This document shows positions 1 through 64,000 of a stretch of DNA of 64,000 nucleotides, piece by piece. Position 1 is the first letter of the stretch. Each line of letters opens with the position of its first letter. A model generated the notes under the pieces. The model did not search any database. It worked only from the letters and a program-made list of their open reading frames with translations, and was not told where the DNA came from. Position numbers and translations under genes: made by a program. This DNA is from a virus: the IMG/VR virus record IMGVR_UViG_3300025364_000003, positions 62,001-126,000 of that record. The stretch is one strand, 5' to 3'.

Positions 1-46
1 TAGAGATTAGTGTTTGGTAAACAAAAGAAAGAATATTAAAGAAAAA

Positions 47-100
47 AGCATGACAACCAATTAAGGTGTCATGCAATTAAGGTGTCATGCTTTTCTTTTG
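47..100. terminator. bidirectional terminator
   Basis: GCATGACA at 48-55 pairs with TGTCATGC at 83-90, flanked by A-runs on the left and TTTTCTTTT on the right, so it can stop transcripts from either side, including the minus-strand gene ending at 113. The 3' arm is present twice (67-74 and 83-90). Confidence 0.7.
59..90. repeat. 16-bp tandem duplication in terminator arm
   Basis: AATTAAGGTGTCATGC occurs twice in direct succession (59-74, 75-90). Either copy can close the hairpin with the upstream GCATGACA arm. Confidence 0.85.
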
Positions 101-112
101 TGTCAAGTCACT

Positions 113-475
113 TTAGTTATTTTTCATACGAAACTTTTTTATGTATCGAAGATCTTTTTTTTCGATCCAAATTTTTGCTTCTTGATTGAAGAAAGAAAAG
201 TAAGTGTAAGGAGAGAACATTCCATCTGTTCTCTGAACAATTGTTTCGCCAATGTAAACAAAGGGAGGAGAGCCTACCCATCTCCAGGCCCAGGCCCCTG
301 TAATCTTACGGTCATCTTCAGAAGAGTAAGCAACAGGTTCCGTGTTCTTTCTTCTGGTATAGAGCTTACCTACCTGTAGTAGGATAGGCTTACCAGGATA
401 AGTGTGAAAATATGAAGGAGCCTGACCTTGTGAGAATTCCCCAGGGTTGTAGATGTAACGATCAGGCTCCCTCAT
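113..475 (-). CDS. hypothetical protein, AT-rich barrel-family candidate
   Basis: 120 aa, no recognised family. The stretch PGKPILLQVGKLYTRR followed by strands ending in AKIWIEKKDLRYI recalls the beta-strand pattern of the 35.8-48.2 kb family (hydrophobic strand, then a K-V/I-W strand). ATG is preceded by GGAG at about 12 nt. The frame stays open for about 30 codons upstream of this ATG (reading ENDVNKLKQVKRYGEKRK) into the end of the next gene without a start codon, so the N-terminus may be longer, or it may be the 3' extension of that gene after a frameshift. AT-rich codon use contrasts with the VWA gene beside it. Confidence 0.6.
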   Translation of the reverse strand: MREPDRYIYNPGEFSQGQAPSYFHTYPGKPILLQVGKLYTRRKNTEPVAYSSEDDRKITGAWAWRWVGSPPFVYIGETIVQRTDGMFSPYTYFSFFNQEAKIWIEKKDLRYIKKFRMKNN

Positions 476-543
476 TTTTCTTTTTTCTCCGTAGCGCTTG
501 ACCTGCTTTAGTTTATTAACGTCGTTTTCTAAAATAGAACAGT

Positions 544-2040
544 CTAATACCTTTTGAAAGCTTTGTCTCGCTTCATCTGAACTGCGAGGTCGCCCTTACG
601 GACGGCATCCATGGTACCATGCTCGGTGATGACCCAGATCACACGGGTTCCGATGATCTGACCCATGGTCGGAGCATAGCCATCGGTGAGCATAACGATG
701 CCGGCCCACTTGCCTCGGTTCTCGGGGAGGTTCATGAAATTCCGAACGCAGTCAAAATCGGTACCACCGCAGCGGGTACGATGGGCAGGAGGGAAGGGAC
801 GCCCCTTCTTCCAGACCGTGTGACTCCTCTCGTCCACCTGAGTATCGAAGTGATAGACATCGAGGTCGGTTTCACCAGCGAAGGACTCAAGCTCAGAGAA
901 CAACATTGCGATATCGTCATCGCTCATGGAACCCGACTGGTCGATGAAGCAAGCAAAGTTGGCCTTGTACTTGCGCTTGTAGCCTGGGAACATGTAAGGC
1001 GCCTTCTTGTTGATGCGCTTGATGGTGCTGTTACGCTCCATGGAACGACAACGACCGATGAACTGACGAAGGATGGAACGCCAGTCGATTTCCCTGGAAA
1101 GAATCTTACGAATGATTTCCGCAATTTCCAACGGAACCGAGCCCCAATCGTTGGTACGATCGGCACGCTTCACAGCCTTTTCGAGAACGTCACGGACCTT
1201 GTCACGAATCTGCTCCTTGACTTCCTCAGGGAGTTCGCCCCATTTTCCGTGGTCATCGATCGATGACATGCCCTTACCGACAGCGACGGTAACGGAATTT
1301 CCGTTCCCATTCTTCTTCTGCTCTTCTTCGATTTCTCGGAGCTTCTCGAAATAGAAGTCTGAGGACTCCATCTTTGGAGCGTTGGCGATAAACTCTGCGT
1401 AGGGACCATCAATTTCCTTGCCGGTAGCAGGATCAATGGGGTTCTTGCCGGGGATCAAGCAAGCGTCTGGGAGATTCTTTTCTCCAATGATGGAGTTGAT
1501 TGCAAGGTCGGTTGCCCAATTCCAAAGGACCTGATAATCCTTATCACCGGGAGCACGCTCGAAAATGTGCTGGAAAATCAGGTGGTACATCTCGTGCTTG
1601 ATGACGCCCTGTCGCTGACTCGGGGAGAGCGACTTGAAGAAATTCGGGTTGAAGCCCATGACCACCTCATGACGACGCCCGTTAGGACGAACGCCCACGT
1701 AAGCGGTAGGCATGTCATAGTCCGAGATCTTGGTAACTTCTGCGGACACCGTTCCGATGAACGGATCATTCATGTAGACCTTAAGGAAGTCGTGGTCGAA
1801 CTCACGGGCGCCTACGGTGCGCTCTTCCTCAGCCTTCTTAGCGATCTCACCAATTGCGGCATCGGCAGCAGCCTCGGCTTCCTGCCGAGACATGCCTTGT
1901 TCCTTCATGCGACGTTCGATGATCTGCTCACGGACCTGAGCCTTGATATCGTTCAGTTTTTCTGGAGAGACACCTGCGGTCTTCTTCTCCGACATTTCCT
2001 GTCCTGGCAGTCCCTTGTGAGCGGTGGTCTTATCTGACAT
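544..2040 (-). CDS. VWA domain / metallopeptidase-like protein
   Basis: About 498 aa. The N-terminal third is charged and helical. A zinc-peptidase-type HEMYH lies near residue 153 (numbered from an upstream ATG at 2052), and a C-terminal von Willebrand A domain carries the MIDAS signature DQSGS near 371-375 plus a TDG further on. This matches bacterial DUF2201-type proteins, which are encoded with MoxR ATPases. Here such an ATPase is divergently encoded at 2557. The pair presumably remodels or activates a target protein; the target is unknown. The start at 2040 is chosen because GGGAGA sits about 7 nt upstream; the in-frame ATG at 2052 would place that SD inside the gene. Confidence 0.8.
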   Translation of the reverse strand: MSDKTTAHKGLPGQEMSEKKTAGVSPEKLNDIKAQVREQIIERRMKEQGMSRQEAEAAADAAIGEIAKKAEEERTVGAREFDHDFLKVYMNDPFIGTVSAEVTKISDYDMPTAYVGVRPNGRRHEVVMGFNPNFFKSLSPSQRQGVIKHEMYHLIFQHIFERAPGDKDYQVLWNWATDLAINSIIGEKNLPDACLIPGKNPIDPATGKEIDGPYAEFIANAPKMESSDFYFEKLREIEEEQKKNGNGNSVTVAVGKGMSSIDDHGKWGELPEEVKEQIRDKVRDVLEKAVKRADRTNDWGSVPLEIAEIIRKILSREIDWRSILRQFIGRCRSMERNSTIKRINKKAPYMFPGYKRKYKANFACFIDQSGSMSDDDIAMLFSELESFAGETDLDVYHFDTQVDERSHTVWKKGRPFPPAHRTRCGGTDFDCVRNFMNLPENRGKWAGIVMLTDGYAPTMGQIIGTRVIWVITEHGTMDAVRKGDLAVQMKRDKAFKRY

Positions 2041-2196
2041 ATTTTCTCCCATTAGGTTAAGTATGGGTCTCGATTATCACAACAGAGATACGGATCCCAT
2101 CCTCACAAGGGGTAGCATACATCGCCAAAAGCCTGAAGTAAACCGGATTTTAATATTTTCGGGCTTTCCTTATAGGTCCCCTACCCTTTGGAATAT

Positions 2197-2225
2197 ATCG
2201 TGCGACTCCATATCGTGCGACTCCA
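2197..2225. promoter_or_regulatory. tandem TCGTGCGACTCC motif
   Basis: Two direct copies of atcgtgcgactcca at a 15-bp period in the divergent VWA/ATPase intergenic region. A third copy is at 2348-2360. They are one-base variants of the TCGTACGAC palindrome found elsewhere in the window. Function unknown; operator-like placement. Confidence 0.5.
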
Positions 2226-2248
2226 GGTTTGGAAAAAATCCCAAAAGG

Positions 2249-2285
2249 GGTTCAAGAAAAGAAGAAATGGTGGTATGGTTTCATC
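2249..2285 (+). promoter_or_regulatory. leaderless-type promoter
   Basis: GGTTCA at 2249, 18-nt spacer, GTATGGT, then ATG 37 nt after the first G of GGTTCA. Confidence 0.55.
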
Positions 2286-2459
2286 ATGGACGATTTAGTC
2301 ATTCCAGTGTTTCGCCCGGCGAATCCTTGGTGTGGCAACGAACGTATTTCGTGCGACTCCAAAAAGCTGCTTCCGTTGGAGCAGGCAGTGGTAAACTACA
2401 TGGAATCCAATTTTGGAGACATCGATCTTCGAGATAAAAATGAAGTAGATGGTCATTGA
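2286..2459 (+). CDS. small hypothetical protein
   Basis: 57 aa, unrecognised. It starts MDDLVIPVFRPANPWCGN and ends in an acidic stretch. The start is set by the promoter spacing (no SD). It contains one of the TCGTGCGACTCC motif copies within the coding sequence, giving the residues SCDSKK. It lies alone in the divergent region between the VWA and ATPase genes. Confidence 0.45.
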   Translation: MDDLVIPVFRPANPWCGNERISCDSKKLLPLEQAVVNYMESNFGDIDLRDKNEVDGH

Positions 2460-2556
2460 CCATAAAACGAAGTTGTGGTTCACTCACAACTTTAGAGGTG
2501 CTACCTTCTTAGAGGTCATCCCACAGGGAAAAGGTTGAAAGGTAAGGAATAGATTT

Positions 2557-3876
2557 ATGAGTGTACTTTGTCAGATTGTCGGCATGGAAAGTCTCAAGCG
2601 GGTGCTTCGCCATGTTAGTTCCGATATCACCATCTGCGTACGTGGTCGCCACGCTGTCGGTAAGTCCGAGGCCGTCTACCAGGCAGCTTCCGAGATTCGG
2701 TCCGACTTCTACAAGGACCCAGCCAATTGTGCCAAGATGATGATGGCTCTTGGTGGAGAGGTTCGTACCGTTCTCAATGGCGAGAAGGTGTGGACGTCCG
2801 AGTGGAAGTACGAATACGGCATTCCCGTCGTCGAGCGCCGTCTTTCTCAGATGACGGAGGGTGATATCATCGGTCTCCCGGAGATGGTGCAGCTCACCGA
2901 CGGTGAGCGCCAGTGGAATTCTACGGCTTTCCGTCCGTGCGACTGGCTCATCCAGGCATGCCAGTTCCCTGTTATGCTCTTCCTCGACGAGCGCAACCGT
3001 GCTCTACAGGGCGTGAAGCAGGCTGTGTTCCAGCTAGCAGATTCCAAGGTGTTCTATGGTGCCAAGCTTCACAATGACACTCACATTGTCGTTGCTGAGA
3101 ACGTCGGCGAGAACTATCAGGTTGAACAGAGCGACCCGGCTGAGGTGTCTCGTTGGGTTACTTTTGAGCTGGAGCCGTCAGAGGACGAGTGGCTCAAGTG
3201 GGCAGAGGGCAAGTGTCATCTAGCAACCATCGAGTTCATTCGTGCAAACCCGAAGGCTCTAGAGCACAAGGGTACGTTCGAGGCGGACAAGAAGTACCCG
3301 GACCGTCGTTCTTGGTTCAAGCTCGATCAGGAGTGTCAGCGTCTTGGCATTTTTGATACCGACGATAAGGATCTTGTCGGCAAGGCAGGTCTTTTGTACC
3401 ACTTGGCCGGTGGTTTCATCGGGCCCGAGTGGGGTTCGAAGTTCACCAAGTTTGTCCAGGAGCGTGACCGTGAGATTAAGGCCACCGACATTCTGAATTC
3501 TTGGAAGAAGGCCAAGAAGAGGTTGTCGAAGGGTCAGAACGGCCAGATTTCCAACGAGCAGTACATCGAGGCGGTTCATAAGCTCGGTGACTGGTTGAAG
3601 GAAGAAAAGAACCAGCTTGATGTTCGTCAGGCCAAGAACTTCGCTGCTTTCATGCACGATTGTCCCCCGGAGCCCTGCATGAGTGCCTGGGCAATGCTTC
3701 AGAAGAACACGAAGAACCTTTTCAAGGTTCACCCCTACATCGAGAAGCTCATGGTCGCCCGTGCTTCTGGTCAGTCCATCACGGACCTCACTCCTCCGGA
3801 TCCGGACGAGGATGACAGTGTCAGCGATACTGAGGCTGCTCCAAAGCCTCGTAGCAAGCGAGGACGACGTCTGTAA
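2557..3876 (+). CDS. MoxR-type AAA+ ATPase
   Basis: 439 aa. Walker A GRHAVGKS at residues 30-37 and a Walker B-like VMLFLDE near 135-141 place it among MoxR/RavA-like AAA+ proteins. Family knowledge: these work with VWA proteins as chaperone-like activators, and the divergent gene at 544-2040 is such a partner. The C-terminal ~70 residues contain HPYIEKLMVARASG, a motif repeated in the separate 94-aa protein at 25158. The tail ends with an acidic stretch and then a basic RSKRGRRL. SD GGTAAGGA lies about 10 nt before ATG. Followed by a strong GC hairpin. Confidence 0.85.
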   Translation: MSVLCQIVGMESLKRVLRHVSSDITICVRGRHAVGKSEAVYQAASEIRSDFYKDPANCAKMMMALGGEVRTVLNGEKVWTSEWKYEYGIPVVERRLSQMTEGDIIGLPEMVQLTDGERQWNSTAFRPCDWLIQACQFPVMLFLDERNRALQGVKQAVFQLADSKVFYGAKLHNDTHIVVAENVGENYQVEQSDPAEVSRWVTFELEPSEDEWLKWAEGKCHLATIEFIRANPKALEHKGTFEADKKYPDRRSWFKLDQECQRLGIFDTDDKDLVGKAGLLYHLAGGFIGPEWGSKFTKFVQERDREIKATDILNSWKKAKKRLSKGQNGQISNEQYIEAVHKLGDWLKEEKNQLDVRQAKNFAAFMHDCPPEPCMSAWAMLQKNTKNLFKVHPYIEKLMVARASGQSITDLTPPDPDEDDSVSDTEAAPKPRSKRGRRL

Positions 3877-3895
3877 AATCCCAACCTCCCTTTCC

Positions 3896-3932
3896 CCGGC
3901 CGGGGGGCAATTCTGCCCCCCGGCCCCTCTTT
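3896..3932 (+). terminator. GC-rich terminator hairpin
   Basis: CCGGCCGGGGGGCA pairs with TGCCCCCCGGCC around an ATTC loop, followed by a weak pyrimidine tract CCTCTTTGT. It lies directly downstream of the ATPase stop. Confidence 0.65.
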
Positions 3933-3955
3933 GTCTGGATACCCCTTCATATATT

Positions 3956-3981
3956 TCGTACGACTCGTATTTCGTACGACT
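3956..3981. promoter_or_regulatory. tandem TCGTACGACT motifs
   Basis: TCGTACGACT at 3956-3965 and 3972-3981 (16-bp period), 14 bp before the next start codon. GTCGTACGAC is a perfect palindrome, so a dimeric repressor or activator site is plausible but unproven. Confidence 0.55.
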
Positions 3982-3994
3982 CAGAAAAGAGGAT

Positions 3995-4297
3995 ATGAGA
4001 GATCTTGATGAAGCCATCGGAAAGTTTGTTCGTATTGGTTACAACACAGTTGAATACAACAACGTAACCAGACCACGAGCTTATCCTGCGTGGCTCCCAG
4101 GTGTGGCTTTGAAACCAAGTTCATCGGAACCATATCTTTTTATACCACATGGTTCGGTAGTTTTGTTGATTTCGGCAGGTTACGACTTTAGTAGCATTTT
4201 TTATGGCGAGCAGGTTTTATTTGTTCATTCTGGACATTTGAGCAAAATGACTTCTGAAGAAGTAGAGGAGTGGGCAAATGCCCAACCGCAAGTTTAA
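3995..4297 (+). CDS. hypothetical protein, barrel-family candidate
   Basis: 100 aa, no known family. Alternating hydrophobic strands (GSVVLLISAG, GEQVLFVHSG) match the recurrent pattern of the AT-rich small genes. ATG has AGAGGA about 5 nt upstream and follows the tandem TCGTACGACT sites immediately, suggesting operator control. The 3' end overlaps the next gene by 20 nt. Confidence 0.7.
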   Translation: MRDLDEAIGKFVRIGYNTVEYNNVTRPRAYPAWLPGVALKPSSSEPYLFIPHGSVVLLISAGYDFSSIFYGEQVLFVHSGHLSKMTSEEVEEWANAQPQV

Positions 4298-4622
4298 AGT
4301 TCCTGAACCGGGGACATTAGTTTTGGCTAAGGGCCGTTGGTCTTTGTTTACCAAGGCTCCAAGTGTTATAATTAAAAACTATACAAGTTGGCCTGATGGT
4401 CGTGGTGAAGTCATTGAGCTGATTCCAGGACAACCTTTGATGTTTTTGGAGACAATAACCTGCCCAGGTAGTGTTACACTTGGCTACAATAAATTTGTTT
4501 ATAAGTTTTTGGCAGATGGTAAAGTAGCTTATACAGTTCCTACCAGAGACAAGCCGAAGAAGTTTTTGGCGCAACACGTTAGAATACCAAAGAATAAAAA
4601 TGAACGCAAAACCAGAAGTTAG
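4278..4622 (+). CDS. hypothetical protein, barrel family
   Basis: 114 aa. It begins with a basic segment, then PGTLVLAKG, PGQPLMFLET and YKFLADGKVAYTV, which is the clearest left-hand example of the family (G-T-L-hydrophobic, hydrophobic-FL, FL-x-GKV) expanded at 35.8-48.2 kb. Ends with a basic tail. It overlaps both neighbours, so it is translated in an operon with 3995 and 4600. Confidence 0.75.
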   Translation: MPNRKFKVPEPGTLVLAKGRWSLFTKAPSVIIKNYTSWPDGRGEVIELIPGQPLMFLETITCPGSVTLGYNKFVYKFLADGKVAYTVPTRDKPKKFLAQHVRIPKNKNERKTRS

Positions 4623-4827
4623 TTCTTCAGTTGAATCATTGCTCATAAAAGAAGTTCATTATGATCCTTTTATGAGTGTAATGACACTTACATTTTCCAA
4701 TGGTGGAATCTACGAGTACATCGAAGTCCCTGAGGAAACTTACAAGGAACTTACGGAAGCCCCTTCAGCTGGAAAGTATTTCCACATGAACATCAAGAAC
4801 AAGTTCCAGTTTCTTAGAAGAAAGTGA
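4600..4827 (+). CDS. KTSC domain protein
   Basis: 75 aa. The core (MTLTFSNGGIYEYIEVP, then SAGKYFHMNIKNKF) fits the KTSC family, small beta-rich proteins often near RNA or tRNA-modifying enzymes or in phages, with the family's G-x-Y-x-Y-x-x-VP and S-x-GKYF signatures. Biochemical role unknown. It overlaps the preceding gene by 23 nt. Confidence 0.75.
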   Translation: MNAKPEVSSSVESLLIKEVHYDPFMSVMTLTFSNGGIYEYIEVPEETYKELTEAPSAGKYFHMNIKNKFQFLRRK

Positions 4828-4839
4828 GATTTATTTTCA

Positions 4840-4947
4840 ATGAAGTTTTTCATTCCGGTTACTTTATGCCGGAAAGACGAAATCTGGAAAACAGAAGAAG
4901 TCCTTAGGAGACTTTTGGGCGAAACTCGTGGATTTCAACCAGATTGA
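4840..4947 (+). CDS. possible small ORF
   Basis: 35 codons beginning MKFFIPVTLCRKDEIW with helical, charged residues after. No SD is visible and no family is recognised. It fills most of the gap between the KTSC gene and the next promoter. Could be a remnant. Confidence 0.3.
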   Translation: MKFFIPVTLCRKDEIWKTEEVLRRLLGETRGFQPD

Positions 4948-4965
4948 TTCGGAAATTATCGACGA

Positions 4966-5000
4966 TAACGTACGACTTCATAAGTAATAAATCGTACGAC
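4966..5000. promoter_or_regulatory. two CGTACGAC motifs upstream of 5046
   Basis: AACGTACGACTT (4968-4979) and ATCGTACGAC (4991-5000) flank a 12-bp AT segment and sit just before the promoter of the next gene. Confidence 0.5.
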
Positions 5001-5007
5001 ATGACCG

Positions 5008-5045
5008 AAGTTTACATCTAATCTCCAATATGGTATATTGGACAT
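5008..5045 (+). promoter_or_regulatory. leaderless-type promoter, divergent -35
   Basis: AAGTTT/GTTTAC at 5008-5015 replaces GGTTCA; -10 is GTATATT ending 6 nt before ATG 5046. Spacing matches the consensus class. Confidence 0.55.
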
Positions 5046-5540
5046 ATGTCTAAGGGAATTAAAAATCCACGACTCACAGACCAGCCCTGGATGCTTCCTC
5101 AGCCGAGGAATGCAGTAAATACTCCAGATGAGCCGCTTACCCGAGGTCAGGAGTTAAAGGTAGATTGTATTGAGCACGGATTTGATTTTATTCCATGCTT
5201 TCCTAAACCGGGTGAAGAGCGTACGATTACAAGGATTGCTAATGGTACATGGATTATCTACCTTGGAACGGTAGAGTTTAATGGTGCGACTTGTATGGAG
5301 TTTATGACCAAAGAGGGAGAACAATTCTTCTATCTTGGTGATGGAGCCCTACGGCATCTTTTGAATATCCCGGTGAGGAAAATCAAGAAAGGCAACCCTT
5401 TTAGAAAAAAGAGCGGCTCCAAGGTTGGTCATCGGGGTGGTCAACGACATAAACCCCATGGTCGCAAGAAGCGTCCTGGGGAGGGATTGATCAATTTAGC
5501 TAGTGGCAAAGCTCGAACTAAAAAGGAACGTAGGAAATAA
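5046..5540 (+). CDS. hypothetical protein with basic tail
   Basis: 164 aa, unrecognised. A central beta-rich segment (ITRIANGTWIIYLGTVEF) is followed from about residue 115 by a strongly basic, glycine-rich tail with runs such as GRKKRPGEG and KARTKKERRK. This suggests nucleic-acid binding, but that is inference from composition only. It shares an ATAATG junction (1-nt overlap) with the next gene. Confidence 0.7.
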   Translation: MSKGIKNPRLTDQPWMLPQPRNAVNTPDEPLTRGQELKVDCIEHGFDFIPCFPKPGEERTITRIANGTWIIYLGTVEFNGATCMEFMTKEGEQFFYLGDGALRHLLNIPVRKIKKGNPFRKKSGSKVGHRGGQRHKPHGRKKRPGEGLINLASGKARTKKERRK

Positions 5541-5755
5541 TGACCGACTTTAAAAAGTATCAAGTGGAAGCTGCATGTTGGGAAGACTCTATTACTAGAA
5601 TTTTTTTTGCTCCCAACAAGGAATCAGCTTTTAAAGCGGTCTTTAAAGAAATAAGCCGTACGCATCCTGGTTTTGATATCGTACGACTTTGGGGAGAAGG
5701 TAAGCTTCTCTGGACTATTGATGAAGGTTGGCTTAGGGAACACGAAGCCTTCTAA
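5540..5755 (+). CDS. hypothetical protein
   Basis: 71 aa, unrecognised: a compact alpha/beta protein with KESAFKAVFKEISRTHPG and a Trp-rich end. The coding sequence contains a copy of ATCGTACGACTT (5679-5690). It is the last plus-strand gene before the convergent minus-strand set. Confidence 0.65.
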   Translation: MTDFKKYQVEAACWEDSITRIFFAPNKESAFKAVFKEISRTHPGFDIVRLWGEGKLLWTIDEGWLREHEAF

Positions 5756-5761
5756 TCTACC

Positions 5762-6028
5762 TTAGACTCCTAGGATGTATCCCTCCACCAAGGAGGCCGA
5801 CACCCAACAGATTAAACCATTTGGTAGTGTCACTCGATACTCCAGTTCGGGTGTTCCAAGCCATTGGCTGGCTTCCATGTCGATATTCCAGCCGATGATA
5901 CGACACATCCTCTGTCGGATGTCCCCAAACAGGAATGCATCCCGAATAAAGATTCTGGTGCCCTCTGGAAGGATGTTCAGTCCATCCAGCTTCAAAATTT
6001 GCTTAGCATTACCTCTCATTTGAGCCAT
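5762..6028 (-). CDS. hypothetical protein
   Basis: 88 aa from ATG 6028, which overlaps the previous gene's end by 20 nt. Beta-rich with PEGTRIFIRDAFLFGD and a C-terminal LPNGLICWVSASLVEGYI, resembling an SH3-like fold. No family recognised. Longer in-frame starts exist upstream inside the neighbouring gene. Confidence 0.6.
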   Translation of the reverse strand: MAQMRGNAKQILKLDGLNILPEGTRIFIRDAFLFGDIRQRMCRIIGWNIDMEASQWLGTPELEYRVTLPNGLICWVSASLVEGYILGV

Positions 6029-6320
6029 CCTCACGGTACGGAATTTGCTTTTTGGTAAAGTCCTTGATCGAGCCATCATAAACGTATTCGAGGCCGTACG
6101 ACTCAAAACAATGAAGCCAAGGGTTCGAGCGACCCTTTCTCATTCGTTTGATATAAACGAGATGTTCACCGGGCCAGATTACCCTTTGGATACTCTCAGT
6201 ATAATCCCAGCTTTCATCCGACGGAAACACTTGCTGAGCTTGTTTGAAGAAGCAAATGTCTCCATTGTGAATAAAGTTTGGGTTCTTTTTCTTCGTTGCG
6301 AATCGCTGCTTGTGATACAT
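6009..6320 (-). CDS. hypothetical protein
   Basis: 103 aa, unrecognised. Basic N-terminus; middle part WPGEHLVYIKRMRKG suggests a beta-barrel like its neighbours. Starts just after the stop of the 6322-6543 gene, so the three minus-strand genes 6543-5762 form one operon. Confidence 0.6.
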   Translation of the reverse strand: MYHKQRFATKKKNPNFIHNGDICFFKQAQQVFPSDESWDYTESIQRVIWPGEHLVYIKRMRKGRSNPWLHCFESYGLEYVYDGSIKDFTKKQIPYREDGSNER

Positions 6321-6321
6321 T

Positions 6322-6543
6322 TTAGCTCTGGCTTAGCTCATCTGCTACAGCAATTAGCAACTCTACCCAATCCCTCGATTCGATAGCAGCTTCCATGCAA
6401 AGGGTAAGCAGATGGATCTTTTGTTCAAAATTCAGTGTGATAGGCTCGGTAACTTTATTGAGGTAAACGGTTACCTCTTTTGCTTTGTTCCATCCTGGCG
6501 TGTTCCAATCACCCAGCTGGAATGCTTCGGTTACCTTGTTCAT
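6322..6543 (-). CDS. hypothetical protein
   Basis: 73 aa, unrecognised, mostly helical at the C-terminus (EQKIHLLTLCMEAAIESRD). First gene of the minus-strand operon. Its ATG is 39 nt from the -35 element, so it is leaderless, and the promoter spacer contains TCGTACGA. Confidence 0.65.
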   Translation of the reverse strand: MNKVTEAFQLGDWNTPGWNKAKEVTVYLNKVTEPITLNFEQKIHLLTLCMEAAIESRDWVELLIAVADELSQS

Positions 6544-6582
6544 TCTCTTTAGCGTAACATATTCGTACGACTATTGTGAACC
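6544..6582 (-). promoter_or_regulatory. leaderless promoter with TCGTACGA in spacer
   Basis: On the minus strand GGTTCA (6582-6577), then an 18-nt spacer holding GTCGTACGA, then GTTACGC, then ATG 6543. The palindrome lies exactly between -35 and -10, a classical operator position. Confidence 0.65.
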
Positions 6583-6696
6583 GAATTTCCCATAAACCAG
6601 ATGGTATCACCTTTGATACATCATCGGGCAGGGTTGCCGTTCCCCTCCTCCTGGAGTATTTTAAAGGTACCACTTCGGCTGACACTTTTAAACCGA

Positions 6697-6733
6697 ATAA
6701 AAGAAAAGGCGGCCCCAGGGGTGGGCCGCCTTT
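6697..6733 (-). terminator. intrinsic terminator
   Basis: On the minus strand GGCGGCCCACCCCTGGGGCCGCC hairpin followed by TTTTCTTTT. It ends the transcript of the gene at 6754-7005. Confidence 0.85.
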
Positions 6734-6753
6734 CTAAAGGGTATCACTCAGGA

Positions 6754-7005
6754 TTACCTGTTGGGAGGTGGAGTTGGAGGAGGGAGTGCCCCGTCCGGTC
6801 CGTCCTCAAAAATTCTGAGATACTTTTCTTCCTGGACATTGGCCTTGCAGTCCTTCTTGCGCTTATGCATCCAGCCGCTGCGTTCAATGCCCTCTACGAT
6901 CTGTCCTTCCTGGTAGCCCGAGGGAACACCTGGCCCCCAGATTTCCATGTGGCAATAATCACACTCGACGTCTTCTTCGACGATCTTTTCGGCCTTATTT
7001 GTCAT
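6754..7005 (-). CDS. small putative zinc-binding protein
   Basis: 83 aa. An ECDYCHMEIWG motif, then HKRKKDC, could provide Cys/His metal ligands (C-x2-C-H and H-x5-C). Proline-rich C-terminus PPPTPPP. SD GGAAACG lies before ATG. Function unknown. It sits between the RadA-like gene and a terminator. Confidence 0.65.
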   Translation of the reverse strand: MTNKAEKIVEEDVECDYCHMEIWGPGVPSGYQEGQIVEGIERSGWMHKRKKDCKANVQEEKYLRIFEDGPDGALPPPTPPPNR

Positions 7006-7031
7006 CGTTTCGTTTCCTTAACGTTTAGGGG

Positions 7032-7062
7032 AATAACGGCCTGAACAGGCCGTTATTTTTGT
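7032..7062. terminator. hairpin between radA-like and downstream gene
   Basis: AATAACGGCCTG pairs perfectly with CAGGCCGTTATT, followed on the plus strand by TTTTTGTTT. The T-run is on the plus side although flanking genes are on the minus strand, so on the minus strand it may act only as a weak terminator or RNA-stability hairpin. Confidence 0.5.
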
Positions 7063-7069
7063 TTATGGC

Positions 7070-7852
7070 TCAAGCTTCGTCGAGGTCGTCCTCATCGTCG
7101 TCGTCTGCCGCTGCTGCTCGGGCCTGTTCGAAGCAGAGTCCCTTGGCAGTGAGATCGAAGTTGTAGAAGGTTCCGGCGACACCGAATCGGTTCTTGCGCA
7201 TCTCGCAGACTCGCTCCTCGTACTCGGGATCATAGGACAAATGAAGGTGACAGTCGACGATATGCTTGATCGTCTGCTTACCTGAGAATTCACCCTTCTT
7301 GTTCACGTGACCGATAAGGAACAGGGTGACCCAATTGTTCTTGGCATACTCAGTAAGCTTCTCTAGGGCCATGATCTGCTGCTTGTCCTTGCCAGGCGGA
7401 CGGCCCCGACCACCGGCCGGACGAACCGTAAGGCACTGGAGCGAATCCTGAATGAGGAAAAGCTGCTTGCCGGGGTGCTTAGCCCGGATGCGCTCGCAAT
7501 GTTCGATGATATCCTCGGCGTCTCGGTTGTACGACGGGATGAACCCATGCTTGAGGCTGAGACGCTTCGTCACACGGCGCACCTGGTAGAGGGACTCCTC
7601 ACCGGTGTTGACGATTACCTTGTGCCCCATGCGAGTCAGGTTGTCGGCCAACTGGAGCATTAGCGTGGTCTTGCCCGCACCGGGCCCACCGCTCACCAGA
7701 GAGACCGTACCGGCGATAATCCCATCGCCAGCGTAAAGCAGATCAATGTGCTGATGCCCCGTGGGGATCGCCACCTCCATCTGCGGGGGAACTTCGATAT
7801 CCAGAATGTTGCCATCGATATCGACGGTGGGCTGTCCGATTCCAAGCTTCAT
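7070..7852 (-). CDS. radA: RadA/Sms-like recombination ATPase
   Basis: 260 aa. Walker A GGPGAGKTT at 55-63, Walker B-like LFLIQDS near 132-138, and the RadA hallmark KNRFG at 220-224. It lacks both the N-terminal zinc finger and the C-terminal Lon-like domain of bacterial RadA (about 450 aa), so it is a core ATPase form with an acidic C-terminal tail. Family role: DnaB-type hexameric helicase promoting branch migration during recombination. SD AAGAGGG is present, with a promoter at 7901-7931. Confidence 0.85.
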   Translation of the reverse strand: MKLGIGQPTVDIDGNILDIEVPPQMEVAIPTGHQHIDLLYAGDGIIAGTVSLVSGGPGAGKTTLMLQLADNLTRMGHKVIVNTGEESLYQVRRVTKRLSLKHGFIPSYNRDAEDIIEHCERIRAKHPGKQLFLIQDSLQCLTVRPAGGRGRPPGKDKQQIMALEKLTEYAKNNWVTLFLIGHVNKKGEFSGKQTIKHIVDCHLHLSYDPEYEERVCEMRKNRFGVAGTFYNFDLTAKGLCFEQARAAAADDDDEDDLDEA

Positions 7853-7900
7853 GTTTCCCTCTTTCCTTTCGAGGCGACGCCGCCCCCTGATGTTGAATCG

Positions 7901-7931
7901 AATATAACTTATTCGTTCCGTGATTTAAACC
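7901..7931 (-). promoter_or_regulatory. promoter for radA-like gene
   Basis: Minus strand GGTTTA, 17 nt, GTTATATT. About 45 nt leader with a Shine-Dalgarno before ATG 7852, so this is the SD-led variant of the promoter class. Confidence 0.65.
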
Positions 7932-8100
7932 GTTTGTCGGATTTTCTTTGTGACAGCCAGGTGACAGCCAAAATGGCGGCTGACCTGCTCGCTGTCCAGA
8001 AGAACGAATATGACATATTCCTTCAGGTATGTGAACCGGATGGCGGGGAAATTTGTAAGTTATTGAGATCGCTGAAGAATGCAGAAAAAATCCTAAAAGG

Positions 8101-8131
8101 AGTTCATACCCATGGATACCGTTGTTATTCT
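8101..8131 (+). promoter_or_regulatory. promoter for tandem-HTH gene 8215
   Basis: AGTTCA, 17 nt, GTTATTCT. At the position where leaderless genes have ATG (37 nt on) there is ATT and then a stop after 4 codons; the mRNA leader is about 75 nt with a GGGCCCTAGGGGGGCC hairpin and SD AGGTAGGA. Confidence 0.55.
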
Positions 8132-8214
8132 CTAACCATTGACGGGCCCTAGGGGGGCCGCAAGGCAAAACCAACGGAAACCAAACAAAACTTTGTGAGA
8201 AAAAGGTAGGAATC

Positions 8215-8748
8215 ATGACTCAGGATCGACTTCGTAGCACGGGCCGCAAGCCCACTCTCGACGTGACCGGCATCCAGGCGCTCCTGGAGCGCTACATGGA
8301 CGGCAGCAACGTCTCCATCTCCACCCTCGCCGAGGAGCAGAGCCTCACCACGGCCACCGTCCGCAAGTACCTCAAGGCGGCAGGACTCACCCTGCCCCGA
8401 GGCCGAGCCGCTCTCAAGCCCCGTGAGGTGATCAGCGTGCGCACCCTCATGAACCGTATGTCCGTGGAGGATCTTCTCGGTTCGGGCCGTGTGGAGCTTC
8501 TGCGCCGCCGCCTGGAGCTGGGTCAGAGCATGACCAGCCTCGCCACCGAGTTCGGCCTCAGCCGTGACCGGATCCGCAAGTTCCGGGACGAGTCGGGTCT
8601 GGCCCCGGAGGTCAGTGCGGAGGCCGAGGCGCCCGAGAGCCCCGAGGAGCCCACGGTCGAGGAGTCGGCCGAGGAGTCGGCCGAGGAGGCGGTGGCCGAG
8701 ACCACCGAGGATGCCATGGAGACGGCCGAAAGCACCGAGCGGGTCTGA
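8215..8748 (+). CDS. tandem-HTH protein with acidic tail (paralogue of 27402)
   Basis: 177 aa. Two helix-turn-helix-like segments: STLAEEQSLTTATVRKYLK (about 37-55) and SMTSLATEFGLSRDRIRKF (about 105-123). The second resembles the sigma-70 region 4.2 helix pattern (EFGVTRERIRQI in bacterial sigmas). The last about 45 residues are Glu/Ala-rich acidic repeats. It shares TGRKPxLDxTGxxxLLxRY, LPRGRAAL and EDLLGxGRVELL with the protein at 27402. Strong GC3 codon bias suggests high expression. Possible detached sigma-4-like partner of the truncated phage sigma factors; otherwise a DNA-binding regulator. Confidence 0.75.
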   Translation: MTQDRLRSTGRKPTLDVTGIQALLERYMDGSNVSISTLAEEQSLTTATVRKYLKAAGLTLPRGRAALKPREVISVRTLMNRMSVEDLLGSGRVELLRRRLELGQSMTSLATEFGLSRDRIRKFRDESGLAPEVSAEAEAPESPEEPTVEESAEESAEEAVAETTEDAMETAESTERV

Positions 8749-8800
8749 GCCAGACTTAGCTGAAAACTAAGAAAGCTTGAAGCTAGAAAACTAAGAAAAA

Positions 8801-8838
8801 AGGACCCTTGGTCGAAAGGCCAAGGGTTCGTTGTGTTT
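8801..8838 (+). terminator. intrinsic terminator
   Basis: ACCCTTGG / CCAAGGGT hairpin with TCGAAAGG loop followed by TCGTTGTGTTT, after the tandem-HTH gene. Confidence 0.7.
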
Positions 8839-8878
8839 AACACTTGATAATAGTTCTTGATAGTTTTATTATAAAAGC

Positions 8879-8915
8879 TGTTCAGTAGTTGGACGTCCTG
8901 TGATAGATTTGTACT
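8879..8915 (+). promoter_or_regulatory. leaderless-type promoter
   Basis: TGTTCA, 17 nt, GATAGATT, ATG at 8916, exactly 37 nt from the first base. Confidence 0.6.
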
Positions 8916-9926
8916 ATGGCAAGATCACGAAGAATTTCCAGAAAGAAGACTCCCGAGGTTGTGATTGCCGAGGGTGTTCTAACGAAAACAATTCCTGGAG
9001 ACCTTATCGATAGATTTGAGGTGCCAGAAGGCACTCGTGTTAAAATTGCACGTATTATCAATACGCCGATCGGACTACGTTTTCGTATCATTAATACGAC
9101 CAGGTGGATCCCCCAGGACAGTATCAACTGTGATTTCGATCATAATCTAATCGTCGATTATGTAAAAATCGCAAATGAAAACAGAAACAGGAAATTGACT
9201 CAGTCTGGGGACGGCTTTAACTCTAAAGGGTACAAACCTGATAAGGAGTTTGTTAGAACTGACAGTGTCTCAAGAAGGAGACATGGTAAACAAGGAAGGA
9301 CTAAAACCATGGATAAGAAAGACCTAAAAGATGCTATTGTAGCACTAACTACCGGGGACCGTGTCTCTGTGACGTTTCTTAGCACAATGCCTGGCGGTGC
9401 TTCAAACACCCGTTATGATGGCATTCGTGGCTTTGCTGGCAAGACCGTTGAGGCGACTCTTGTTGAGACGAAGAAGGGACGTGGCAAGGGCGGTTCCCAG
9501 CTGATGGTTCTCAAGACCGATGATGGTGAGAATTTTACGACTGGCACCCCACACTCTGATGTGATTCTGAACTTCACTACTCCTGCGGGTATGGTTGGTC
9601 ATGAGTCCGAGGCGGATGCTCCGAAGTCGTTCGAGACCAATGCTGGTCAGGCAGCTGAGTTGAAGGAGCAGTTCAAGAACCTCGTGGGCACTGTTGGTGC
9701 CACTGTCCGTGTTCAGTCCACCGAAAGTGAATACACGGGTGATTTCACGGTAACCGAAGTGGAGCAGCTCCGTGGCCGACACGGTCAGATTAGACTCCAT
9801 CTACAGGGTGACGATGGTCGGAACTTTACGCTCTGGAGCTACCGTCACAGTGGTGTGGTTACCAGTTTTGAAGTCCTTACTGAGGGCACCACACAGTCTG
9901 CATCTACGAGCACCGAGGCTGCTTGA
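8916..9926 (+). CDS. hypothetical beta-rich protein, possibly two domains or two starts
   Basis: 336 aa, unrecognised. Residues 1-95 form a basic SH3-like unit (EGTRVKIARIINTPIGLRF), followed by a basic linker. From Met132 (9309, preceded by AAGGAAGGA) a second part with two similar beta units (TGDRVSVTFLS and GATVRVQSTESEYTGDF) follows. Codon use becomes GC-richer in the second part, so fusion of two genes or internal initiation at 9309 is possible. Leaderless start by promoter spacing. Confidence 0.65.
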   Translation: MARSRRISRKKTPEVVIAEGVLTKTIPGDLIDRFEVPEGTRVKIARIINTPIGLRFRIINTTRWIPQDSINCDFDHNLIVDYVKIANENRNRKLTQSGDGFNSKGYKPDKEFVRTDSVSRRRHGKQGRTKTMDKKDLKDAIVALTTGDRVSVTFLSTMPGGASNTRYDGIRGFAGKTVEATLVETKKGRGKGGSQLMVLKTDDGENFTTGTPHSDVILNFTTPAGMVGHESEADAPKSFETNAGQAAELKEQFKNLVGTVGATVRVQSTESEYTGDFTVTEVEQLRGRHGQIRLHLQGDDGRNFTLWSYRHSGVVTSFEVLTEGTTQSASTSTEAA

Positions 9927-10200
9927 GAATTGCAGTAGCAGACTCATAGGGTTTGATAGGTTTCTGTATCTTACTCTTTAGGGCAAGAGCCCGTAGATTC
10001 CCCGGAGGTTGCACCCAAACAGCACGGATAAGGCCGGGTGCTGACTTGGTCCAACGGAAATAAAATTCTGGCCTTAATAGTCTTCTTGGCCTGCCCCCAC
10101 CTAGAAGATGAAGTCGCCTGGGGGAAGTCTTGGTCATGCGGGAGTGCAACCCTGATCTTGTCCAAGGCGAGCGCTCTACGGCCCTCTGAGGGCTTTTAAT
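9927..10200. other. non-coding 3' region
   Basis: 274 nt without a supported gene. It contains short GC hairpins (GGGCAAGAGCCC at 9982-9993; GGCCCTCTGAGGGC near 10180) and may be a structured 3' UTR ended by the terminator at 10201. Minus-strand frames here lack a promoter, an SD and good starts. Confidence 0.4.
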
Positions 10201-10236
10201 AAAGAACCGGGCTCCTGGCCCGGTTCTTTTATTTTG
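10201..10236. terminator. bidirectional terminator
   Basis: AAAGAACCGGG ... CCCGGTTCTTTTATTTT; A-run on the left and T-run on the right serve both the plus-strand transcript and the convergent minus-strand gene at 10323. Confidence 0.85.
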
Positions 10237-10322
10237 GCGGTCCTGAAAGCTTCTCAGACGTTCAAGAGGACCATCTCCATCGGGTGGCTTTCCGGGATCG
10301 GTCTCATCTCTGGGAGATATTC

Positions 10323-11081
10323 TTATTCCTTTGGGAAGAGGGTTTTGACCCTCTTATTCAAGCTGGCCAGCTTCATCATCTCGCTGTAGAGTTGACCCAC
10401 TTGATTCTGGGTAGCAGTTTTATTGTTGATATCCTTGAGGTACTGTTCCAGCTCTTGGATCAGATTTGTCACCTGGTTGCAGACGGCCATCTTTCGGTTT
10501 GTCTGTTGAGCAAGTCTGCGGGCCTTTCTCTTTTCCTGAGCTTCGCCCCAATTACCGTTTTCCTTTTGTTCCTTGACCCAAGCCTTGCGGGCTTCCTTAT
10601 AAGCTGGAAGAAATCGGCGTTCCTCTAGGACTTCAAGCTTCCTACGGGTTTTCTGCCAGTCGGGATGCCGATGCGTTTCGCTCGGACCATCCACCTCATC
10701 GGTCATGTATCGAAGATGGGGAGCGCCTTTCACCCAAACGATGGTCTTGAAGAAGGACCAGCCTCCCATACGGAGGAACACCTGGCCAGAAGGTGTAATT
10801 GCAAAATTAATCCTGGCATAAGACATGTTCTTAGCCCAATGATTTACTGACTTTTCGACCTCATAAGGCTTAAAATTTGGGTCGGCCTTCTCGGTTCGTT
10901 CTATAGCTTTCAAAAATTCACGGGATGTTCCAGAGAACAATCGAATGTCGTCGTAACAGTAAAGAACCCCGTGGTGTCGAGCGTACTCATTGGCATATTT
11001 CCAAAGGTCAGGAGCCGGAGGAGCCTTGTAAGACTTATAGCAGGGTAGCAGTTCGATTTCGTAGTTCTTTTTATTGTTCAT
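10323..11081 (-). CDS. hypothetical protein with C-terminal coiled coil
   Basis: 252 aa, unrecognised. The N-terminal half is mixed alpha/beta with GQVFLRMGGWSFFKTIVWV. From about residue 145 the protein is highly charged and helical (KEQKENGNWGEAQEKRKARR, then leucine-spaced helices), likely coiled coil. Its ATG overlaps the stop of the upstream small gene (TAATG), so translation is coupled. Confidence 0.7.
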   Translation of the reverse strand: MNNKKNYEIELLPCYKSYKAPPAPDLWKYANEYARHHGVLYCYDDIRLFSGTSREFLKAIERTEKADPNFKPYEVEKSVNHWAKNMSYARINFAITPSGQVFLRMGGWSFFKTIVWVKGAPHLRYMTDEVDGPSETHRHPDWQKTRRKLEVLEERRFLPAYKEARKAWVKEQKENGNWGEAQEKRKARRLAQQTNRKMAVCNQVTNLIQELEQYLKDINNKTATQNQVGQLYSEMMKLASLNKRVKTLFPKE

Positions 11082-11245
11082 TATTGCTTCACTTCCTTGG
11101 CGTTAACCGTAGTAGAGATTGAAAAGGTACGAAGTACAGTGCCCTCATAATTCGAGACCTGAACCACTACGGTATCATCCTTGAGCGAGATGACACTGGT
11201 AGGATAATTCCGTAGCTTTGCAGCCATGTGGTAATCGCATACCAC
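11081..11245 (-). CDS. small hypothetical protein
   Basis: 54 aa from GTG 11245 or 48 aa from ATG 11227; the protein-like stretch CDYHMAAKLRNYPTSV favours the GTG. Beta-strand pattern DDTVVVQVSNYEGTVLRTFSI. The transcript starts from the promoter at 11280-11310, and GGGAG lies 13 nt before the GTG. The stop overlaps the next ATG. Confidence 0.6.
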   Translation of the reverse strand: MVCDYHMAAKLRNYPTSVISLKDDTVVVQVSNYEGTVLRTFSISTTVNAKEVKQ

Positions 11246-11279
11246 TTTACCATTTCGACTCCCTTTTCTGGGTATCTGA

Positions 11280-11310
11280 AATATACGATATTCAAGGGAA
11301 AGTATGAACC
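11280..11310 (-). promoter_or_regulatory. consensus promoter
   Basis: Minus strand GGTTCA, 18 nt, GTATATT; followed by AAAGGGAG, so it is the SD-led variant serving 11245-10323. Confidence 0.7.
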
Positions 11311-11316
11311 AGATAA

Positions 11317-11352
11317 CGAAAAAAGGCGCCTCCCTAAACGGGGACGCCTTGG
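11317..11352 (-). terminator. intrinsic terminator
   Basis: Minus strand AAGGCGTCCC / GGGAGGCGCCTT hairpin followed by TTTTTTCG, ending the operon that finishes at 11375. Confidence 0.85.
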
Positions 11353-11374
11353 TGGCTACTGCTCAAGTGTTCAG

Positions 11375-11743
11375 TTAGCCCCAATCCTCCAGCGCCTTCT
11401 TTACGTCTGCATGGTAGTCCCCCTCATAGGTACCTCTGCCCTTGTGTCCCTCATCGGTGGCCACCACATAGAGATCCTCTGAGCCGTTATTTAGCTCCAC
11501 CCACTGGACAACTGCACCCAGGTAGGGAACCCCATCCCTGTCTTCGGTGGAATAATATTTCGCATCCTGAGGGTCCAGGGGAAAATAAATACGGTCACCT
11601 GGTCGAGGCACGATCGGATATCCAGCTTCGGCATGAACAGAGACGGGTCGGAAAGGATTTTCTCCCCTGAGCTTGGCCATCCTGATCTTTAGGTCTCGGT
11701 TGGCGAAGCCCTCATAATAAATAATATTAAGCTTATGCACCAT
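11375..11743 (-). CDS. hypothetical beta-rich protein
   Basis: 122 aa from ATG 11743, which overlaps the upstream stop by 11 nt. The middle has RPGDRIYFPLDPQDAKYY and VPYLGAVVQWVEL, an SH3-like barrel pattern with a basic N-terminal part. No family recognised. Last gene of the 12774-11375 operon. Confidence 0.65.
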   Translation of the reverse strand: MVHKLNIIYYEGFANRDLKIRMAKLRGENPFRPVSVHAEAGYPIVPRPGDRIYFPLDPQDAKYYSTEDRDGVPYLGAVVQWVELNNGSEDLYVVATDEGHKGRGTYEGDYHADVKKALEDWG

Positions 11744-11942
11744 CAACCTCGACAAACTTATCCGGGGGGTAACAAACCATCAACGAATACCCATTATCCC
11801 ATTCTACGGAAATCTGCCAAAACTGTTGTGGAGCGCCGAGGTAAATTAGTTCCGCTGAGGTGACCGTTCCTTCGGTGCCAGGAGGGATACCCTCTGGGTC
11901 GTCCATTTCGATAAGACGAATTCTCTGTCCTGTTTTAACCAT
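11733..11942 (-). CDS. DUF4314-like protein
   Basis: 69 aa. KTGQRIRLIEMDDPEGIPPGTEGTV and VEWDNGYSLMV match the small SH3-like DUF4314 family (GxRVRL-x-x-MDDP, PGxEGTV, V-x-WDNG). Function unknown for the family. ATG 11942 has GGAGAACAA upstream and overlaps the preceding stop as TAATG. Confidence 0.75.
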   Translation of the reverse strand: MVKTGQRIRLIEMDDPEGIPPGTEGTVTSAELIYLGAPQQFWQISVEWDNGYSLMVCYPPDKFVEVDGA

Positions 11943-12493
11943 TATTTGTTCTCCGGTCCTGTGCAATCGCTTGCATCATGGATAAGGTCAGTATAGCAGT
12001 ACCAGTCCCCCTGGTCAAGCTGATTATATTCGCCCTCGGAAACCGACCACGTAGCCGTTTGGCCTCGATAGGCAATGTCGACCGTCCAATACTCGGGATA
12101 GGTCGTACAGCTTGTGTGACCGTCCGAATCCGTAGTGCAACGAGTCTCCGGGGGGTGATACTCCTTGGAAGTGACCACACCCTCCTGAATATCAGTAAAA
12201 TACTGATATACGGACAATCCAATCATTCCAACAATGAACAAGAAAATCCCGCCAATGGCTAGGTTGTGAAAGCTCGGCATTGCCGGTATAGAAGGCATTG
12301 CTGGCATAGAGAAATGCCGGCGAGACAAAGAATGCTTAAGCGAAGCCTTTTTTTCCTTGGTGCGACGAAGTTCCTCTTCGGCCTTTCGGACCTTTTCGAA
12401 CATTTCCTCATCGTCAGCCTTGGCTCTCGCCAGCTCATCACGGAGCCTGGCGATTTCCTTTTCTTTGGCTGCCAGCGTAGGGTCTCTGTACAT
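11942..12493 (-). CDS. single-pass membrane protein with coiled coil
   Basis: 183 aa from ATG 12493 (TAATG junction). Residues 5-50 are charged helical coiled coil (KEKEIARLRDELARAKADDE), then a proline repeat (MPAMPSIPAMPS), then one transmembrane helix AIGGIFLFIVGMIGLSVY, and a C-terminal soluble domain with four cysteines (RCTTDSDGHTSCTT, DWYCYTD, ASDC) suited to disulfides if exported. The likely orientation is N-in with the domain outside the cytoplasm. Confidence 0.7.
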   Translation of the reverse strand: MYRDPTLAAKEKEIARLRDELARAKADDEEMFEKVRKAEEELRRTKEKKASLKHSLSRRHFSMPAMPSIPAMPSFHNLAIGGIFLFIVGMIGLSVYQYFTDIQEGVVTSKEYHPPETRCTTDSDGHTSCTTYPEYWTVDIAYRGQTATWSVSEGEYNQLDQGDWYCYTDLIHDASDCTGPENK

Positions 12494-12774
12494 TAGCGCA
12501 CCTTTGCTGAAAGGGGCCAGTACCAAGGGTACCGATGGAAATAGCCAGAGACGAAACCGCCCCTGCCCAGCTTTGGAAGCTTCATTCCATTTGGGTCGTC
12601 CGCCTCGTCTGGGGGATGCTGGCACTTGTGCCCGGCGATCATCAGTGCTTTTGGCTCCTCCAGGAGCAGAGACACGAAGTGTAGGTTGAGCCATCCAGAA
12701 CGGTCAACATGGAACGTAAGATAAAAGGGACCGACTTTTACATCGGTCTCGATATCATGTCGCTTGCGGTTCAT
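12493..12774 (-). CDS. hypothetical protein
   Basis: 93 aa, unrecognised. Begins MNRKRHDIETDVKVGPFYL with beta strands (FYLTFHVDRSGWLNLHFVSL). Weak SD. Stop overlaps the next start (TAATG). Member of the 12774-11375 operon. Confidence 0.6.
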   Translation of the reverse strand: MNRKRHDIETDVKVGPFYLTFHVDRSGWLNLHFVSLLLEEPKALMIAGHKCQHPPDEADDPNGMKLPKLGRGGFVSGYFHRYPWYWPLSAKVR

Positions 12775-12785
12775 TTTATACTAGT

Positions 12786-13090
12786 CTAATAAGAGGTATT
12801 GAGGATGCACTCGTGAAAATGATAGTTCGATTCGGAGATGTAAGCCCTGGGCAATCGGACCTTCTCCTGGGCCATGTGCTTGCACATGGCTTCTTCGGCC
12901 TTTTCTTCGGAGCTGAAGACGCCCAGGAAAGTCATATCCTTGTCGGGGTGCGACTCTACGTAGGTAACTGCCCACACTTCCTGATCATCGTCCTCGTCCT
13001 GGACGTATTTGGTGGAAAAATCCTCCTGAAGGATTTTGCTCTTGAACTCGATGATACATCATCGCCCAGGACCGCCGTTGCCCGCCTCAT
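12786..13090 (-). pseudogene. small gene with apparent -1 frameshift
   Basis: From ATG 13090 the frame reads MRRATAVLGDDV; the natural continuation (IIEFKSKILQEDFSTKYV, then an acidic linker, WAVTYVESHPDKDMTFLG and SSEEKAEEAM) is in the -1 frame with no start codon except a GTG at 12977. Joining the frames at about 13055 gives one coherent protein of about 100 aa. Upstream AGTTCA-18-GTATCCT fits a promoter. Either a one-base deletion (real or assembly) or recoding; no classic slippery heptamer is present. The minimal intact ORF is 12786-12977 (63 aa). Confidence 0.5.
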
Positions 13091-13168
13091 GATGTAAAAA
13101 TAGGATACCACATGGGCATCCTGTTTTGAACTCATTAACGGATTTTGCGGACAAGAACCTCGTGGAAA

Positions 13169-13303
13169 TCAAAACACCTCGATCACGAGGACGTAGCGGT
13201 CGCTGTGCCTGGTATAGAGCTTGCTCTTGGCGTGAGCCTCAGAACGAGCCTTGGTACGCCACCAGTGCTTGACGCCATCGATGCTATAGTGTAGTTCGAA
13301 CAT
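13169..13303 (-). CDS. small hypothetical protein
   Basis: 44 aa, MFELHYSIDGVKHWW onward, alpha/beta, basic. SD GGGAG 8 nt before ATG. A promoter-like GTTCGA-18-GATTCTC lies about 55 nt upstream. Unrecognised. Confidence 0.6.
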   Translation of the reverse strand: MFELHYSIDGVKHWWRTKARSEAHAKSKLYTRHSDRYVLVIEVF

Positions 13304-13478
13304 TTCACACTCCCGTAAGATGTGCGAGAATCGTTGCCGTGGTACAGGGGTCGAACGACCCCAACCGCCACATGAGTTTAAACATCCAGAGTCGCATCCT
13401 TTCTTTTCCTCTCATTAGTCCTTATAAGGTAGCACAGCTAGAGGAAGATGTAAACCTATTTTAGGATATTGGTGATTC

Positions 13479-13853
13479 TCAGAACGTGGAGGTATCGATA
13501 TAGCCACGACGGAAATAGTTGGCCAAAGCCTTGGTCTCATCCGAAGTGAGCTTGTCCAGAGCCTTCGCCACCAGGTTATCAGCGTCCTTACTGTAGGGGC
13601 TCCTGATGGAGTAGGTAGCACCGACCTCGGCTCTAAGAGCATCGGTCACAGCCTTGCCGCCTCGCTCCTCCAGTTGACAGAGGCTCGGGGCGACCCGCCA
13701 CTTGGCTCCAACCTTGGTTCGACCGCCCCTTCCTCGGCCCTCCAGAGTCTGGACCAGCAAGGTCTTTCTGTTGATCTTCACGATCTGACCAAGGGTCTGT
13801 TCGCCGTTCGGACGTCCGAACGTGACCACATCATCGATTCTGAATCCACTCAT
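13479..13853 (-). CDS. hypothetical protein with SH3-like N-terminus
   Basis: 124 aa. Residues 1-50 (DDVVTFGRPNGEQTLGQIV, TLLVQTLEGRG) look like a KOW/SH3-type barrel; the C-terminal half is helical and ends SDETKALANYFRRGYIDTS. GC-rich codon use. SD AAAGGTAAT upstream. No family name assigned. Confidence 0.65.
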   Translation of the reverse strand: MSGFRIDDVVTFGRPNGEQTLGQIVKINRKTLLVQTLEGRGRGGRTKVGAKWRVAPSLCQLEERGGKAVTDALRAEVGATYSIRSPYSKDADNLVAKALDKLTSDETKALANYFRRGYIDTSTF

Positions 13854-13864
13854 TTTATTACCTT

Positions 13865-14092
13865 TCAGTCTAGGGGACCTTCCCCGTCATTGGGGGCAAG
13901 CCCTCGAAATTCGTTGCAGAGGTGGAAGAAATCCGTGAGACTATGCCGCTTTGCAAACAAAACTCGGTCTCCCACAAGGCCAACCTCGAAGGTACCGCCG
14001 GTATTTCGAGCGATGCGCTGCTCGAAGGTAACCCTACCAAGCTTATTCTGCTCGGCGATTTCCTTCACATCCTCATGAGTTAGACTTGCCAT
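13865..14092 (-). CDS. hypothetical protein
   Basis: 75 aa from ATG 14092, chosen for GAGGAAAA just upstream. Begins MASLTHEDVKEIAEQNK, then beta strands with TFEVGLVGDRVLFAK. Small nucleic-acid-binding-like fold possible, not recognised. Same operon direction as its neighbours. Confidence 0.6.
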   Translation of the reverse strand: MASLTHEDVKEIAEQNKLGRVTFEQRIARNTGGTFEVGLVGDRVLFAKRHSLTDFFHLCNEFRGLAPNDGEGPLD

Positions 14093-14179
14093 GTTTTCCT
14101 CAGGAGCAGTTAGGAACCTTCGGACCATCGGGTTTGGAAAATAGCGAGATGACTTCGAAATGGTCCGGATGTTGAGATC

Positions 14180-14361
14180 TTACTCCTGGACCTGGTGCGT
14201 CTCCTGGGTCTCCACAGCACGCTCTGCGATGCTCAGCCCCCACCAGATAGCATATCCGATACCACCCATGGTCGCCAGGCTCAACATGATACAAAAAGCG
14301 AACCAGAGCCCAAACCGAACCCAACTCGCTTAAACGTCCTGCCAAAATGATCTTCCCTCAT
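14180..14361 (-). pseudogene. small membrane protein gene with apparent -1 frameshift
   Basis: ATG 14361 has an excellent SD (AAGAAGGA, 7 nt) and reads MREDHFGRTFKR before going out of frame and stopping. The -1 frame continues WVRFGLWFAFCIMLSLATMG, a transmembrane segment, and ends AERAVETQETHQVQE at 14180. The joined product would be about 60 aa with a basic N-terminus and one or two hydrophobic helices. Alternatively two tiny ORFs overlap at ATGTTGA (14287). The join lies at a GTTGGG run. Confidence 0.45.
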
Positions 14362-14373
14362 TTTATTCCTTCT

Positions 14374-14988
14374 TCAGTTGGAAGCCGCATGGCTTCCATC
14401 TTCGTTCAACCAAGGGCACTTCTCGTTGTAGAGAGCCGTAGCCTTGTCGCCCAGCTTCTCCATGAGAGAGCGAATCTCATTCATCCGTCGATTGCCAGCT
14501 GCGTAGACGCTGTAGTCATCGGAGTAGTGGTAATACCAATCGTGATTGGTGACCAGGCGCTCGAACTTTTCCCAATCCGTCTCGATCATGGTCTCCCAAA
14601 CCGTGAACACGTCATGGACAGCTGCCGGGTAGGTACAACCGTCGACCGACGGCAGCTTTCCCTGAAGCTCTCCAAGCTTACGGTTACGGGCATCACGGAG
14701 GAGCTTTTCCTCGCAGCGAATGTCCTCCGCACGGCCACGGTAGCGCTTCTGGAACCTCGGAAGCTTTTCCAGCTCTTGGATCCTTCGTCGGCACTCCTCG
14801 TCCACCGGAGCTGTCAACTTCTTCCAGGCATCGGACTTGCGCTGGTTAGCCTCGCCGCAGCGCTTGACGGCTTCCTCACGGAGAGCTGTGCGCTCCGTCT
14901 TGGACAGCTGCTTGTAATCCTCGAAGTAATAGCTCTGGCCATCGACTCGGACGAAATCGAAAAACTGACCGAAGGTGTGCCTGTACAT
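14374..14988 (-). CDS. hypothetical helical protein
   Basis: 204 aa, unrecognised. Long charged helices (residues 28-110, SKTERTALREEAVKRCGEA and RRRIQELEKLPRFQ) followed by an aromatic segment HDWYYHYSDDYSVYAAG. SD AGAGGAG 8 nt before ATG and a consensus promoter upstream. First gene of the operon reaching 13479. Confidence 0.7.
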   Translation of the reverse strand: MYRHTFGQFFDFVRVDGQSYYFEDYKQLSKTERTALREEAVKRCGEANQRKSDAWKKLTAPVDEECRRRIQELEKLPRFQKRYRGRAEDIRCEEKLLRDARNRKLGELQGKLPSVDGCTYPAAVHDVFTVWETMIETDWEKFERLVTNHDWYYHYSDDYSVYAAGNRRMNEIRSLMEKLGDKATALYNEKCPWLNEDGSHAASN

Positions 14989-15019
14989 TCGCTATCTCCT
15001 CTTTCCTTGATATGCTACG

Positions 15020-15050
15020 AATATAGCATATTGCCAGAGGGGTTTGAACC
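15020..15050 (-). promoter_or_regulatory. consensus promoter
   Basis: Minus strand GGTTCA, 17 nt, GCTATATT; about 30-nt leader with AGAGGAG before ATG 14988. Confidence 0.75.
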
Positions 15051-15075
15051 TATTAGCAAAAGGTTTGGGTTACAG

Positions 15076-15363
15076 TTATACTGGATTCTTTAGCACGAGC
15101 TGATCTTGTGTGGCTGGAACAAAATCACCCCAACGTGCTTCTGTGCCCAGGAAACGAAGCCCCTTGACCTGATCATCCTCGAAGAGGATTCGGAACTGAT
15201 ACCTCTGGACCTTGTCCAGATGCTCCCACTGGAGTCCAGATAGCTTGGCGGCCATATAAAAGGGTCCGCCCCCTCCAACATAATCTTCGGGCCATACGGA
15301 GGCATTCTCATCCTCCACCCACATTTCCTGTTCGGGGTCGTACTCAATCGTAACGAAATTCAT
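15076..15363 (-). CDS. hypothetical protein
   Basis: 95 aa, unrecognised, acidic. Begins MNFVTIEYDPEQEMWVED; later a glycine turn (YVGGGGPFYMAA) and beta strands. SD GGAAACGA before ATG. Confidence 0.6.
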   Translation of the reverse strand: MNFVTIEYDPEQEMWVEDENASVWPEDYVGGGGPFYMAAKLSGLQWEHLDKVQRYQFRILFEDDQVKGLRFLGTEARWGDFVPATQDQLVLKNPV

Positions 15364-15395
15364 GTTCGTTTCCTGTGCGAAAGGTGGAACTGGAT

Positions 15396-15545
15396 TTACC
15401 TGTAAGGTCCAAACATTATGCTTTTTTTGGGTAACCAGAATTTATTGATATACCATCGGCTGATGGCATGACCTATCATGATTCCCAGGATAAACAACCT
15501 GACATGTAGCCAAGTTTTAAACAGAAATATTGCAATTGTAAGCAT
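15396..15545 (-). CDS. small membrane protein
   Basis: 49 aa: MLTIAIFLFKTWLHVRLF and ILGIMIGHAISRWY form one or two hydrophobic helices, then a basic tail. SD GGAG about 12 nt before ATG. Lies just downstream of tRNA-Glu. Unrecognised. Confidence 0.5.
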   Translation of the reverse strand: MLTIAIFLFKTWLHVRLFILGIMIGHAISRWYINKFWLPKKSIMFGPYR

Positions 15546-15666
15546 TTGATTTAGGCTCCTACCCGGCATTGCAGCACGAACCAAGTCGACATTGGTTCTC
15601 GGGATCTTCTGTGAGCAATTTCCCAATGGGAACACAGATGTTCTCTGCTTGAACTATAAGAGCTAG

Positions 15667-15739
15667 TGACCCCAACGGGATTCGAACCCGTATTAACAGC
15701 GTGAAAGGCTGCTGTCCTGAACCGTTAGACGATGGGGCC
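15667..15739 (-). tRNA. tRNA-Glu (anticodon UUC)
   Basis: 73 nt cloverleaf on the minus strand. Acceptor GGCCCCA/TGGGGTC with discriminator A, anticodon loop CTTTCAC within a GCAGC/GCTGT stem, T arm with GGGTTCGAATCCC. No encoded CCA. Reads GAA/GAG. Confidence 0.9.
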
Positions 15740-15855
15740 AAGCGTGTAGAAGTTGCGACCCACAGAGTCTACACCCTCTGTGCATGTCCAGCAGTGTCGG
15801 TGGTGGCCATTTGTAGTGCGGGCCTGTTAGGAGGCAACCGCCGGGGGACATTATT

Positions 15856-15886
15856 AGTTTAGCAGGAATTAGCTTGAATATGAACC
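15856..15886 (-). promoter_or_regulatory. promoter for tRNA-Glu
   Basis: Minus strand GGTTCA, 17 nt, GCTAAACT, about 115 nt before the tRNA. A GTGTAGA/TCTACAC hairpin lies in between. Confidence 0.55.
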
Positions 15887-15902
15887 CCATTGGGGAATTT
15901 AG

Positions 15903-16301
15903 TTATTCTCGGTTGTCTTTACAGCGATGACAATCATCACAAAGGGGTTGAATGTTGTCAACAGTGTTGGAACCGCCATCACTCATCGAGTGGATGTGAT
16001 CAAGTTGTAAATTGAGATCAAATGTTCTGCAATAGCTGCATTTATGCTTGTAATCAAGCAAAATCTGGGCCCAGGCCCGAGATTGCAGTCTGCCAGGCAG
16101 TTTTCTCTTTTTTGCTCGTCTGTTGTGCCGATGAGTTCTTCGTTGGCTGTCAGCAAAACAATCGTAACAAATTTTGTATTGTCGTTTGTTTGCGACGCAT
16201 TGCTGATCAATGGTATGTCCTCTGTTTTGTTTTAGGCAACAAAGCGCACAGTGCACCTTTGTCGTGTTGAGCACAACAATGGGAGGAGCTGACAGTGACA
16301 T
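15903..16301 (-). CDS. HNH endonuclease
   Basis: 132 aa. C-terminal HNH nuclease with two CxxC pairs: CSYCRTFDLN, then LDHIHSMSDGG (catalytic DH), NIQPLCDDCH. Two earlier CxxC pairs (CALC, CYDC) may bind a second zinc. AT-rich and sitting between tRNA-Leu and tRNA-Glu, so most likely a free-standing homing-type nuclease inserted in the tRNA cluster. Confidence 0.85.
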   Translation of the reverse strand: MSLSAPPIVVLNTTKVHCALCCLKQNRGHTIDQQCVANKRQYKICYDCFADSQRRTHRHNRRAKKRKLPGRLQSRAWAQILLDYKHKCSYCRTFDLNLQLDHIHSMSDGGSNTVDNIQPLCDDCHRCKDNRE

Positions 16302-16335
16302 AACTTTATCAATTTACTGTAAAATGCTTCGCTTA

Positions 16336-16419
16336 TAGGGCCGGTGGGACTCGAACCCACAAGGGCTTGCGCCCGAGAGATTTTAAGTCTCCTCTGTATG
16401 CCAATTCCAGCACGGCCCC
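16336..16419 (-). tRNA. tRNA-Leu (anticodon UAA)
   Basis: 84 nt on the minus strand with a long variable arm (GGGCGCAAGCCC), anticodon loop CTTAAAA, T arm GTGGGTTCGAGTCCCAC. Acceptor GGGGCCG/CGGCCCT contains a terminal G-U pair. No encoded CCA. Confidence 0.88.
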
Positions 16420-16502
16420 GTGAAATGTTTAACTATAGGTCACCCAAAGTCCCTGCATCCACTTTGAAAAAATGGTGACTAAAATCTTACTCATATCATT
16501 GA

Positions 16503-16575
16503 TGGGTCCAGAGGGAATCGAACCCCCAACCGTCGGGTTAAAAGCCCGCTGCTCTGCCGATTGAGCTATGGACCC
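16503..16575 (-). tRNA. tRNA-Lys (anticodon UUU)
   Basis: 73 nt on the minus strand: acceptor GGGTCCA/TGGACCC, D-stem GCTC/GAGC, anticodon loop CTTTTAA, T arm GGGGGTTCGATTCCC. First tRNA of the Lys-Leu-HNH-Glu cluster. Confidence 0.92.
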
Positions 16576-16624
16576 AATACCAGGTTCTCCCACCATTGGG
16601 ACATTGCCTGGCTAGAACATCTCT

Positions 16625-16655
16625 ATGTTAGCATGCCCGAGCCCAAGTTTGAACC
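16625..16655 (-). promoter_or_regulatory. promoter of tRNA cluster
   Basis: Minus strand GGTTCA, 17 nt, GCTAACAT, about 50 nt upstream of tRNA-Lys. Confidence 0.65.
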
Positions 16656-16659
16656 GATT

Positions 16660-16944
16660 TTAGTTCTTGCTGTTGCTCTTAGGCATGAAAGCCCAGAGGA
16701 ACAGTGTGGTCACAAAGGCGTGCCAGTACGAGATCGCATGGGGCAGCATGGGCACCATAGCCGGAACGTACCAGGCCCAGAGCAGCTGAAACAGCCAGGC
16801 GAAGCCGAACAGTAGTCCGACATTCAGAGCGAAACCCAGGAACATGAACGTGGTCGCCTGCGACTTGGTTGCACCCTTGAGCCAGAGCTTCGTGAAGCCA
16901 AGGAGGGGCACGTGTACATTGTAATTGCTGTTGTATCCGAACAT
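16660..16944 (-). CDS. multi-pass membrane protein
   Basis: 94 aa. Two or three hydrophobic helices: TTFMFLGFALNVGLLFGFAW, LLWAWYVPAMVPMLPH and WHAFVTTLFLWAFM. SD AAGAAGGA before ATG; a GGTTCA element lies about 45 nt upstream with a poor -10. Function unknown; small phage inner-membrane proteins can be holin-like or exclusion proteins, but nothing here decides. Confidence 0.65.
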   Translation of the reverse strand: MFGYNSNYNVHVPLLGFTKLWLKGATKSQATTFMFLGFALNVGLLFGFAWLFQLLWAWYVPAMVPMLPHAISYWHAFVTTLFLWAFMPKSNSKN

Positions 16945-17055
16945 TTTCCATTCCTTCTTTTAAAGGCCCAGAGCTGCACGCTCATCAAAGGTGTGAACCG
17001 ATTATAGAATATTGGTGGCTACAGTATAGATGTAATTTGATAGGGGCGGAAAGTT

Positions 17056-17433
17056 TCAGTAGGAACTTGCGAGTTCCTTGGCATTTGCCAGGATGGTGGG
17101 CCAGGGATGGTTCTCCAGTTCCTCTTGAGCTGCTAGGAGGAGGGCTTGGTTCTTTTCGGAGTTGTTCTTCTCCACGAGAAGGCGCAGGTCGTCGACCTTG
17201 CGGAGCAAACTCTCGTATTCCTGACGAGTCGGCTTGGTGTCGCCGTGTCCGGCCTGACAGAGGAAGCAGAAGTGCTTCTTCTTGTGCATGTAAATGCTTC
17301 GGGCAATTGGTGCTCCTCGATGGTAAGGACACATACCCTGCCCCAAAGCGTTCTTCATCAAGGAATCGCCACCATTATGCCTGTAAGGCGGCTGCTGGAC
17401 CACATATGTCATATCACCGTCGTCGTTGCTCAT
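17056..17433 (-). CDS. stand-alone CHC2 (DnaG-type) zinc-finger protein
   Basis: 125 aa from ATG 17433 (SD AGAGG). C35-x2-H38-x17-C56-x2-C59 has the same spacing as the zinc ribbon of DnaG primase, and the following GHGD matches the conserved G-x-GD of that domain. The primase catalytic TOPRIM domain is absent; instead a charged helical region follows (RQEYESLLRKVDDLRL). It may recognise ssDNA for a separately encoded primase or helicase. Confidence 0.75.
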   Translation of the reverse strand: MSNDDGDMTYVVQQPPYRHNGGDSLMKNALGQGMCPYHRGAPIARSIYMHKKKHFCFLCQAGHGDTKPTRQEYESLLRKVDDLRLLVEKNNSEKNQALLLAAQEELENHPWPTILANAKELASSY

Positions 17434-17461
17434 TTGTTTACCTCTTGTTATAAACACTGGT

Positions 17462-17492
17462 AGGCTACCATAGATGCAGCCACAATTTTACC
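17462..17492 (-). promoter_or_regulatory. promoter of CHC2 gene
   Basis: Minus strand GGTAAA, 17 nt, GGTAGCCT; SD-led leader of about 28 nt. Confidence 0.45.
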
Positions 17493-17496
17493 TAAA

Positions 17497-17679
17497 TTAG
17501 ATTGGCTTCCAATCTTCATCCAGCTCGGTTACGTGCTCCACATGGGTCTCTTCCTGATACATCTCGTCGAGTTCCCCTCGGCGAATGACTTCTTCCACCT
17601 TTTTCTGAGCTTCTCGCCAATCTTTGGCTTCGACAAAAACCTGTGTAGAAACCGAAACCTTATACTTTCTCTTAATCAC
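17497..17679 (-). CDS. small hypothetical protein
   Basis: 60 aa from GTG 17679, chosen because GGAGG lies 7 nt upstream and the codon overlaps the preceding stop (TAGTG). KYKVSVSTQVFVEAKDWREA is a beta-strand then helix, then acidic. Unrecognised. Confidence 0.65.
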   Translation of the reverse strand: MIKRKYKVSVSTQVFVEAKDWREAQKKVEEVIRRGELDEMYQEETHVEHVTELDEDWKPI

Positions 17680-17909
17680 TAAGTTCCTCCTCTGATGTTG
17701 CTGCAAAGCCAACACCTGGCATTCCAGTCGGTCTTTTCCGCACGAAGAGCCTTGAGCCATTTCTCTTCTTCTTTGCGGCAGTCCTTGAACAGGGTCACAA
17801 GCTCTTGATCTTTATTTTTGTATGCTTGGCCCACCAGTTTTTTATAAGAGGCCACACGGGCCTCTGAGGCCGCAATGTACCTAGAAAGTGTTTTGCCCCA
17901 ATCTTCCAT
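17679..17909 (-). CDS. hypothetical helical protein
   Basis: 76 aa, helical (ASEARVASYKKLVGQA, KDCRKEEEKWLKALRAEK), ends with a Cys pair CWLC. ATG follows the upstream gene's stop by one base when that gene is read through its frameshift. Unrecognised. Confidence 0.65.
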   Translation of the reverse strand: MEDWGKTLSRYIAASEARVASYKKLVGQAYKNKDQELVTLFKDCRKEEEKWLKALRAEKTDWNARCWLCSNIRGGT

Positions 17910-17910
17910 A

Positions 17911-18103
17911 TTACTTTAGATAAAAGAGAAGGTTACCCTCTCTTTTGCGAAGAGGGGAAGTTTCTTCTTTGTTCTCGAAGTGGCAATCCACGCAAACATG
18001 TGCCTGTTCCGACACTCCTGCGAACCGTTGTATCACAGTGCACGCAACGAGTCATTGTCCACCAGAAAACGAGTTTTTTCCAAAGTTTCTGAAGCCAATA
18101 CAT
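17911..18103 (-). pseudogene. zinc-ribbon-like small gene with apparent +1 frameshift
   Basis: ATG 18103 (SD GGAGAG) reads to MTRCVHCDTTVRRSVGT; the +1 frame then gives AHVCVDCHFENKEE and ends at 17911, one base from the next ATG. The joined product has two CxxC pairs (CVHC, CVDC), a zinc ribbon. In the unshifted frame the second pair is lost and the ORF ends at about 17936. The good fit of the downstream end to operon spacing supports the shifted frame. Extra G in an AACAGGCAC context, real or assembly. Confidence 0.55.
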
Positions 18104-18105
18104 GC

Positions 18106-18804
18106 TCACTCTCCAATGGAGAAACGCAAGCGCAAGACCCTCTCTTCTCTCGGAGAAAGAGTGCGAAGCAACTGTTTTACGATATTGGCCTGAGACTCAG
18201 ACTCCAACTGCTCCTGGGCAGATGAAACCTCGGTATCTTCGATAAAATCGCCAAGAGAAGCATCCCCCTCTTCTCCAATGCTCATATCAAGCGACAGAGG
18301 ATTTTTGATATATTCAAAAATTCGTACGACCTTATCTTTCGGCAGCTCCAAGAAAGCGGAGAGTTCTTCTGGAGAAGGTTCGGAGCCGTTGACCTCCATC
18401 ATGAGCCGAATGGCCTTACGGAGTCGGCCAATGGTTTCCTGCATATGCACAGGAATACGAATGGTGCGAGCTTTATCTTGAAGGGCTCGACCAATCGCCT
18501 GACGAATCCAGTGGGTTGCGTAAGTAGAAAAACGGAATCCCTTGGTGTGATCGAACTTCTCTACTGCTCGCATGAGCCCGATGTTACCCTCCTGAATGAG
18601 GGCCATGAAGTCCATGCCTCGACCACGGTAGCGCTTTGCAATAGAAATAACCAGACGAAGATTCGACTCGACCATTTCGTTTCGAGCACGATCACCGTCT
18701 GGTCCACCTTTGAGTACCCGCTTGGCGAGCATAACCTCGCCCTCTCGGGTGAGAAGGTTGTCCTTCATTTTGTTGATATACACGCTTGTGGTAGTTTTGG
18801 TCAT
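18106..18804 (-). CDS. sigma-70 family factor lacking region 4.2
   Basis: 232 aa. Region 2 is well conserved ([53 protein letters not shown]), then region 3 ([32 protein letters not shown]), and it stops right after [17 protein letters not shown] in region 4.1. The -35-reading HTH (normally about 35 more residues) is missing. The stop is followed by the SD of the next gene, and no region 4.2 is found in other frames. Same truncation as the paralogue at 34304. Contains a TCGTACGAC copy at 18322-18330. Confidence 0.9.
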
Positions 18805-18841
18805 TGTTCAACCCTACCACATTTTAGTGCATCTGTCAATC
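18805..18841 (-). promoter_or_regulatory. sigma gene promoter with host-like -35
   Basis: Minus strand GATTGACAG: the phage-class position reads GATTGA, overlapping a canonical TTGACA, with GTAGGGT as -10 and ATG 37 nt from the start. It may be read by host sigma-70 early. Confidence 0.5.
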
Positions 18842-18861
18842 GACTATAATTTATTGGCGGT

Positions 18862-19150
18862 TTAGTAAACCACCTTCGGCATCACAGTGTAACCATCTGG
18901 TGACAGTCGACGAACCCTTTCCTGTGAATTCTCATAACCTGGCATGGGCCTTGCTTCGATTGCATCAGCCCCACCCCAGTTCACGGTCACGACGAATCAT
19001 CCGAGCGATATATTCCTCTTCCTTGGCAGTTCCTTGAAGCAAGCTCGGAAAGACAGGCTTGAGTCGCTGACTCAAGCACCGCTCGGTCGTAGTCTTCTCC
19101 AGAGTAGTCTGCCCGACTCGAAATTCGACCCGCTCGTTACCGTCAGCCAT
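18862..19150 (-). pseudogene. small gene, likely +1 frameshift at G-run
   Basis: Intact ORF 18965-19150 (61 aa, starts MADGNERVEFRVGQ, ATG overlapping the HNH stop) ends at RELGWG-stop. The +1 frame across the GGGGTGGGG run continues ADAIEARPMPGYENSQER and RRLSPDGYTVMPKVVY to 18862, giving one coherent ~95-aa product. The two G4 runs make a homopolymer indel the simplest explanation; programmed slippage is possible. Confidence 0.5.
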
Positions 19151-19559
19151 TGTTGCCTCCCATTTCCTTCAATACTAGCATGAAGTCGTCCGGGAGTGAA
19201 CCGATTAGGATCATTTTCGAGACTTCTCGCTGTAGCTGAATCAGCCTCTCAGCCTCAGGAAGATTTTCGCCCTTCTTGCACAGCTCGATTGCTTGTCCAA
19301 TCGAAATCCTGGTCTCATGGAGGATCTTCCTCCGCAAAACCATATCGAGTTGAGCAGGCGTCGGGTTACTGTCGCCCTTCGTCTTGTTGCAAGGCAAACA
19401 AGAGATAACAAGGTTCCACGCCCGGTGAGGACCACCCTTGGACTTGGGGATCACGTGGTCCACCGTCTTGGAGTCCCAAGTCAGAGACTCCCCACAGTAG
19501 AAACAACGTCCCTTGTCTCGCTTCCAGAGCGTGCGCTTGACCTTTAGTGAGGCCGACAC
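19143..19559 (-). CDS. HNH endonuclease
   Basis: 138 aa. Standard HNH motif: CFYCGESLTW, TVDHVIPKSKGG, NLVISCLPCNKTKGD, with zinc ligands CxxC/CxxC. The C-terminal half is helical. It is in the same operon orientation and overlaps the following gene by 8 nt, so it may be a resident nuclease (for example packaging or homing); context does not decide. Confidence 0.85.
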   Translation of the reverse strand: MSASLKVKRTLWKRDKGRCFYCGESLTWDSKTVDHVIPKSKGGPHRAWNLVISCLPCNKTKGDSNPTPAQLDMVLRRKILHETRISIGQAIELCKKGENLPEAERLIQLQREVSKMILIGSLPDDFMLVLKEMGGNNG

Positions 19560-19573
19560 TTTCTTTCCTCGGT

Positions 19574-19891
19574 TTAGCTGTTTGGATCGAAACCAGCGTG
19601 ATAGATGTGATAGATCACATCCTCCCGCTGAGGAACGCTCAGTACAGAGTCATTATCCCAATGGATATGCCCCTGACAATCCTGTGAATTGCTCTTCACT
19701 GCCTCGTACCACTCGTCATCGTCCATCTGGACCAGGGTCCCAGGAAGAGCCTCGATATTATCATAAAACGGCACGACAGAATCGAGACTCGACCACCAGG
19801 CTACTAGCTCAGACTCCGACATCCCGGTGTCCCACCGCCAGTAACGGTAACCGTATTCCTCCTCTAGCCAGACGATAACGGTGTTGTTCAT
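19574..19891 (-). CDS. hypothetical acidic protein
   Basis: 105 aa from ATG 19891 (SD GAGGAAAA). Trp-rich N-terminal part (VIVWLEEEYGYRYWRWDTG) and acidic centre. Unrecognised. Second gene of the 20174 operon. Confidence 0.65.
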   Translation of the reverse strand: MNNTVIVWLEEEYGYRYWRWDTGMSESELVAWWSSLDSVVPFYDNIEALPGTLVQMDDDEWYEAVKSNSQDCQGHIHWDNDSVLSVPQREDVIYHIYHAGFDPNS

Positions 19892-19898
19892 GTTTTCC

Positions 19899-20174
19899 TC
19901 AGCAGTCACGGGCAATTTTCATATCGATCTCGCCGATGAGATCGTGCATCTCTTCCAGCTCTTCCAGGGTACAGAACAGGTTAAACCCCGAGCGGTAACG
20001 GAGCTCCTGAAAACGGAGCGAGTGCTCCGTTTGGATACGAACCATTCGGAGCGGCTGTCCCTTATTGATCCCGGAGGTCATCGTGCCAACATGGCACACC
20101 GTCGAGGTGTTGCCGTAGTCGTACGACTCCGGAGCATCGGTAAAGCGGATGAAAACCTTGTCTTCGTTGTTCAT
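19899..20174 (-). CDS. hypothetical protein
   Basis: 91 aa, alpha/beta, begins MNNEDKVFIRFTDAPES, with GTMTSGINKGQPLRMVRI and a helical C-terminus. Leaderless by promoter spacing. The coding sequence carries a perfect GTCGTACGAC palindrome (20119-20128). Unrecognised. Confidence 0.65.
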   Translation of the reverse strand: MNNEDKVFIRFTDAPESYDYGNTSTVCHVGTMTSGINKGQPLRMVRIQTEHSLRFQELRYRSGFNLFCTLEELEEMHDLIGEIDMKIARDC

Positions 20175-20211
20175 GTTCTGAATATACCTTATTCGGAGTT
20201 AGAAATGAACC
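20175..20211 (-). promoter_or_regulatory. leaderless consensus promoter
   Basis: Minus strand GGTTCA, 18 nt, GTATATT, 6 nt, ATG. It overlaps the 3' end of the upstream gene (20189-20362). Confidence 0.8.
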
Positions 20212-20362
20212 GAATATGAATTTTGTCGTAGGCTTTCTTGGCCTGCTTCAGGGTGGTGACAATTCCCTCCCTGGCTTGAGTGGCAACAATCACCCTGCTG
20301 AAGAGTTCCCGACGTTTGATCGGATCCTTGAGGATCTCACGGATATTGACTCGCTGCCTCAT
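20189..20362 (-). CDS. small basic hypothetical protein
   Basis: 57 aa from ATG 20362, which overlaps the upstream stop as ATGA. Basic helices (NIREILKDPIKRRELFSR) with C-terminal DKIHIRFISNSE encoded by promoter sequence of the next gene. Unrecognised. Confidence 0.65.
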   Translation of the reverse strand: MRQRVNIREILKDPIKRRELFSRVIVATQAREGIVTTLKQAKKAYDKIHIRFISNSE

Positions 20363-20604
20363 CGGCCACCCTGACGAGCGGTCCATTCTGCCTCGAACGC
20401 TTCCTCGGCCCGTTCGCCCACGTCCACAGCTACATCCCAAACCCAATGACCTGGATCGTCGAGCCAGTGATCGCAATCGAAGTGCCAAGCGGCATTCTCT
20501 GCAAGGCGGGTACAGTTGACCTCACCACCCTGCCAAAGGTCCGGGTGACTATGGTCGGAAAGTTGTTCCCGCATGAATTGGCGGACTTGTGTCTTGACGA
20601 ACAT
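20359..20604 (-). CDS. hypothetical acidic protein
   Basis: 81 aa, begins MFVKTQVRQFMREQLS, then His/Trp/Asp-rich FDCDHWLDDPGHWVWDVAVD and an acidic helical end. No family. Operon member between 20617 and 20189. Confidence 0.6.
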   Translation of the reverse strand: MFVKTQVRQFMREQLSDHSHPDLWQGGEVNCTRLAENAAWHFDCDHWLDDPGHWVWDVAVDVGERAEEAFEAEWTARQGGR

Positions 20605-20616
20605 TATTGCTCTTTC

Positions 20617-20808
20617 TCAGTAAATCTTGACCCAGCCAGCCTTTAGAGCCGGCTGTAGCTGAACGCCGTTAACCGGATGACGGTGGCCCTCGTTGAGGAG
20701 CACGAAATAATTTCCCTCGTGGTCCTTGACCAGGGACTGATTAACGTCACTGCTAACGTGCTTACCGTTTCGGTAGTAATGAACCTCGACGTAACGTACG
20801 TGCTCCAT
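20617..20808 (-). CDS. hypothetical protein
   Basis: 63 aa from ATG 20808, chosen because it is 38 nt from GGTTCA; an in-frame ATG at 20865 would lie upstream of the promoter. Beta-rich: HVRYVEVHYYRNGKHV, NYFVLLNEGHRHPVNG. Unrecognised. Confidence 0.65.
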   Translation of the reverse strand: MEHVRYVEVHYYRNGKHVSSDVNQSLVKDHEGNYFVLLNEGHRHPVNGVQLQPALKAGWVKIY

Positions 20809-20846
20809 GGTTCCCATATTAGTAAATAAGTCATCAGGTGTGAACC
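20809..20846 (-). promoter_or_regulatory. leaderless promoter
   Basis: Minus strand GGTTCA, 18 nt, CTAATAT, 7 nt, ATG 20808. Confidence 0.7.
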
Positions 20847-20929
20847 GAATATGGATTTTATCCATGAATCAGACCCATATAGAAAAATACTGTTGTCCCC
20901 ATTTGGTGACCGGCCTTTTTATTTAATTC

Positions 20930-20960
20930 GGTGCAAACTGAGGAAAGCCCGTGATAACTT
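20930..20960 (+). promoter_or_regulatory. promoter of HD hydrolase gene
   Basis: GGTGCA, 17 nt, GATAACT. The codon exactly 37 nt from the first base is ACG (20967), preceded in frame by ATC. Confidence 0.55.
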
Positions 20961-20966
20961 AGAATC

Positions 20967-21482
20967 ACGGACGCACTTGTAGAAAAGGCTCGTCGATTCG
21001 CCCTGGAACATCATGGGGACCAGAGATATGGTGAACATCCGTACAGTCCCCATCTGGGGGAGGTGGCTGATTTGGCTCGGCCCTGGGGTCCGGTAGCGGA
21101 AGCGGTTGCCTGGCTTCACGATGTGGTCGAGGATACGGACGTGTCGAGCTACGACGTGTTCATGTCTTTCGGGGATCCTGTGGCGTCCTGTGTCTGGATC
21201 GTTACGGATCCAGGCGGTAGGAACCGCAAGGAAAAGAAGCTCCGACTTCACGAGAGACTCAAAGAAATCGTAGCCAACGATGCTAAGGGTTATGTTCAGT
21301 ACCGTCCAGCCCTCCTTGTCAAGGTCTGTGACCGCCTGGCTAACCTACGAGCAGGCAAGGCCGGCAATCCAGGGCTCCTGAAGATGTACCGTAAGGAGCA
21401 TACTGCGTTCAAGGATGCAGCATATGTGCCAGGTCTCTGCGATCGGCTTTGGAACGAAATCGAAGAAATCCTAGCCGATTAA
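20967..21482 (+). CDS. HD-domain (p)ppGpp-hydrolase-like protein
   Basis: About 171 aa. Motifs of the SpoT/MESH1 HD family: H in YSPHLGEVA, HD in AWLHDVVEDTD, and the later VKVCDRLANLRAG (DR-x-x-NL). Family role: Mn-dependent removal of the 3' pyrophosphate of ppGpp. The frame opens after a TAA at about 20957 and has no ATG, GTG or TTG before GTG 21063, which would delete the first catalytic His. ACG 20967 (exact leaderless position) or ATC 20964 are the likely starts. Confidence 0.7.
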   Translation, partial: TDALVEKARRFALEHHGDQRYGEHPYSPHLGEVADLARPWGPVAEAVAWLHDVVEDTDVSSYDVFMSFGDPVASCVWIVTDPGGRNRKEKKLRLHERLKEIVANDAKGYVQYRPALLVKVCDRLANLRAGKAGNPGLLKMYRKEHTAFKDAAYVPGLCDRLWNEIEEILAD

Positions 21483-21490
21483 CAGAAATA

Positions 21491-21528
21491 GGTTCAAACC
21501 TAGTCTAGGGCATGGTATATTCATAAGC
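21491..21528 (+). promoter_or_regulatory. leaderless consensus promoter
   Basis: GGTTCA, 18 nt, GTATATT, 7 nt, ATG 21529. Confidence 0.85.
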
Positions 21529-22119
21529 ATGAAGGTACACGTCAACAGCTTCGTCAAGCGTCAGACCCCGGAGTCGGAGTTTTCTCATTTCGAGGGACCT
21601 CCAGGTTGTGAGGACGTCTGGGAAAACCTCCGTGTTTCGATCGAGCTAATGATCGAGCAGGATCATGGCATCGAACCCGGTTACCGGGATGGCGTGATTC
21701 TCGTTCACGTGAACCCCCAGCATTTCTTTTCTGGCGTGGTTCAGCTCAAGGAGGGTGACCACCTTGTGGGAGAGTTCAAGGCCCGTCGACCCGGCGAGTC
21801 TCCTCGGAAGTCGATCGGCGTGGTTGGTGCAGAAAAGATGCCCGCCAAGACCGCTTTCGTGGTTCTCTACGCTTCCACCGTGCTTGCGGAGGGTGGAGAT
21901 AACGAGCTTCCGGCCGAGGAAGGGAATTGGGAGATCATTTCCTTGAATGCCAGTCCGGTCGAGGGTGAAATGCCCATCAGTCCGATGGTGCTTCTTCACA
22001 ACCACTTCGGTAGCGACGGTGGCACCAGTACCAACCTAAGCGATTCTGAGCTGGTCGCCATGCTCCGTGAGTCTTTCGAGTTCTGGAAGGACAAGGCAAT
22101 GGTAGCCCCGAAGGGTTGA
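21529..22119 (+). CDS. DUF3228-like protein
   Basis: 196 aa. YRDGVILVHVNPQHFFSGV, FKARRPGESP and GNWEIISLNASP resemble DUF3228, a small cytosolic family of unknown activity found in bacteria and some eukaryotes. Normal length for that family. It is a likely host-derived gene. The stop overlaps the next gene's start region. Confidence 0.65.
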   Translation: MKVHVNSFVKRQTPESEFSHFEGPPGCEDVWENLRVSIELMIEQDHGIEPGYRDGVILVHVNPQHFFSGVVQLKEGDHLVGEFKARRPGESPRKSIGVVGAEKMPAKTAFVVLYASTVLAEGGDNELPAEEGNWEIISLNASPVEGEMPISPMVLLHNHFGSDGGTSTNLSDSELVAMLRESFEFWKDKAMVAPKG

Positions 22120-22121
22120 AC

Positions 22122-22337
22122 ATGTCCCAAAAAAGCCCCGAATATCGAAATGGATACGGAGACGCAAAAGCTGATCTCCTACGGCTAGTCAAGGAGGCTC
22201 TCAAGAGCCTCCATGAGGCTTGCCAAAATAATGGCTTCTGCGACCCCTCCGAAAAAGATAAGGAGCTTCTGAGGCTCCGTGAGGCCGAGCTACGCCGCAT
22301 TAGGGGCATGATCAAGGCATTAAAGCCAAAAGAGTGA
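22122..22337 (+). CDS. small helical hypothetical protein
   Basis: 71 aa: DAKADLLRLVKEALKSLHEA and EKDKELLRLREAELRRI form a probable helical hairpin or coiled coil. ATG lies two bases after the upstream TGA. Unrecognised. Confidence 0.65.
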   Translation: MSQKSPEYRNGYGDAKADLLRLVKEALKSLHEACQNNGFCDPSEKDKELLRLREAELRRIRGMIKALKPKE

Positions 22338-22379
22338 ATTCTCTTTACCTGGGAAACCGGAAAAGGTAAGTTGTAGCAC

Positions 22380-23153
22380 ATGAGTATCCCGAATCGTCCG
22401 TTTGGTGTCGAACTTGAGTTCAACAGTGCACCTCCACCGGAAGTGCTGGCGTGGCTTCTCAGAGATAAGGGCATCAAGGCTCATGATGACGCCGTTGCCC
22501 GTGATCATTCGTTTTGGCTCGTGCATGATGATGCCTCTATCACTGGACCTGGGGTGCATATTGAGGTTTCTTCCCCGATCCTCCGAGGAAAGAAAGGTTT
22601 GGCCGAGGTTCGTTCAGTCTGTCGTTTTCTCACCAAGTTGGGCTGTAAGACGAATTCGTCTTGTGGGCTTCATGTCCACGTGAGTGATAGCAGAATCACC
22701 AATTCGACTCTGATAAACATTCTCAAGCGCTATGCAGAAAATGAAGAATTGATCGACTCTTGGATGACAAAGAGTCGTCGTGGAAACCGAAACCCATTTT
22801 GTCGTTCTCACAAGAGGGACTGGAAAGATATGGTTGCATGTCTTTCCGACAAGGAAGAGAATCTTAGATTGCGTTTTGGTGAACGTTTTGAGGTTTCTTC
22901 TACTGTTGGTGGTGATAAGATCAACTTCGATTCCAATTACGCCACCCTGGAATTCCGTCACCATCATGGGACACTCAACTCCACAGAAGTCTCCAATTGG
23001 GTACAATTCTGCCTAAACTTCGTGGAGGTTTCTGCCGATCTCACCCCTGGAACCCGACGAGCAACCAAGCGCACCAGGGACACTGGACCTCTGATGGGTT
23101 TGTCCACAAATATTCGGAATCATTTCACTTACCAGGCCGAGCGTCTTCGCTAA
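22380..23153 (+). CDS. amidoligase-like enzyme
   Basis: 257 aa. FGVELEFNS at the N-terminus, D-x-S-I, IEVSSPILRG, CGLHVHVS and a late LEFRHHHGTLN match the putative amidoligase family (ATP-grasp/glutamine-synthetase-like fold), enzymes predicted to form amide bonds between amino acids or to peptides, common in phages and fungi. Substrate unknown. About the full family length. Little promoter evidence upstream; possibly co-transcribed with 21529. Confidence 0.8.
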   Translation: MSIPNRPFGVELEFNSAPPPEVLAWLLRDKGIKAHDDAVARDHSFWLVHDDASITGPGVHIEVSSPILRGKKGLAEVRSVCRFLTKLGCKTNSSCGLHVHVSDSRITNSTLINILKRYAENEELIDSWMTKSRRGNRNPFCRSHKRDWKDMVACLSDKEENLRLRFGERFEVSSTVGGDKINFDSNYATLEFRHHHGTLNSTEVSNWVQFCLNFVEVSADLTPGTRRATKRTRDTGPLMGLSTNIRNHFTYQAERLR

Positions 23154-23169
23154 CGAATAACAGTTATTT

Positions 23170-23206
23170 GGTGTAAATCTTAGAACGTCTATAATAGGAT
23201 AATAAC
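23170..23206 (+). promoter_or_regulatory. leaderless-type promoter
   Basis: GGTGTA, 18 nt, ATAGGAT; ATG 37 nt from first base. TATAAT also occurs 6 nt earlier. Confidence 0.5.
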
Positions 23207-23452
23207 ATGCTCATCAAGCTCAAAGACCGCAACGGAACCATCCCGGACTTCGATCGCCAGCTCGGGGAGGCTCGATACTGTCTGCCGGACATGGAAATGT
23301 ATCACCGAGCCTGTCTCGTCCTGTACGACACCGAGGCCAACAAGTTCACCCTGTTCACCCGTGATCTGGTCACTTCGGAGTACATGGTGACTCAGGTGGA
23401 GGGAACCCGTCGGGGCTTGCAGTACAAAAAGTTCTGGGAAAAAGCTTCGTAA
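23207..23452 (+). CDS. hypothetical protein
   Basis: 81 aa, alpha/beta: MLIKLKDRNGTIPDFD, then YHRACLVLYDTEANKFTLFT. GC-rich codons. Leaderless. Unrecognised. Confidence 0.65.
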   Translation: MLIKLKDRNGTIPDFDRQLGEARYCLPDMEMYHRACLVLYDTEANKFTLFTRDLVTSEYMVTQVEGTRRGLQYKKFWEKAS

Positions 23453-23454
23453 TA

Positions 23455-23491
23455 GGTTCACAACCAGGCTTTGGCCTGATATATTAAGACC
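23455..23491 (+). promoter_or_regulatory. leaderless consensus promoter
   Basis: GGTTCA, 17 nt, GATATATT, ATG 23492 at 37 nt. Confidence 0.85.
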
Positions 23492-23656
23492 ATGGCCAAG
23501 CGAAACAAGAAGAACGTCTCGGACGTGAAGCGACGCAGTGCCGCTGCCGTGGCCGCTATCCTCAAGACTGGTGCTGGTAAGCACGGGGACCGTCGCTTGA
23601 AGCGGATGAAGACCCGTGCGGCCCAGAAGCGGGCTGCCTTCCGAGACTGGAGGTGA
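23492..23656 (+). CDS. small highly basic protein
   Basis: 54 aa, about one third Lys/Arg (MAKRNKKNVSDVKRRSA, LKRMKTRAAQKRAAF) with a central small-residue helix. Likely nucleic-acid binding. Leaderless, with its TGA overlapping the next GTG start. Confidence 0.7.
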   Translation: MAKRNKKNVSDVKRRSAAAVAAILKTGAGKHGDRRLKRMKTRAAQKRAAFRDWR

Positions 23657-23853
23657 GCATTACTGAACGGGAAGAAGAAGCCTTCAAGAAGGGCTACGAG
23701 CGCTGTCGGCTGGATATGGCCCGAGAGCTGGGTCAACTCATTGCGTATTACTACAACAAAGGTCAGACCAATGGTGGTGATGCGCTCCGTCATGCTAGCA
23801 CCGTGCTGCGAGCTGTGAAGCCTGGACAGAAGCCTTGGAATCCAGATATTTGA
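23653..23853 (+). CDS. small hypothetical protein
   Basis: 66 aa from GTG 23653 (GTGA overlap). Helical: EREEEAFKKGYERCRLDMA, GGDALRHASTVLRAV. It resembles the 57-aa product at 29848 in having a G-Y-x-x-G-x-x-x-A motif. Unrecognised. Confidence 0.6.
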   Translation: MSITEREEEAFKKGYERCRLDMARELGQLIAYYYNKGQTNGGDALRHASTVLRAVKPGQKPWNPDI

Positions 23854-23867
23854 ACCGATTAATAATC

Positions 23868-23907
23868 GGTTCAAATATCGAGAAATTCGGGATAAGCTAA
23901 ATTTAAG
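23868..23907 (+). promoter_or_regulatory. promoter within inverted repeat
   Basis: TTGAACCGATTA / TAATCGGTTCAA inverted repeat (23850-23875) whose right arm is the GGTTCA -35 element; -10 GCTAAAT; ATG 40 nt on. The left arm is a GGTTCAA facing the other way. Confidence 0.5.
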
Positions 23908-24243
23908 ATGACCAAGCCCACCTTGATATTCTACACCACGTTCAAGAACGTTCCTTATTCCGATGAGGAGTGGGAGCGTGCCAATAAGTGGCGTGCCAAA
24001 TTGGCCCAGGACAATCCGACCTGGGCTGAGAAGCACCCCGAAGACGTAGAGCCGCTGAAAACCCGTCCCGTTCATTCGTTCAGATATGGTCACGCATGTT
24101 TCTCTCACGAGGAAGCCCGTAAGGTCTGTGAGCAAGCCTTGGAAAGTGGTGTCCAGATGGTGACCTACTCAGCTTGGGACAGTAATAAGCAGGTAGGGGA
24201 GTGGTCTAGGCGTCAGGGTGGACATTGGTACCAGAGTAAATAA
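23908..24243 (+). CDS. hypothetical protein
   Basis: 111 aa, Trp-rich and polar: LIFYTTFKNVPYSDEEWER, CFSHEEARKVCEQALESG. Alpha/beta. Unrecognised. Confidence 0.65.
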   Translation: MTKPTLIFYTTFKNVPYSDEEWERANKWRAKLAQDNPTWAEKHPEDVEPLKTRPVHSFRYGHACFSHEEARKVCEQALESGVQMVTYSAWDSNKQVGEWSRRQGGHWYQSK

Positions 24244-24433
24244 TACTAGTATTTGGGTTCACATTCATCTTTACAAGCGCACCACCAAGCGCATTCAGAA
24301 CTTGAATTCTGAGCTTCGCAGGCTTCGTGCCAAGGCTAAGGCTATGAAGCCGGGTCTTGACGACATCCATGCCTTGGAGGAGATGTATCCCGAAGAAAAG
24401 GCTATCATTTGGGGGCGTACCGAATACATCTGA
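24218..24433 (+). CDS. hypothetical basic helical protein
   Basis: 71 aa from GTG 24218, overlapping the previous gene by 26 nt; no better start exists before TTG 24307. KRIQNLNSELRRLRAKAKAM is a basic helix, followed by an acidic end. Unrecognised. Confidence 0.5.
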   Translation: MDIGTRVNNTSIWVHIHLYKRTTKRIQNLNSELRRLRAKAKAMKPGLDDIHALEEMYPEEKAIIWGRTEYI

Positions 24434-24471
24434 GGTATCAAATATGCAGTTAGCCGAATTTTCTTGAAATA

Positions 24472-24508
24472 GGTTCAGAATCCAACAAATATAGGACATA
24501 TTAAGAAC
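24472..24508 (+). promoter_or_regulatory. leaderless consensus promoter
   Basis: GGTTCA, 17 nt, GACATATT, ATG 24509 at 37 nt. Confidence 0.8.
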
Positions 24509-24772
24509 ATGAGTAACCGACGTAAGCGTAAGCAGGCCCGTAAGCAGGCTCGCCGTGAGGAGCGTAAGACTCGTTTGGTCGAGCTGGAGTCCCGTCGCCT
24601 CCAGGAGGAGGATGCTGGGCTGGAGATGAGCACTGAGCGTGTCTCCCCGGTTCTGGTGGACGAGTGGGATGACTTCGACCCGGAGTACGAGGAGCGCATC
24701 CGCAAGGACCGTGCCATCAAGGATCGTCGTGCCCGTAAGCAGGAGCTTCTCAACGAGGCTCTGAGCCGCTGA
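24509..24772 (+). CDS. charged helical protein, paralogue of 24823
   Basis: 87 aa, more than half charged. Very basic N-terminus (SNRRKRKQARKQARREERK) and a C-terminal EWDDFD then RIRKDRAIKDRRARKQELL ending EALSR. The C-terminal module recurs in the next gene, indicating tandem duplication with divergence. Function unknown; RNA/DNA binding is possible from charge. Confidence 0.65.
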   Translation: MSNRRKRKQARKQARREERKTRLVELESRRLQEEDAGLEMSTERVSPVLVDEWDDFDPEYEERIRKDRAIKDRRARKQELLNEALSR

Positions 24773-24785
24773 AAAAACCTAAAAA

Positions 24786-24822
24786 GGTTTAAAACCCCAC
24801 CCTAATAAGGTATATTCTAATC
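24786..24822 (+). promoter_or_regulatory. leaderless promoter
   Basis: GGTTTA, 18 nt, GTATATT, ATG 24823 at 37 nt. Confidence 0.8.
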
Positions 24823-25140
24823 ATGGCAGACAACAGGACCCGTAAGCTCGACCGCAAGGCCATCAAGCGTCTCCAGAAGGCCATTCAGCGTCTCGATCGT
24901 CAGATCGAGCGGGAGATCGAAACGCACCCTGACGGAGCCGAGTCCCCGTTCCTCTTCGACTTGAACGACGTGAGGTGGGTTCTGGAGCTACAGCTACAGC
25001 GACTCGACCAGCAGATGGACCCTCCGGGCGAGTGGGACGATCGGGACGAGTCCCGTGAGGACCGAATCCGGGAGGACCGCAGCCGTAAGGCTTGTCGTGC
25101 GGACAAGCAGTTTTTGTTCGATGAGGCCCTGGGTCTTTAA
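24823..25140 (+). CDS. charged helical protein, paralogue of 24509
   Basis: 105 aa. N-terminal helix KAIKRLQKAIQRLDRQIERE, then C-terminal EWDDRD, RIREDRSRKACRADKQFLF, EALGL aligning with the preceding gene's C-terminus. Leaderless. Confidence 0.65.
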   Translation: MADNRTRKLDRKAIKRLQKAIQRLDRQIEREIETHPDGAESPFLFDLNDVRWVLELQLQRLDQQMDPPGEWDDRDESREDRIREDRSRKACRADKQFLFDEALGL

Positions 25141-25157
25141 AAGAAAAGAAGGTAAAA

Positions 25158-25442
25158 ATGGACGCTCTAGACAAGATCAAGGCCATGAGGGGTGACGCTA
25201 AACTTTCTCCCAAGGTTGCCATGTGTTTGGCACGGGAAATGCACGATTTGCCGGATGACCGACTCAAGGAAGCCTGGCGAGAGCTTACCGTGAGCAAGGC
25301 CCTTGAAGGGAGTGAGCTTTTGCTCACTCTGCATCCTTACATCGAGGTACTGATGGTGAATTTGGCCTCGGGTCTTCCTCGCCCGACCTGGGAAGAGACA
25401 CTGTCAGGCAAGGATCCTGCGGCTGGGCAGACCGTGGAGTGA
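25158..25442 (+). CDS. stand-alone homologue of the MoxR ATPase C-terminal domain
   Basis: 94 aa. REMHDLPDDRLKEAW and LHPYIEVLMVNLASG align with MHDCPPEPCMSAW and VHPYIEKLMVARASG at the C-terminus of the ATPase at 2557, 22 kb away. It may compete for or bridge the ATPase's partner-binding surface. SD GAAGGTAAAA directly before ATG; co-transcribed with 24823. Confidence 0.65.
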   Translation: MDALDKIKAMRGDAKLSPKVAMCLAREMHDLPDDRLKEAWRELTVSKALEGSELLLTLHPYIEVLMVNLASGLPRPTWEETLSGKDPAAGQTVE

Positions 25443-25481
25443 CACAAGGGCTGAATCCGTTCGGCTCCAAATCCCCAAAAA

Positions 25482-25511
25482 GGTTCAAACCTGGCCTGAA
25501 TATGATATATT
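25482..25511 (+). promoter_or_regulatory. consensus promoter, SD-led
   Basis: GGTTCA, 16-17 nt, GATATATT, then AAGGAAGGGAG before ATG 25536. Confidence 0.8.
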
Positions 25512-25535
25512 CAAGGCTAAGGAAGGGAGACCTAC

Positions 25536-25910
25536 ATGGGTTTTGAAATGCGTGACGAGTACATGGTTCGAGGTGAGGACGTGGACCACTGGTGCCCTGC
25601 TTGTGGTCACAAGATCGTTCCAATGGATACCTCGGATCGTCGGGGATGGTGGGAACACGAGAGCGTCGAGGCTTTCGGGCTCTGTGATGTGGCCGACGAG
25701 CTGGAGTCTCCGGTGATGCACGTGGAGTTCCTGCTGGCCTGGGACGACATGACCTGGGATACCGAGATTCTGGAAGTTCCGCCCATTCTCCACCACGAGG
25801 ACTGCACCGACGAAAATCGAATCGATTGGTTCCATCGGGTTCATGGAGGTGAAGCTAGGTACAGGAAGCTCGCTATGGCTGCCGTGTACCATCTTCAGCC
25901 TTACGCATAG
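25536..25910 (+). CDS. hypothetical acidic protein with CxxC
   Basis: 124 aa, acidic, His/Trp-rich. WCPACGHKI is a single zinc-knuckle-like CxxC, with later H and C residues (HHEDC) that could complete a site. Unrecognised. Confidence 0.65.
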   Translation: MGFEMRDEYMVRGEDVDHWCPACGHKIVPMDTSDRRGWWEHESVEAFGLCDVADELESPVMHVEFLLAWDDMTWDTEILEVPPILHHEDCTDENRIDWFHRVHGGEARYRKLAMAAVYHLQPYA

Positions 25911-26089
25911 GTTTAGGTTGGGCCTCATCAGCCCATAGTAGGGGTGGCGAGTTCCCTATGAACAAGTGAGGTGATGCTCACAAAAAAAGCCCCTAGCCTC
26001 GGAGAGGCCGGCGGTGGGAGCCGTAGCGGGACCCGTGGGGCCTGAAAAGGTGACGAAGCGGTACCGTACCCACAATTCTATCCATATTA

Positions 26090-26126
26090 GGTTCAAACCC
26101 CAAGGGGGATAGGATATTCTAGGACC
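26090..26126 (+). promoter_or_regulatory. leaderless consensus promoter
   Basis: GGTTCA, 17 nt, GGATATTCT, ATG 26127 at 37 nt. Confidence 0.85.
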
Positions 26127-26423
26127 ATGAAGACGATCACGAAGGCAGACCTCACCAAGATCCGAAGCAATCTTGCCCTGCACGCCCTACCGGAGGATGC
26201 GGTCAGCTACAAGTGGGAGCAGGTTTCCAGCGCCATGGGAACGGTTCCTATGCTTGAGACCGTTCGGGGGCTCAAGATCGTTCTGTTTCTCGTCAAAAAG
26301 GCCGAGGTCATAATGACGAGCGAGGTTGCTCTCCGGGGCTCTGAGGGCACCTTTGTGGGCTTCGAGAAGATTGAGACTATCAAGAACAAGGCCAATGAAC
26401 TTTTGGCCGTTTTGGAGGGATGA
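26127..26423 (+). CDS. hypothetical helical protein
   Basis: 98 aa: TKADLTKIRSNLALHALPED, LKIVLFLVKKAEVIM. Unrecognised. Its 3' end carries a GGAGGGA followed by a short basic frame of 36 codons (26427-26537) that ends on the next gene's ATG; see rejected items. Confidence 0.65.
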   Translation: MKTITKADLTKIRSNLALHALPEDAVSYKWEQVSSAMGTVPMLETVRGLKIVLFLVKKAEVIMTSEVALRGSEGTFVGFEKIETIKNKANELLAVLEG

Positions 26424-26476
26424 TTTATGGGTGTGTCGAGACGCATCTCGGAAATTGTCCTCCGTAAACAAAAAAG

Positions 26477-26507
26477 GGTTCAAAGATTAGCCAGACTATG
26501 GCATTCT
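26477..26507 (+). promoter_or_regulatory. consensus-type promoter, SD-led
   Basis: GGTTCA, 17 nt, GGCATTCT, then GAGAGGGAG before ATG 26534. Confidence 0.65.
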
Positions 26508-26533
26508 AAGAACCATAGAGAGGGAGACAACGA

Positions 26534-26815
26534 ATGACCTGGTACAGCAGCAAGCGAGCGACGACGGTTCTGGACGACGGTGAGGGGATGGAAGCGTGCG
26601 TCTACCACCGAACGAAGGTGGTCCGGTGGGGCCGAGGAACGGTGACGCTCAACTCTGGTGGACACGAGACGTACACCACCAAGAAGCGCATGAACGAGGT
26701 CTCTGAGGAGTACCGCCTGGGCTTCCGGGTCTTCCAGAAGGACCACCAGTGGTTCGTCAAGCTCCCCACGGGTTCGGTGGTGGAGTTCCGGGATGGGATG
26801 ACCTTTTCCTACTGA
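26534..26815 (+). CDS. hypothetical beta-rich protein
   Basis: 93 aa. ATTVLDDGEGMEACVYHRT, GRGTVTLNSGGHETYTTKKR and WFVKLPTGSVVEFRDGM give alternating strands; basic. Unrecognised. Last gene before the structured RNA. Confidence 0.65.
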   Translation: MTWYSSKRATTVLDDGEGMEACVYHRTKVVRWGRGTVTLNSGGHETYTTKKRMNEVSEEYRLGFRVFQKDHQWFVKLPTGSVVEFRDGMTFSY

Positions 26816-26835
26816 CCCGAAAAAAAGAAAAAGGC

Positions 26836-26866
26836 GGTTCAGAAAATAACCGCCCCATGCTATAAC
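26836..26866 (+). promoter_or_regulatory. promoter for non-coding RNA / tRNA-Ala
   Basis: GGTTCA, 17 nt, GCTATAAC. The -35 lies in one arm of a GGCGGTT/AACCGCC inverted repeat. No ATG at the leaderless position (ATA there). Confidence 0.65.
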
Positions 26867-27184
26867 AAGAACATAGGCAAGAGGCTAACCCAAGGAAGGC
26901 AGGGCCGCACCATTGGACAAGTGACACCTAGCTAGCTTCGTTGTTCTCGTCGAGCTAGTATTAGGACACCCGAGAGGGCCAGTAAAACAAGCCCCCATAA
27001 GTTACCTACCCCATTAGGGATGGCAGGGGGTGCAAGCGAGGACTCGGGGAGAGCCAAATGGCCTCGGCTCTCCCTTAAAGGAACCGGCCAAAGGTTATGG
27101 GTCTAAGTGCTAGGTAAAAGACCTGAGGCGGTGGGACGTTGAACGTCCCCGGAGAGCACTCAAGCTAGGGTCTGCCCAGTCTAC
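26867..27184 (+). ncRNA. candidate structured non-coding RNA
   Basis: About 318 nt with no credible ORF between a consensus promoter and tRNA-Ala. Stems: GGGAGAGCC/GGCTCTCCC (27049-27076), GGGACGT/ACGTCCC (27133-27150), CTAGC...GCTAG (26930-26960). It does not show the RNase P, tmRNA or 6S signatures I know. Either a stand-alone regulatory RNA or a long structured leader processed from the tRNA. Confidence 0.5.
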
Positions 27185-27257
27185 GGGGTCGTAGCTCAAT
27201 TGGGAGAGCACCTGTTTTGCACGCAGGGGGTTGAGGGTTCAAGTCCCTCCGATTCCA
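27185..27257 (+). tRNA. tRNA-Ala (anticodon UGC)
   Basis: 73 nt. Acceptor GGGGTCG/CGATTCC contains the alanine identity pair G3-U70; anticodon loop TTTGCAC in a CCTGT/GCAGG stem; T arm GAGGGTTCAAGTCCCTC. No encoded CCA. Confidence 0.92.
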
Positions 27258-27287
27258 TTTAAGATGAACCTCAAAAAATTGATAATC

Positions 27288-27318
27288 GGTTCATAATCCT
27301 GACCAAGTCTGTGATTCT
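27288..27318 (+). promoter_or_regulatory. promoter of tandem-HTH gene 27402
   Basis: GGTTCA, 18 nt, TGATTCT. A 7-codon leaderless mini-ORF (27326-27349, MEVEASS) starts at the expected position; the real gene starts 76 nt further with AAAGGAAA as SD. Possible leader peptide. Confidence 0.6.
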
Positions 27319-27401
27319 TAGAATCATGGAGGTTGAGGCTAGCTCCTAAAAAGCCTCCCAACAACCAACCAAGTTCACAGAGAAACCAAAGGAAACAAAT
27401 C

Positions 27402-27878
27402 ATGCCCAAGCTCACTTCCACCGGTCGCAAGCCCGCTCTCGATCTCACCGGCGTCGAGTCCCTTCTCGGTCGCTACTTCTCGGAGGACCAGCCCGGCGTC
27501 GAGGCCCTCGCCAGCGAGTTCGAGATCACCCCGGCCACCGTCCGCAAGTACCTCAAGCTCGCCCTCGGCAGCCTTCCCCGTGGCCGTGCGGCCCTGCTCC
27601 CCCGTGAGCCCCGCAACGTCAAGGTGCTCATGAACGGCATCTCGACCGAGGATCTTCTCGGTGCCGGCCGGGTCGAGCTTCTCCTGCGTCACCGTGAGGC
27701 CGGCGTCAGCCTGACCGCCCTCGCCAGCGAGTTCGGGATCAGTCGTGACCGGGTGACCAAGCTCGTCCGGGCCCACGAGCCGGAGAGCGAGCCGGAGGTC
27801 GCCGAGGCGTCGCCGGAGCCGGAGAGCGTCCAGGTGCCCGATTCGGAGCCGGTCTGCCTCGACGAGGCGGTGGCCTGA
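27402..27878 (+). CDS. tandem-HTH protein with acidic tail (paralogue of 8215)
   Basis: 158 aa from ATG 27402. First HTH ALASEFEITPATVRKYLK, second SLTALASEFGISRDRVTKL, close in pattern to sigma region 4.2. Glu/Pro-rich acidic C-terminus. Shares TGRKPALDLTG, LPRGRAALLPRE and EDLLGAGRVELLLR with the 8215 product. Extreme GC3 bias. Own promoter and strong terminator, so a monocistronic, probably abundant regulator. Candidate detached sigma-4-like subunit. Confidence 0.75.
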   Translation: MPKLTSTGRKPALDLTGVESLLGRYFSEDQPGVEALASEFEITPATVRKYLKLALGSLPRGRAALLPREPRNVKVLMNGISTEDLLGAGRVELLLRHREAGVSLTALASEFGISRDRVTKLVRAHEPESEPEVAEASPEPESVQVPDSEPVCLDEAVA

Positions 27879-27908
27879 CACCAGCCAAGGTCTTAGCATT
27901 GGCCGTAG

Positions 27909-27946
27909 CCCCCTTCTCCCTGACCGGAGAAGGGGGTTTTTCTTTT
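27909..27946 (+). terminator. strong intrinsic terminator
   Basis: CCCCCTTCTCC / GGAGAAGGGGG hairpin with CTGACC loop followed by TTTTTCTTTT. Confidence 0.92.
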
Positions 27947-27950
27947 ATTC

Positions 27951-27987
27951 GGTACAAACCCAGTCTCGGATATGAGATATTAGAACC
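27951..27987 (+). promoter_or_regulatory. leaderless promoter
   Basis: GGTACA, 18 nt, AGATATT, ATG 27988 at 37 nt. Confidence 0.75.
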
Positions 27988-28560
27988 ATGACGAACGACA
28001 CGCAGAAGACGACGACCATTTCCCCTGACCCCGAGCCTCAGAATCTCACGACTCGGCTCATGTTTGAGGATAGTTGCAAGACTGTCCCCTGGCCTGCTCT
28101 GAGTCAGAGTCTTTCTGGGCTCCTTGAAAGGGACTTCATTCGGTTGGACGAGAAGTTGCATGCGAAGGGCTGGGATCTCCTGGGCGAGGGACGACATCGA
28201 ACCGGCTATTTTCACAAGAACGCCAATGGCGTTCTTAAGGTTTCCAGCAATGTTGCTGGCGTGAAAGCAAACCTGACCGAGCTGCACTATTCCAAGCTAG
28301 GCACCAAGATTTCTGTGACCTTGCCCTGGGCCGACTACAGGGTAGTAACCCTTCCCATTCCTCGGGTGCTGGGTCATCGACGAGTGGGACTGTTGTCGGT
28401 TCTTTGCGTCGAGCGAGTGCAACGAGTCTCGTACAGGGCTGCTAAAAATTTGGCCCAGAACCATCCTTGGATTGACGACGTGGATGAAGATGAAGATGGT
28501 CCCCAGGTTGGGTACACCAACGATGGACGGCTGGTCTGCTTTGACTGGTGTAACTTTTAG
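27988..28560 (+). CDS. putative protein-kinase-fold protein
   Basis: 190 aa. WDLLGEGRHRTGYFH looks like a glycine-rich loop, NGVLKVSSN a candidate lysine strand, and the C-terminal YTNDGRLVCFDW like the terminal strand of small kinase-like phage proteins. The usual HxD catalytic loop is not evident, so it may be inactive or unrelated. Leaderless. Confidence 0.45.
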   Translation: MTNDTQKTTTISPDPEPQNLTTRLMFEDSCKTVPWPALSQSLSGLLERDFIRLDEKLHAKGWDLLGEGRHRTGYFHKNANGVLKVSSNVAGVKANLTELHYSKLGTKISVTLPWADYRVVTLPIPRVLGHRRVGLLSVLCVERVQRVSYRAAKNLAQNHPWIDDVDEDEDGPQVGYTNDGRLVCFDWCNF

Positions 28561-28567
28561 AATATTC

Positions 28568-28605
28568 GGTTCACTAGGCTAGCGGATTTTGGTATATTAA
28601 AGACT
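28568..28605 (+). promoter_or_regulatory. leaderless consensus promoter
   Basis: GGTTCA, 18 nt, GTATATT, ATG 28606 at 38 nt. Confidence 0.85.
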
Positions 28606-29517
28606 ATGACGACGTTGGTACAGAAGTTCCTCCGTGAGCGCTCGCTGGCCGAGCTTGAGGCCGAGCACGGTGTCAAGGCTCGTGTGGCCGGGCACAAGTT
28701 CTCGCTCAACTACGATCAGATCGAGGCAAAGGACAGCGATCCGCTGGCACAGGAGTGCCGTGGCTTGATCCTGACGCCCGTTCAGGGTTCGATCGTGACG
28801 GAGGCTCCGCTTGGAGAGACCCGAATTCTGGCCCGTCCGTTCAACCGTTTCTTTAATCTGGGCCAGGAGGCTGCTGCCCCGGTCGACCTCGATCACCCGG
28901 AGACTTGTTTCTACGAGAAGATGGATGGAACGTTGACGATCCTCTACTTCGACGATGTTGTGGAGAAGTGGCATGTTGCCACCCGTGGGGTGCCGGAGGC
29001 CGATCTCCCGATCGATGGTTTCGGGCAGTACACCTTTCGGACGCTTTTCGAGCACGCCTGCCGTGATACCACTGGTCGTGACTTCAAGGATTTCGTTCGT
29101 TACTTGGATGTGCAGAGCACGTACATCTTCGAGCTGACGACGCCGATGAACCGTATCGTGGTTGATTATCAGGATTACAAGATCACCCTGTTGGGTGCTC
29201 GTGCCCGAGAGACCGGGGTGGAGTTTGATCCGGTGGACCTGGCACCGGTGCTTGAGGTGCCTCACGCTCCGGTGTACCGATTCGGCTCGTTGCAGGCAAT
29301 GGTGGATTTTGTGTCATCCCGTAACCCCCAGGACCACGAGGGCATCGTGGTTTGTGACCCCTCGTATCGTCGAATCAAGGTCAAGAACGCTGGCTATCTT
29401 GCCTTGAACAAGGTTCGGGACAGTGTGCTCAGTTCGCCCCGTGGGCTCGTGGAGTTGCTTCTTTTGGAGAAGCTCGACGATGCTCTGCCTCTGTTTCCTG
29501 ACCACGTTGTGGAGTGA
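28606..29517 (+). CDS. T4 Rnl1-like RNA ligase
   Basis: 303 aa to the first stop. Motif I KMDG (Lys105 is the candidate AMP-bearing residue), motif III-like STYIFELTTP, motif IV EGIVV, motif V IKVKN. Family role: ATP-dependent sealing of RNA ends, in T4 repairing tRNA cut by host defence nucleases; the phage's own tRNAs are consistent with that. T4 Rnl1 is 374 aa with a helical C-terminal domain. Here a TGA at 29515 is followed in frame by 92 codons of helical sequence (29518-29796), giving about 396 aa if read through. Confidence 0.85.
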   Translation: MTTLVQKFLRERSLAELEAEHGVKARVAGHKFSLNYDQIEAKDSDPLAQECRGLILTPVQGSIVTEAPLGETRILARPFNRFFNLGQEAAAPVDLDHPETCFYEKMDGTLTILYFDDVVEKWHVATRGVPEADLPIDGFGQYTFRTLFEHACRDTTGRDFKDFVRYLDVQSTYIFELTTPMNRIVVDYQDYKITLLGARARETGVEFDPVDLAPVLEVPHAPVYRFGSLQAMVDFVSSRNPQDHEGIVVCDPSYRRIKVKNAGYLALNKVRDSVLSSPRGLVELLLLEKLDDALPLFPDHVVE

Positions 29518-29796
29518 GCTGAGAAGCTCCGAGATGCCTTCCGTGTACTGGTTCAGGATTTCCGCAAGGATTACCTAATCTGCCAAGAGGAGGCCGATCG
29601 GGGTTCCCCGGATGCACACCGCAAGTCTTTCGCTCTGGCGGTGCAGGCTCGGAAGCTTTGGATGGCTCCAATGATGGACGTGTACCAGGGCAAGGCTGAC
29701 GATCTTGTGAGCTGGATCAAGAGCCGGCGCCAGGTCGACGGTGGTTGGCCTAACAGCTTCTTGGATCAGGTTCTCCGGCAGCTAGAAAGCAAGTGA
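29518..29796 (+). pseudogene. in-frame continuation of RNA ligase after UGA
   Basis: 92 codons open in the same frame directly after the TGA: AEKLRDAFRVLVQDFRKDYL, RGSPDAHRKSFALAVQA, DLVSWIKSRRQVDGG, ending QLESK. No start codon or SD of its own in the first 45 codons. It reads as the all-helical C-terminal domain expected of Rnl1-type ligases. Single nonsense mutation, sequencing error or readthrough. Confidence 0.6.
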
Positions 29797-29810
29797 ATAA
29801 GGTATAATGG

Positions 29811-29847
29811 GGTTCAAATCCGGGCCCCATTATTTTATAATAAAACC
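29811..29847 (+). promoter_or_regulatory. leaderless consensus promoter
   Basis: GGTTCA, 18 nt, TTATAAT, ATG 29848 at 37 nt. Confidence 0.85.
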
Positions 29848-30021
29848 ATGATGAACCTGGATACGTCCAATATGGCTGACAGTCTCCAAAAGGATGTCCA
29901 GGCATTGCAGGGCCAAATTGAGGACGCCAGGCGGAACGTCGCCCGAGCCCAAGGGTGGGAAGAAGGCTACAGGGAAGGGCTGCGACAGGCTCTAGAACTG
30001 ATCAATATCACCTTGCGATAA
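29848..30021 (+). CDS. small helical protein
   Basis: 57 aa: ADSLQKDVQALQGQIEDARR (coiled coil) then GWEEGYREGLRQALELI. Leaderless. The G-Y-x-x-G segment resembles the 23653 product. Unrecognised. Confidence 0.65.
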   Translation: MMNLDTSNMADSLQKDVQALQGQIEDARRNVARAQGWEEGYREGLRQALELINITLR

Positions 30022-30041
30022 ATCCAGAAAATCCCATAAAG

Positions 30042-30077
30042 GGTTTAAATCTCTCGTCGATTATCGTATATTCAAGA
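30042..30077 (+). promoter_or_regulatory. consensus promoter
   Basis: GGTTTA, 18 nt, GTATATT. GTG 30078 sits at the leaderless position; GGGAG precedes ATG 30096. Confidence 0.75.
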
Positions 30078-30095
30078 GTGTTGGGAGATCACGAG

Positions 30096-30275
30096 ATGGA
30101 AGCGAAGTCTGGCATGGTCGTTTACGCCGTCCACGTGTACATGGACTACGAGTACAACGACGTGATTTCGATCCACCTCACGGCCGAGGGTGCCGAAGCA
30201 AAGCGGGCCAAGGTTCAGAAGGACGAGCCGTGGCACCACGGGGTCTATGTCCGGGAGCGAAAGGTGGAACTGTGA
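30096..30275 (+). CDS. small hypothetical protein
   Basis: 59 aa, alpha/beta: MVVYAVHVYMDYEYNDVISI, then charged. ATG 30096 chosen for GGGAG 8 nt upstream, the pattern of the other SD-led genes; in-frame GTG 30078 would be a leaderless alternative adding 6 residues. TGA overlaps the next GTG. Confidence 0.65.
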   Translation: MEAKSGMVVYAVHVYMDYEYNDVISIHLTAEGAEAKRAKVQKDEPWHHGVYVRERKVEL

Positions 30276-30520
30276 AATACGTTCGACGAAAGTTCTTCCG
30301 GGAGTACCGTAAATACGGCCTTCCCTTCATGGCCGCCCAGCGGCTTGCCAGGCTTCGTGCCATTGGCGGTTTTGCCTGCGAGCTTCAGGCAGAACTCCAC
30401 AAGGAGGGTTTCGTGGTCGAAGTCTTGACCTTCTGTGACTGCTGCGGTCCCGAGGTCGTTCGCCTGCTCAAGGACGAAAAGACGTGGGATCTTCACTACT
30501 TCAGCCTCGCCCCCTGTTGA
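30272..30520 (+). CDS. small hypothetical protein with CDCC motif
   Basis: 82 aa from GTG 30272 (GTGA overlap). Basic N-terminal half (KYVRRKFFREYRKYGLPF), then EVLTFCDCCGPEVVRLL, a C-x-CC cluster that may bind metal. Unrecognised. Confidence 0.6.
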   Translation: MKYVRRKFFREYRKYGLPFMAAQRLARLRAIGGFACELQAELHKEGFVVEVLTFCDCCGPEVVRLLKDEKTWDLHYFSLAPC

Positions 30521-30541
30521 GCGAAAAAAAGTTCGCTATTA

Positions 30542-30578
30542 GGTTCAGAACCAAGGGCGAATAAGCTATATTCTAATC
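30542..30578 (+). promoter_or_regulatory. leaderless consensus promoter
   Basis: GGTTCA, 17 nt, GCTATATT, ATG 30579 at 37 nt. Confidence 0.85.
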
Positions 30579-31469
30579 ATGGGCCGAGGGACGGCCCGAC
30601 CGGGAGTCAGGCCGGCGCAACCCAAGCACCTGACAGAAAGCAAAAAAATGGCCATTCGTTTTCGTCACATCAAGGTCAGCTCCACCATTTCTTACGAGCA
30701 GCGCCGTGAGATCGAGGAGCAGACGGGATCCAAGATCGGTTACCCCCGAATCCACCTGAGCAACCTCGACGACGAGGTCAAGCTCTCAATGAGCACCGGT
30801 CGGAACGAGTGCCTCGGGCTCTACTACATCGAAGAGGATGAGACGAGCCATGAGGGCCACGTGGTCGGGATCGAAGTCGATTACAACGTCCGCATCATGA
30901 GCGACGTTTGGGCCGATATCACCTATGCGGTGGTCTACGAGCCTACCCGTGAGCACACTGGCTGTCACTCCACCACGGTGGTGGATTACGCCACCATGGA
31001 AAAGGGACCGAAGGGGCCTTGTGGGATGTTCCGGCGTATCCAGATCGCCAACTCGGAATTTTCCGAGGCGATCAGCGAGATCACCCGTGCCGAGGTGGAC
31101 GCCGATCCGTGGCTTTTGGAGGTCTACGAGACGTGGAAGGCTGCCCAGAAGTACGCCAAGGCGCTTCAGAGCTACAACCGAAGCCAGGAGGACATTCAGC
31201 GCCACCGGCGGGCCGTCGAGCGTGACAAGTGGGTCCGTGTGACCCGTGGTCGCAAGGTCGCCCAGGGGACCGAGGGGATCGTGTTCTGGATCGGCGAGTC
31301 CCAGTATGGGGACAAGGTCGGAATCGCCCTCCCCAGGGAGGGTGGCACCTTCCGCAAGGAAAAGAAGACCGGACGTTACGGCAAGGTTTACGAGAGCTAC
31401 GCCGACGTGGCCTGGACCTACGCAAGGAACGTGGACGTGATCTCCGGCCCTGGTGGTCGGGTCCTCTGA
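30579..31469 (+). CDS. hypothetical protein with C-terminal KOW/SH3-like segment
   Basis: 296 aa, unrecognised. The first 23 codons are encoded by hairpin-rich DNA (GGGCCG/CGGCCC), so the functional start may be ATG 30648 (MAIRFRHIKVSST). Middle part acidic beta-rich (GIEVDYNVRIMSDVWADI), helical linker, then VRVTRGRKVAQGTEGIVFWI, a KOW-like barrel as in transcription or translation factors. Followed by a terminator. Confidence 0.6.
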   Translation: MGRGTARPGVRPAQPKHLTESKKMAIRFRHIKVSSTISYEQRREIEEQTGSKIGYPRIHLSNLDDEVKLSMSTGRNECLGLYYIEEDETSHEGHVVGIEVDYNVRIMSDVWADITYAVVYEPTREHTGCHSTTVVDYATMEKGPKGPCGMFRRIQIANSEFSEAISEITRAEVDADPWLLEVYETWKAAQKYAKALQSYNRSQEDIQRHRRAVERDKWVRVTRGRKVAQGTEGIVFWIGESQYGDKVGIALPREGGTFRKEKKTGRYGKVYESYADVAWTYARNVDVISGPGGRVL

Positions 31470-31475
31470 GAGGGG

Positions 31476-31500
31476 AAGGGGCCTCCGGGCCCCTTTTTTA
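31476..31500 (+). terminator. intrinsic terminator
   Basis: AAGGGGCC / GGGCCCC hairpin and TTTTTT. Confidence 0.85.
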
Positions 31501-31509
31501 TTCCTATTC

Positions 31510-31546
31510 GGTTCACATTTTGTCTACCGTGGGCTATTCTAGTACC
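31510..31546 (+). promoter_or_regulatory. leaderless consensus promoter
   Basis: GGTTCA, 17 nt, GGCTATTCT, ATG 31547 at 37 nt. Confidence 0.8.
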
Positions 31547-31666
31547 ATGCTGAACAAGGAACCGAGGGCTGAGGATGTTCTAAAGCGAGTTTTGGCTCGT
31601 ATCGAGAAGAACACTCCCAAGTACCATCATCACCGAGATGTGAGTCGGACCTTGGATTCGATCTAG
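31547..31666 (+). CDS. small helical protein, open beyond UAG
   Basis: 39 aa: AEDVLKRVLARIEKNTP, KYHHHRDVSRTLDSI, then TAG. The same frame continues for 15 codons (QILLTELRSLQNRD) to a TGA just before the next gene's ATG, extending the helix naturally. Leaderless. Confidence 0.55.
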   Translation: MLNKEPRAEDVLKRVLARIEKNTPKYHHHRDVSRTLDSI

Positions 31667-31715
31667 CAGATCCTACTTACGGAGCTTCGTTCTCTACAGA
31701 ATCGAGACTGATACC

Positions 31716-31946
31716 ATGTACAAGCCCCTGTCCTACCCTTCCCGTTTTGGGATGCACTGCACCTCTTGTGGGTCCCTCGTGGAAGCCTGCGAGCTTGCCA
31801 ATGGCTCCTTGGAGCAGTGTAAGGAGGATGCCAGCTTTCATATCGAAGAGTCGATCCGAAACGGGGACATAGACCATCCCATTCTAGGGACTGCCCATGA
31901 GATGCTCTGCGACACCATCCTGAGAGCCCGTTCACGGGCCCTGTAG
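31716..31946 (+). CDS. hypothetical protein with zinc-knuckle-like cysteines
   Basis: 76 aa. MHCTSCGSLVEACELANG with further Cys (EQC, MLCD). No SD; probably co-translated with the preceding gene. Unrecognised. Confidence 0.55.
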   Translation: MYKPLSYPSRFGMHCTSCGSLVEACELANGSLEQCKEDASFHIEESIRNGDIDHPILGTAHEMLCDTILRARSRAL

Positions 31947-31979
31947 CCTCCTGGGAGGGCCAAAGTTTTTTCCCATAAG

Positions 31980-32010
31980 GGTTTAGACCTGGCCCTAAAT
32001 CTGTTATTCT
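31980..32010 (+). promoter_or_regulatory. consensus promoter, SD-led
   Basis: GGTTTA, 17 nt, GTTATTCT, then GAGGGAG before ATG 32036. Confidence 0.75.
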
Positions 32011-32035
32011 AAAAACAATCGAGGGAGCACAAAAG

Positions 32036-32752
32036 ATGGATACCACGACTCAGGACCGAATCGCTCGCATGAAGGCTCGGAACGCCAAGCACAACCCGTG
32101 GGATCGCTGGTCCCCGTCGGAGCGTTCGATGTCGCTCCAGACCATGGGTGGTGCTCGTCCGATCAAGTGGACCACCGACGTCACCAAGGCGGGACAGGTC
32201 ACCGAGGACGGTTTCGTGTGGGCCTTCGCTGGTGGTCCGGTGGAGGGTACGCCGCAGGCTTCGGTCAAGAAGCGTGCCGATGGCAAGGTCGACGGTCGCT
32301 CCAAGGGTGTCCGCAAGTGCGGCAAGTGCGGGGAGTCCGGCCACAACGCTCGCACCTGTGGTCGCCAGCGCAAGTCGATCGCCAGCCTTCCGGCAAGCCT
32401 TCGCAAGCCGGTGGGCGAGTCCGAGCCGGCCAAGGGGCCAGAGTCTAAGCCGGTGCCGGACCAGATTTCGGCGGCAATGGGTCTTCCGGTGATCGAGCGT
32501 CCGACGAAGAGCACGCCCTCCGGCAAGGCTCCCAAGCCCCGCACCATGGCGGACCGTGAGTCGGCTCGTGGCGAGTCTCGGGCGAGCAGGAAGGGTTCTC
32601 GGAAGTGCGGCAAGTGTGGTCAGTCAGGTCACAACGCTCGGACCTGTAGCAAGGGTGGTGCCAAGCCCAAGGTCAAGCACTCTCGGGCTCGCCAGAACAC
32701 CTGTGGTCGCTGCGGTGGCAAGGGTCACAACGCTCGGACCTGTAATAAGTGA
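32036..32752 (+). CDS. triple CCHC zinc-knuckle protein
   Basis: 238 aa. Three near-identical zinc knuckles of C-x2-C-x4-H-x4-C form: CGKCGESGHNARTC near residue 97, CGKCGQSGHNARTC near 198 and CGRCGGKGHNARTC near 222, separated by basic Pro/Ser-rich linkers. Such knuckles bind single-stranded RNA or DNA in retroviral nucleocapsids and eukaryotic proteins, and are uncommon in prokaryotes. The N-terminal 60 residues form a small Trp-containing domain. Likely a nucleic-acid-binding protein; partner unknown. Confidence 0.8.
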   Translation: MDTTTQDRIARMKARNAKHNPWDRWSPSERSMSLQTMGGARPIKWTTDVTKAGQVTEDGFVWAFAGGPVEGTPQASVKKRADGKVDGRSKGVRKCGKCGESGHNARTCGRQRKSIASLPASLRKPVGESEPAKGPESKPVPDQISAAMGLPVIERPTKSTPSGKAPKPRTMADRESARGESRASRKGSRKCGKCGQSGHNARTCSKGGAKPKVKHSRARQNTCGRCGGKGHNARTCNK

Positions 32753-32777
32753 AGGAATATCTGAATAACCGAAAATC

Positions 32778-32815
32778 GGTTCATAATCCCACCCTAGACT
32801 GGTATTCTTTAAACC
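32778..32815 (+). promoter_or_regulatory. leaderless consensus promoter
   Basis: GGTTCA, 18 nt, GGTATTCT, ATG 32816 at 38 nt. Confidence 0.8.
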
Positions 32816-33016
32816 ATGGACAAGCCGCTCACGAAGAACGACCAGATCAACATCTACCCCCTGATCGAGGACGGTGTCACCTACGGCTGGGCTGCCGAAA
32901 TCATGCTCTATCCCGGCGAAGAGTGTTCCTACCAGGACCGGGAGTGGCTCCGACTCGGCTACTTCTCCGACAAGGCCACCGCCCGCAAGCGGGCGCTTGA
33001 AGCAGTCAATGATTGA
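32816..33016 (+). CDS. small hypothetical protein, open beyond UGA
   Basis: 66 aa: NDQINIYPLIEDGVTYGWA, YFSDKATARKRALEAVND, then TGA at 33014. The frame stays open for 83 more codons. The end looks complete, so two genes with lost spacing or readthrough are both possible. Confidence 0.65.
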   Translation: MDKPLTKNDQINIYPLIEDGVTYGWAAEIMLYPGEECSYQDREWLRLGYFSDKATARKRALEAVND

Positions 33017-33070
33017 CAGTGGAAGGGGAAACAAAAGGAAGAGCACAAAGAATTCAGCTCGTGTTATCAC

Positions 33071-33268
33071 GTGTGGTACGGCATCTGCCCCCATGAGGGC
33101 TGGGACATGCGCTGGTACTTCGTCCAGACCTATCAAACCGATGGGAATGCTATTGGCCGAGCCAGGAAGCTAGAAAAGGAAAGCAAGGCTGTCAGGGTCG
33201 TCCAGCACTGGTGGGATGGGAAGTCCTTCCAAGTCGAGGTAATTTACGAGAAAATGGGCAATACCTGA
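33071..33268 (+). CDS. hypothetical protein in frame with 32816
   Basis: 66 aa from GTG 33071 (no SD): YGICPHEGWDMRWYFVQT, AIGRARKLEKESKAVRV, WWDGKSFQVEVIYEK. Its layout (W-x-x-x-I/V strand, then an AxxRAxxL helix) parallels the upstream gene product. The 18 codons between the UGA at 33014 and this GTG are also open and protein-like (KEEHKEFSSCYH). Confidence 0.5.
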   Translation: MWYGICPHEGWDMRWYFVQTYQTDGNAIGRARKLEKESKAVRVVQHWWDGKSFQVEVIYEKMGNT

Positions 33269-33321
33269 ACATCCTAACAGGATAAGGAAAATAGGCGGCT
33301 AACCACATTTTTTCGATAATC

Positions 33322-33359
33322 GGTTCATAAAAGAGGTCTACTAGGGTATTCTCTTAACC
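33322..33359 (+). promoter_or_regulatory. leaderless consensus promoter
   Basis: GGTTCA, 18 nt, GGTATTCT, ATG 33360 at 38 nt. Confidence 0.8.
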
Positions 33360-33881
33360 ATGGACAACACGCACCACGGTGCCCCCAAGGGCACGCACAA
33401 GCTCTCCACCGCCGCCGTTCTCCCCTTCCTCCTCGCCGGTCGCTCGCTGGTGACCGTCCTGAATCGCACCACCGATGGTCACTACACCTACCGGATCCAG
33501 GCCCCCGGCAAGACCGCCAAGGAGCGCCGAAACGCCTCCATCCTCTTCGTGTCCGTTCTCACTGGACCGGACAACGGCGAGCGTGGCTCGTACACCTACA
33601 TCGGAATCCTCATCCGTCAGACCGGGGAGTTCAAGCTCACGGCGAAGAGTCGCCTTCCCAAGAGCAGCGCTTCTGTTGCCGGCTTCGACTGGCTCTGCCG
33701 TCAGGCTCGCCGGGAGAACCTCGACAGCTTCCCGCACGTGGAAGTCCGCCACCACAACGAGTGTGGCGCCTGCGCCCGAACCCTCACGGTCCCCGAGTCG
33801 ATCGACACCGGCCTCGGTCCAATCTGCGCCAAGCGCCTCGGCGCCCATTGGGCCAGGAACGACCAGCGCAAGGTCGCTTGA
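33360..33881 (+). CDS. DUF6011-like zinc-ribbon protein
   Basis: 173 aa. The C-terminal CGACARTLTVPESIDTGLGP followed by ICAKRLG matches the short zinc-binding DUF6011 signature (CxxCxRxLT-x-P-x-SI-x-x-G-x-GP-x-C). The N-terminal 110 residues are beta-rich (YTYRIQAPGKTAKERRN). Found in phage and plasmid proteins of unknown role. Leaderless, GC-rich, followed by a terminator. Confidence 0.7.
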   Translation: MDNTHHGAPKGTHKLSTAAVLPFLLAGRSLVTVLNRTTDGHYTYRIQAPGKTAKERRNASILFVSVLTGPDNGERGSYTYIGILIRQTGEFKLTAKSRLPKSSASVAGFDWLCRQARRENLDSFPHVEVRHHNECGACARTLTVPESIDTGLGPICAKRLGAHWARNDQRKVA

Positions 33882-33888
33882 CCCAACA

Positions 33889-33931
33889 TGGGGACCCCTA
33901 AGGGGTCCCCGCCCTTCAGGGCTTTTCTTTT
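33889..33931 (+). terminator. double hairpin terminator
   Basis: GGGGACCCCT/AGGGGTCCCC hairpin followed by GCCC/GGGC and TTTTCTTTT. Confidence 0.85.
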
Positions 33932-33938
33932 GCTAATC

Positions 33939-33975
33939 GGTTCAAAAGGCAGTCCGGATCGGATATATTAGAACC
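33939..33975 (+). promoter_or_regulatory. leaderless consensus promoter
   Basis: GGTTCA, 17 nt, GGATATATT, ATG 33976 at 37 nt. Confidence 0.85.
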
Positions 33976-34209
33976 ATGAGCACAACGACCTATCCCGCCG
34001 CCGAGTCCGCCGCCAAGGCCATGCAGCTTCCGGTCACCGTCTGCAAGGTGACCCGTAAGTTGTACAACAGGACGGTGCCTGCCCTCAACGAGGAGCTGGC
34101 CGCCTCCCTGATCGCTTCCGCCGGGTTCCCTTGCGGAACCCCGGCCCACGAGGCCGCCATGGGTGTCCTTCGGGCTCGGTTCGAGTCCTACCTTTACAAC
34201 AGTTTCTAA
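33976..34209 (+). CDS. small hypothetical protein
   Basis: 77 aa, helical: YPAAESAAKAMQLPVTVCK, NEELAASLIASAGFP, GVLRARFESYL. Unrecognised. Monocistronic between promoter and terminator. Confidence 0.65.
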   Translation: MSTTTYPAAESAAKAMQLPVTVCKVTRKLYNRTVPALNEELAASLIASAGFPCGTPAHEAAMGVLRARFESYLYNSF

Positions 34210-34215
34210 GGCCCA

Positions 34216-34247
34216 GGGGGTCCCCAAACGGGGACCCCAACCTTTCT
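34216..34247 (+). terminator. terminator hairpin
   Basis: GGGGTCCCC / GGGGACCCC around AAAC, then AACCTTTC; the U-run is weak. Confidence 0.65.
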
Positions 34248-34266
34248 CGAAAAAAATTGTCTAATA

Positions 34267-34303
34267 GGTTCATAAAAGGGTCCAGCTAGGGTAATATCAA
34301 AAT
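34267..34303 (+). promoter_or_regulatory. leaderless promoter of second sigma gene
   Basis: GGTTCA, 18 nt, GTAATAT, ATG 34304 at 37 nt. Confidence 0.8.
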
Positions 34304-35023
34304 ATGCCGATGACGAAGACCGCTACCGACGCCTACCTCGCTCTCCTCACCGCTGACCTCCTCACCCGTGAGGATGAGGTCGCCCTCGCTGCCATCGCCC
34401 AGGACACCGAACACCCCGAGTCCGAGAAGGCTCGTCAGGCCATGATCGAGGCCAACCTCCGGCTGGTGGTCCACGTGGCGAAGAAGTACCGTGGCCGTGC
34501 TTCCAAGCTCGGCGTGTCTTACATCGATCTCATTCAAGAGGGTAACATCGGTCTCATGACCGCTGTCGAGAAGTTCGATGGTGACCGTGGGCACCGCTTC
34601 TCCACCTATGCCGTTCACTGGATCCGTCAGTCCATCGGTCGTGCCCTCCAGAACAAGGCGAGCACGATCCGGGTCCCGGTTCACGTCCACGAGGTCGTGG
34701 GCAAGCTCAAGTCCGCCGCTCGGCTCATCGGTGAGATGAACGGTGAGGGTCCGACCCCGGCTGAGGTCGCTTCCTTTCTGGAGCTTCCCGAGGACAAGGT
34801 TACTCGCCTGTGGCAGTACGTCCGCCCCTGCGATTCCCTCGATCGTCAGGTGGGTTCCGAGGATGGTGACTCCGTGCTCGGTGACTTCGTGGAGGACACC
34901 GGCAACAGCCTGACCGATGCGGTCGACGATGCCGCTTCCAAGTCGCTCGTGCACACCGTGCTCCGCACCCTGACTCCCCGTGAGGAAAAGGTGCTCAAGC
35001 TCCGGTTCGCCGTCGGCGCCTGA
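34304..35023 (+). CDS. sigma-70 family factor lacking region 4.2
   Basis: 239 aa. Region 2 [52 protein letters not shown]; region 3 [16 protein letters not shown] and [16 protein letters not shown]; ends [17 protein letters not shown] then TGA-TAG and a terminator. As in the 18106 paralogue, the protein stops within region 4.1. Region 2.3-2.4 is intact so -10 recognition should work, while -35 contact needs another protein or an extended -10. GC-rich codons. Confidence 0.9.
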
Positions 35024-35042
35024 TAGCAACCCGTCCAGAACT

Positions 35043-35072
35043 AAGCCGCTCTCCGGGGCGGCTTTTCTTTTT
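35043..35072 (+). terminator. intrinsic terminator
   Basis: AAGCCGC / GCGGCTT hairpin, TTTTCTTTTT. Confidence 0.88.
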
Positions 35073-35076
35073 AATC

Positions 35077-35113
35077 GGTTCACATTATCATCAATTTGGG
35101 GCAATCTCTAACC
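35077..35113 (+). promoter_or_regulatory. leaderless promoter
   Basis: GGTTCA, 17 nt, GGCAATCT, ATG 35114 at 37 nt. Last promoter of this class before the composition break. Confidence 0.7.
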
Positions 35114-35332
35114 ATGCGATACACCCTCTTCATCAAGTACCCCGACGTCCCCTACGACTTCTACGAGGGCAATGACCTCGACTCCCACATGAAGGAAGCC
35201 AAGCGCCTGGCCAAGCAGCACCCCAAGGCCACCATCACCGTCTGTGACAGGCAGACCGATACCATGCTCTTCTCCAGGGAGAACGGTAAGGGGGGAGAGT
35301 GCAAGTTCTCCCTGTCCGGCATGTTCAACTAA
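35114..35332 (+). CDS. small hypothetical protein
   Basis: 72 aa: MRYTLFIKYPDVPYDFYEG, HMKEAKRLAKQHPKATIT, a beta-alpha-beta fold likely. Start fixed by promoter spacing. Last GC-rich gene. Confidence 0.65.
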   Translation: MRYTLFIKYPDVPYDFYEGNDLDSHMKEAKRLAKQHPKATITVCDRQTDTMLFSRENGKGGECKFSLSGMFN

Positions 35333-35756
35333 CATTCAAACCATAAGACTACAGAAGTCGTACGACTCAAGAGGGGTGAGAGCCCCCCTTTTCTTATGGG
35401 GGGGGCCCCCCCCTTTTCACCCCCTATCGAACCCCCCATGCTTATAGGGGGGGGTCCCCCTCCCCCCCCCCCGGACAAGATCAGTGGGGGTCCTATACTG
35501 GCATATGAGGTGCTTGACCCTCAAAAACAATTTTTGGGAAATTTTGAAAATGAAAACCCTTTTCGCAATATTTGGCCCTAAAATGAAGATTCTAAACAAA
35601 AGAGAGTGGAAAATCTGGTAGGAGACAAGGGGGGGGTATGAAATCAAATTGGGAATTAAAATTTTTGGGAAATTTTGAATTTTGAAAAGGGTTGTTTATA
35701 GAATATTGTGCGGATATTAGTATTGAAGTAGCATTGAGTTGAGAATAGTTGCTTTA
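35333..35756. other. non-coding boundary with G and C homopolymer tracts
   Basis: No supported gene. Starts with a perfect GTCGTACGAC palindrome (35357-35366), then alternating G7-8 and C7-12 tracts (35396-35472), then AT-rich sequence with short repeats (TTTTTGGGAAATTTTGAA twice, 35531 and 35665). Marks the switch from GC-rich to AT-rich DNA and the end of the GGTTCA promoters. Confidence 0.7.
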
Positions 35757-36140
35757 ATGGTGGTTCTCGTAGAGGTGAAAACTGTTCACAAGAGCAAGGA
35801 GATAATTTTGGAGGGATTGCATTATCAAAAGACGGATGATCCTGCGTTTAGGGAATTTTATAAGGAACTTAGGGTTGGAGGGCTTTTTGAGGTGAGTGTC
35901 GATTATTATGAAACCGGAGCGTTCTTGGGAGGAGAATACTATGTGCTATTACCTGCTTTACTTCCAGGGAAGTCTATGATGTTTTTGGGTTGGATTGACT
36001 CTCCAGGGGAAGAGGTTGTTCTTAGGTCTGTTAGTGGATTTGAAAAAGTTTGGAAGCTTACAGGACCCAAGTGGCTCTTAGACGGCAAGGTATGGATACA
36101 ACGTGTGCCTACAGGTATACTCCAGCCTGTTGTGGGCTAG
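35757..36140 (+). CDS. barrel-family protein
   Basis: 127 aa from ATG 35757 (a TTG at 35739 is possible). GGLFEVSVDYYE, PGKSMMFLGWIDSPGEE, KVWKLTGPKWLLDGKVWI define the family most clearly together with the next gene, with which it shares FLGWxDxPGEE and LTGPKWL. Function unknown; predicted all-beta. Confidence 0.7.
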   Translation: MVVLVEVKTVHKSKEIILEGLHYQKTDDPAFREFYKELRVGGLFEVSVDYYETGAFLGGEYYVLLPALLPGKSMMFLGWIDSPGEEVVLRSVSGFEKVWKLTGPKWLLDGKVWIQRVPTGILQPVVG

Positions 36141-36179
36141 AGATAGTTGTGGGCTAGAGATAGTTGTGGGCTAGAGATA
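36129..36179. repeat. 17-bp tandem triplication at gene junction
   Basis: GTTGTGGGCTAGAGATA three times in a row. The first copy contains the TAG stop of the upstream gene. Confidence 0.9.
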
Positions 36180-36203
36180 AAAGAGAAAATGAGGAACGGG
36201 AAA

Positions 36204-36827
36204 ATGAGTGGAAAGAAAAAAGGCGGTACAGATAAGCTTAAAGACTCTCCAGCTATTTCTAAAGAAGACAAGGGGCCTTATGATTCTCAGGGGAATCTTA
36301 GAGAAGGATGGGTACTTGACAGGGCTGGGAAACCTTGTTGGGCTCCTTTGTGGAACAAACAGGATGCAGAAGCACTTCAGTATTCTGTAGATGACACTCA
36401 GCAACGGATTGGGGAGTTGGAGTTAGAACTTGAGGCAAGTAAGCAACTAATCACGGAGCAATTCTTTCAGGCTTTAGCACCCGGTGAGTTGGTTGAGTGC
36501 ACAGGCATCTGTGACAAGATAGGTATTTATTCAGCACCTACGATAGTCTCCGGGGGTTTTTCAGAATGCTTTGAAGTGTTCCCTGGGTTATCTCCTGGAG
36601 AAACCATGCTTTACTTGGGCTGGGCAGACCCTCCAGGGGAAGAAATAAAACTAAGGTCTAACCGTGGCACAGAAAAAGTTTGCATGCTCACAGGGCCAAA
36701 ATGGCTTATAGGAGACCGAGTTTACATAGCATCGGTACCTATAGGATTGTTGAATCCTTATGAGATAGAGGTAGAAGATGAGTTCGCCCAAAAAATTGGA
36801 ATTGATTTTAAAGTTTTAGACGGATAA
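36204..36827 (+). CDS. barrel-family protein with helical N-terminus
   Basis: 207 aa from ATG 36204 (36189 also possible). Lys-rich start, then a coiled-coil stretch (RIGELELELEASKQLITEQ), then the barrel: GELVECTG, GETMLYLGWADPPGEE, LTGPKWLIGDRVYI. Paralogue of 35757. Confidence 0.7.
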   Translation: MSGKKKGGTDKLKDSPAISKEDKGPYDSQGNLREGWVLDRAGKPCWAPLWNKQDAEALQYSVDDTQQRIGELELELEASKQLITEQFFQALAPGELVECTGICDKIGIYSAPTIVSGGFSECFEVFPGLSPGETMLYLGWADPPGEEIKLRSNRGTEKVCMLTGPKWLIGDRVYIASVPIGLLNPYEIEVEDEFAQKIGIDFKVLDG

Positions 36828-36870
36828 AGTTTAGAATGGATAAAAGCAAAAGAAACTGAGGAAAGCAAAG

Positions 36871-37704
36871 ATGAGTAATATTAAGACGCCTCAAGAAATT
36901 TCGGCAGAGATTTTCGAACGGGTCATGAAGGCATTTAATGAGGAATATGATAACCATCCAATCAACGAAAAAGCTGAACAAGTTTTTTTGAAGGCAGAAG
37001 CAAGTAGACAGAAATACCTTGAGGAAATTTTTAATCAAGTAGACTTTGATATGGAGAAGGGAACATTGATCAAGATTGATCTTGGTCCTAGTGATTCTTC
37101 TATCCGTGGTCAATGGGAGCTTGGAATAAACCGTCCTAGTGAGTTAGAGGAGGGAGAAATTTTACTTTACACGGGATGGTTTTCTCGGGAGGTAAAAGTA
37201 TCTACTCAATCAAAAAAGGCAATGGTATCCAAACCTGAAGACACAGAAGTTTTCAAGAGGAAGGATGGTTCGATTGGAGTTCAAGTTTCTGAGACCAAGA
37301 AAGCAGAAATTAAGAAAGCAGAAGCTGAGAAAGAAGATAACAATGAAGATTTGGGAACCGCCTTTTCTTCTAAAATCCAAGTCTTCCTACGAGGAGGCAG
37401 GGAGGATGTGTGGACGGGTTTAATTCCTAGTTGTTATTATGTTACGGTGGCCAAGGGCTCTGGCGGCCCCTGTAAGGAGCCGTTATTTGTTCAAGAGCAT
37501 GGACTAATATTTGACCCTGCCATTATTGGCAAGGTCAAAGAAAAAAGCAGAGATGTATCTTTGCCGAAGCTTGAAGAAGAACCGCCTGCTTTGAAGCAAA
37601 TTATGGGTGAAACAGGCATGAAAACGGTTGCTGGGGAAGTCAAAGAACGCCACACAAAAGCAGAAATAGAAAAATTAGCTAAAGCTTTAAAAGCCAACTA
37701 TTGA
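36871..37704 (+). CDS. barrel-family protein, two-domain
   Basis: 277 aa. Helical N-terminus (1-60), barrel with GTLIKIDLGPSD and GEILLYTGWFSREVKV, a Lys/Glu linker (KKAEIKKAEAEKEDNN), then a second beta region (SSKIQVFLRGGREDVWTG). SD GAGGAAAG before ATG. Confidence 0.65.
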   Translation: MSNIKTPQEISAEIFERVMKAFNEEYDNHPINEKAEQVFLKAEASRQKYLEEIFNQVDFDMEKGTLIKIDLGPSDSSIRGQWELGINRPSELEEGEILLYTGWFSREVKVSTQSKKAMVSKPEDTEVFKRKDGSIGVQVSETKKAEIKKAEAEKEDNNEDLGTAFSSKIQVFLRGGREDVWTGLIPSCYYVTVAKGSGGPCKEPLFVQEHGLIFDPAIIGKVKEKSRDVSLPKLEEEPPALKQIMGETGMKTVAGEVKERHTKAEIEKLAKALKANY

Positions 37705-37832
37705 TTTCGTCATTTATTTGCTTGCTTGCTGACAAAGCTGGCAGACTTTTATTGTCTGATGTGGTTTGCCTTCGTTTTGGGATTTTATATCTATGTGTAA
37801 GAAAGTGAATAAAAATCTCTGGAGTATATGTC

Positions 37833-38501
37833 ATGTCTGGTCGCAACAAAAGGAATAAAGAAATCTTTAACAAGATATTCCGCAAGCTATGCAAACAGGT
37901 TAAACCTGAACAGTTGACTGCAAGCAGGAGGCGATGGGAGGATCGACATGTTGGGCCTAGATTGAATCAACCGATGACGGTATCAAAGTTTAAGCTTTTA
38001 TCGAAGGAGACCCGTAAGTGGTATTTGAAGGAACCGAGGAAATTTGAGGCATGGGCTCAAAATTGGGATAGCACTACGAGACGTATCCATGAGTTGGATC
38101 GACCGCCTTATAAAAATAAGAATGTTATTGACCGCAACAAATTGGAAAAATCCCGTGAGGGGTTGATCACGGAATATTTTGAATCATTGAGCCGTTTTGT
38201 AAGTGGCCACGAGGGCGTTGACCCTCTTTTGAGGGAGGTGACGCCCGAGGCCCGAGTCGAAGCCGTATTGGAAAGGAGGCGAGCGAAGGTCACGAATAAA
38301 ATGGCCCGAGGTGTCCTTTGGTCACCTGGGACATTGCTTGAAGTGAAGGACTTTCACAAACACACACATTACGGATGGGCCCCAACGATAGAGTGGGCAG
38401 GATGGTTTTTCCCGACGACCGACGTCAACTGGAAGGCCATGGTCGAAGCTTTTAGCGCAGGTCAATCGTTATTATGCATCTTCCATTACACATTCATTTA
38501 G
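37833..38501 (+). CDS. barrel-family protein, truncated barrel
   Basis: 222 aa. Long basic helical N-terminus (RNKRNKEIFNKIFRKLCK) and a C-terminal barrel start (GTLLEVKDFHKHTHYG, AGQSLLCIFHYTFI) that stops where relatives have further strands. Confidence 0.6.
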   Translation: MSGRNKRNKEIFNKIFRKLCKQVKPEQLTASRRRWEDRHVGPRLNQPMTVSKFKLLSKETRKWYLKEPRKFEAWAQNWDSTTRRIHELDRPPYKNKNVIDRNKLEKSREGLITEYFESLSRFVSGHEGVDPLLREVTPEARVEAVLERRRAKVTNKMARGVLWSPGTLLEVKDFHKHTHYGWAPTIEWAGWFFPTTDVNWKAMVEAFSAGQSLLCIFHYTFI

Positions 38502-38502
38502 G

Positions 38503-39267
38503 ATGACAAAGAGTCGAATGACACTATCAAGAGAGCAAAGAAGAAACCATGATCCGCTAGAAATTGGCATTAACGATCTTCTAGCAATGTTGTTCAACCG
38601 CTTAGAAGGAGATTGCGATTTTGCTGCAAAAATGCAGTTTTCAAAAGTCAACATACCCGATCCAGCTATTCGCTGGGAAATGACGATGGGTAGAAATGGC
38701 AGTCCGGATTTCTGTGGTAGTCATAGCCATAAATTTGCCAATCGACGAGAACGTCGAGAATTTCTTGCAGAAAAGCGTCGATGGCTTCAGATGGCGATTG
38801 ATTGGAAGATAAAAGAACATGGCCAATTCTTCTCAGTTGGAGAGATGATAAAATTCAAGGATGTGGCACAATTTTATCCCATAACTGATGACATGCGTCC
38901 TTTTGTTCAAGAAACTATTGTCAAAGAAGGTAAAATTACAGATTTGGCCAATTTCCATGGGACGAGGCACAGACTGTTTTATCCTCAGTATCTTCATGCA
39001 GAAGACACTGCTTTAGTTGTCAAAGATCAGATCTTATACAAAGAAATGATTTCCAATCCGGATGATTGGGCAGGAGTTGTTCGATTCCAACGTGAAGTAG
39101 AATTGTTGCTTACGAGTTTTCGGAGCACTAATCATGTTGTGCCGAACGATCCTATGGACAAGAATGCCGATGAATGGAAGACCCGTAGGGCAATTCTATT
39201 GCTTTCGCCACACAACGTTTCAGGTCCTGGTCAGCAAAAGCGGCTTTTTGAACGAATGAGTGCGTAA
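38503..39267 (+). CDS. barrel-family protein
   Basis: 254 aa. Charged N-terminus, central GEMIKFKDVAQFYPIT and DTALVVKDQILYKEM (family pattern), C-terminal helical part with REVELLLTSFRSTN. Unrecognised otherwise. Confidence 0.6.
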   Translation: MTKSRMTLSREQRRNHDPLEIGINDLLAMLFNRLEGDCDFAAKMQFSKVNIPDPAIRWEMTMGRNGSPDFCGSHSHKFANRRERREFLAEKRRWLQMAIDWKIKEHGQFFSVGEMIKFKDVAQFYPITDDMRPFVQETIVKEGKITDLANFHGTRHRLFYPQYLHAEDTALVVKDQILYKEMISNPDDWAGVVRFQREVELLLTSFRSTNHVVPNDPMDKNADEWKTRRAILLLSPHNVSGPGQQKRLFERMSA

Positions 39268-39271
39268 ATAA

Positions 39272-39754
39272 ATGGCTTTTAATAAAAATTTCAAAAATTC
39301 TGTTATTGTCACATATACATCAGCAGATTTTCAAAGAGAGAGTCGCTTTAAAAGCTCTGAAGAAATGTTTATCAGGCTTTCGTACACGATTGGCATGGGT
39401 AAACCCAAGTCTGTTGATGATTTGTTTGGTGATTGTTTTACAGAAAAGGATTGGTGGTCAAGGTGGTATCCATTACTTGAATTGAAGGATTGGGCAGATT
39501 CGAATAATGGGTACAATCAATTAGTTCCAGGGCATCTGTCATCAGAAGTAAAAGCAAAGGCTCACACAATGGTTGAAGATTGGTCTGATATGCTTCTTCA
39601 GCTCTTAAACTTGGCTCGTCAAAAATGGCAATCACCCGCAATTTCAGTGGGGCAATTTATTAGAGCAGCCGAAGACGTGAGTAGAGAAAGCCATTCGCTA
39701 AGCTATAGACAATATATGCACCCATCTTCTGCTTTTGTTTCTAACAGATATTGA
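39272..39754 (+). CDS. barrel-family protein, N-terminal part
   Basis: 160 aa. Helical start, then VGQFIRAAEDVSRES at the position of the family GxL strand, stopping soon after. A +1 shift near 39740 would continue into the 39735-39944 frame (PDGLIPDLWFYRIV, TICLFI) and complete the barrel. Confidence 0.55.
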   Translation: MAFNKNFKNSVIVTYTSADFQRESRFKSSEEMFIRLSYTIGMGKPKSVDDLFGDCFTEKDWWSRWYPLLELKDWADSNNGYNQLVPGHLSSEVKAKAHTMVEDWSDMLLQLLNLARQKWQSPAISVGQFIRAAEDVSRESHSLSYRQYMHPSSAFVSNRY

Positions 39755-39944
39755 ATGTGAAAAACGTTGGCAGCAAAAATCAACAAGTCTACCTGATGGG
39801 CTTATTCCTGATTTGTGGTTTTATCGAATTGTCAAGTGTTTAATGGTTTTGGAAGAAACGCCCAAAACCATTTGTTTGTTCATTAATCCAGAGTGGTCTG
39901 TTGATGATTTGATTCACTATGGTTTTGCATCAGCTGTAAAATAG
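39735..39944 (+). CDS. possible frameshifted continuation of 39272
   Basis: 69 codons with only a TTG start: ECEKRWQQKSTSLPDGLIP, FYRIVKCLMVLEETPKTIC. Lacks an SD. Best explained as the C-terminal part of the preceding barrel protein after a frameshift. Confidence 0.4.
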   Translation: MFLTDIECEKRWQQKSTSLPDGLIPDLWFYRIVKCLMVLEETPKTICLFINPEWSVDDLIHYGFASAVK

Positions 39945-39950
39945 TGTAGA

Positions 39951-40379
39951 ATGACGAGATTAAGCAGAGAAAGAATTCGCTCGTTGGATCCAAGGATTGT
40001 TCCTCCAACGCCTGAAGGATATAAAAAAGTTGTGCTTGACAGTTACGAATATTTGTCAACACTAACACCGGGAGATGTGGTATTTTCTTATTTTGCGCAA
40101 TATTGGTTGCGGTTTGATGAAACAAATGATGGCTATCCTATAACGGGTGGTATGCATTTTGTTAGTCCCGGTGTCCCTTTGATGTATTTGAAACCAACTG
40201 AATGGTATGCGGCCGATTCAATGGAAATCATTTCCTCAGCTCTTTGGCTTGTAGAAGATAAAATTAGAATTATTAATCCACTACCCGAAATAGTTGCCTT
40301 TTGGACAGATGAAAGAGTTTATGACTTCCTAAGAAAGTATGAACTTGGTTTAGATGATATTTGGATTCTGGTAGACTAA
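39951..40379 (+). CDS. barrel-family protein
   Basis: 142 aa. PGDVVFSYFAQYWLRFD, PGVPLMYLKPTEWYA, ALWLVEDKIRIINPLPEIV follow the family order of strands. C-terminal acidic helix. Confidence 0.65.
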   Translation: MTRLSRERIRSLDPRIVPPTPEGYKKVVLDSYEYLSTLTPGDVVFSYFAQYWLRFDETNDGYPITGGMHFVSPGVPLMYLKPTEWYAADSMEIISSALWLVEDKIRIINPLPEIVAFWTDERVYDFLRKYELGLDDIWILVD

Positions 40380-40405
40380 TTTCGGAGCTATGCGAGGTCT
40401 TTGTC

Positions 40406-40903
40406 TTGTTAAACACTATTGAAAAAACTATTGACAAGTTTTGCTGGCTATTGGTAAAAGCATTTCCAAGTAGAGTGAGAACAATTGAAGTTGAAGGTGA
40501 TAAATACCTACTTCGTTTTTATCTAAAGCATAGCAGCAAAAGATTTCCAGGTCTTTATCTACATTACTTTTATCGAGGTGACCAAGACAGAGATTTACAC
40601 AACCATCCTTGGACAAAGTCGGTATCATTGATATTGACTGGTGGTTATGTTGAGGAAAGACTCTCTAAGAAAGAGAAGATTGGACCAAACTACAAAGTTA
40701 TTAAGAGAGTTGTTGGTCCTGGCTCTTTAAACGTGATTAGGTCTGATGATTTTCATAGAATTGATTTAATCGGTGGTTCTACTTGGACTCTTTTCACAAG
40801 CGGCAAAAAAGTAAAAGATTGGGGATTTATAATCCGTGAAACTGGAAAGTACATGGACCACGTTACTTACGAAAAAACAAAATTAAATCAAAAAACTCAA
40901 TAG
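40406..40903 (+). CDS. cupin-like protein
   Basis: 165 aa from TTG 40406 (GAGG 8 nt upstream; TTG 40361 is an alternative). LYLHYFYRGDQDRDLHNHPW, then SLILTGGYVEERL, and later DDFHRIDLIGG give the H-x-H ... H arrangement of a cupin barrel, probably metal-binding. Function unknown; distinct from the surrounding barrel family. Confidence 0.6.
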   Translation: MLNTIEKTIDKFCWLLVKAFPSRVRTIEVEGDKYLLRFYLKHSSKRFPGLYLHYFYRGDQDRDLHNHPWTKSVSLILTGGYVEERLSKKEKIGPNYKVIKRVVGPGSLNVIRSDDFHRIDLIGGSTWTLFTSGKKVKDWGFIIRETGKYMDHVTYEKTKLNQKTQ

Positions 40904-40939
40904 TAAATTCTTTCGACAAAACAAATCTACAATTTTTTC

Positions 40940-41584
40940 ATGAGGCAAAAAAAGCAAACATACAGTGTCCAAATGCCTGATAAATCAGGTGAAAACAAAA
41001 TATATTCAAAGATTGAAAACTTCATCAATATGATGTTTGATGATGAAGCTCAACATGACTTGATGGTCAAACATAAAAATCGTGCTTCCTGGGCAATGGA
41101 CAATATACGTGTTGGTTCGTTATTAACCACAAACTGTTCATATTTGTTAAACCTTTTTAACAATAAAGCTGATGGTAAACCTTTTGTTTCTAGTTGGATG
41201 GAAACGTTGCCTAAAAGCAGTCAGATTATGTCGTTGGGTTATCAACTAATTCAAATACATCGCTCTAACGTAGGGGAACCCCTCTCAGAACCAACTTACG
41301 AAATCCGTCACAAGTGGTTAATAAACGACAAAACCTTGCTTTGCAATATTCATCCAATGAATTTTGAGGTATCACAAATGGGGGCAGGGGATGTTTGGCA
41401 CGAATCTCTTCAAAAAGAACACAATAGAGCTACTCAGCTTTTGAATAAAAAATATAAAATCGACGATGAAGAAAAAATAACTTGTAAATTACTTCTTCCG
41501 CAATTAGAAACATTGGTCAATTTTTGGTCTGGTGCAATGGCAGGTAATCCAGTTCGGGTTGATGCTTTTGTAGATGATGAATAA
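40940..41584 (+). CDS. barrel-family protein
   Basis: 214 aa. IRVGSLLTTNCSYLL, SSQIMSLGYQLI, HKWLINDKTLLCNIHP match the family; C-terminal helical part with RATQLLNKKYKIDDE. No SD apparent. Confidence 0.6.
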   Translation: MRQKKQTYSVQMPDKSGENKIYSKIENFINMMFDDEAQHDLMVKHKNRASWAMDNIRVGSLLTTNCSYLLNLFNNKADGKPFVSSWMETLPKSSQIMSLGYQLIQIHRSNVGEPLSEPTYEIRHKWLINDKTLLCNIHPMNFEVSQMGAGDVWHESLQKEHNRATQLLNKKYKIDDEEKITCKLLLPQLETLVNFWSGAMAGNPVRVDAFVDDE

Positions 41585-41634
41585 ACTTACGAAAGCAAGT
41601 GTTTTGTAAATGATCAACGACAAAAAACGTATTT

Positions 41635-42003
41635 ATGCCAATAGATCAACTCAACAAACTCGTGTCGCAACTTGAAGATTTTGAGCGGCAACTAAAAGAA
41701 GTAGAAGAAAAACAAAAATTGTTATTTGAGTTTGTTTTAAAAAATGGTGATATAAAACCAGGTGCTGTATTTGAAGTGTTGACAACGCAACATACATTAT
41801 GCCAAACCCAAAATGATAAAAATAAGAAAAAACACATCTTGATAAAAAAAGGCCAAACAATTATGTTTGTAGGTGTTGAAACAAGAAATGACAATTTGAT
41901 GTATGATTGGTTAATAGAAGAGAAAGTTACTTCAATTCATCCTGGTAACATAGTAACCAATATTGGTTTGGTGAAAACCGGCGGGTCGAATGAATCTACA
42001 TAA
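41635..42003 (+). CDS. barrel-family protein with coiled-coil N-terminus
   Basis: 122 aa. Residues 1-40 are coiled coil (LVSQLEDFERQLKEVEEKQ), then GAVFEVLTTQHTLC, GQTIMFVGVETRND, YDWLIEEKVTSIHPGNIV. The stop overlaps the next gene. Confidence 0.7.
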   Translation: MPIDQLNKLVSQLEDFERQLKEVEEKQKLLFEFVLKNGDIKPGAVFEVLTTQHTLCQTQNDKNKKKHILIKKGQTIMFVGVETRNDNLMYDWLIEEKVTSIHPGNIVTNIGLVKTGGSNEST

Positions 42004-42433
42004 TCCAGATAACTTTGATGAAAAAGTTAGAAACAAAAAAAGGCAAATCGTTTCTAAGGATGAGCTTGATTATAAGATAGAGTTGCCTGTGGTAGGTAAA
42101 CTTTATCAGGTCATTGCCGACAATGAATTTAACGATAAAATTCAAGCATGTTTTGTTCAAGAATTTGAGGAAGCAGCATATGCTAATACTGTGGCAAATT
42201 TTCCTACACTATATCGAGTTCGAAAAACTGTAGACGTACCAAAAGGCGAAGTGCTGCTCCTTCTTGATTACATTATTGAAAAATTACTTTACTTGCAATC
42301 TGCTGAAAAGAACGCAGCATACTCAATATTGTCAAAGTTTCTTTGGCAAGAACGTGTGGTATACTTTACGCATTGGGTAACCCCTAAATATAATGAATTC
42401 TACAACAAACTTTCTCTTTCTCCTGGAGAATAA
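41990..42433 (+). CDS. barrel-family protein
   Basis: 147 aa. VGKLYQVIADNEFND, KGEVLLLLDYIIEKLLYL, C-terminal ERVVYFTHWV. Shares a TAATG junction with the next gene. Confidence 0.6.
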   Translation: MNLHNPDNFDEKVRNKKRQIVSKDELDYKIELPVVGKLYQVIADNEFNDKIQACFVQEFEEAAYANTVANFPTLYRVRKTVDVPKGEVLLLLDYIIEKLLYLQSAEKNAAYSILSKFLWQERVVYFTHWVTPKYNEFYNKLSLSPGE

Positions 42434-42771
42434 TGATGTCTTCCAACTGGACTAAAGAACTGTCAGCATGGTGTCAAAAGAAGAGATGGTCAAAACCAAT
42501 TTTTGATAAAAGAAAACAAAAACCAGCAGTTGTGCCCAAAAAGGGAATGTTGGTTCGAAAAAAAGAGTATTATATTTATTCTGATTTGTTACGTTTGCTT
42601 GACAGTGAAGACACTGGCAGTGGGCCGTTCTTTTGCATTATTGATTCTATTGTTGATGAAAGAGGAAGGTGCATATTCAAATATATTTCATCTGAAGAAA
42701 TCCAATGGACTGAATGGATGACGGTTAAAGAATTCAATGAAGAATGGTACATACAAAATCCTTGGATTTAA
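42433..42771 (+). CDS. barrel-family protein
   Basis: 112 aa. Basic N-terminus, KKGMLVRKKEYYIYS, GPFFCIIDSIVDERG, EWMTVKEFNEEWYI. Last gene before a 220-nt gap. Confidence 0.6.
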   Translation: MMSSNWTKELSAWCQKKRWSKPIFDKRKQKPAVVPKKGMLVRKKEYYIYSDLLRLLDSEDTGSGPFFCIIDSIVDERGRCIFKYISSEEIQWTEWMTVKEFNEEWYIQNPWI

Positions 42772-42962
42772 ACACGAAAAACTTTGAACGCAGATTGTAA
42801 TACAAAGATTTTTAATCCAACTTCTGAAAACATAAGGTTATGTTTTCGGGCGAACGACAATAATGGATTATAAACTTGTTTTTTATCTTTTTATTACAAT
42901 CAACAAACCAATAACAAAAGACCTAATTCGCAGGGTTTCTTGTTATCTTGCTAGTCAGGTAG

Positions 42963-42993
42963 TGGTACAATCTGCTTAGGAGTAAATTTAAAC
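42963..42993 (+). promoter_or_regulatory. possible extended -10 promoter
   Basis: TGGTACAAT (42963-42971) then TAGGAG before ATG 42994, after 190 nt of non-coding AT-rich DNA. No good -35; suits a factor that does not need one. Confidence 0.35.
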
Positions 42994-43374
42994 ATGGCTA
43001 AGGAAACTGAAAGTATGGACAAGCTCAAAATTGATAATTCGGTTCAGGATGACGATGACCCCAAAAATTTTAAAACCGTTTCAAACGGAGCGGGTAGCCT
43101 TTTGCGGATCAAGCAAAATATTGAACATGTAATGAAGATTAAAGATCGTTCTTTTATTGAACTTGAAACAGGCGAAGGAGTTCTTGTACTTTATGATTTT
43201 CTAAATATAAAGACGGAGGAACGAACATTAATCTTCTTAATTGAAGAATCTCAGTATATGTATATGACCAAGGACTTTGACAAAGAATTTGAAGTTCTTC
43301 GTACTGGCACATACGAACATTCAAACATTGAAAAAGACTCAAATATAACTCAAGCCATTGAGGATTTGGAATGA
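42994..43374 (+). CDS. barrel-family protein
   Basis: 126 aa. Acidic start, AGSLLRIKQNIEHVMK, GEGVLVLYDFLNIK, RTLIFLIEESQYMYM. SD TAGGAG. Stop and next ATG overlap by 4 nt. Confidence 0.65.
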   Translation: MAKETESMDKLKIDNSVQDDDDPKNFKTVSNGAGSLLRIKQNIEHVMKIKDRSFIELETGEGVLVLYDFLNIKTEERTLIFLIEESQYMYMTKDFDKEFEVLRTGTYEHSNIEKDSNITQAIEDLE

Positions 43375-43970
43375 TTCCTAATGTCAATGAAGAAAAATTT
43401 GATTTTGCAAATGTAAAGGCTGGTACATTAGTTTTTGTCAAGGACACAGTCCCATGCTTCAAACCTCAAAACCTTGAAGACAAAAGCAAAAAAATTCTCA
43501 TGAGTCCCCGCCATTACTCTGGCACGGTCAATTTATCAGGAAATGTTGTTCTTCTCACAAAAATTTCAATTGAAGAAAAAGAAAAGGACGAGCCTTTCTT
43601 TTCTGGGGCAGAAGCCCGACGTTATACTCTTGAAGTTCTTCACGAGGGAAAACTTTATTGTTGTGAAGTTGACACATATTCTCTCGTAAAAAGTTTGGAT
43701 TTTCTTCACATCCCAGAACGACCGATAACTGACAAAACAGATTTGTGGCTAACCACATATTTCGGTGTTGATTGCAACCCCTTTAGGGTCAGGAAAGATT
43801 TCCGGGCTCGCCGAGGAAATAGTTTGGAAGATTTGAAAAAATATCGTCGTCGACTGCCAAGAAGAGACGATGCAGTCAAAACCTTTTATGTTAAAGAGGG
43901 AGAGTTGTGCATTTGCATTGGTGCTCGAAGATCAGCTGCTCGCAGGCTCATCATAATTGATTTTTTGTAA
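43371..43970 (+). CDS. double barrel-family protein, frameshift at T-run
   Basis: 199 aa to the first stop. First barrel: AGTLVFVKDTVPCF, GNVVLLTKISIEEK, LEVLHEGKLYCCEVD. Second barrel begins EGELCICIGARRSA and RRLIIIDF then stops at a T6 run (43961-43966). With one more T the frame continues FVNGVLCWIELEETRK, completing the family's last strands, to about 44136. Homopolymer indel or phase-variable tract. Confidence 0.6.
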   Translation: MIPNVNEEKFDFANVKAGTLVFVKDTVPCFKPQNLEDKSKKILMSPRHYSGTVNLSGNVVLLTKISIEEKEKDEPFFSGAEARRYTLEVLHEGKLYCCEVDTYSLVKSLDFLHIPERPITDKTDLWLTTYFGVDCNPFRVRKDFRARRGNSLEDLKKYRRRLPRRDDAVKTFYVKEGELCICIGARRSAARRLIIIDFL

Positions 43971-44066
43971 ATGGCGTTCTGTGCTGGATTGAATTGGAAG
44001 AGACCAGGAAATCCAAAGCAAAGAGATTTGAGCAATTTTTTTATTCTCTGAAGGGAGCAACACCTT

Positions 44067-44492
44067 ATGAAAAGGATCTCAGCACTGAAAGCCGCATTAG
44101 AAGCGAAGAAGGCTGTTCCACAGATTTCCACATCTAGTTTTAATAAAATTAGCTTAAATGGTGAAGGCTTATTGTTGCATTGCATCCTTCCGTTTGAAGG
44201 AAAATTTAAAAGAATAACAGACAAGAGTGGTCGAAATATGTATATCATGCCTGTAATTTCAAAGGATAGCGTTGTTCTTTTCTTAGGTTGTTGGCATTAT
44301 AAGATGAAATTGAAGCCACCAGTGCTAGATGTCGTAGCTAAAAAGGAATTAACTTCACCAATTTGGACCACATGTTTGCGATTCCTGAGTGGACAAGATA
44401 TAGTTAAAGTTGATTGGCACGGAAATGACAAACTTGATCAGTTATATCAAGCTGCAAGTTTTATTTATAAGCATTTCCGACTATGCGAATAG
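44067..44492 (+). CDS. barrel-family protein
   Basis: 141 aa. Ala/Lys-rich N-terminal helix, GEGLLLHCILPFEGKF, KDSVVLFLGCWHYKMK, CLRFLSGQDIVKVDW. SD GAAGGGAG. Confidence 0.65.
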   Translation: MKRISALKAALEAKKAVPQISTSSFNKISLNGEGLLLHCILPFEGKFKRITDKSGRNMYIMPVISKDSVVLFLGCWHYKMKLKPPVLDVVAKKELTSPIWTTCLRFLSGQDIVKVDWHGNDKLDQLYQAASFIYKHFRLCE

Positions 44493-44505
44493 GTGAAGGA
44501 ATGCA

Positions 44506-45045
44506 ATGATTTTTATACTTTTTCTCGTGTTGCAAGTTGTACTTGGGTTGTTTTATGGCAACTTTATGGAATGGTTGCTGCACAAATACCTACTGCATAA
44601 CTTAGGCAAAAGGAAAAAATCATCTTTTTCATTTCACTGGTTTGATCATCATAGAAAATCTAGGTTGCATAATTTCTATGATGATGATTATGAAAAAAGC
44701 ATTTGGAATTGGAATGCAAGAGGAAAGGAAGCCGCAGGACTAGGGTTATTATGGTTAGCACATTCCTGGCTTTTCTTTATAGTTCCCGTGTTTGCTTTCA
44801 CAATAACCTATTGCGTATTCAATTATTATATAACGCACAAAATAGCTCATGAGAATCCTGGTTGGGCAAAAATTCATCTTAGATGGCACTGGGAACATCA
44901 CATGGGTAAAAACCAAGAAGCCAACTATTGTGTTACAAAACCTTGGTGTGATTACTTGTTTGGGACCCGTATTCATTATCGGGAAAAAGTTTTAAGAACT
45001 GGAAAAACAAAAATGATACCAATAAAGGAAAACTTTTTTAAATGA
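44506..45045 (+). CDS. fatty-acid-hydroxylase-like membrane protein
   Basis: 179 aa. His clusters of the di-iron fatty acid hydroxylase/sterol desaturase superfamily: H26-x4-H31, H44-x3-HH (48,49), H111-x3-H115, H124-x3-H128-x2-HH (131,132). Hydrophobic segments at 3-19, 79-107. The family oxidises lipid tails using iron and O2 at membranes, so this could alter host or virion-associated lipids. Embedded in the barrel-gene array, AT-rich like its neighbours; overlaps the next gene by 4 nt. Confidence 0.75.
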   Translation: MIFILFLVLQVVLGLFYGNFMEWLLHKYLLHNLGKRKKSSFSFHWFDHHRKSRLHNFYDDDYEKSIWNWNARGKEAAGLGLLWLAHSWLFFIVPVFAFTITYCVFNYYITHKIAHENPGWAKIHLRWHWEHHMGKNQEANYCVTKPWCDYLFGTRIHYREKVLRTGKTKMIPIKENFFK

Positions 45046-45476
45046 CAACAGACGAAAGCAATTTCTCAAAAAAAGTTGGAATGACGCTTTCATTTGGTAG
45101 TGAGCAAACACCGTCTAAAGGATGGATACATTTAATTAAAGAAAGAAAAGTGCCCTCTGAAGCCCCGTGGAGAAAAGGCTCCCTAATAAAGGTAAATAAC
45201 TCTCCAGCTCCCTCTAAAATTCTAAACAACTCAGTTGTTATGTTTCTCGAACACAGTCTCATCAAATATAAGGTTTCTGAAACCGAGTACGTTACTGTGG
45301 TAGAAAGCAAAGATACAGAAGATGAGTTAATGGTAACAGCACATGAAAGAAAAGAAACAGACCATCTTCAACACCGAATTACTGTCCTTTTTGACGAAAA
45401 GATTGTTAATCTATACTCACAAGAACTTAGAGGCAACTTTGGAGAGGTGGATAAACAAGAAGCAGGAACAAGATGA
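45042..45476 (+). CDS. barrel-family protein
   Basis: 144 aa. KGSLIKVNNSPAPSKI, NSVVMFLEHSLIKYKV, RITVLFDEKIVNLYS. ATGA overlap with the hydroxylase-like gene. Confidence 0.65.
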   Translation: MTTDESNFSKKVGMTLSFGSEQTPSKGWIHLIKERKVPSEAPWRKGSLIKVNNSPAPSKILNNSVVMFLEHSLIKYKVSETEYVTVVESKDTEDELMVTAHERKETDHLQHRITVLFDEKIVNLYSQELRGNFGEVDKQEAGTR

Positions 45477-45834
45477 TTGGCGGCAGGTTGAAAAAATTGT
45501 TAATGAATTTAATATACGAGGCTCGGATAGATTTTACGTTGTTCCTGGCAACTTATTGCAACTAAAAGACCAGAATTTTATTAAACCATCAACACTTTCT
45601 CCTGTCGTGTTTTTACCAAAACCTGGGTCCAAGCTTATTAAAACGCCCGAACCAGGTGACACTTTCATGGTTGTATCTCATTCTTTCTCTCAAAAAGAAA
45701 AGGGAAAATTGAACATAGAAATGCTTTGGGGGGACAGAATAGTATTGGCAATAATAGACATGAAAAAATACTCTGTAAGAGATGTATTTTTTATTATTTC
45801 GTCATCATCAGACTGTCGTAAAACCAAACTCTGA
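45439..45834 (+). CDS. barrel-family protein
   Basis: 131 aa from TTG 45439 (AGAGG 5 nt upstream; ATG 45343 would overlap the previous gene by 134 nt). VPGNLLQLKDQNFIKP, GDTFMVVSHSFSQK, MLWGDRIVLAIID. Confidence 0.6.
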   Translation: MERWINKKQEQDDWRQVEKIVNEFNIRGSDRFYVVPGNLLQLKDQNFIKPSTLSPVVFLPKPGSKLIKTPEPGDTFMVVSHSFSQKEKGKLNIEMLWGDRIVLAIIDMKKYSVRDVFFIISSSSDCRKTKL

Positions 45835-45973
45835 GCTTGGTCTAATTTATAAAATAAATTTAACAAAATCAAAAAACGTCGTTTACAACTCTGTTTTTCT
45901 TTGTGATACTCATTGAATCGAAATAAAACTTAGATAAAGTATTGTTTGAAAGACTTTTTTGAAGAAGACCGAG

Positions 45974-46267
45974 ATGAAAAAAGGTAATAACGATATGCTC
46001 TTATTGAGAACAATAGCCAAGTTTGGTTTTAGCGATAGACCTTGGATATCAACTGAAATTCCTGTTGGTGTCATTGTAAAATTTGTACGTACAATTAAAC
46101 CAAAAATATCAGCACATTCGCAATGTTATTATCACGGACACGGTTCCAATAAATGTCGACACATTGTGATTGAATGGGATGGAATCGAAGTGCCGACTTC
46201 CATTTGTATGGAGGACGCAGCGCTTCATTATTTTGTCGAGGTCAAGACGCAAAATGAGCAATCCTAA
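45974..46267 (+). CDS. barrel-family protein
   Basis: 97 aa from ATG 45974 (ATG 45995 with AAGG also possible). PVGVIVKFVRTIKPK, HIVIEWDGIEVPTSI; Cys/His cluster CYYHGHGSNKCRH could bind zinc. Overlaps next gene by 14 nt. Confidence 0.6.
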   Translation: MKKGNNDMLLLRTIAKFGFSDRPWISTEIPVGVIVKFVRTIKPKISAHSQCYYHGHGSNKCRHIVIEWDGIEVPTSICMEDAALHYFVEVKTQNEQS

Positions 46268-46568
46268 TGGACTTGAAGGACATGAAGGAAAGCTTCTTCA
46301 AGTAAAATCCTTGATCGCCGGATACCCAAAGTGCGAAAATAAAGAGAAGTGGGAAAAATGGGAAACCGCTACACCTGCTAGATGGAGCGGCAGTCAGGAC
46401 TTAGAAGCAGGTACAGTAGGCATGATTGTTTCTTTCGGGGTAGACCGATACGAACAAGCATGGCTTGATTTACTGACAGATGAGAAGGTTTTTAGAATCT
46501 TCTTTAGATACAACCGATGGATGGACCACTTTATCCCATGGCCACATGGTGCGTTTTTAAGAGAATAA
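46254..46568 (+). CDS. barrel-family protein
   Basis: 104 aa. Begins MSNPNGLEGHEGKLLQV, later EAGTVGMIVSFGVDRY, LLTDEKVFRIFF. End of the contiguous barrel array. Confidence 0.6.
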   Translation: MSNPNGLEGHEGKLLQVKSLIAGYPKCENKEKWEKWETATPARWSGSQDLEAGTVGMIVSFGVDRYEQAWLDLLTDEKVFRIFFRYNRWMDHFIPWPHGAFLRE

Positions 46569-46619
46569 ACTCACTCTCTTAAAATTTCGAATATTTTGTT
46601 CGCTATTTAAATTGGCAAT

Positions 46620-47012
46620 ATGGCGTTTCCGTTTATAACAACTGATAAACGTTTTTTTCTTTTACAAGATGGTGTTGAGTATCTTGTACCCGATTCAAGC
46701 TTATTTGATGTCAACCAACAGCCTTTAGATTTTGATTTTTATAAGGTAGAACCCGGTGCTCAATCCGAAGAGTTGATTACAACGCTGTTGCCAGGTGACA
46801 GAGTTTTGAAAACTCTCAACTCAAATGGTGATGTAATCATCACACTCATTAAGCTAGATCCCGACACTGGTGATCGAAATCCTACATTCCAAAATAGAAG
46901 TGCCTTGGGTGACCCAGAAGGTACAGATTATTATCTATATGTTGGCGAAGGTGTAGATTTTAGTGGAGGCCAAAGCGGTCCCCCTGGACCCTCGGGACCT
47001 GGTGGTTTATAA
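46620..47012 (+). CDS. virion-type protein with collagen-like tail
   Basis: 130 aa. Beta-rich (FFLLQDGVEYLVPDS, GDRVLKTLNSNGDVIITL) ending in GPPGPSGPGGL, a short collagen-like repeat typical of phage fibre or tail tip proteins. An AT-rich GCTATTTAAAT lies 12 nt before ATG, a possible late promoter. Confidence 0.6.
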   Translation: MAFPFITTDKRFFLLQDGVEYLVPDSSLFDVNQQPLDFDFYKVEPGAQSEELITTLLPGDRVLKTLNSNGDVIITLIKLDPDTGDRNPTFQNRSALGDPEGTDYYLYVGEGVDFSGGQSGPPGPSGPGGL

Positions 47013-47104
47013 TTAAGCGAGTTCGGGTTCTATTTGACAGCTAATCAAACTTTACACTTTTACTATTCTATATTATCCTACTCAACAGCAACAATGGTAA
47101 ATTC

Positions 47105-47941
47105 ATGACTACGGATAATAAACAAAAGAATATTTCAACTAAGTTGAAAATTGGAAATCTTGTTTTCATAAAGACACACAACGCTTTCAGTGGCCACGGA
47201 AATAATTGGGCGACACAAACAACGGGTAAAATTACTCTTCCAAGTTATCAGCGTTCTATATCGCATAGAACAGTAACGGTTCCATATGTTGAACCGCAGA
47301 CAAACACGGGAGGTTGGTACGTAGAATCTCTTGACATTGATAATCATTCATATGATTATAGTGAAGTAATCGATACTACTGGCAAGTTTTCTAGTGAAGA
47401 AATCAATTCTCTAAAACAACTTTATGATGCTTATCTAAACCAAAGTTCTGGCAAAGGTAGGGGTAATAGTGGCAACCTTGGGATGTCCACATGGAACAGA
47501 CCTCCTGCATTTAGCTCGTCAAACAACTGGAAAATCACGACCGGTACTGCCAATGCCACCATTAGCCCAACAACTTTTGGAGGCACGGCAATAATATCCA
47601 CAAGCCTTCCAACGCAGCTTGACGTTTCTTTTTATGCCCATGGATTTGAAAAAATTGAAGACTATTTCAAGGGTCGTGTAAAGCCTGTAGAACAAAAAGA
47701 AGGCTTTACTGAAAAGGAAATTGAGAGTTTGAATAAAACTAAAAACCTGTCGCTTACCTGGGGGAAACCGTTTAAGGGTATAATCGTCGATGTGTTTTCG
47801 CCCAAGTTAAAAACTGTAACTGGCGAAGAGGTAAATCTTGATGTAACCAAAATGCCAACGCTGTACAAAGTATTAATTGATGAAAACAATTGTCTTTGGT
47901 TTAACGCAGACGATGTTTACGAAATGACCGATGAGGAATGA
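47105..47941 (+). CDS. barrel-family-related protein
   Basis: 278 aa. IGNLVFIKTHNAFSG at the start and LYKVLIDENNCLWFNADD at the end resemble the family's first and last strands; the 150-residue middle is Ser/Thr/Asn-rich beta sequence, possibly an insertion. Confidence 0.55.
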   Translation: MTTDNKQKNISTKLKIGNLVFIKTHNAFSGHGNNWATQTTGKITLPSYQRSISHRTVTVPYVEPQTNTGGWYVESLDIDNHSYDYSEVIDTTGKFSSEEINSLKQLYDAYLNQSSGKGRGNSGNLGMSTWNRPPAFSSSNNWKITTGTANATISPTTFGGTAIISTSLPTQLDVSFYAHGFEKIEDYFKGRVKPVEQKEGFTEKEIESLNKTKNLSLTWGKPFKGIIVDVFSPKLKTVTGEEVNLDVTKMPTLYKVLIDENNCLWFNADDVYEMTDEE

Positions 47942-47942
47942 T

Positions 47943-48233
47943 ATGAATCCGCCACTTAGAATGACCACTGGAGTTGAAAGAGTTTTTAGAGCAACCTTTG
48001 ACGGGTTATTCCGTGAGGTTTATCTTCACTGGATTCACTTCTTAGATGAAAACAGCAACATAGTAAGAACAAAGCTTGATAAATCGGTCAAGGGTAGACT
48101 GTATAAAGTTGCTGGACCTAACGAGCACTCACAATATGGAGAAGTAGAATACAAGTTCCCAGACAGTGAAGAGCCGGTCCGCTTAATAGCACTTGGAATT
48201 GACCGTGAAGATCAAAGATATGGAAGGTTTTAG
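47943..48233 (+). CDS. hypothetical protein
   Basis: 96 aa from ATG 47943. VERVFRATFDGLFREVYLHW, KGRLYKVAGPNEHSQYG, PVRLIALGIDRED. The KGRLYKV strand again recalls the barrel family. Convergent with the gene ending at 48230. Confidence 0.6.
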   Translation: MNPPLRMTTGVERVFRATFDGLFREVYLHWIHFLDENSNIVRTKLDKSVKGRLYKVAGPNEHSQYGEVEYKFPDSEEPVRLIALGIDREDQRYGRF

Positions 48234-49399
48234 TCAAACATTTTCATCAAACGAACCTTAATCTCGTTTGGGTGAACTTTGCCTTGGCTGTTTCTTATTT
48301 CTACATTGTAATAAGCGGTCGTGGTGTAAATCTTAACGGTAACTTGTTTAGAACTACTTTTTGGATTCCAATAAGGGTAGTTCACAATTACACTTGTAAT
48401 GTCGCCAACCTTTTCCATTGCATCTTCCGCAGAGGCAAGGTTGATTAGTTGGTATCCCGGTCCTTGTGAAGCCATCTTTGGTCTGAGATACCAATATCCA
48501 TATCCATATGCACTTGCAAGATATGATTTTATAATTTCTTCATCGTAGTTGACTGGGACATTTCTATAAGGCGGGTTTGTAATTTTGTGCTGAACATAAT
48601 CATTCAGACCTTCGACGACTTTTGTTTTGTCTACTCCGCACCCATCAACTATAAATTCATCCAGTACATGAGTCCCGTTTTCAAAACCAATTATGTTTTT
48701 TCTAATAAGTTTTGGTATGAACGCAGAAAAATATCCTGAGTTTGCTAAAGTTTTACCTTCCCTATTCTTAAGGCTGATGTGAATTTTTCTTCCATTTTTA
48801 AGAAGAAAATCAAGGTCTGAGATCATTTCACCAACATCAGTTGGACCTCTTAGAATTGGTCTCTTCACTCTCTTGGAACCGACGTGAATAATTTCTGCAA
48901 CATCTGATGTCTTGATATTGAAAGCATTTAATAAAATCTTGTGAAGCTCTCCACGAGCTTTGTTGTTTTTCTTAACTGCTGCTTTTTGGCTTGCCTTAAG
49001 TTTTTCGATTGTTTGAGTTTCAAAATCGTGACCTCGGTTTGTGCCCTGACCAAATACAATGAAAAACTCAAACTCTCCATGACGCATTACGTAGGTGTTG
49101 AATTTGCTTGAGTCTGACCCTGGCGCACCAGGCGGAATGATCTTGATGACAGAAGCCCCAGCTTCTTTAATAATGTCGGCAAGTTCATCGGACGGCACTT
49201 CCACTTTTGAATTTTGCCTTTGGATTCTATAGGATTTACGTTTTTTACCACTCAGTCTAAGTCTTCCATTAGACAGGTCCACAATCCTACGAGCAATTTC
49301 AACTGGCGACCTAGCTTTGGTTATTTCCAGTTCGGAATTGGGCGTAATAGACACGTCTTCTTTGAGGGTTGGTAAAAATGTTTTGGTTAAAGTTTTCAT
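48230..49399 (-). CDS. hypothetical protein, possible PD-(D/E)XK-like nuclease
   Basis: 389 aa from ATG 49399. Central DVGEMISDLDFLLKNGRKIH followed by SLKNREG resembles a D...xSLK core of restriction-endonuclease-like folds; earlier region FNTYVMRHGEFEFFIVFGQG is beta-rich. The N-terminus TLKEDVSITP has an LKE site fitting T4-type prohead protease specificity. Lies in the head gene region on the opposite strand. Confidence 0.5.
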   Translation of the reverse strand: MKTLTKTFLPTLKEDVSITPNSELEITKARSPVEIARRIVDLSNGRLRLSGKKRKSYRIQRQNSKVEVPSDELADIIKEAGASVIKIIPPGAPGSDSSKFNTYVMRHGEFEFFIVFGQGTNRGHDFETQTIEKLKASQKAAVKKNNKARGELHKILLNAFNIKTSDVAEIIHVGSKRVKRPILRGPTDVGEMISDLDFLLKNGRKIHISLKNREGKTLANSGYFSAFIPKLIRKNIIGFENGTHVLDEFIVDGCGVDKTKVVEGLNDYVQHKITNPPYRNVPVNYDEEIIKSYLASAYGYGYWYLRPKMASQGPGYQLINLASAEDAMEKVGDITSVIVNYPYWNPKSSSKQVTVKIYTTTAYYNVEIRNSQGKVHPNEIKVRLMKMFD

Positions 49400-49404
49400 A
49401 AAAA

Positions 49405-50112
49405 TCAATCCTCAAGTGCTTCGTCAAATTCACCATAACGAGCATTGTCTTGTGTTAGAGCCGAGACAACATCAGTTTTAGAAACTTCTTCACGATCGTC
49501 AGCATCGTCGCCATGTGGTGTTTCTGGAATATTGTTCGACGAGGCAATGTTCAATTTAGATTGGTAATCAACTTCGGCACTGTCAGTAGTTTGTACACCA
49601 TATCGTGTCTCTTGCTCGTTTTCAACTATCCCGCCAGCCGAACTTTCAATGTCATCACTTTCTAAAAATAAAGCTTTGAGACTATATTTTGATTGTTTCA
49701 TGTGTTCTTTCCTGGTACGCCAAGCAATTGGTCTGCCACCTCTCATAATAGGATATCGTTTTCCCTTACTATTCTGCGAAGGTTGCCCAGACAAATTTTT
49801 CATAAAGCTCATGAGATCCATGCTGCGCTCATCGTCGTCCCCATCAGTTAATTCACGCTCAATAGCTGGAATCGCTTTATCAAGGTCCGTATCAAACATT
49901 TTTTTCACACCAAGCTTATTTAACTTTTTCAAGATACCAAGCGTTTTTTTGCTAAGCTCATATTTCCCCTTCTTATGAAATTTTTTGAGCTGGTTATCAA
50001 TTATTTGTTTAATAATTGAAGAAAATTCTTCATCCAATATACCCTCTTCAAGAATAAGTTGGTCATTGATGCTTACAGATGCGAAAGTTTCTTTTAAGGA
50101 AGTTTTGGACAT
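49405..50112 (-). CDS. hypothetical head-region protein
   Basis: 235 aa, highly charged, helical N-terminal half (KELSKKTLGILKKLNKLG type) and acidic C-terminus. Begins MSKTSLKETFASVS; SLKETF also occurs near the portal C-terminus. SD region AT-rich. Role unknown; scaffold or core-like composition. Confidence 0.55.
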   Translation of the reverse strand: MSKTSLKETFASVSINDQLILEEGILDEEFSSIIKQIIDNQLKKFHKKGKYELSKKTLGILKKLNKLGVKKMFDTDLDKAIPAIERELTDGDDDERSMDLMSFMKNLSGQPSQNSKGKRYPIMRGGRPIAWRTRKEHMKQSKYSLKALFLESDDIESSAGGIVENEQETRYGVQTTDSAEVDYQSKLNIASSNNIPETPHGDDADDREEVSKTDVVSALTQDNARYGEFDEALED

Positions 50113-50163
50113 TATATACACTCTGGATGTATTTCAAGCATAATTAGACGTTGATAGGTTAAT

Positions 50164-50985
50164 ATGGCACGCAACGAATCATTCTTTCAAAGACTAATCG
50201 AAAGTCATGCTCTTATTCCCCTGGTGCGCAAAGCTCACATGGGCAAGTCTGGGATTTATTTAATTCACAATGTAAGAACTGACCGGTTTTATGTTGGAAG
50301 TGCTACCAACCTCTATACTAGAAAAAATGTTCACCTGACTCAACTAAGAAAAAATAAGCATCACAATATCTTCCTTCAAAGAGATTTTAATAAGACTAAC
50401 GGTGAAATCAAATTTTTTGTATTACATTCAACAGAGAAATCATTACTGATTTCCAAGGAACAAGAAATTTTAGACAAGGTTTTTGGAAAGTCAGATTGTT
50501 ATAACCTAAATCCAATTGCCAATAGCTGGTTGGGTCGAAATCACAATGAAAAAACCAAAAATTTGTTGTCAGTTATAGCACTCAAAAGAAAAATTTCAAA
50601 TAAAACTCGTAAAAAAATGAGCGAATCTAAAAAGGGAATTCCGCTTCCTGAAAACCACTCAATCAGAAACGGCCACAGCGAAAAAACGAAAGAAAAAATC
50701 AGAAATTCGATGATTGGTCAGAAAAATCACTTTTTTGGCAAGACGCATTCAAAAAAAACAAAGAAAAAAATCAGTGAAAGTCTAAAGGGAAAATATTTTG
50801 GTCCCAAAAGCAAAATAAAGGCAACAAACATTATTTCTAGTGAAGTGTTATATTATGAAAGCATGGCCGAAGCTGCCAGAGATTTGAAATTAAACCAAGG
50901 GCATATTAGCAGTGTCTGCTCAGATAAATTTCAACAAACGGGGGGCTGGAAATTTGTAAAGGTGGAAAACAATGGCTCGGAATGA
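50164..50985 (+). CDS. GIY-YIG homing endonuclease carrying portal N-terminus
   Basis: 273 aa. Residues 1-11 (MARNESFFQRL) equal the portal N-terminus. GIYLIHN, YVGSATNLYTRKNVH and the catalytic Arg/Glu region form the GIY-YIG domain (30-115), followed by NUMOD-like repeats (KTRKKMSESKKG, KTKEKIRNSMIGQ, KTKKKISESLKG) and a C-terminal HTH-like SMAEAARDLKLNQGHISSV. The 3' end overlaps the portal start by 14 nt. Mobile element inserted at codon 11 of the portal gene. Confidence 0.9.
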   Translation: MARNESFFQRLIESHALIPLVRKAHMGKSGIYLIHNVRTDRFYVGSATNLYTRKNVHLTQLRKNKHHNIFLQRDFNKTNGEIKFFVLHSTEKSLLISKEQEILDKVFGKSDCYNLNPIANSWLGRNHNEKTKNLLSVIALKRKISNKTRKKMSESKKGIPLPENHSIRNGHSEKTKEKIRNSMIGQKNHFFGKTHSKKTKKKISESLKGKYFGPKSKIKATNIISSEVLYYESMAEAARDLKLNQGHISSVCSDKFQQTGGWKFVKVENNGSE

Positions 50986-53900
50986 AAGTTTTTTCCAGCG
51001 TCTGACGAGGCTCTTTAGATCTGGCCCTGCAATTCAGCGTAGGATCAAAGGCCAGAATGTAGCTTCGTACTATGATACAAAGCTCATTCAGGGCAATTAT
51101 GGATATCGTGCCCCTGCACCATTCGGCTTTGGCCGAGAAAATTCTCCATTTTCCGTGCTTGGTTCATACGGAATGCTCGATCGTATGGCTCGTTATGCTG
51201 AGTTTGCTGAGATGGAGTATTGCCTTCATGGGGATACAAAAATTGCAGTTCCTGGTGGATACAAAACCATCAAAGAGTTAGCTGAGCAGCATGGCCTTGA
51301 TGGTGAGTTTATTGTTTACTCTTGGGACCACTCAAAAGAAAAAATCGTTCCAGCAGTTGGACGACAGGCACGGCAGACACGAACAGATCATGCGTTTAAA
51401 GTCACATTCGACTCAGGCAAAGAAATTATTGGAACAAGTAATCATCGCCTAATGAAGCGAGATGGTACCTATTGTGAAATTGGTGATCTGAAGCCTGGCG
51501 ATGCTATGATGCCATTCTACAGACGTTCTGTTGCCTCAGATAGAACTGAAGGTCAGGAAAACCTATACCAAACAATCTATACGGTCAACAGAGAAGAAAA
51601 TCCATATGGATGGACAGCTGAACATAAGTTGCTGGCCGAGTTTATTCTTGGTCGGTCATTGACTGAGGATGAGGTTGTTCATCATAAGAATTTCAAGGTA
51701 CACGATAATAGGATTGAGAATCTTGAAGTCATGAGCGCAGAGGATCATCGTCGTTTGCATGCTGAAATTCTCAATGGTAAAAAATGGGATTACAAAACCA
51801 ATTCTGAATGGATTGAAAACTTCAAGAGACAACATAGTACATGGATGAAAGCTAACAATCCTGCGGAGCGTAAAGACATCACGTTCGAACGTATCCTTTA
51901 CTGGTGTGACACAAACAGTTTCAACCTATACAAGGTTGCACGTGCATTTGACACAGACACCAATACCATCAAGCGAAAGTTGGCCTCAAAGGGTTTCACA
52001 TCCTGGATTGATTTTGCAACGGCATATTCTCCTGGCTGGAGAAGTGAAAGCTGGATCAACGCAGGAAAGCAGAACCCGAGATACCGATCCGATGTGTCTT
52101 TTGGTAAGATTTGTGACGTGTACAAGCAAGGTATGACCAAAAAGGCGATTGCAGAAGCGCTTGGAGTTTCCGTAGTGCCAATTCAAAATCGCTTGAAGGA
52201 GGCAGGTTACCAAACTTGGACTGAATTTGTGTCAAGTTATGAAAACCACAAGGTGGTTTCGGTTGAATACTACGGAGAAATTCCCTTATATGACCTTACG
52301 GTTGATGGGTATAAGAATTTCGCAACTGACAGTGTCATCTCACACAACACTCCTGAGATTGCAACAGCATTGGACATTTATGCTGACGAATCTGTGGGAG
52401 GCGATGAACACGGACATTCTTTCCATGTGTTTTCAGACAACGTTCAGATCAAACGAGCTTTAGAAGAGCTTTTCTATGATGTTCTGAACGTAGAATTCAA
52501 CATCCGAGTTTGGGCAAGGAATCTTGTCAAATATGGAGATTTTTTCCTTTATAATGAAGTTCTGCCAGACATTGGCGTGATCAATGCACAGCCGATTCCA
52601 GTAAACGATATTGAACGTGAAGAAGGTTTCGACGAAGAGGACCCATATGCAATTCGCTTCAAGTGGCTTACTAGAGGAAACGTTTATTTGGAAAACTGGC
52701 AGGTTACACACTTCAGAATCTTGGGCAATGACTTGTTCTTGCCTTATGGTACCGCCGTTTTAGAACCAGCACGAAGAATATGGCGTCAGCTCATCATGAT
52801 GGAAGATGCCATGTTGGTCTATCGAGTTGTCCGTTCACCTGAGCGTCGAGTTTTCTACATTGATGTTGGGAATGTAGCGCCAAACGATGTTCCTTCTTAC
52901 ATGGAAGCAGCAAAACAAACGCTACGTTCTCATTCTGTCATTGATAGAACATCAGGTCGTCAGGACTTGCGTTATAACCCACTTGCAATCGACGAGGATT
53001 ATTATATCCCCGTTCGAGGCAACCAGTCAGGTACTAAAATTGAAACATTGGCAGGTGGCCAGCATGTTACTGCTACGGAAGACGTTCAATATATTCAAAG
53101 CAAACTATTCGCAGCACTCAAAGTTCCCAAACCTTACTTGAACTATGATGAAAACCTTTCCTCTAAGGCGACACTTGCACAGACTGATGTACGATTTAGC
53201 CGTACCATTTCTGCAATTCAGAAGATTATTATTGCAGAAATGTCAAAACTTGCAATGATTCACCTTTATGCCAAGGGGTTTGATGGAGAAGATTTAATCA
53301 ACTTTGAATTGAAGCTCAGTAATCCTTCTACAGTGGCACTCCAGCAGAAACTGGAACTTTGGGCAACTAAGATGGACGTTGCAGGAACAGCTAAAGAAAC
53401 TAAACTGGTTGATGAGCGTTGGATTCAGAAGGTATTGCTTGAACTAACGGACGACGACATTAATAAAATCAATAAAGGACTTTACGAGGATAAGATTCGT
53501 GAAGTGCAACTTGACCAAGTTGCATTTGAAGAAGAGGTCTTTAAACCAACCACAACGGATGAATTCTCACCAGCTGGTTATGGCATTCCAGGAGAGAATA
53601 TTCCGAAGGGAGAAGTGCCATCCCCGCCACCTAGAGGCGGAAGTGAAATTGTCGGTCCGCCACCAAAGAAGAATCCATATAAGCTTGATTACAAACAAGG
53701 AACAACTCCGATTAAAGCTACGCCATTCTTGACGAGAAATCGAAAAAATAGAAAGAGAAGGGTTGGTGCTGGTGGGAGATCCAATACTGCAAACCCGGAC
53801 TTTGGCGCAATGCTTCATCCAGGTAAGAACAGATCCCTAAGTGACATTTATGGTCGTCAATCTCGCATGGAGGGAATTGAAATTGATGGTGAGGAATTCG

Positions 53901-54199
53901 TATTTGGTGAAAGCAACGACTTTAAGCCAGAACCAGTTTTACCTGGCGAACTTAAGAGTATCTTTAGAAGGATGACAGAACATTTTCAAAAAAACCAACA
54001 AAAGAGGACAAAAATTATTACTGAAGAACTTGAAACTGATATCATCGAAGAAACCGACGAAGACCAAAAACTTATTGAAGAAGTGTTATCAAATGGTGAG
54101 GATATGGAAATTAAGTCATCCTCATTAAAGGAAACATTTAGCCTAGAATCAGATGAAGAAGTTGACATAGAAGATATTATTGAAATCGACTTAGAATAA
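50972..54199 (+). CDS. portal vertex protein with intein
   Basis: 1075 aa precursor, about 699 aa after splicing. T4 gp20-like: TPEIATALDIYADESVGG, NIRVWARNLVKYGDFFLYNE, WQVTHFRILGNDLFLPYGTA, VYRVVRSPERRVFYIDVGN, PKPYLNYDENLSSKATLAQ. It forms the dodecameric DNA entry channel at the prohead vertex. Residues 84-459 are an HNH intein. The C-terminus is acidic with SSLKETFSLES, a candidate prohead protease site. SD GGAAAACA. The first 11 codons are a recoded copy of the start of the upstream nuclease gene. Confidence 0.92.
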   Translation: MARNESFFQRLTRLFRSGPAIQRRIKGQNVASYYDTKLIQGNYGYRAPAPFGFGRENSPFSVLGSYGMLDRMARYAEFAEMEYCLHGDTKIAVPGGYKTIKELAEQHGLDGEFIVYSWDHSKEKIVPAVGRQARQTRTDHAFKVTFDSGKEIIGTSNHRLMKRDGTYCEIGDLKPGDAMMPFYRRSVASDRTEGQENLYQTIYTVNREENPYGWTAEHKLLAEFILGRSLTEDEVVHHKNFKVHDNRIENLEVMSAEDHRRLHAEILNGKKWDYKTNSEWIENFKRQHSTWMKANNPAERKDITFERILYWCDTNSFNLYKVARAFDTDTNTIKRKLASKGFTSWIDFATAYSPGWRSESWINAGKQNPRYRSDVSFGKICDVYKQGMTKKAIAEALGVSVVPIQNRLKEAGYQTWTEFVSSYENHKVVSVEYYGEIPLYDLTVDGYKNFATDSVISHNTPEIATALDIYADESVGGDEHGHSFHVFSDNVQIKRALEELFYDVLNVEFNIRVWARNLVKYGDFFLYNEVLPDIGVINAQPIPVNDIEREEGFDEEDPYAIRFKWLTRGNVYLENWQVTHFRILGNDLFLPYGTAVLEPARRIWRQLIMMEDAMLVYRVVRSPERRVFYIDVGNVAPNDVPSYMEAAKQTLRSHSVIDRTSGRQDLRYNPLAIDEDYYIPVRGNQSGTKIETLAGGQHVTATEDVQYIQSKLFAALKVPKPYLNYDENLSSKATLAQTDVRFSRTISAIQKIIIAEMSKLAMIHLYAKGFDGEDLINFELKLSNPSTVALQQKLELWATKMDVAGTAKETKLVDERWIQKVLLELTDDDINKINKGLYEDKIREVQLDQVAFEEEVFKPTTTDEFSPAGYGIPGENIPKGEVPSPPPRGGSEIVGPPPKKNPYKLDYKQGTTPIKATPFLTRNRKNRKRRVGAGGRSNTANPDFGAMLHPGKNRSLSDIYGRQSRMEGIEIDGEEFVFGESNDFKPEPVLPGELKSIFRRMTEHFQKNQQKRTKIITEELETDIIEETDEDQKLIEEVLSNGEDMEIKSSSLKETFSLESDEEVDIEDIIEIDLE
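51221..52348 (+). mobile_element. HNH-containing intein in portal gene
   Basis: 376 aa. N-terminal Cys84 in CLHGDTKIAVPGG (block A), block B GTSNHRLM, C-terminal blocks F/G YDLTVDGYKNFATDS and VISHN followed by +1 Thr. Endonuclease of HNH type (EVVHHKNFKVHDNRIENLEV) rather than LAGLIDADG, followed by two HTH-like DNA-binding repeats (FNLYKVARAFDTDTNTIKRK; MTKKAIAEALGVSVVPIQNR). Splicing residues look intact. Confidence 0.92.
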
Positions 54200-54275
54200 T
54201 GCTTGGATATTAGGGTCAAATGTCATCTATTTAATCATGCGTAAGGAACATAATACTGAAGCAAATGGATAGAAA

Positions 54276-55151
54276 ATGCTGAAACATAATAAAAAAAGAA
54301 ACGTTGGATTGTTAAACGAATTTTTTGCTCAATACATGGCAAATGCAGCAGTTGAATTTAGATTTGATGATTATGCCAAGGCAGATCGGCTTTGGAAGAA
54401 GCACTTTAGTGAAGGAACTGAATTGGCGAAAGAACTTCAAATGTTTGAGACGGTCTCAAGTGCAAATTTAAAGGACCGTACCATTGCTCATAAAATGCTT
54501 GAACAGGTAAAGAGGCATGTTAAAACACAAAATCAAGAGAGGCTCGATAGAGAAAAGACCAACTTGATTCATGAGATTAGGAATGAACTTTCAGACGACA
54601 ACTTTTTTGACCGTCAAATTGGCGATTACAAAACAAATGCAACGATTCAATTGGTTTTAAATCACTGGAGAAACGGTGATGATGAACACACAAGAAATTT
54701 TTCTACCATTTCTCATCTAGAAGAAAAGGTTGTTGATCACATGGTTTCAGGGAAAGCTGAACTGCCACCATTTAACAACACCCTTCTCGAAACCTCGAAA
54801 GAAGATATTGACAAGTTGGTAATCAATGTCTTTAGAGAAAAGGTAGATGCCAAATATAGTGAAGTATTAAACGAAGATCAAAAAGAAATCATCGGTCTTT
54901 ATACGTTTTCAAACGACAGTGAGGAGTCAAAAAAGGCTCTTACAAACAAACTTTCCTCAATTAAGGAAACCGTACTCAAGAAGATTAACGGCGAACTTTC
55001 TAAAACCAATGGAAAGTCTCCAAACGACAAACTAAATGAAGTTAAAAATTGTATTCAAGAAGAGAGTTACAATATTAATAACCCAGGTGAAGAAACAATA
55101 ACCTTTTACCTTTCGGTTTGTTCGTTGAAACATGAACTTGAATCGGATTAA
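54276..55151 (+). CDS. hypothetical head-region protein (core/scaffold candidate)
   Basis: 291 aa, charged, mostly helical (DRLWKKHFSEGTELAKELQ, KLSSIKETVLKKINGEL). Located between portal and prohead protease, where T4 relatives encode prohead core proteins gp67/gp68. SIKE at about 230 fits the protease consensus. Identity by position only. Confidence 0.5.
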   Translation: MLKHNKKRNVGLLNEFFAQYMANAAVEFRFDDYAKADRLWKKHFSEGTELAKELQMFETVSSANLKDRTIAHKMLEQVKRHVKTQNQERLDREKTNLIHEIRNELSDDNFFDRQIGDYKTNATIQLVLNHWRNGDDEHTRNFSTISHLEEKVVDHMVSGKAELPPFNNTLLETSKEDIDKLVINVFREKVDAKYSEVLNEDQKEIIGLYTFSNDSEESKKALTNKLSSIKETVLKKINGELSKTNGKSPNDKLNEVKNCIQEESYNINNPGEETITFYLSVCSLKHELESD

Positions 55152-55182
55152 AAGATAATTATATTTTAACCAAGGGTGCAGC

Positions 55183-55803
55183 ATGAAATTACTACAAGAG
55201 TTAACAGTTTTTGATTATGACCAAAGTCAGGTCAAAGAATCTATTGAGAAAAACAATGGTAAAATTATTGTGCGTGGAGTAATACAACGTGCAGACACAT
55301 TGAATGCAAACGGCAGAGTTTATCCAAGGCATGTTCTTGAGCGTGAAATCAGAAACTATTTGAAGCTCGTAGATGAACGCAGGGCCACTGGAGAACTTGA
55401 TCATGCTGATGACCCGGTTGTAAATCTTAAGAACGTCAGTCACGTTATAACAAAACTTTGGATGGAACATGACGGTACTGTCATGGGTGAAGTTGAAGTT
55501 TTGGATCAATTGCCAATGGGCAAGATTCTTCGAGGTTTGATTGAAGCTGGAATCAAGGTTGGCATCTCAAGTAGAGCACTTGGTTCTGTAGAACACAATG
55601 GCGAAGGCGACGTTGTTCAAGATGATCTTCATTTTATTTGTTGGGATTTCGTTTCCGAACCTTCTACGCCTGGAGCCTGGATGATGAGAGAGGGAAAGGA
55701 ATATGGACCTGACATTCTCGAAAAAGTATTTTCTCGTGAAGATCGTATCTGGAGAGCTGCGAACGACATCCTTTCAGTTCACAAAAGTCTTAAAAGTTTT
55801 TAA
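55183..55803 (+). CDS. prohead core protease (T4 gp21-like)
   Basis: 206 aa. GVIQRADTLNANGRVYPRHV, GELDHADDP (His74), and GIKVGISSRALGS (Ser129/130) plus WDFVSEPSTPGAW are the signature segments of the T4-type prohead serine protease, which matures scaffold and capsid proteins by cutting after (I/L)-x-E. Typical length. SD AAGGGTGCAGC. Confidence 0.92.
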   Translation: MKLLQELTVFDYDQSQVKESIEKNNGKIIVRGVIQRADTLNANGRVYPRHVLEREIRNYLKLVDERRATGELDHADDPVVNLKNVSHVITKLWMEHDGTVMGEVEVLDQLPMGKILRGLIEAGIKVGISSRALGSVEHNGEGDVVQDDLHFICWDFVSEPSTPGAWMMREGKEYGPDILEKVFSREDRIWRAANDILSVHKSLKSF

Positions 55804-55848
55804 TCAAAAGAGTTATACTCAAAAACATAAGTGTGTTAAGATTCAATT

Positions 55849-56166
55849 ATGACCAATACCATAAATGATAACACATTTGCTTCCGAGGTACTTGCCAGCG
55901 ATCTTCCGGTTCTTGTTGATTTTAGTGCTTCTTGGTGCGGACCATGTCGCTTTGTGACCCCAATTATTGACAAGCTTGCTGAGGACTATAAAGATAAAGT
56001 AAAGATAGTAAAGCTTGATATTGACGATGCTCCTGATACAACTCAAGAGTTCGGTATTCGTGGTGTTCCAACTTTTGTTTTCTTCAAGGAAGGCAAAGAA
56101 GTAGAACGTTGGGTTGGCGCTAATAAATCTGACAAGGATTTCAGAGAAAAGCTGGACACTCTTTGA
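55849..56166 (+). CDS. trxA: thioredoxin
   Basis: 105 aa, full-length thioredoxin fold with active site WCGPC (Cys30, Cys33) and cis-Pro in GVPTF. Cytosolic disulfide reductase; in phages it may serve ribonucleotide reduction or polymerase processivity. Small promoter-like AT-rich leader; no clear SD. Confidence 0.93.
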   Translation: MTNTINDNTFASEVLASDLPVLVDFSASWCGPCRFVTPIIDKLAEDYKDKVKIVKLDIDDAPDTTQEFGIRGVPTFVFFKEGKEVERWVGANKSDKDFREKLDTL

Positions 56167-56180
56167 GTTTTAGATTTCTT

Positions 56181-56783
56181 CTACTTCTTTGAAGCCTTTT
56201 TCTTTGGCTTTGACTGCTTTATCATAGGTATGGATTTAGCTAAGATGTCAAAAATTTCTTGACCATATCGTTGAATTGGTTGCGGCAAACCTGCCGTAAA
56301 ACCTGCTACGTCGCCAGCGATAATATAGTTTCGCATTTTGGTTCCAGAAATGTCAATGTTTTCCGCTCTGGCAAAACCTCGTCTTTCAATTTGATCATTT
56401 TCCATTAGCCTTGGAAAATATTTAATCAGGGTTTTGTCAGGGTAATACTTTTCTACGTCTTCGGCATCCCCGTAAAGAATATAGGTGTTGTCATTTGTTT
56501 CGTCATTTTCAGCATCACCCAATATTTGATAAGTTGTAGCTGTTGGATTTTTGACAAACATGATCTCAACATTGCCTGGCATTGCTTTGGTGAGATATTT
56601 GTCCCAAATTGTTTCCATTTGTTCATCCCAGAAAATTGGGAGTTCGCCTTTCCTCACACGGTTGCTAGTAGACACCAATAGCAAAATCTTATCTGCATCT
56701 CTTGCAGCTTGTTCAACTAGAAAATAATGACCCTTGGTAAAGGGTTTGAACCCACCGCCAACAATTCCAATATGTTGTCTCAT
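56181..56783 (-). CDS. cytidylyltransferase-like nucleotidyltransferase
   Basis: 200 aa. GGGFKPFTKGHYFLVEQA (HxGH-type motif TKGH) and SGTKMRNYI (ISSTxxR-type motif) define the nucleotidylyltransferase superfamily that includes NMN adenylyltransferase (NadM) and phosphopantetheine adenylyltransferase. Role likely in NAD or cofactor metabolism; substrate not decided. Lys-rich tail. Opposite strand to its neighbours. Confidence 0.78.
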   Translation of the reverse strand: MRQHIGIVGGGFKPFTKGHYFLVEQAARDADKILLLVSTSNRVRKGELPIFWDEQMETIWDKYLTKAMPGNVEIMFVKNPTATTYQILGDAENDETNDNTYILYGDAEDVEKYYPDKTLIKYFPRLMENDQIERRGFARAENIDISGTKMRNYIIAGDVAGFTAGLPQPIQRYGQEIFDILAKSIPMIKQSKPKKKASKK

Positions 56784-56820
56784 TTAATCTACCTTAGAGT
56801 TTACGTCAATAATTACCAAC

Positions 56821-57156
56821 GTGATTCCAAACGAGCTAAAAGAAATCATTGATTATGTTATCGATTATGCGAGCAAAAGCTCAAATGATTGGTTTCGAAT
56901 CAAAAAAGAACTTATTAAGTTGTTTCCTCCAAAGGAAAGAAGTCGGTTTTCAAGAAGGCATTATTCAACAAAAAAACAAATAATTAACGATTTCGATCGT
57001 GAGGTGATAAAATATTGGGAAAAGCAAACTGGACAGAAACTATTCATAGATGAAACAAAGCTTCATTCAAGCTCATGGAAAAGACGACCAAAAGGTTGGG
57101 GATTAGCGGTATATAATGAAAAAAGACGCAGAGAAAAAGCTAAAAGTTCTAATTGA
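56821..57156 (+). CDS. hypothetical basic protein
   Basis: 111 aa from GTG 56821, weak SD. Helical, basic: NELKEIIDYVIDYASKSSND, FPPKERSRFSRRHYSTKKQ, KRRREKAKSSN. Overlaps the next gene by 41 nt. Confidence 0.6.
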   Translation: MIPNELKEIIDYVIDYASKSSNDWFRIKKELIKLFPPKERSRFSRRHYSTKKQIINDFDREVIKYWEKQTGQKLFIDETKLHSSSWKRRPKGWGLAVYNEKRRREKAKSSN

Positions 57157-58267
57157 GTCATTGGTTGAACAATATATCAATGAATTTGAGGACGACATTG
57201 TCGCCCAAGACCCGTTGATTAAAATTTTTATCACTCCATTTACTGACGTTATCAAAACTGCAAAAGGAGAACTGGAAAAAACGGTTGCAGTTACAGCAAC
57301 CACCATTACAAGTCTTGCCAAACAAGCTGCTGTTTTAGCTATACCATTTTTTGCTTCAAGTATGATCGATGATATTCAAGAAGAATCACAAAAAAAGTTA
57401 GAAGAAAGACTTTCAACAATTAATGAAAGGTATGCTGACGTCCTTAAGAGAAACTGGGACACAGTTCGTGGAAGAGATGTTTGGGGCATTACTTTCATGC
57501 TTGACCCAAGTTTTGGTATTGCAGAAAAATTTGCACTTAGGGCACCGTATGCTGCGCTTGGCGTCCTTGAAGTTTTGACCGGTGGGCATCCAAAAGTAAC
57601 TGAGTTAAAGCAAAAGGCAAAGAAATTAGTCCACCATGTTACTCCCGATTACCTTTCCAGTGTGGGTGCTGCGACCTACGGCGGCGGCGGCGGTTTTGGC
57701 GGCGGCTTTGGCGGCTACGGCGAATATGGTGACTTTGGAGGATTCGGAGAATCTGTTAAAAGGTTGCGAGAACAACAAGCTCAACAAGCTCAGCCACGAC
57801 AACAAGTTCAACAACAACAACAAGCTCAGCCGCAACAACAACCTACTGCACAACAACAAGCTCAACTTGAAAATGTAAAAAAGAGAATTGGAGCAGCCAT
57901 TTCAGCACTTAAGCAAGACCCTGCAATACAGCAAGCCATTCAGCAAGGTCCGGTAGCGAAACAAATGCAAGCAGCAGCCTTGGAATCGATTCAGTCAGTG
58001 GTGCAGCCAGTTTTATCTGCAAGCACATACGAACAGCTTAAGAAGGCTATTGGTTCAGAATTTAACAAGTATGAGCAAGAATATATGAAAGAAATTCCTG
58101 AAGAAGTTAAAAATGATTCACAGGCATTAGAACAATTTCAAGAACAGTTAGTTCCGCAATTAAAGCAATCATATATAGCTGTTTTAGTGAAGCAACTACA
58201 ACGTCTTGCCAAGACTCATCCAAGCATCGCCAAGCCGATGCAATCACTAATTCAAAAAATTAGCTAA
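57116..58267 (+). CDS. glycine- and glutamine-rich head-region protein
   Basis: 383 aa. Helical N-terminal 180 residues including a hydrophobic stretch (TTITSLAKQAAVLAIPFF), then a Gly-rich segment (YGGGGGFGGGFGGYGEYGDF, about 189-208), then a Gln-rich repeat (QQAQQAQPRQQVQQQQQAQP, about 223-250), and a helical C-terminus. Low-complexity middle suggests a flexible or phase-separating linker. No family recognised; possibly an internal virion or scaffold protein. Confidence 0.6.
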   Translation: MKKDAEKKLKVLIESLVEQYINEFEDDIVAQDPLIKIFITPFTDVIKTAKGELEKTVAVTATTITSLAKQAAVLAIPFFASSMIDDIQEESQKKLEERLSTINERYADVLKRNWDTVRGRDVWGITFMLDPSFGIAEKFALRAPYAALGVLEVLTGGHPKVTELKQKAKKLVHHVTPDYLSSVGAATYGGGGGFGGGFGGYGEYGDFGGFGESVKRLREQQAQQAQPRQQVQQQQQAQPQQQPTAQQQAQLENVKKRIGAAISALKQDPAIQQAIQQGPVAKQMQAAALESIQSVVQPVLSASTYEQLKKAIGSEFNKYEQEYMKEIPEEVKNDSQALEQFQEQLVPQLKQSYIAVLVKQLQRLAKTHPSIAKPMQSLIQKIS

Positions 58268-58324
58268 ACATATTCTATACACGACACTTTGCTTTATTTA
58301 TCCTTTCTCATATTGGAGGATCAT

Positions 58325-58591
58325 ATGCAAGGACCGGAAAAACAACCTTCTGAACTTGGGGAACTCAAGAAAACAGTTGGAGAATTTGTCAGACGTTTAA
58401 AGAATGTGGAAAACGAGATGGAGTTGTTGAAAGAGCAACGAAAAGATCTTATTGAAGAATACAAAGAACAGCTAGACATGAAAACCTTGAATGCGGCAAT
58501 TCGTGCTGTAAAAATTAAAAAAAAGGTAGCACATAAAGATACTTTTGATGTATTTGTCGACATTCTTGAAGAATATGAGACTGTTGACTAA
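58325..58591 (+). CDS. DUF2312/GapR-like protein
   Basis: 88 aa from ATG 58325, set by GGAGGAT. ELKKTVGEFVRRLKNVENEM, KEQRKDLIEEYKEQLDM, LNAAIRAVKIKKK and DIFxDILEEY follow the DUF2312 pattern. GapR of alphaproteobacteria binds overtwisted DNA; here a related DNA-binding role is inferred only. Confidence 0.6.
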   Translation: MQGPEKQPSELGELKKTVGEFVRRLKNVENEMELLKEQRKDLIEEYKEQLDMKTLNAAIRAVKIKKKVAHKDTFDVFVDILEEYETVD

Positions 58592-58856
58592 AAGAAAATA
58601 TTTGGCAACTTGGTATGTCAATGTTGATGATGTTGATCCAAGCCAAGTTTACAAGTATCTTGATGCATTTAAGAGTGCTATCGCAAGAGGAGCGGGAAGT
58701 CCCTGGTATGAACTAGAAGTATTTTTAGAAGCACCAGTTTTAGGTTACTTTATTCCCGTTAGAGGATCCGATACAAGAATAGAAGTTCAAGAAATAACGT
58801 TTAGGACAGAAGATTACAATGAAGAAGCAAGTAAAAATTCCAGTAATACTCTATGA
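58575..58856 (+). CDS. hypothetical protein
   Basis: 93 aa from ATG 58575. KRKYLATWYVNVDDVDPSQ, YKYLDAFKSAIARGAGSPWY, VLGYFIPVRGSDTRIEVQ, an alpha/beta fold. Overlaps both neighbours. Unrecognised. Confidence 0.65.
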   Translation: MRLLTKRKYLATWYVNVDDVDPSQVYKYLDAFKSAIARGAGSPWYELEVFLEAPVLGYFIPVRGSDTRIEVQEITFRTEDYNEEASKNSSNTL

Positions 58857-59265
58857 ATCAGAAGAGCAGGCATTGCCGTATATTGAAGTTGAACAAGAAG
58901 AAGAAATGCCTCACGCTTTATTCATCCAAGAGTACAAACATACTGGCGAGTTTGAACCTGACCAAGATGGGGAAGAAGCCCCCATTGTTGATATCATGAT
59001 GCACATGTTTGTAAACATGACAACCTTGCAGGAAAAATTAACTCCAGAACTTAATGACAAAGTTCGTGTTGCCATCGGACTTCAACCTTTAGCCAAGGCA
59101 AAGGAAGAAGGGCGAAAAATCATGGACAAGGTCTATGAAAATGTTAACAAACGCATGGAAGATTCACATGCTAATAAAGAACAAGTTAAAGAAGAGCTTG
59201 GCCGTCATCTGAATGAAAAACTGACTGAGAAATTCTTTAAGACTGAGGAAATAAAAGAGGATTAA
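58819..59265 (+). CDS. hypothetical acidic protein
   Basis: 148 aa, acidic, helical second half (KAKEEGRKIMDKVYENVNKR). Unrecognised. TAATATG spacing to the next gene. Confidence 0.6.
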   Translation: MKKQVKIPVILYESEEQALPYIEVEQEEEMPHALFIQEYKHTGEFEPDQDGEEAPIVDIMMHMFVNMTTLQEKLTPELNDKVRVAIGLQPLAKAKEEGRKIMDKVYENVNKRMEDSHANKEQVKEELGRHLNEKLTEKFFKTEEIKED

Positions 59266-59266
59266 T

Positions 59267-59464
59267 ATGAAATTGCATCCAAGTGTAGTTGAAAAACTTC
59301 TGTATCTTTACAAGACCTACGGTGGTTTTGCAGACGAAAGAAAGCTTAAAGACCACGTTCAAGCTTTGGATCTAACCGTTTACGAACGTAAGACCACTGC
59401 CAATCAAGAAATGGTCCTTGTATTGACTGAAGATTACATTAAACAACTTAACCAGAACAAGTAA
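59267..59464 (+). CDS. small hypothetical protein
   Basis: 65 aa: KLHPSVVEKLLYLYKTYGGF, ERKTTANQEMVLVLTEDY. Winged-helix-like size. TAATG junction with the next gene. Confidence 0.6.
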   Translation: MKLHPSVVEKLLYLYKTYGGFADERKLKDHVQALDLTVYERKTTANQEMVLVLTEDYIKQLNQNK

Positions 59465-60117
59465 TGTCAGATAAAAAACAACAATCTTTTGAAATTGGAC
59501 AGGTGGTTTACGTACTATCTGATAAAGCTGAGGCTATTGTTCCTGCTGTTATCGTTGAGGAAATGGTGGTCAAAAAGCTTGATGGTAGTTCTACATCTTG
59601 GAAGGTGGCCATAGGACCGCCTGGCAAGAAGAAGGTTGTTGAAACTCATGATTTAAGTGGCGATGTATATACATCGCTAGATGAAATCAAAGAGGTGATG
59701 TCAAAACGTCTAGAAGAATTTGTTGACAATCTTCTCACTCAAGCCAAACAAAGAACGGAAGCTTGGTACGGAAAACAGATTGAAAACTCAGAGCGGGCTC
59801 AAACCCCCGAGGGAAAAATTGATCCTGCAAGTCTAATAGACAGTATTGAGGGTAGAAGTAACGCCAAAGAATTCATACAGTCGCCTGGACAAGAAGTTCC
59901 AACTGGCAAATCTCTTGCAATTAGAGCGCCGGTCAATCAAGGTCCGCTTCAACCGCAAGAAAATGTAGATCCATCAGATCCCAAGTCAGTTCTTAGGGCC
60001 AGGTTGAGAAGTATGGCCGTGCCAGACGAAGAAGAAGTTGATGAAAATTATGAAGGCGAATTCATCATGACTGAAGATGGTAGAAGAATTCCAGTAAAAT
60101 ACAATCAAAATCAGTAA
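59464..60117 (+). CDS. hypothetical protein with SH3-like N-terminus
   Basis: 217 aa. EIGQVVYVLSDKAEAIVPAV and TSWKVAIGPPGKKKVVE form a barrel-like start; middle helical (SKRLEEFVDNLLTQAKQRTE), Pro/Gln-rich linker, acidic end with GRRIPVKYNQNQ. Directly upstream of GroEL. Confidence 0.6.
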   Translation: MSDKKQQSFEIGQVVYVLSDKAEAIVPAVIVEEMVVKKLDGSSTSWKVAIGPPGKKKVVETHDLSGDVYTSLDEIKEVMSKRLEEFVDNLLTQAKQRTEAWYGKQIENSERAQTPEGKIDPASLIDSIEGRSNAKEFIQSPGQEVPTGKSLAIRAPVNQGPLQPQENVDPSDPKSVLRARLRSMAVPDEEEVDENYEGEFIMTEDGRRIPVKYNQNQ

Positions 60118-60120
60118 TAT

Positions 60121-61788
60121 ATGAGTCATCCAAACCAACCAATTGCTCCACAAGAACCAAACACTCAAAGAGTGGTGTTTAGGGAAACAGCACATTCAGA
60201 ATTGTTGAAAGGTGCTGATATCCTTGCGCAGGCCGTAGCAAGCACAATGGGTCCAAGTGGTCATAGTGTCATTATCGACAATGACCTTGGCGCACCTTCT
60301 ATCACCAAAGATGGTGTTACTGTAGCAAGATCAATTAATTTAAAAGACAGACTTCAATCTATGGGAGCAGAGCTTCTCAAAGAAGTCGCTTCTAAAACAA
60401 ATGACCAAGCCGGTGATGGCACCACAACTGCGACGGTTATTGGACACGCTTTACTAAAAGAGGGAATCAAACAAATTTCAACTGGTAGAAGCCCAATTCA
60501 TGTTAAGAAAGGCATGGAAATGGCTACCGAATATATCATTGATTTTCTCAAGGAAAATCGTATTCCTGTAGGTTCTAGAAGTGACATTGTAAACGTTGGA
60601 ACCATATCTGCCAATGGTGATCGAGAGATCGGTGAACTTCTTGCTTCGGCGATTGAAAAGGTTGGTAAAGATGGAATTATAACAATTGAGCCAGCTAAAT
60701 CGGTTCAGACTACTTTAGATGTTGTCGAAGGTATGCAACTTGAAAAGGGTTACATATCTCCATTTTTTGTTACCAATTCTGAGAAATCTACTTGCGAATT
60801 AGAAGATCCATATGTTCTTACAACGAGCAACAAAATTTCGTCTATCGGCGATATTATGAATGTTCTTGAAAAGGTTGCAAGAGCCGAAAAACCTTTGCTC
60901 ATTGTTGCTGATGAAGTGGAGGGTGATGCGCTTCACACCCTTATTGTTAACAAAATGAAGGGTGTTATCAAAGTTTGTGCCGTGAAGGCTCCGAGTTATG
61001 GAGAACACAGGGCAGATATTCTTAGCGACCTATCAACCGTTGTGGGTGGTGAAGTTTTTGGAGCTACAAGTAGCGTAGCACTTAAAAGTGCAGACCTGAG
61101 CCACCTTGGCAGAGCCAAGAAAGTTGTAGTATCCAGAAACTCATGTGTTATTGTTGGCGATGCCGGCAACACTGAACGTAGGACAGCTATTCAAGAAAGA
61201 ATTGAGTCTCTAAGAACCGCATTAGAAACTGATTCCACATTAGACGATTTAAGAATTAATCGTTATCGTGAGAGACTTGCCAAACTGTCTGGTGGTATTG
61301 CTATCATCAAAGTTGGCGGTTCCACTGAAGTTGAAATTCAAGAGAAGAAAGATAGAGTAGAAGATGCTGTAAATGCAACTATGGCTGCCACGCAGGAAGG
61401 AATTGTTCCGGGTGGCGGGGTTGCACTTTTTTATGCGTCACAAGCTCTTAGAGCCCAACTTAGAGCTGGAAAATGGAATGAATATCACGATGATACAATT
61501 AACGGTGTAAAGATCATTGCAGATGTTTGCGAATCACCTCTAAGAACAATTGTTAGGAACACGGGAGTCTCTGAAGACGTTGTTGCAAACCAACTTCTCG
61601 AAAAAATGAGATTAAATCCAGACTTCCGAATCGGGTATAATGCTGCCTCCAAAAATTACACAGATTTGATTCAAGAAGGTATTATTGATCCTGTGAAGGT
61701 TACTCGTTACGCATTAGAACATGCGACGTCGGTTGTTGGGCTCATGCTCACTTGTAATTGTGTAATTGTAAACGAAGAAAGTGATTAA
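60121..61788 (+). CDS. groEL: GroEL-like chaperonin
   Basis: 555 aa, full length. [38 protein letters not shown] (ATP site), [12 protein letters not shown] (apical domain), [38 protein letters not shown]. Forms a protein-folding cage; the acidic/Gly-Met tail of bacterial GroEL is absent. No GroES seen in the window. Placed in the morphogenesis region, consistent with folding phage head proteins. Confidence 0.95.
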
Positions 61789-61834
61789 TATGACGAAGAA
61801 AGTGATTAATATGACGAAGAAAGTGATTAATATG
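61772..61834. repeat. 21-bp tandem triplication at groEL end
   Basis: ACGAAGAAAGTGATTAATATG three times. Each copy holds the groEL TAA and a potential ATG for the next gene (61790, 61811, 61832). Confidence 0.95.
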
Positions 61835-62203
61835 ACCAATCAAACTTATAATGCTACCAACACAGTTAATGTTGACGATGAGTCAGCTCAATTGCTCAAA
61901 GAGGCCGAAGAGTGGATGGCCGAAGCCGCAAAAAAACAAGAAGAAGTCAACAAGACAAGAACCGAACAAGGTTTGTTTGAATTAGGTGCAATCGACTTCT
62001 TATCAGGCAAGGGTCCCAATGCATTATTGTTTGAAAATTCAGTTGCATATTTTCAAGGGTACGATTTTGGTCAACGATTAAGAACAGAAATTTTAGAAGA
62101 GGCGAAAAAAAGATTTCCTTCTCCTGTCGATGGCCCGAAAGCAAAAGTAGGCTTATATGCAAATGCGTTAATTAAAAAAAATACGGAGATAAAAGAACTA
62201 TGA
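61790..62203 (+). CDS. hypothetical protein with repeated start
   Basis: 137 aa from ATG 61790, 123 aa from 61832; the three in-frame ATGs come from the 21-bp triplication and add MTKKVIN units. DDESAQLLKEAEEWMAEAAK is helical; later GPNALLFENSVAYFQGYDFG. Unrecognised. Confidence 0.65.
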   Translation: MTKKVINMTKKVINMTNQTYNATNTVNVDDESAQLLKEAEEWMAEAAKKQEEVNKTRTEQGLFELGAIDFLSGKGPNALLFENSVAYFQGYDFGQRLRTEILEEAKKRFPSPVDGPKAKVGLYANALIKKNTEIKEL

Positions 62204-62553
62204 AAGGTGATAGAGTAAGAATTGTAAATTCGAGTCACGTCCACGAGGATGAGAGTGGAGCATTGGCTTACGTTTATGGAGTGGTTCTTGATGATCAAGG
62301 TCGTCCAGTTCACAACCATGATGGAACTGTTCAGGTTTTTAGTCAAGGAGGCGTAAAGAATGGCTCAACTGGCGTGGTAGTTGGTCATCCAGAAAAATGT
62401 CACAGAACCCAACTCAAAGAACAGGGACAAGCTGTAGGGCTTGGTGCAAATGATTTCGTCAACATCATTCCAGTTATGCTTGACACCTACCAAAAGCTTG
62501 GTTGGTTTCCAGCAGATAAAGTTCGTGTTGTTGCAGGTGGAGTTGCACAATAA
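62200..62553 (+). CDS. hypothetical SH3-like protein
   Basis: 117 aa: KGDRVRIVNSSHVHEDESGA, VYGVVLDDQGRPVHNHDGT, GSTGVVVGHPEKC, WFPADKVRVVAGGVA, the strand order of a KOW/SH3 barrel. ATGA-type overlap with the preceding gene. Confidence 0.6.
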   Translation: MKGDRVRIVNSSHVHEDESGALAYVYGVVLDDQGRPVHNHDGTVQVFSQGGVKNGSTGVVVGHPEKCHRTQLKEQGQAVGLGANDFVNIIPVMLDTYQKLGWFPADKVRVVAGGVAQ

Positions 62554-62580
62554 TACCTACTTAAAGCGTAGGAGTAAAGA

Positions 62581-63036
62581 ATGACAGTACCACCAAACCC
62601 ATTACAGGCTCACGAGACTTTCCAATACAGAAAAGCAGGCCAAGCAAGTGTTCTTGAATATATGGCTAGCGGATTGCCTTATGTGACGCAATCTAGCGTG
62701 GGAACAACTCCTGAAAAAATTGAGTTTCCTTTTGTTACAAAGTTTTTTACTGTGAAGAATACTAGTGCAAATGACCTTCATGTTGGCTTCACAGAAAATG
62801 GAGTTCAGGGCACGAATAGATTCACCCTTTCTACCAGTGAGTCTTTTACTGGCGATATTCGAATCAGAGATCTGTATCTGCAATCAGCTGGTGGCACAGC
62901 CGATTTCGAGATCATTGCCGGACTAACCGGTATTCTACGCAGAGATTTCTTTATTTTAACCGGTTCTTTCGTTGGTTTTAGTGGAAGTCAGCAAGATTTT
63001 GGTTATCGTGCATTTGGTTATGACGGAATAGGATAA
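62581..63036 (+). CDS. probable virion structural protein
   Basis: 151 aa beta-sandwich-like: FVTKFFTVKNTSANDLHVGF, TNRFTLSTSESFTGDIRIRD, ADFEIIAGLTGILRR. Resembles small phage head-decoration or tail proteins in composition; no family name. SD AGGAGT. Confidence 0.6.
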   Translation: MTVPPNPLQAHETFQYRKAGQASVLEYMASGLPYVTQSSVGTTPEKIEFPFVTKFFTVKNTSANDLHVGFTENGVQGTNRFTLSTSESFTGDIRIRDLYLQSAGGTADFEIIAGLTGILRRDFFILTGSFVGFSGSQQDFGYRAFGYDGIG

Positions 63037-63085
63037 TTTAAACATATGACCTCTGATTGTCTAAACTTATCTAAGGAGTTTAGAC

Positions 63086-63931
63086 ATGAAGAAGACATAT
63101 GGTGGAAATGCTAATAAAAGTGGGATCTATAAAATCATCAACCATTCTAATGGACGATTTTACATTGGTTCCTGTAAGCGCTTTAAGCAAAGAGCATCCG
63201 AACATCACGGAGATTTAAGAACCAATCGACACTCGAATAAATTTTTGCAAAATGATTGGAATAAATGCGGGCCCGATTGTTTTGAATTTTTAGTGTTTGA
63301 GACTATAGAGAAACCAGAAGAAGAACGTCGTTTGCGAGAACAAGCGCTGTTGGACGAATTTTACGATGATCAAGTTCTTTGTTATAATATTGCAAAAACA
63401 ACTGTGGCAATTCCTCGACGAGTTTTTTCAAACGACCCTGATATCACCAAAAAGGTTCTTTCCCAAAAATCTAAGGCAATGTGGGCCGATTCTGAGTTTA
63501 GGGCTAAGATGAAAAAAATATATTCTGACCCTGGATTCCGCAAGAAGCAGTCTGAAAATCAGAAAAAAGTTTCACAAGACCCAAGCAATGGAAATTCGGC
63601 CGAAACTCTTCGAAAAAACATGTCGAATCCAGAAACGAAAGCGAAGTTATCTAAGAAGTTGAAAGAAGCTTGGGCTAGTGATGATGGAAGTCGTCGCAAA
63701 AAGGCTTCTAAAATTGCCAAGAAAGTGTATGAAGCAAACAAAGAAAAAATTACTAAAGCTAGGGTGAAAGCTAGAGCAAAATATTACGGCAAGGTTGTTT
63801 CTCCAGAAGGTGAAGTGTTTGAAATATACAACGCCAAGTCTTTTATAAGAGAGCAGGGTTTTTCGCAGACGTTTTATGACTTTTTAAATGGAAGGTACGA
63901 AGCCTATAAGGGTTGGAAGCGAGTGGAATAG
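63086..63931 (+). CDS. GIY-YIG homing endonuclease
   Basis: 281 aa. SGIYKIINHSNGRFYIGS is the GIY-YIG motif, with catalytic R-x-x-x-H in RASEHHGDL and Glu in the EEERRLREQALL helix. C-terminal NUMOD-like repeats (KSKAMWADSEFRAKMKK, KLKEAWASDDGSRRKK) and a final EIYNAKSFIREQGFS. Second GIY-YIG in the window, with only modest similarity to the one at 50164. SD AAGGAG. Confidence 0.9.
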   Translation: MKKTYGGNANKSGIYKIINHSNGRFYIGSCKRFKQRASEHHGDLRTNRHSNKFLQNDWNKCGPDCFEFLVFETIEKPEEERRLREQALLDEFYDDQVLCYNIAKTTVAIPRRVFSNDPDITKKVLSQKSKAMWADSEFRAKMKKIYSDPGFRKKQSENQKKVSQDPSNGNSAETLRKNMSNPETKAKLSKKLKEAWASDDGSRRKKASKIAKKVYEANKEKITKARVKARAKYYGKVVSPEGEVFEIYNAKSFIREQGFSQTFYDFLNGRYEAYKGWKRVE

Positions 63932-63963
63932 AATTAACGAATTCCGCTTCCCTCTTCAGCTTC

Positions 63964-63998
63964 AAGCTCGTTAGGTTTTCTAACGAGCTTTTTCTTTT
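63964..63998 (+). terminator. intrinsic terminator
   Basis: AAGCTCGTTAG / CTAACGAGCTT hairpin followed by TTTCTTTTCT. Confidence 0.9.
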
Positions 63999-64000
63999 CT

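Follow-up and report, generated by a model that had tools for sequence, protein, structure and literature searches.

A homing endonuclease gene (HEG) and a portal gene lie next to each other in a virus genome and begin with the same 11 amino acids, spelled in largely different codons. How did a nuclease and a structural protein come to share a beginning, and which of the two copies belongs to the portal? The locus is contained in a 64,000-nucleotide stretch of DNA (the window) from a virus record of 206.5 kb. Its features are the following.

50122–50163, no strand: 42-bp gap between a divergent gene and the HEG-fused start
50164–50196, + strand: copy of the first 11 portal codons (MARNESFFQRL) fused to the HEG, read from the sequence, 42 bp after the divergent gene
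50197–50985, + strand: body of the GIY-YIG HEG, comprising GIY-YIG, NUMOD3 and an I-TevI/NUMOD1-like C-terminus; catalytic residues Y32, Y43, R53, E99, N114
50958–50965, + strand: Shine-Dalgarno-like AAAGGTGG within the 3' end of the HEG, assigned from sequence to the portal start
50972–51004, + strand: second version of the portal start, again MARNESFFQRL, with 9 codons different and a 14-nt overlap with the end of the HEG
50972–54199, + strand: T4-like portal (gp20) gene, 1075 aa including an intein
51221–52348, + strand: HNH intein in the portal, residues 84–459

The preliminary description had stated that the HEG (50164–50985) and the portal gene (50972–54199) share this N-terminus while 9 of the 10 non-Met codons are synonymous but different, and this proved exact on re-examination. 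Besides Met, the sole codon in common is GAA (Glu). The two 33-nt starts are identical at 21/33 positions, and all 12 of the 12 differences are silent, a serine switch (TCA/AGT) among them.

The predicted product of 50164–50985 has the hallmarks of an I-TevI-like GIY-YIG homing endonuclease. It matches the Pfam GIY-YIG family (E 4.6e-8), with the conserved Y, Y, R, E and N all present, as well as NUMOD3 (E 4.2e-12), and its C-terminus matches the I-TevI DNA-binding domain (chain 1i3j) by sequence. It does not qualify as an intron-encoded enzyme: the interval 49300–52600 gave no Rfam match to a group I intron or other RNA family, and the portal, whose family match is Portal_T4, has a complete start downstream. 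This downstream copy is equipped with the strong Shine-Dalgarno sequence, placed 6 nt before its ATG, and the HEG stop overlaps that ATG by 14 nt (ATGGCTCGGAATGA). One portal gene is thus associated with two mobile elements, the HEG and the intein; locus L004 has an apparent insertion at the intein position, and L001, L003 and L040 are without the intein. Elsewhere in the window, a further I-TevI-like HEG (63086–63928) lacks a border duplication, and a thioredoxin-like gene (55849–56166, WCGPC motif) directly follows the prohead protease in the head gene cluster. The whole virus record contains four GIY-YIG matches.

The exact 10-residue match between the HEG and portal N-termini is not due to chance, and MARNESFFQRL was found in no other viral contig. 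We ruled out a duplication reaching beyond codon 11, where P19 and G27 align, as the conserved TRLFRSGPAIQRR is missing in the HEG. When 12 random changes were simulated, the protein remained intact in 0 of 200,000 trials, which implies either that both copies were constrained at the protein level for most of their divergence or that change occurred only in a constrained portal copy. Under a model of independent codon draws, at least 9 of 10 codons would differ with P ~0.045; the codons therefore look randomised, not extreme.

The preliminary description had regarded the second copy as specially recoded, and natural orthologues provide a yardstick for this idea. In a set of 59 sulfotransferase orthologues without an interruption, 71 ± 15% of the codons for identical residues differ between pairs separated by no more than one amino-acid change; 17% of these pairs reach 90% codon difference and 38% reach 80%. 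By this measure the portal pair (9/11) and a second HEG-associated pair, at locus L064 (9/11), are ordinary. With 71% of such codons differing between natural orthologues, no special selection is needed to account for the portal "recoding."

Related portals bear on which copy is older. Their residues 2–6 are variable, and the closest ones retain TRLFRSGPAIQRR. In three relatives examined closely (L001, L003, L040) the portal ORF is complete and is not immediately preceded by a HEG ORF, and the gene preceding the portal has the opposite orientation in L001, L003 and the window. A fused copy sitting at the old position of the portal start is consistent with this divergent-gene layout, the flanking divergent genes themselves being not detectably homologous. 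The stretch 50164–50196 is probably the displaced, older portal start. The collections searched contained no near relative of the portal locus without the HEG; none of the closest portals carries MARNESFFQRL, and genome contigs yielded no close portal relative. The two copies match the relatives, whose silent sites are saturated, at 7 vs 5 of 14 shared codons, a near tie.

To place the portal locus among its kind, we pooled related loci, yielding 128 distinct GIY-YIG HEGs. HEG N-termini matched the N-termini of their downstream genes well above the level of mismatched pairs. A border test, which used tight windows at HEG borders and a score of at least 40, returned matches at 15 of 112 related viral HEG loci against 0.12 expected. 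By inspection, 12 of the 15 are gene-end duplications, about 1 in 9 related nuclease loci. In seven of these the start of the downstream gene is duplicated (N-type) and in five the end of the upstream gene (C-type). The N-type loci concern the portal (L041), a primase (L053), sulfotransferase-like genes (L112 and L064), a neck-like gene (L164), an FkbM methyltransferase whose displaced start is out of frame with the nuclease (L095), and a gene that is sheath-like by eye only, with no family match (L017). The C-type loci are L069, L071, L026, L096 and L181; at L069 the reading frame of the upstream glycosyltransferase runs on into the HEG, beyond which the glycosyltransferase end recurs in diverged form. 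Young, near-identical duplications also occur, as a 56-nt block with 1 mismatch in L095 and as 38/39 nt in L181. These data support a recurrent architecture in which a HEG is fused in frame to the first codons of a gene that is restarted by a diverged second copy.

Two further properties characterize the curated loci. The replacement start overlaps the HEG stop in 6/7 N-type loci vs 17/104 other loci, which fits a unit carrying both. In addition, pN/pS is below 1 in 11/11 curated pairs for which it was computed, as would be expected of versions that were each part of a working gene before they came together, with the proviso that detection by protein similarity biases pN/pS downward.

Several candidates were set aside. 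A zinc-finger match (L094) is likely unrelated; matches at L189, L136, L171 and L178 are out of frame and of biased composition; L075 consists of tandem HEGs; and L151 and L186 contain non-coding repeats, which we left out of the gene-end count. No convincing duplication was seen among 18 HEG loci sampled from sequenced phage records. These records also contained no DNA relatives of L017 and L069, and only short, weak matches to L026. In the mirror case of L181 (8749–9753, reverse strand), the end of the upstream gene (TRIVIPNLQQALQFLG, stop included) recurs almost exactly as the HEG's own C-terminus. An inverted repeat (GTTACCTCC...GGAGAGGTAAC) spans the Shine-Dalgarno sequence directly upstream of the HEG starts of L151 (3640–3690), L186 and L181 and resembles a translation-blocking hairpin; in L151 its left arm recurs after the HEG.

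An empty site among the sulfotransferase-like loci captures the exchange directly. The HEG is present in L112 and L205 and absent from the near-identical L207; the flanks of L112 and L207 share 96.9% identity over 577 bp and 99.6% over 2752 bp, and L112 has 1125 nt where L207 has 15 nt. The native start of L207, MKSPILITGCARSG, is interrupted in L112 after ATGAAATCA, which is retained left of the insert. Within the insert lie the HEG, whose N-terminus carries MRSLRPPIFVTGTARSGTS, and a new gene start, MSDTTGSLRPPIFVVGC, joined to the native gene at the P-loop. This comparison therefore shows that the foreign gene start came with the HEG, replacing codons 4–9. L208, a second uninterrupted relative, has codons like those of the HEG-fused fragment (GTC ACT GGC.CG GCC CGG), and two rounds of insertion seem to be recorded in L112. 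At L064, an uninterrupted gene agrees with the HEG-fused copy at 30/33 nt, and the best match of the downstream copy is 27/33. The HEGs of L112 and L064 differ from each other yet occupy one conserved P-loop site in phage sulfotransferase-like genes, which suggests that a conserved target is common to both. Together with the recurrence of the architecture, the L112 insertion partly supports the earlier proposal, in which the start of a gene is captured and a second copy makes the gene whole again, without the special recoding that was part of it.

A second HEG of this virus permits a lineage test. At L053 (2001–2906; G000 C1 about 22500–23405) a HEG that looks decayed, its first GIY motif lost, is fused to ~50 codons of a primase start. 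The fragment agrees with the uninterrupted primase of genome G002 at 34/52 residues vs 23/52 for its own downstream copy (bootstrap 0.9998), so a local duplication followed by drift is an unlikely origin for the two; on these alignments, the primase copies are from different lineages.

For the portal, we consider it likely that break repair from a donor phage brought the HEG and an orthologous portal start as a unit. A free-standing GIY-YIG HEG would have entered the portal 5' end by double-strand-break repair, from a donor in which it lay directly upstream of, and overlapping, that phage's own portal start. The left junction would have fallen inside the recipient's start codons, fusing the old portal start in frame to the HEG, and the right junction would have restored the portal with the donor's orthologous start, encoding the same residues in other codons; HEG and replacement gene end would move as one unit. 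The codon differences would stem from ordinary divergence between phage lineages, and they may also make renewed cleavage, or deletion between the repeats, less frequent. For the portal we infer in which direction the replacement went, by what repair route, and that cleavage is specific and confers immunity. Counting against a donor start, 11/11 residues agree at a variable N-terminus, requiring a donor that shared MARNES.

An alternative is recoding in situ, in which an exact 33-bp duplication was followed by selection on the portal copy for silent changes blocking cleavage by, or recombination with, the HEG copy. The wholly silent differences are what this would produce, and young duplications such as those of L095 and L181 could be its starting point; we nevertheless judge it unlikely, as the serine switch would have to pass through non-serine codons or arise by simultaneous changes, the two primase copies are not sister sequences, and divergence of this degree is normal among orthologues. 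The absence of any amino-acid change despite saturated silent sites might also mean that the peptide is kept for a function in the nuclease, such as mimicry of the portal N-terminus. Fused fragments elsewhere derive from unrelated proteins (primase, sulfotransferase and others), which no common function fits, making this very improbable.

Two remaining explanations appear even more remote. The contig is metagenomic, and an assembly could have joined the portal starts of two strains around the HEG; yet the frames are clean, the 14-nt overlap is tight, unrelated contigs show the same pattern and the L112/L205 locus is backed by contigs from two samples, leaving an artefact scarcely credible. The identical peptide from both starts would also allow the portal to use the upstream start through ribosome hopping or splicing across 50197–50971. 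We give this RNA-level device the least credence, in view of the lack of an intron or other RNA family match, the downstream copy's own ATG and Shine-Dalgarno sequence, and CTA/CTG codons that are not matched take-off and landing codons.

Transfer of the HEG with a donor's gene end carries wider implications. HEGs seem to spread in company with a substitute end for the interrupted gene, and such an end would let them enter the coding region of an essential gene with no need for an intron or intein. Our results suggest that phage HEGs reshape the ends of essential proteins and that fused remnants get mis-annotated as nuclease sequence; empty-site pairs make the mechanism testable. It is possible, though we propose it only tentatively, that phage HEGs are natural home-and-rescue cassettes, carrying a translationally coupled, diverged end of the essential gene they cut, such that insertion would be harmless, the product would resist re-cleavage and the displaced old end would become the start or tail of the nuclease.

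The closest parallel is found in the mobile ORFs (mORFs) of fungal mitochondria, which form gene hybrids in Allomyces atp6 and Glomus atp6, atp9, cox2 and nad3 (PMC3630166). In Glomus atp6 the copies share 63.5% DNA and 91% protein identity, and the displaced end has 91.2% DNA identity to a relative (PMC3630166). As at the phage loci, a HEG ORF lies beside a duplicated gene end; in the fungi a foreign, mostly silently diverged copy completes the gene and the native end is displaced (PMC3630166). A diverged gene end duplicated across a HEG is present in the portal pair and 11 other curated loci, and a replacement foreign to the resident gene is evident at the L112 empty site; the primase copies belong to different lineages, and the portal replacement would be foreign under donor transfer. 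Fungal mORFs replace carboxy-terminal ends and are LAGLIDADG, except for GIY-YIG in atp9 (PMC3630166), a form matched by the C-type phage loci L069, L071, L026, L096 and L181, whereas the phage portal case concerns the amino-terminal end, the displaced start being joined to the nuclease. The open-licence papers searched contained no phage reports of duplicated gene ends, and as far as they show, an N-terminal form in phages whose displaced start is fused to the nuclease is new. What had been described for a few mitochondrial genes of fungi is thereby extended to phages, gene starts included.

Among phage elements, the free-standing Seg and Mob HEGs of T-even phages rely on double-strand-break repair for their spread, and their flanks are co-converted; one-sided, illegitimate repair at microhomology is also documented for T4 homing initiated by such breaks (PMC2988022). 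Like the portal HEG, Seg and Mob genes adjoin essential genes, but the passages considered mention co-conversion and genes that are split (mobE, mobA) rather than duplicated ends or replacement starts (PMC2988022). I-TevI of the phage T4 td intron shares with the portal HEG its GIY-YIG family and C-terminal DNA-binding modules; it sits in a self-splicing intron, whereas none was found at the portal HEG. Synthetic home-and-rescue and cleave-and-rescue drives likewise pair a nuclease with a sequence-diverged replacement of an essential target (PMC7968924, PMC7951863). Co-inheritance of the rescue copy with the nuclease is seen in L112 vs L207 and would hold for the portal under donor transfer. 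Unlike the synthetic drives, the phage case is natural, involves a gene end only, and its divergence is apparently inherited from orthologues.
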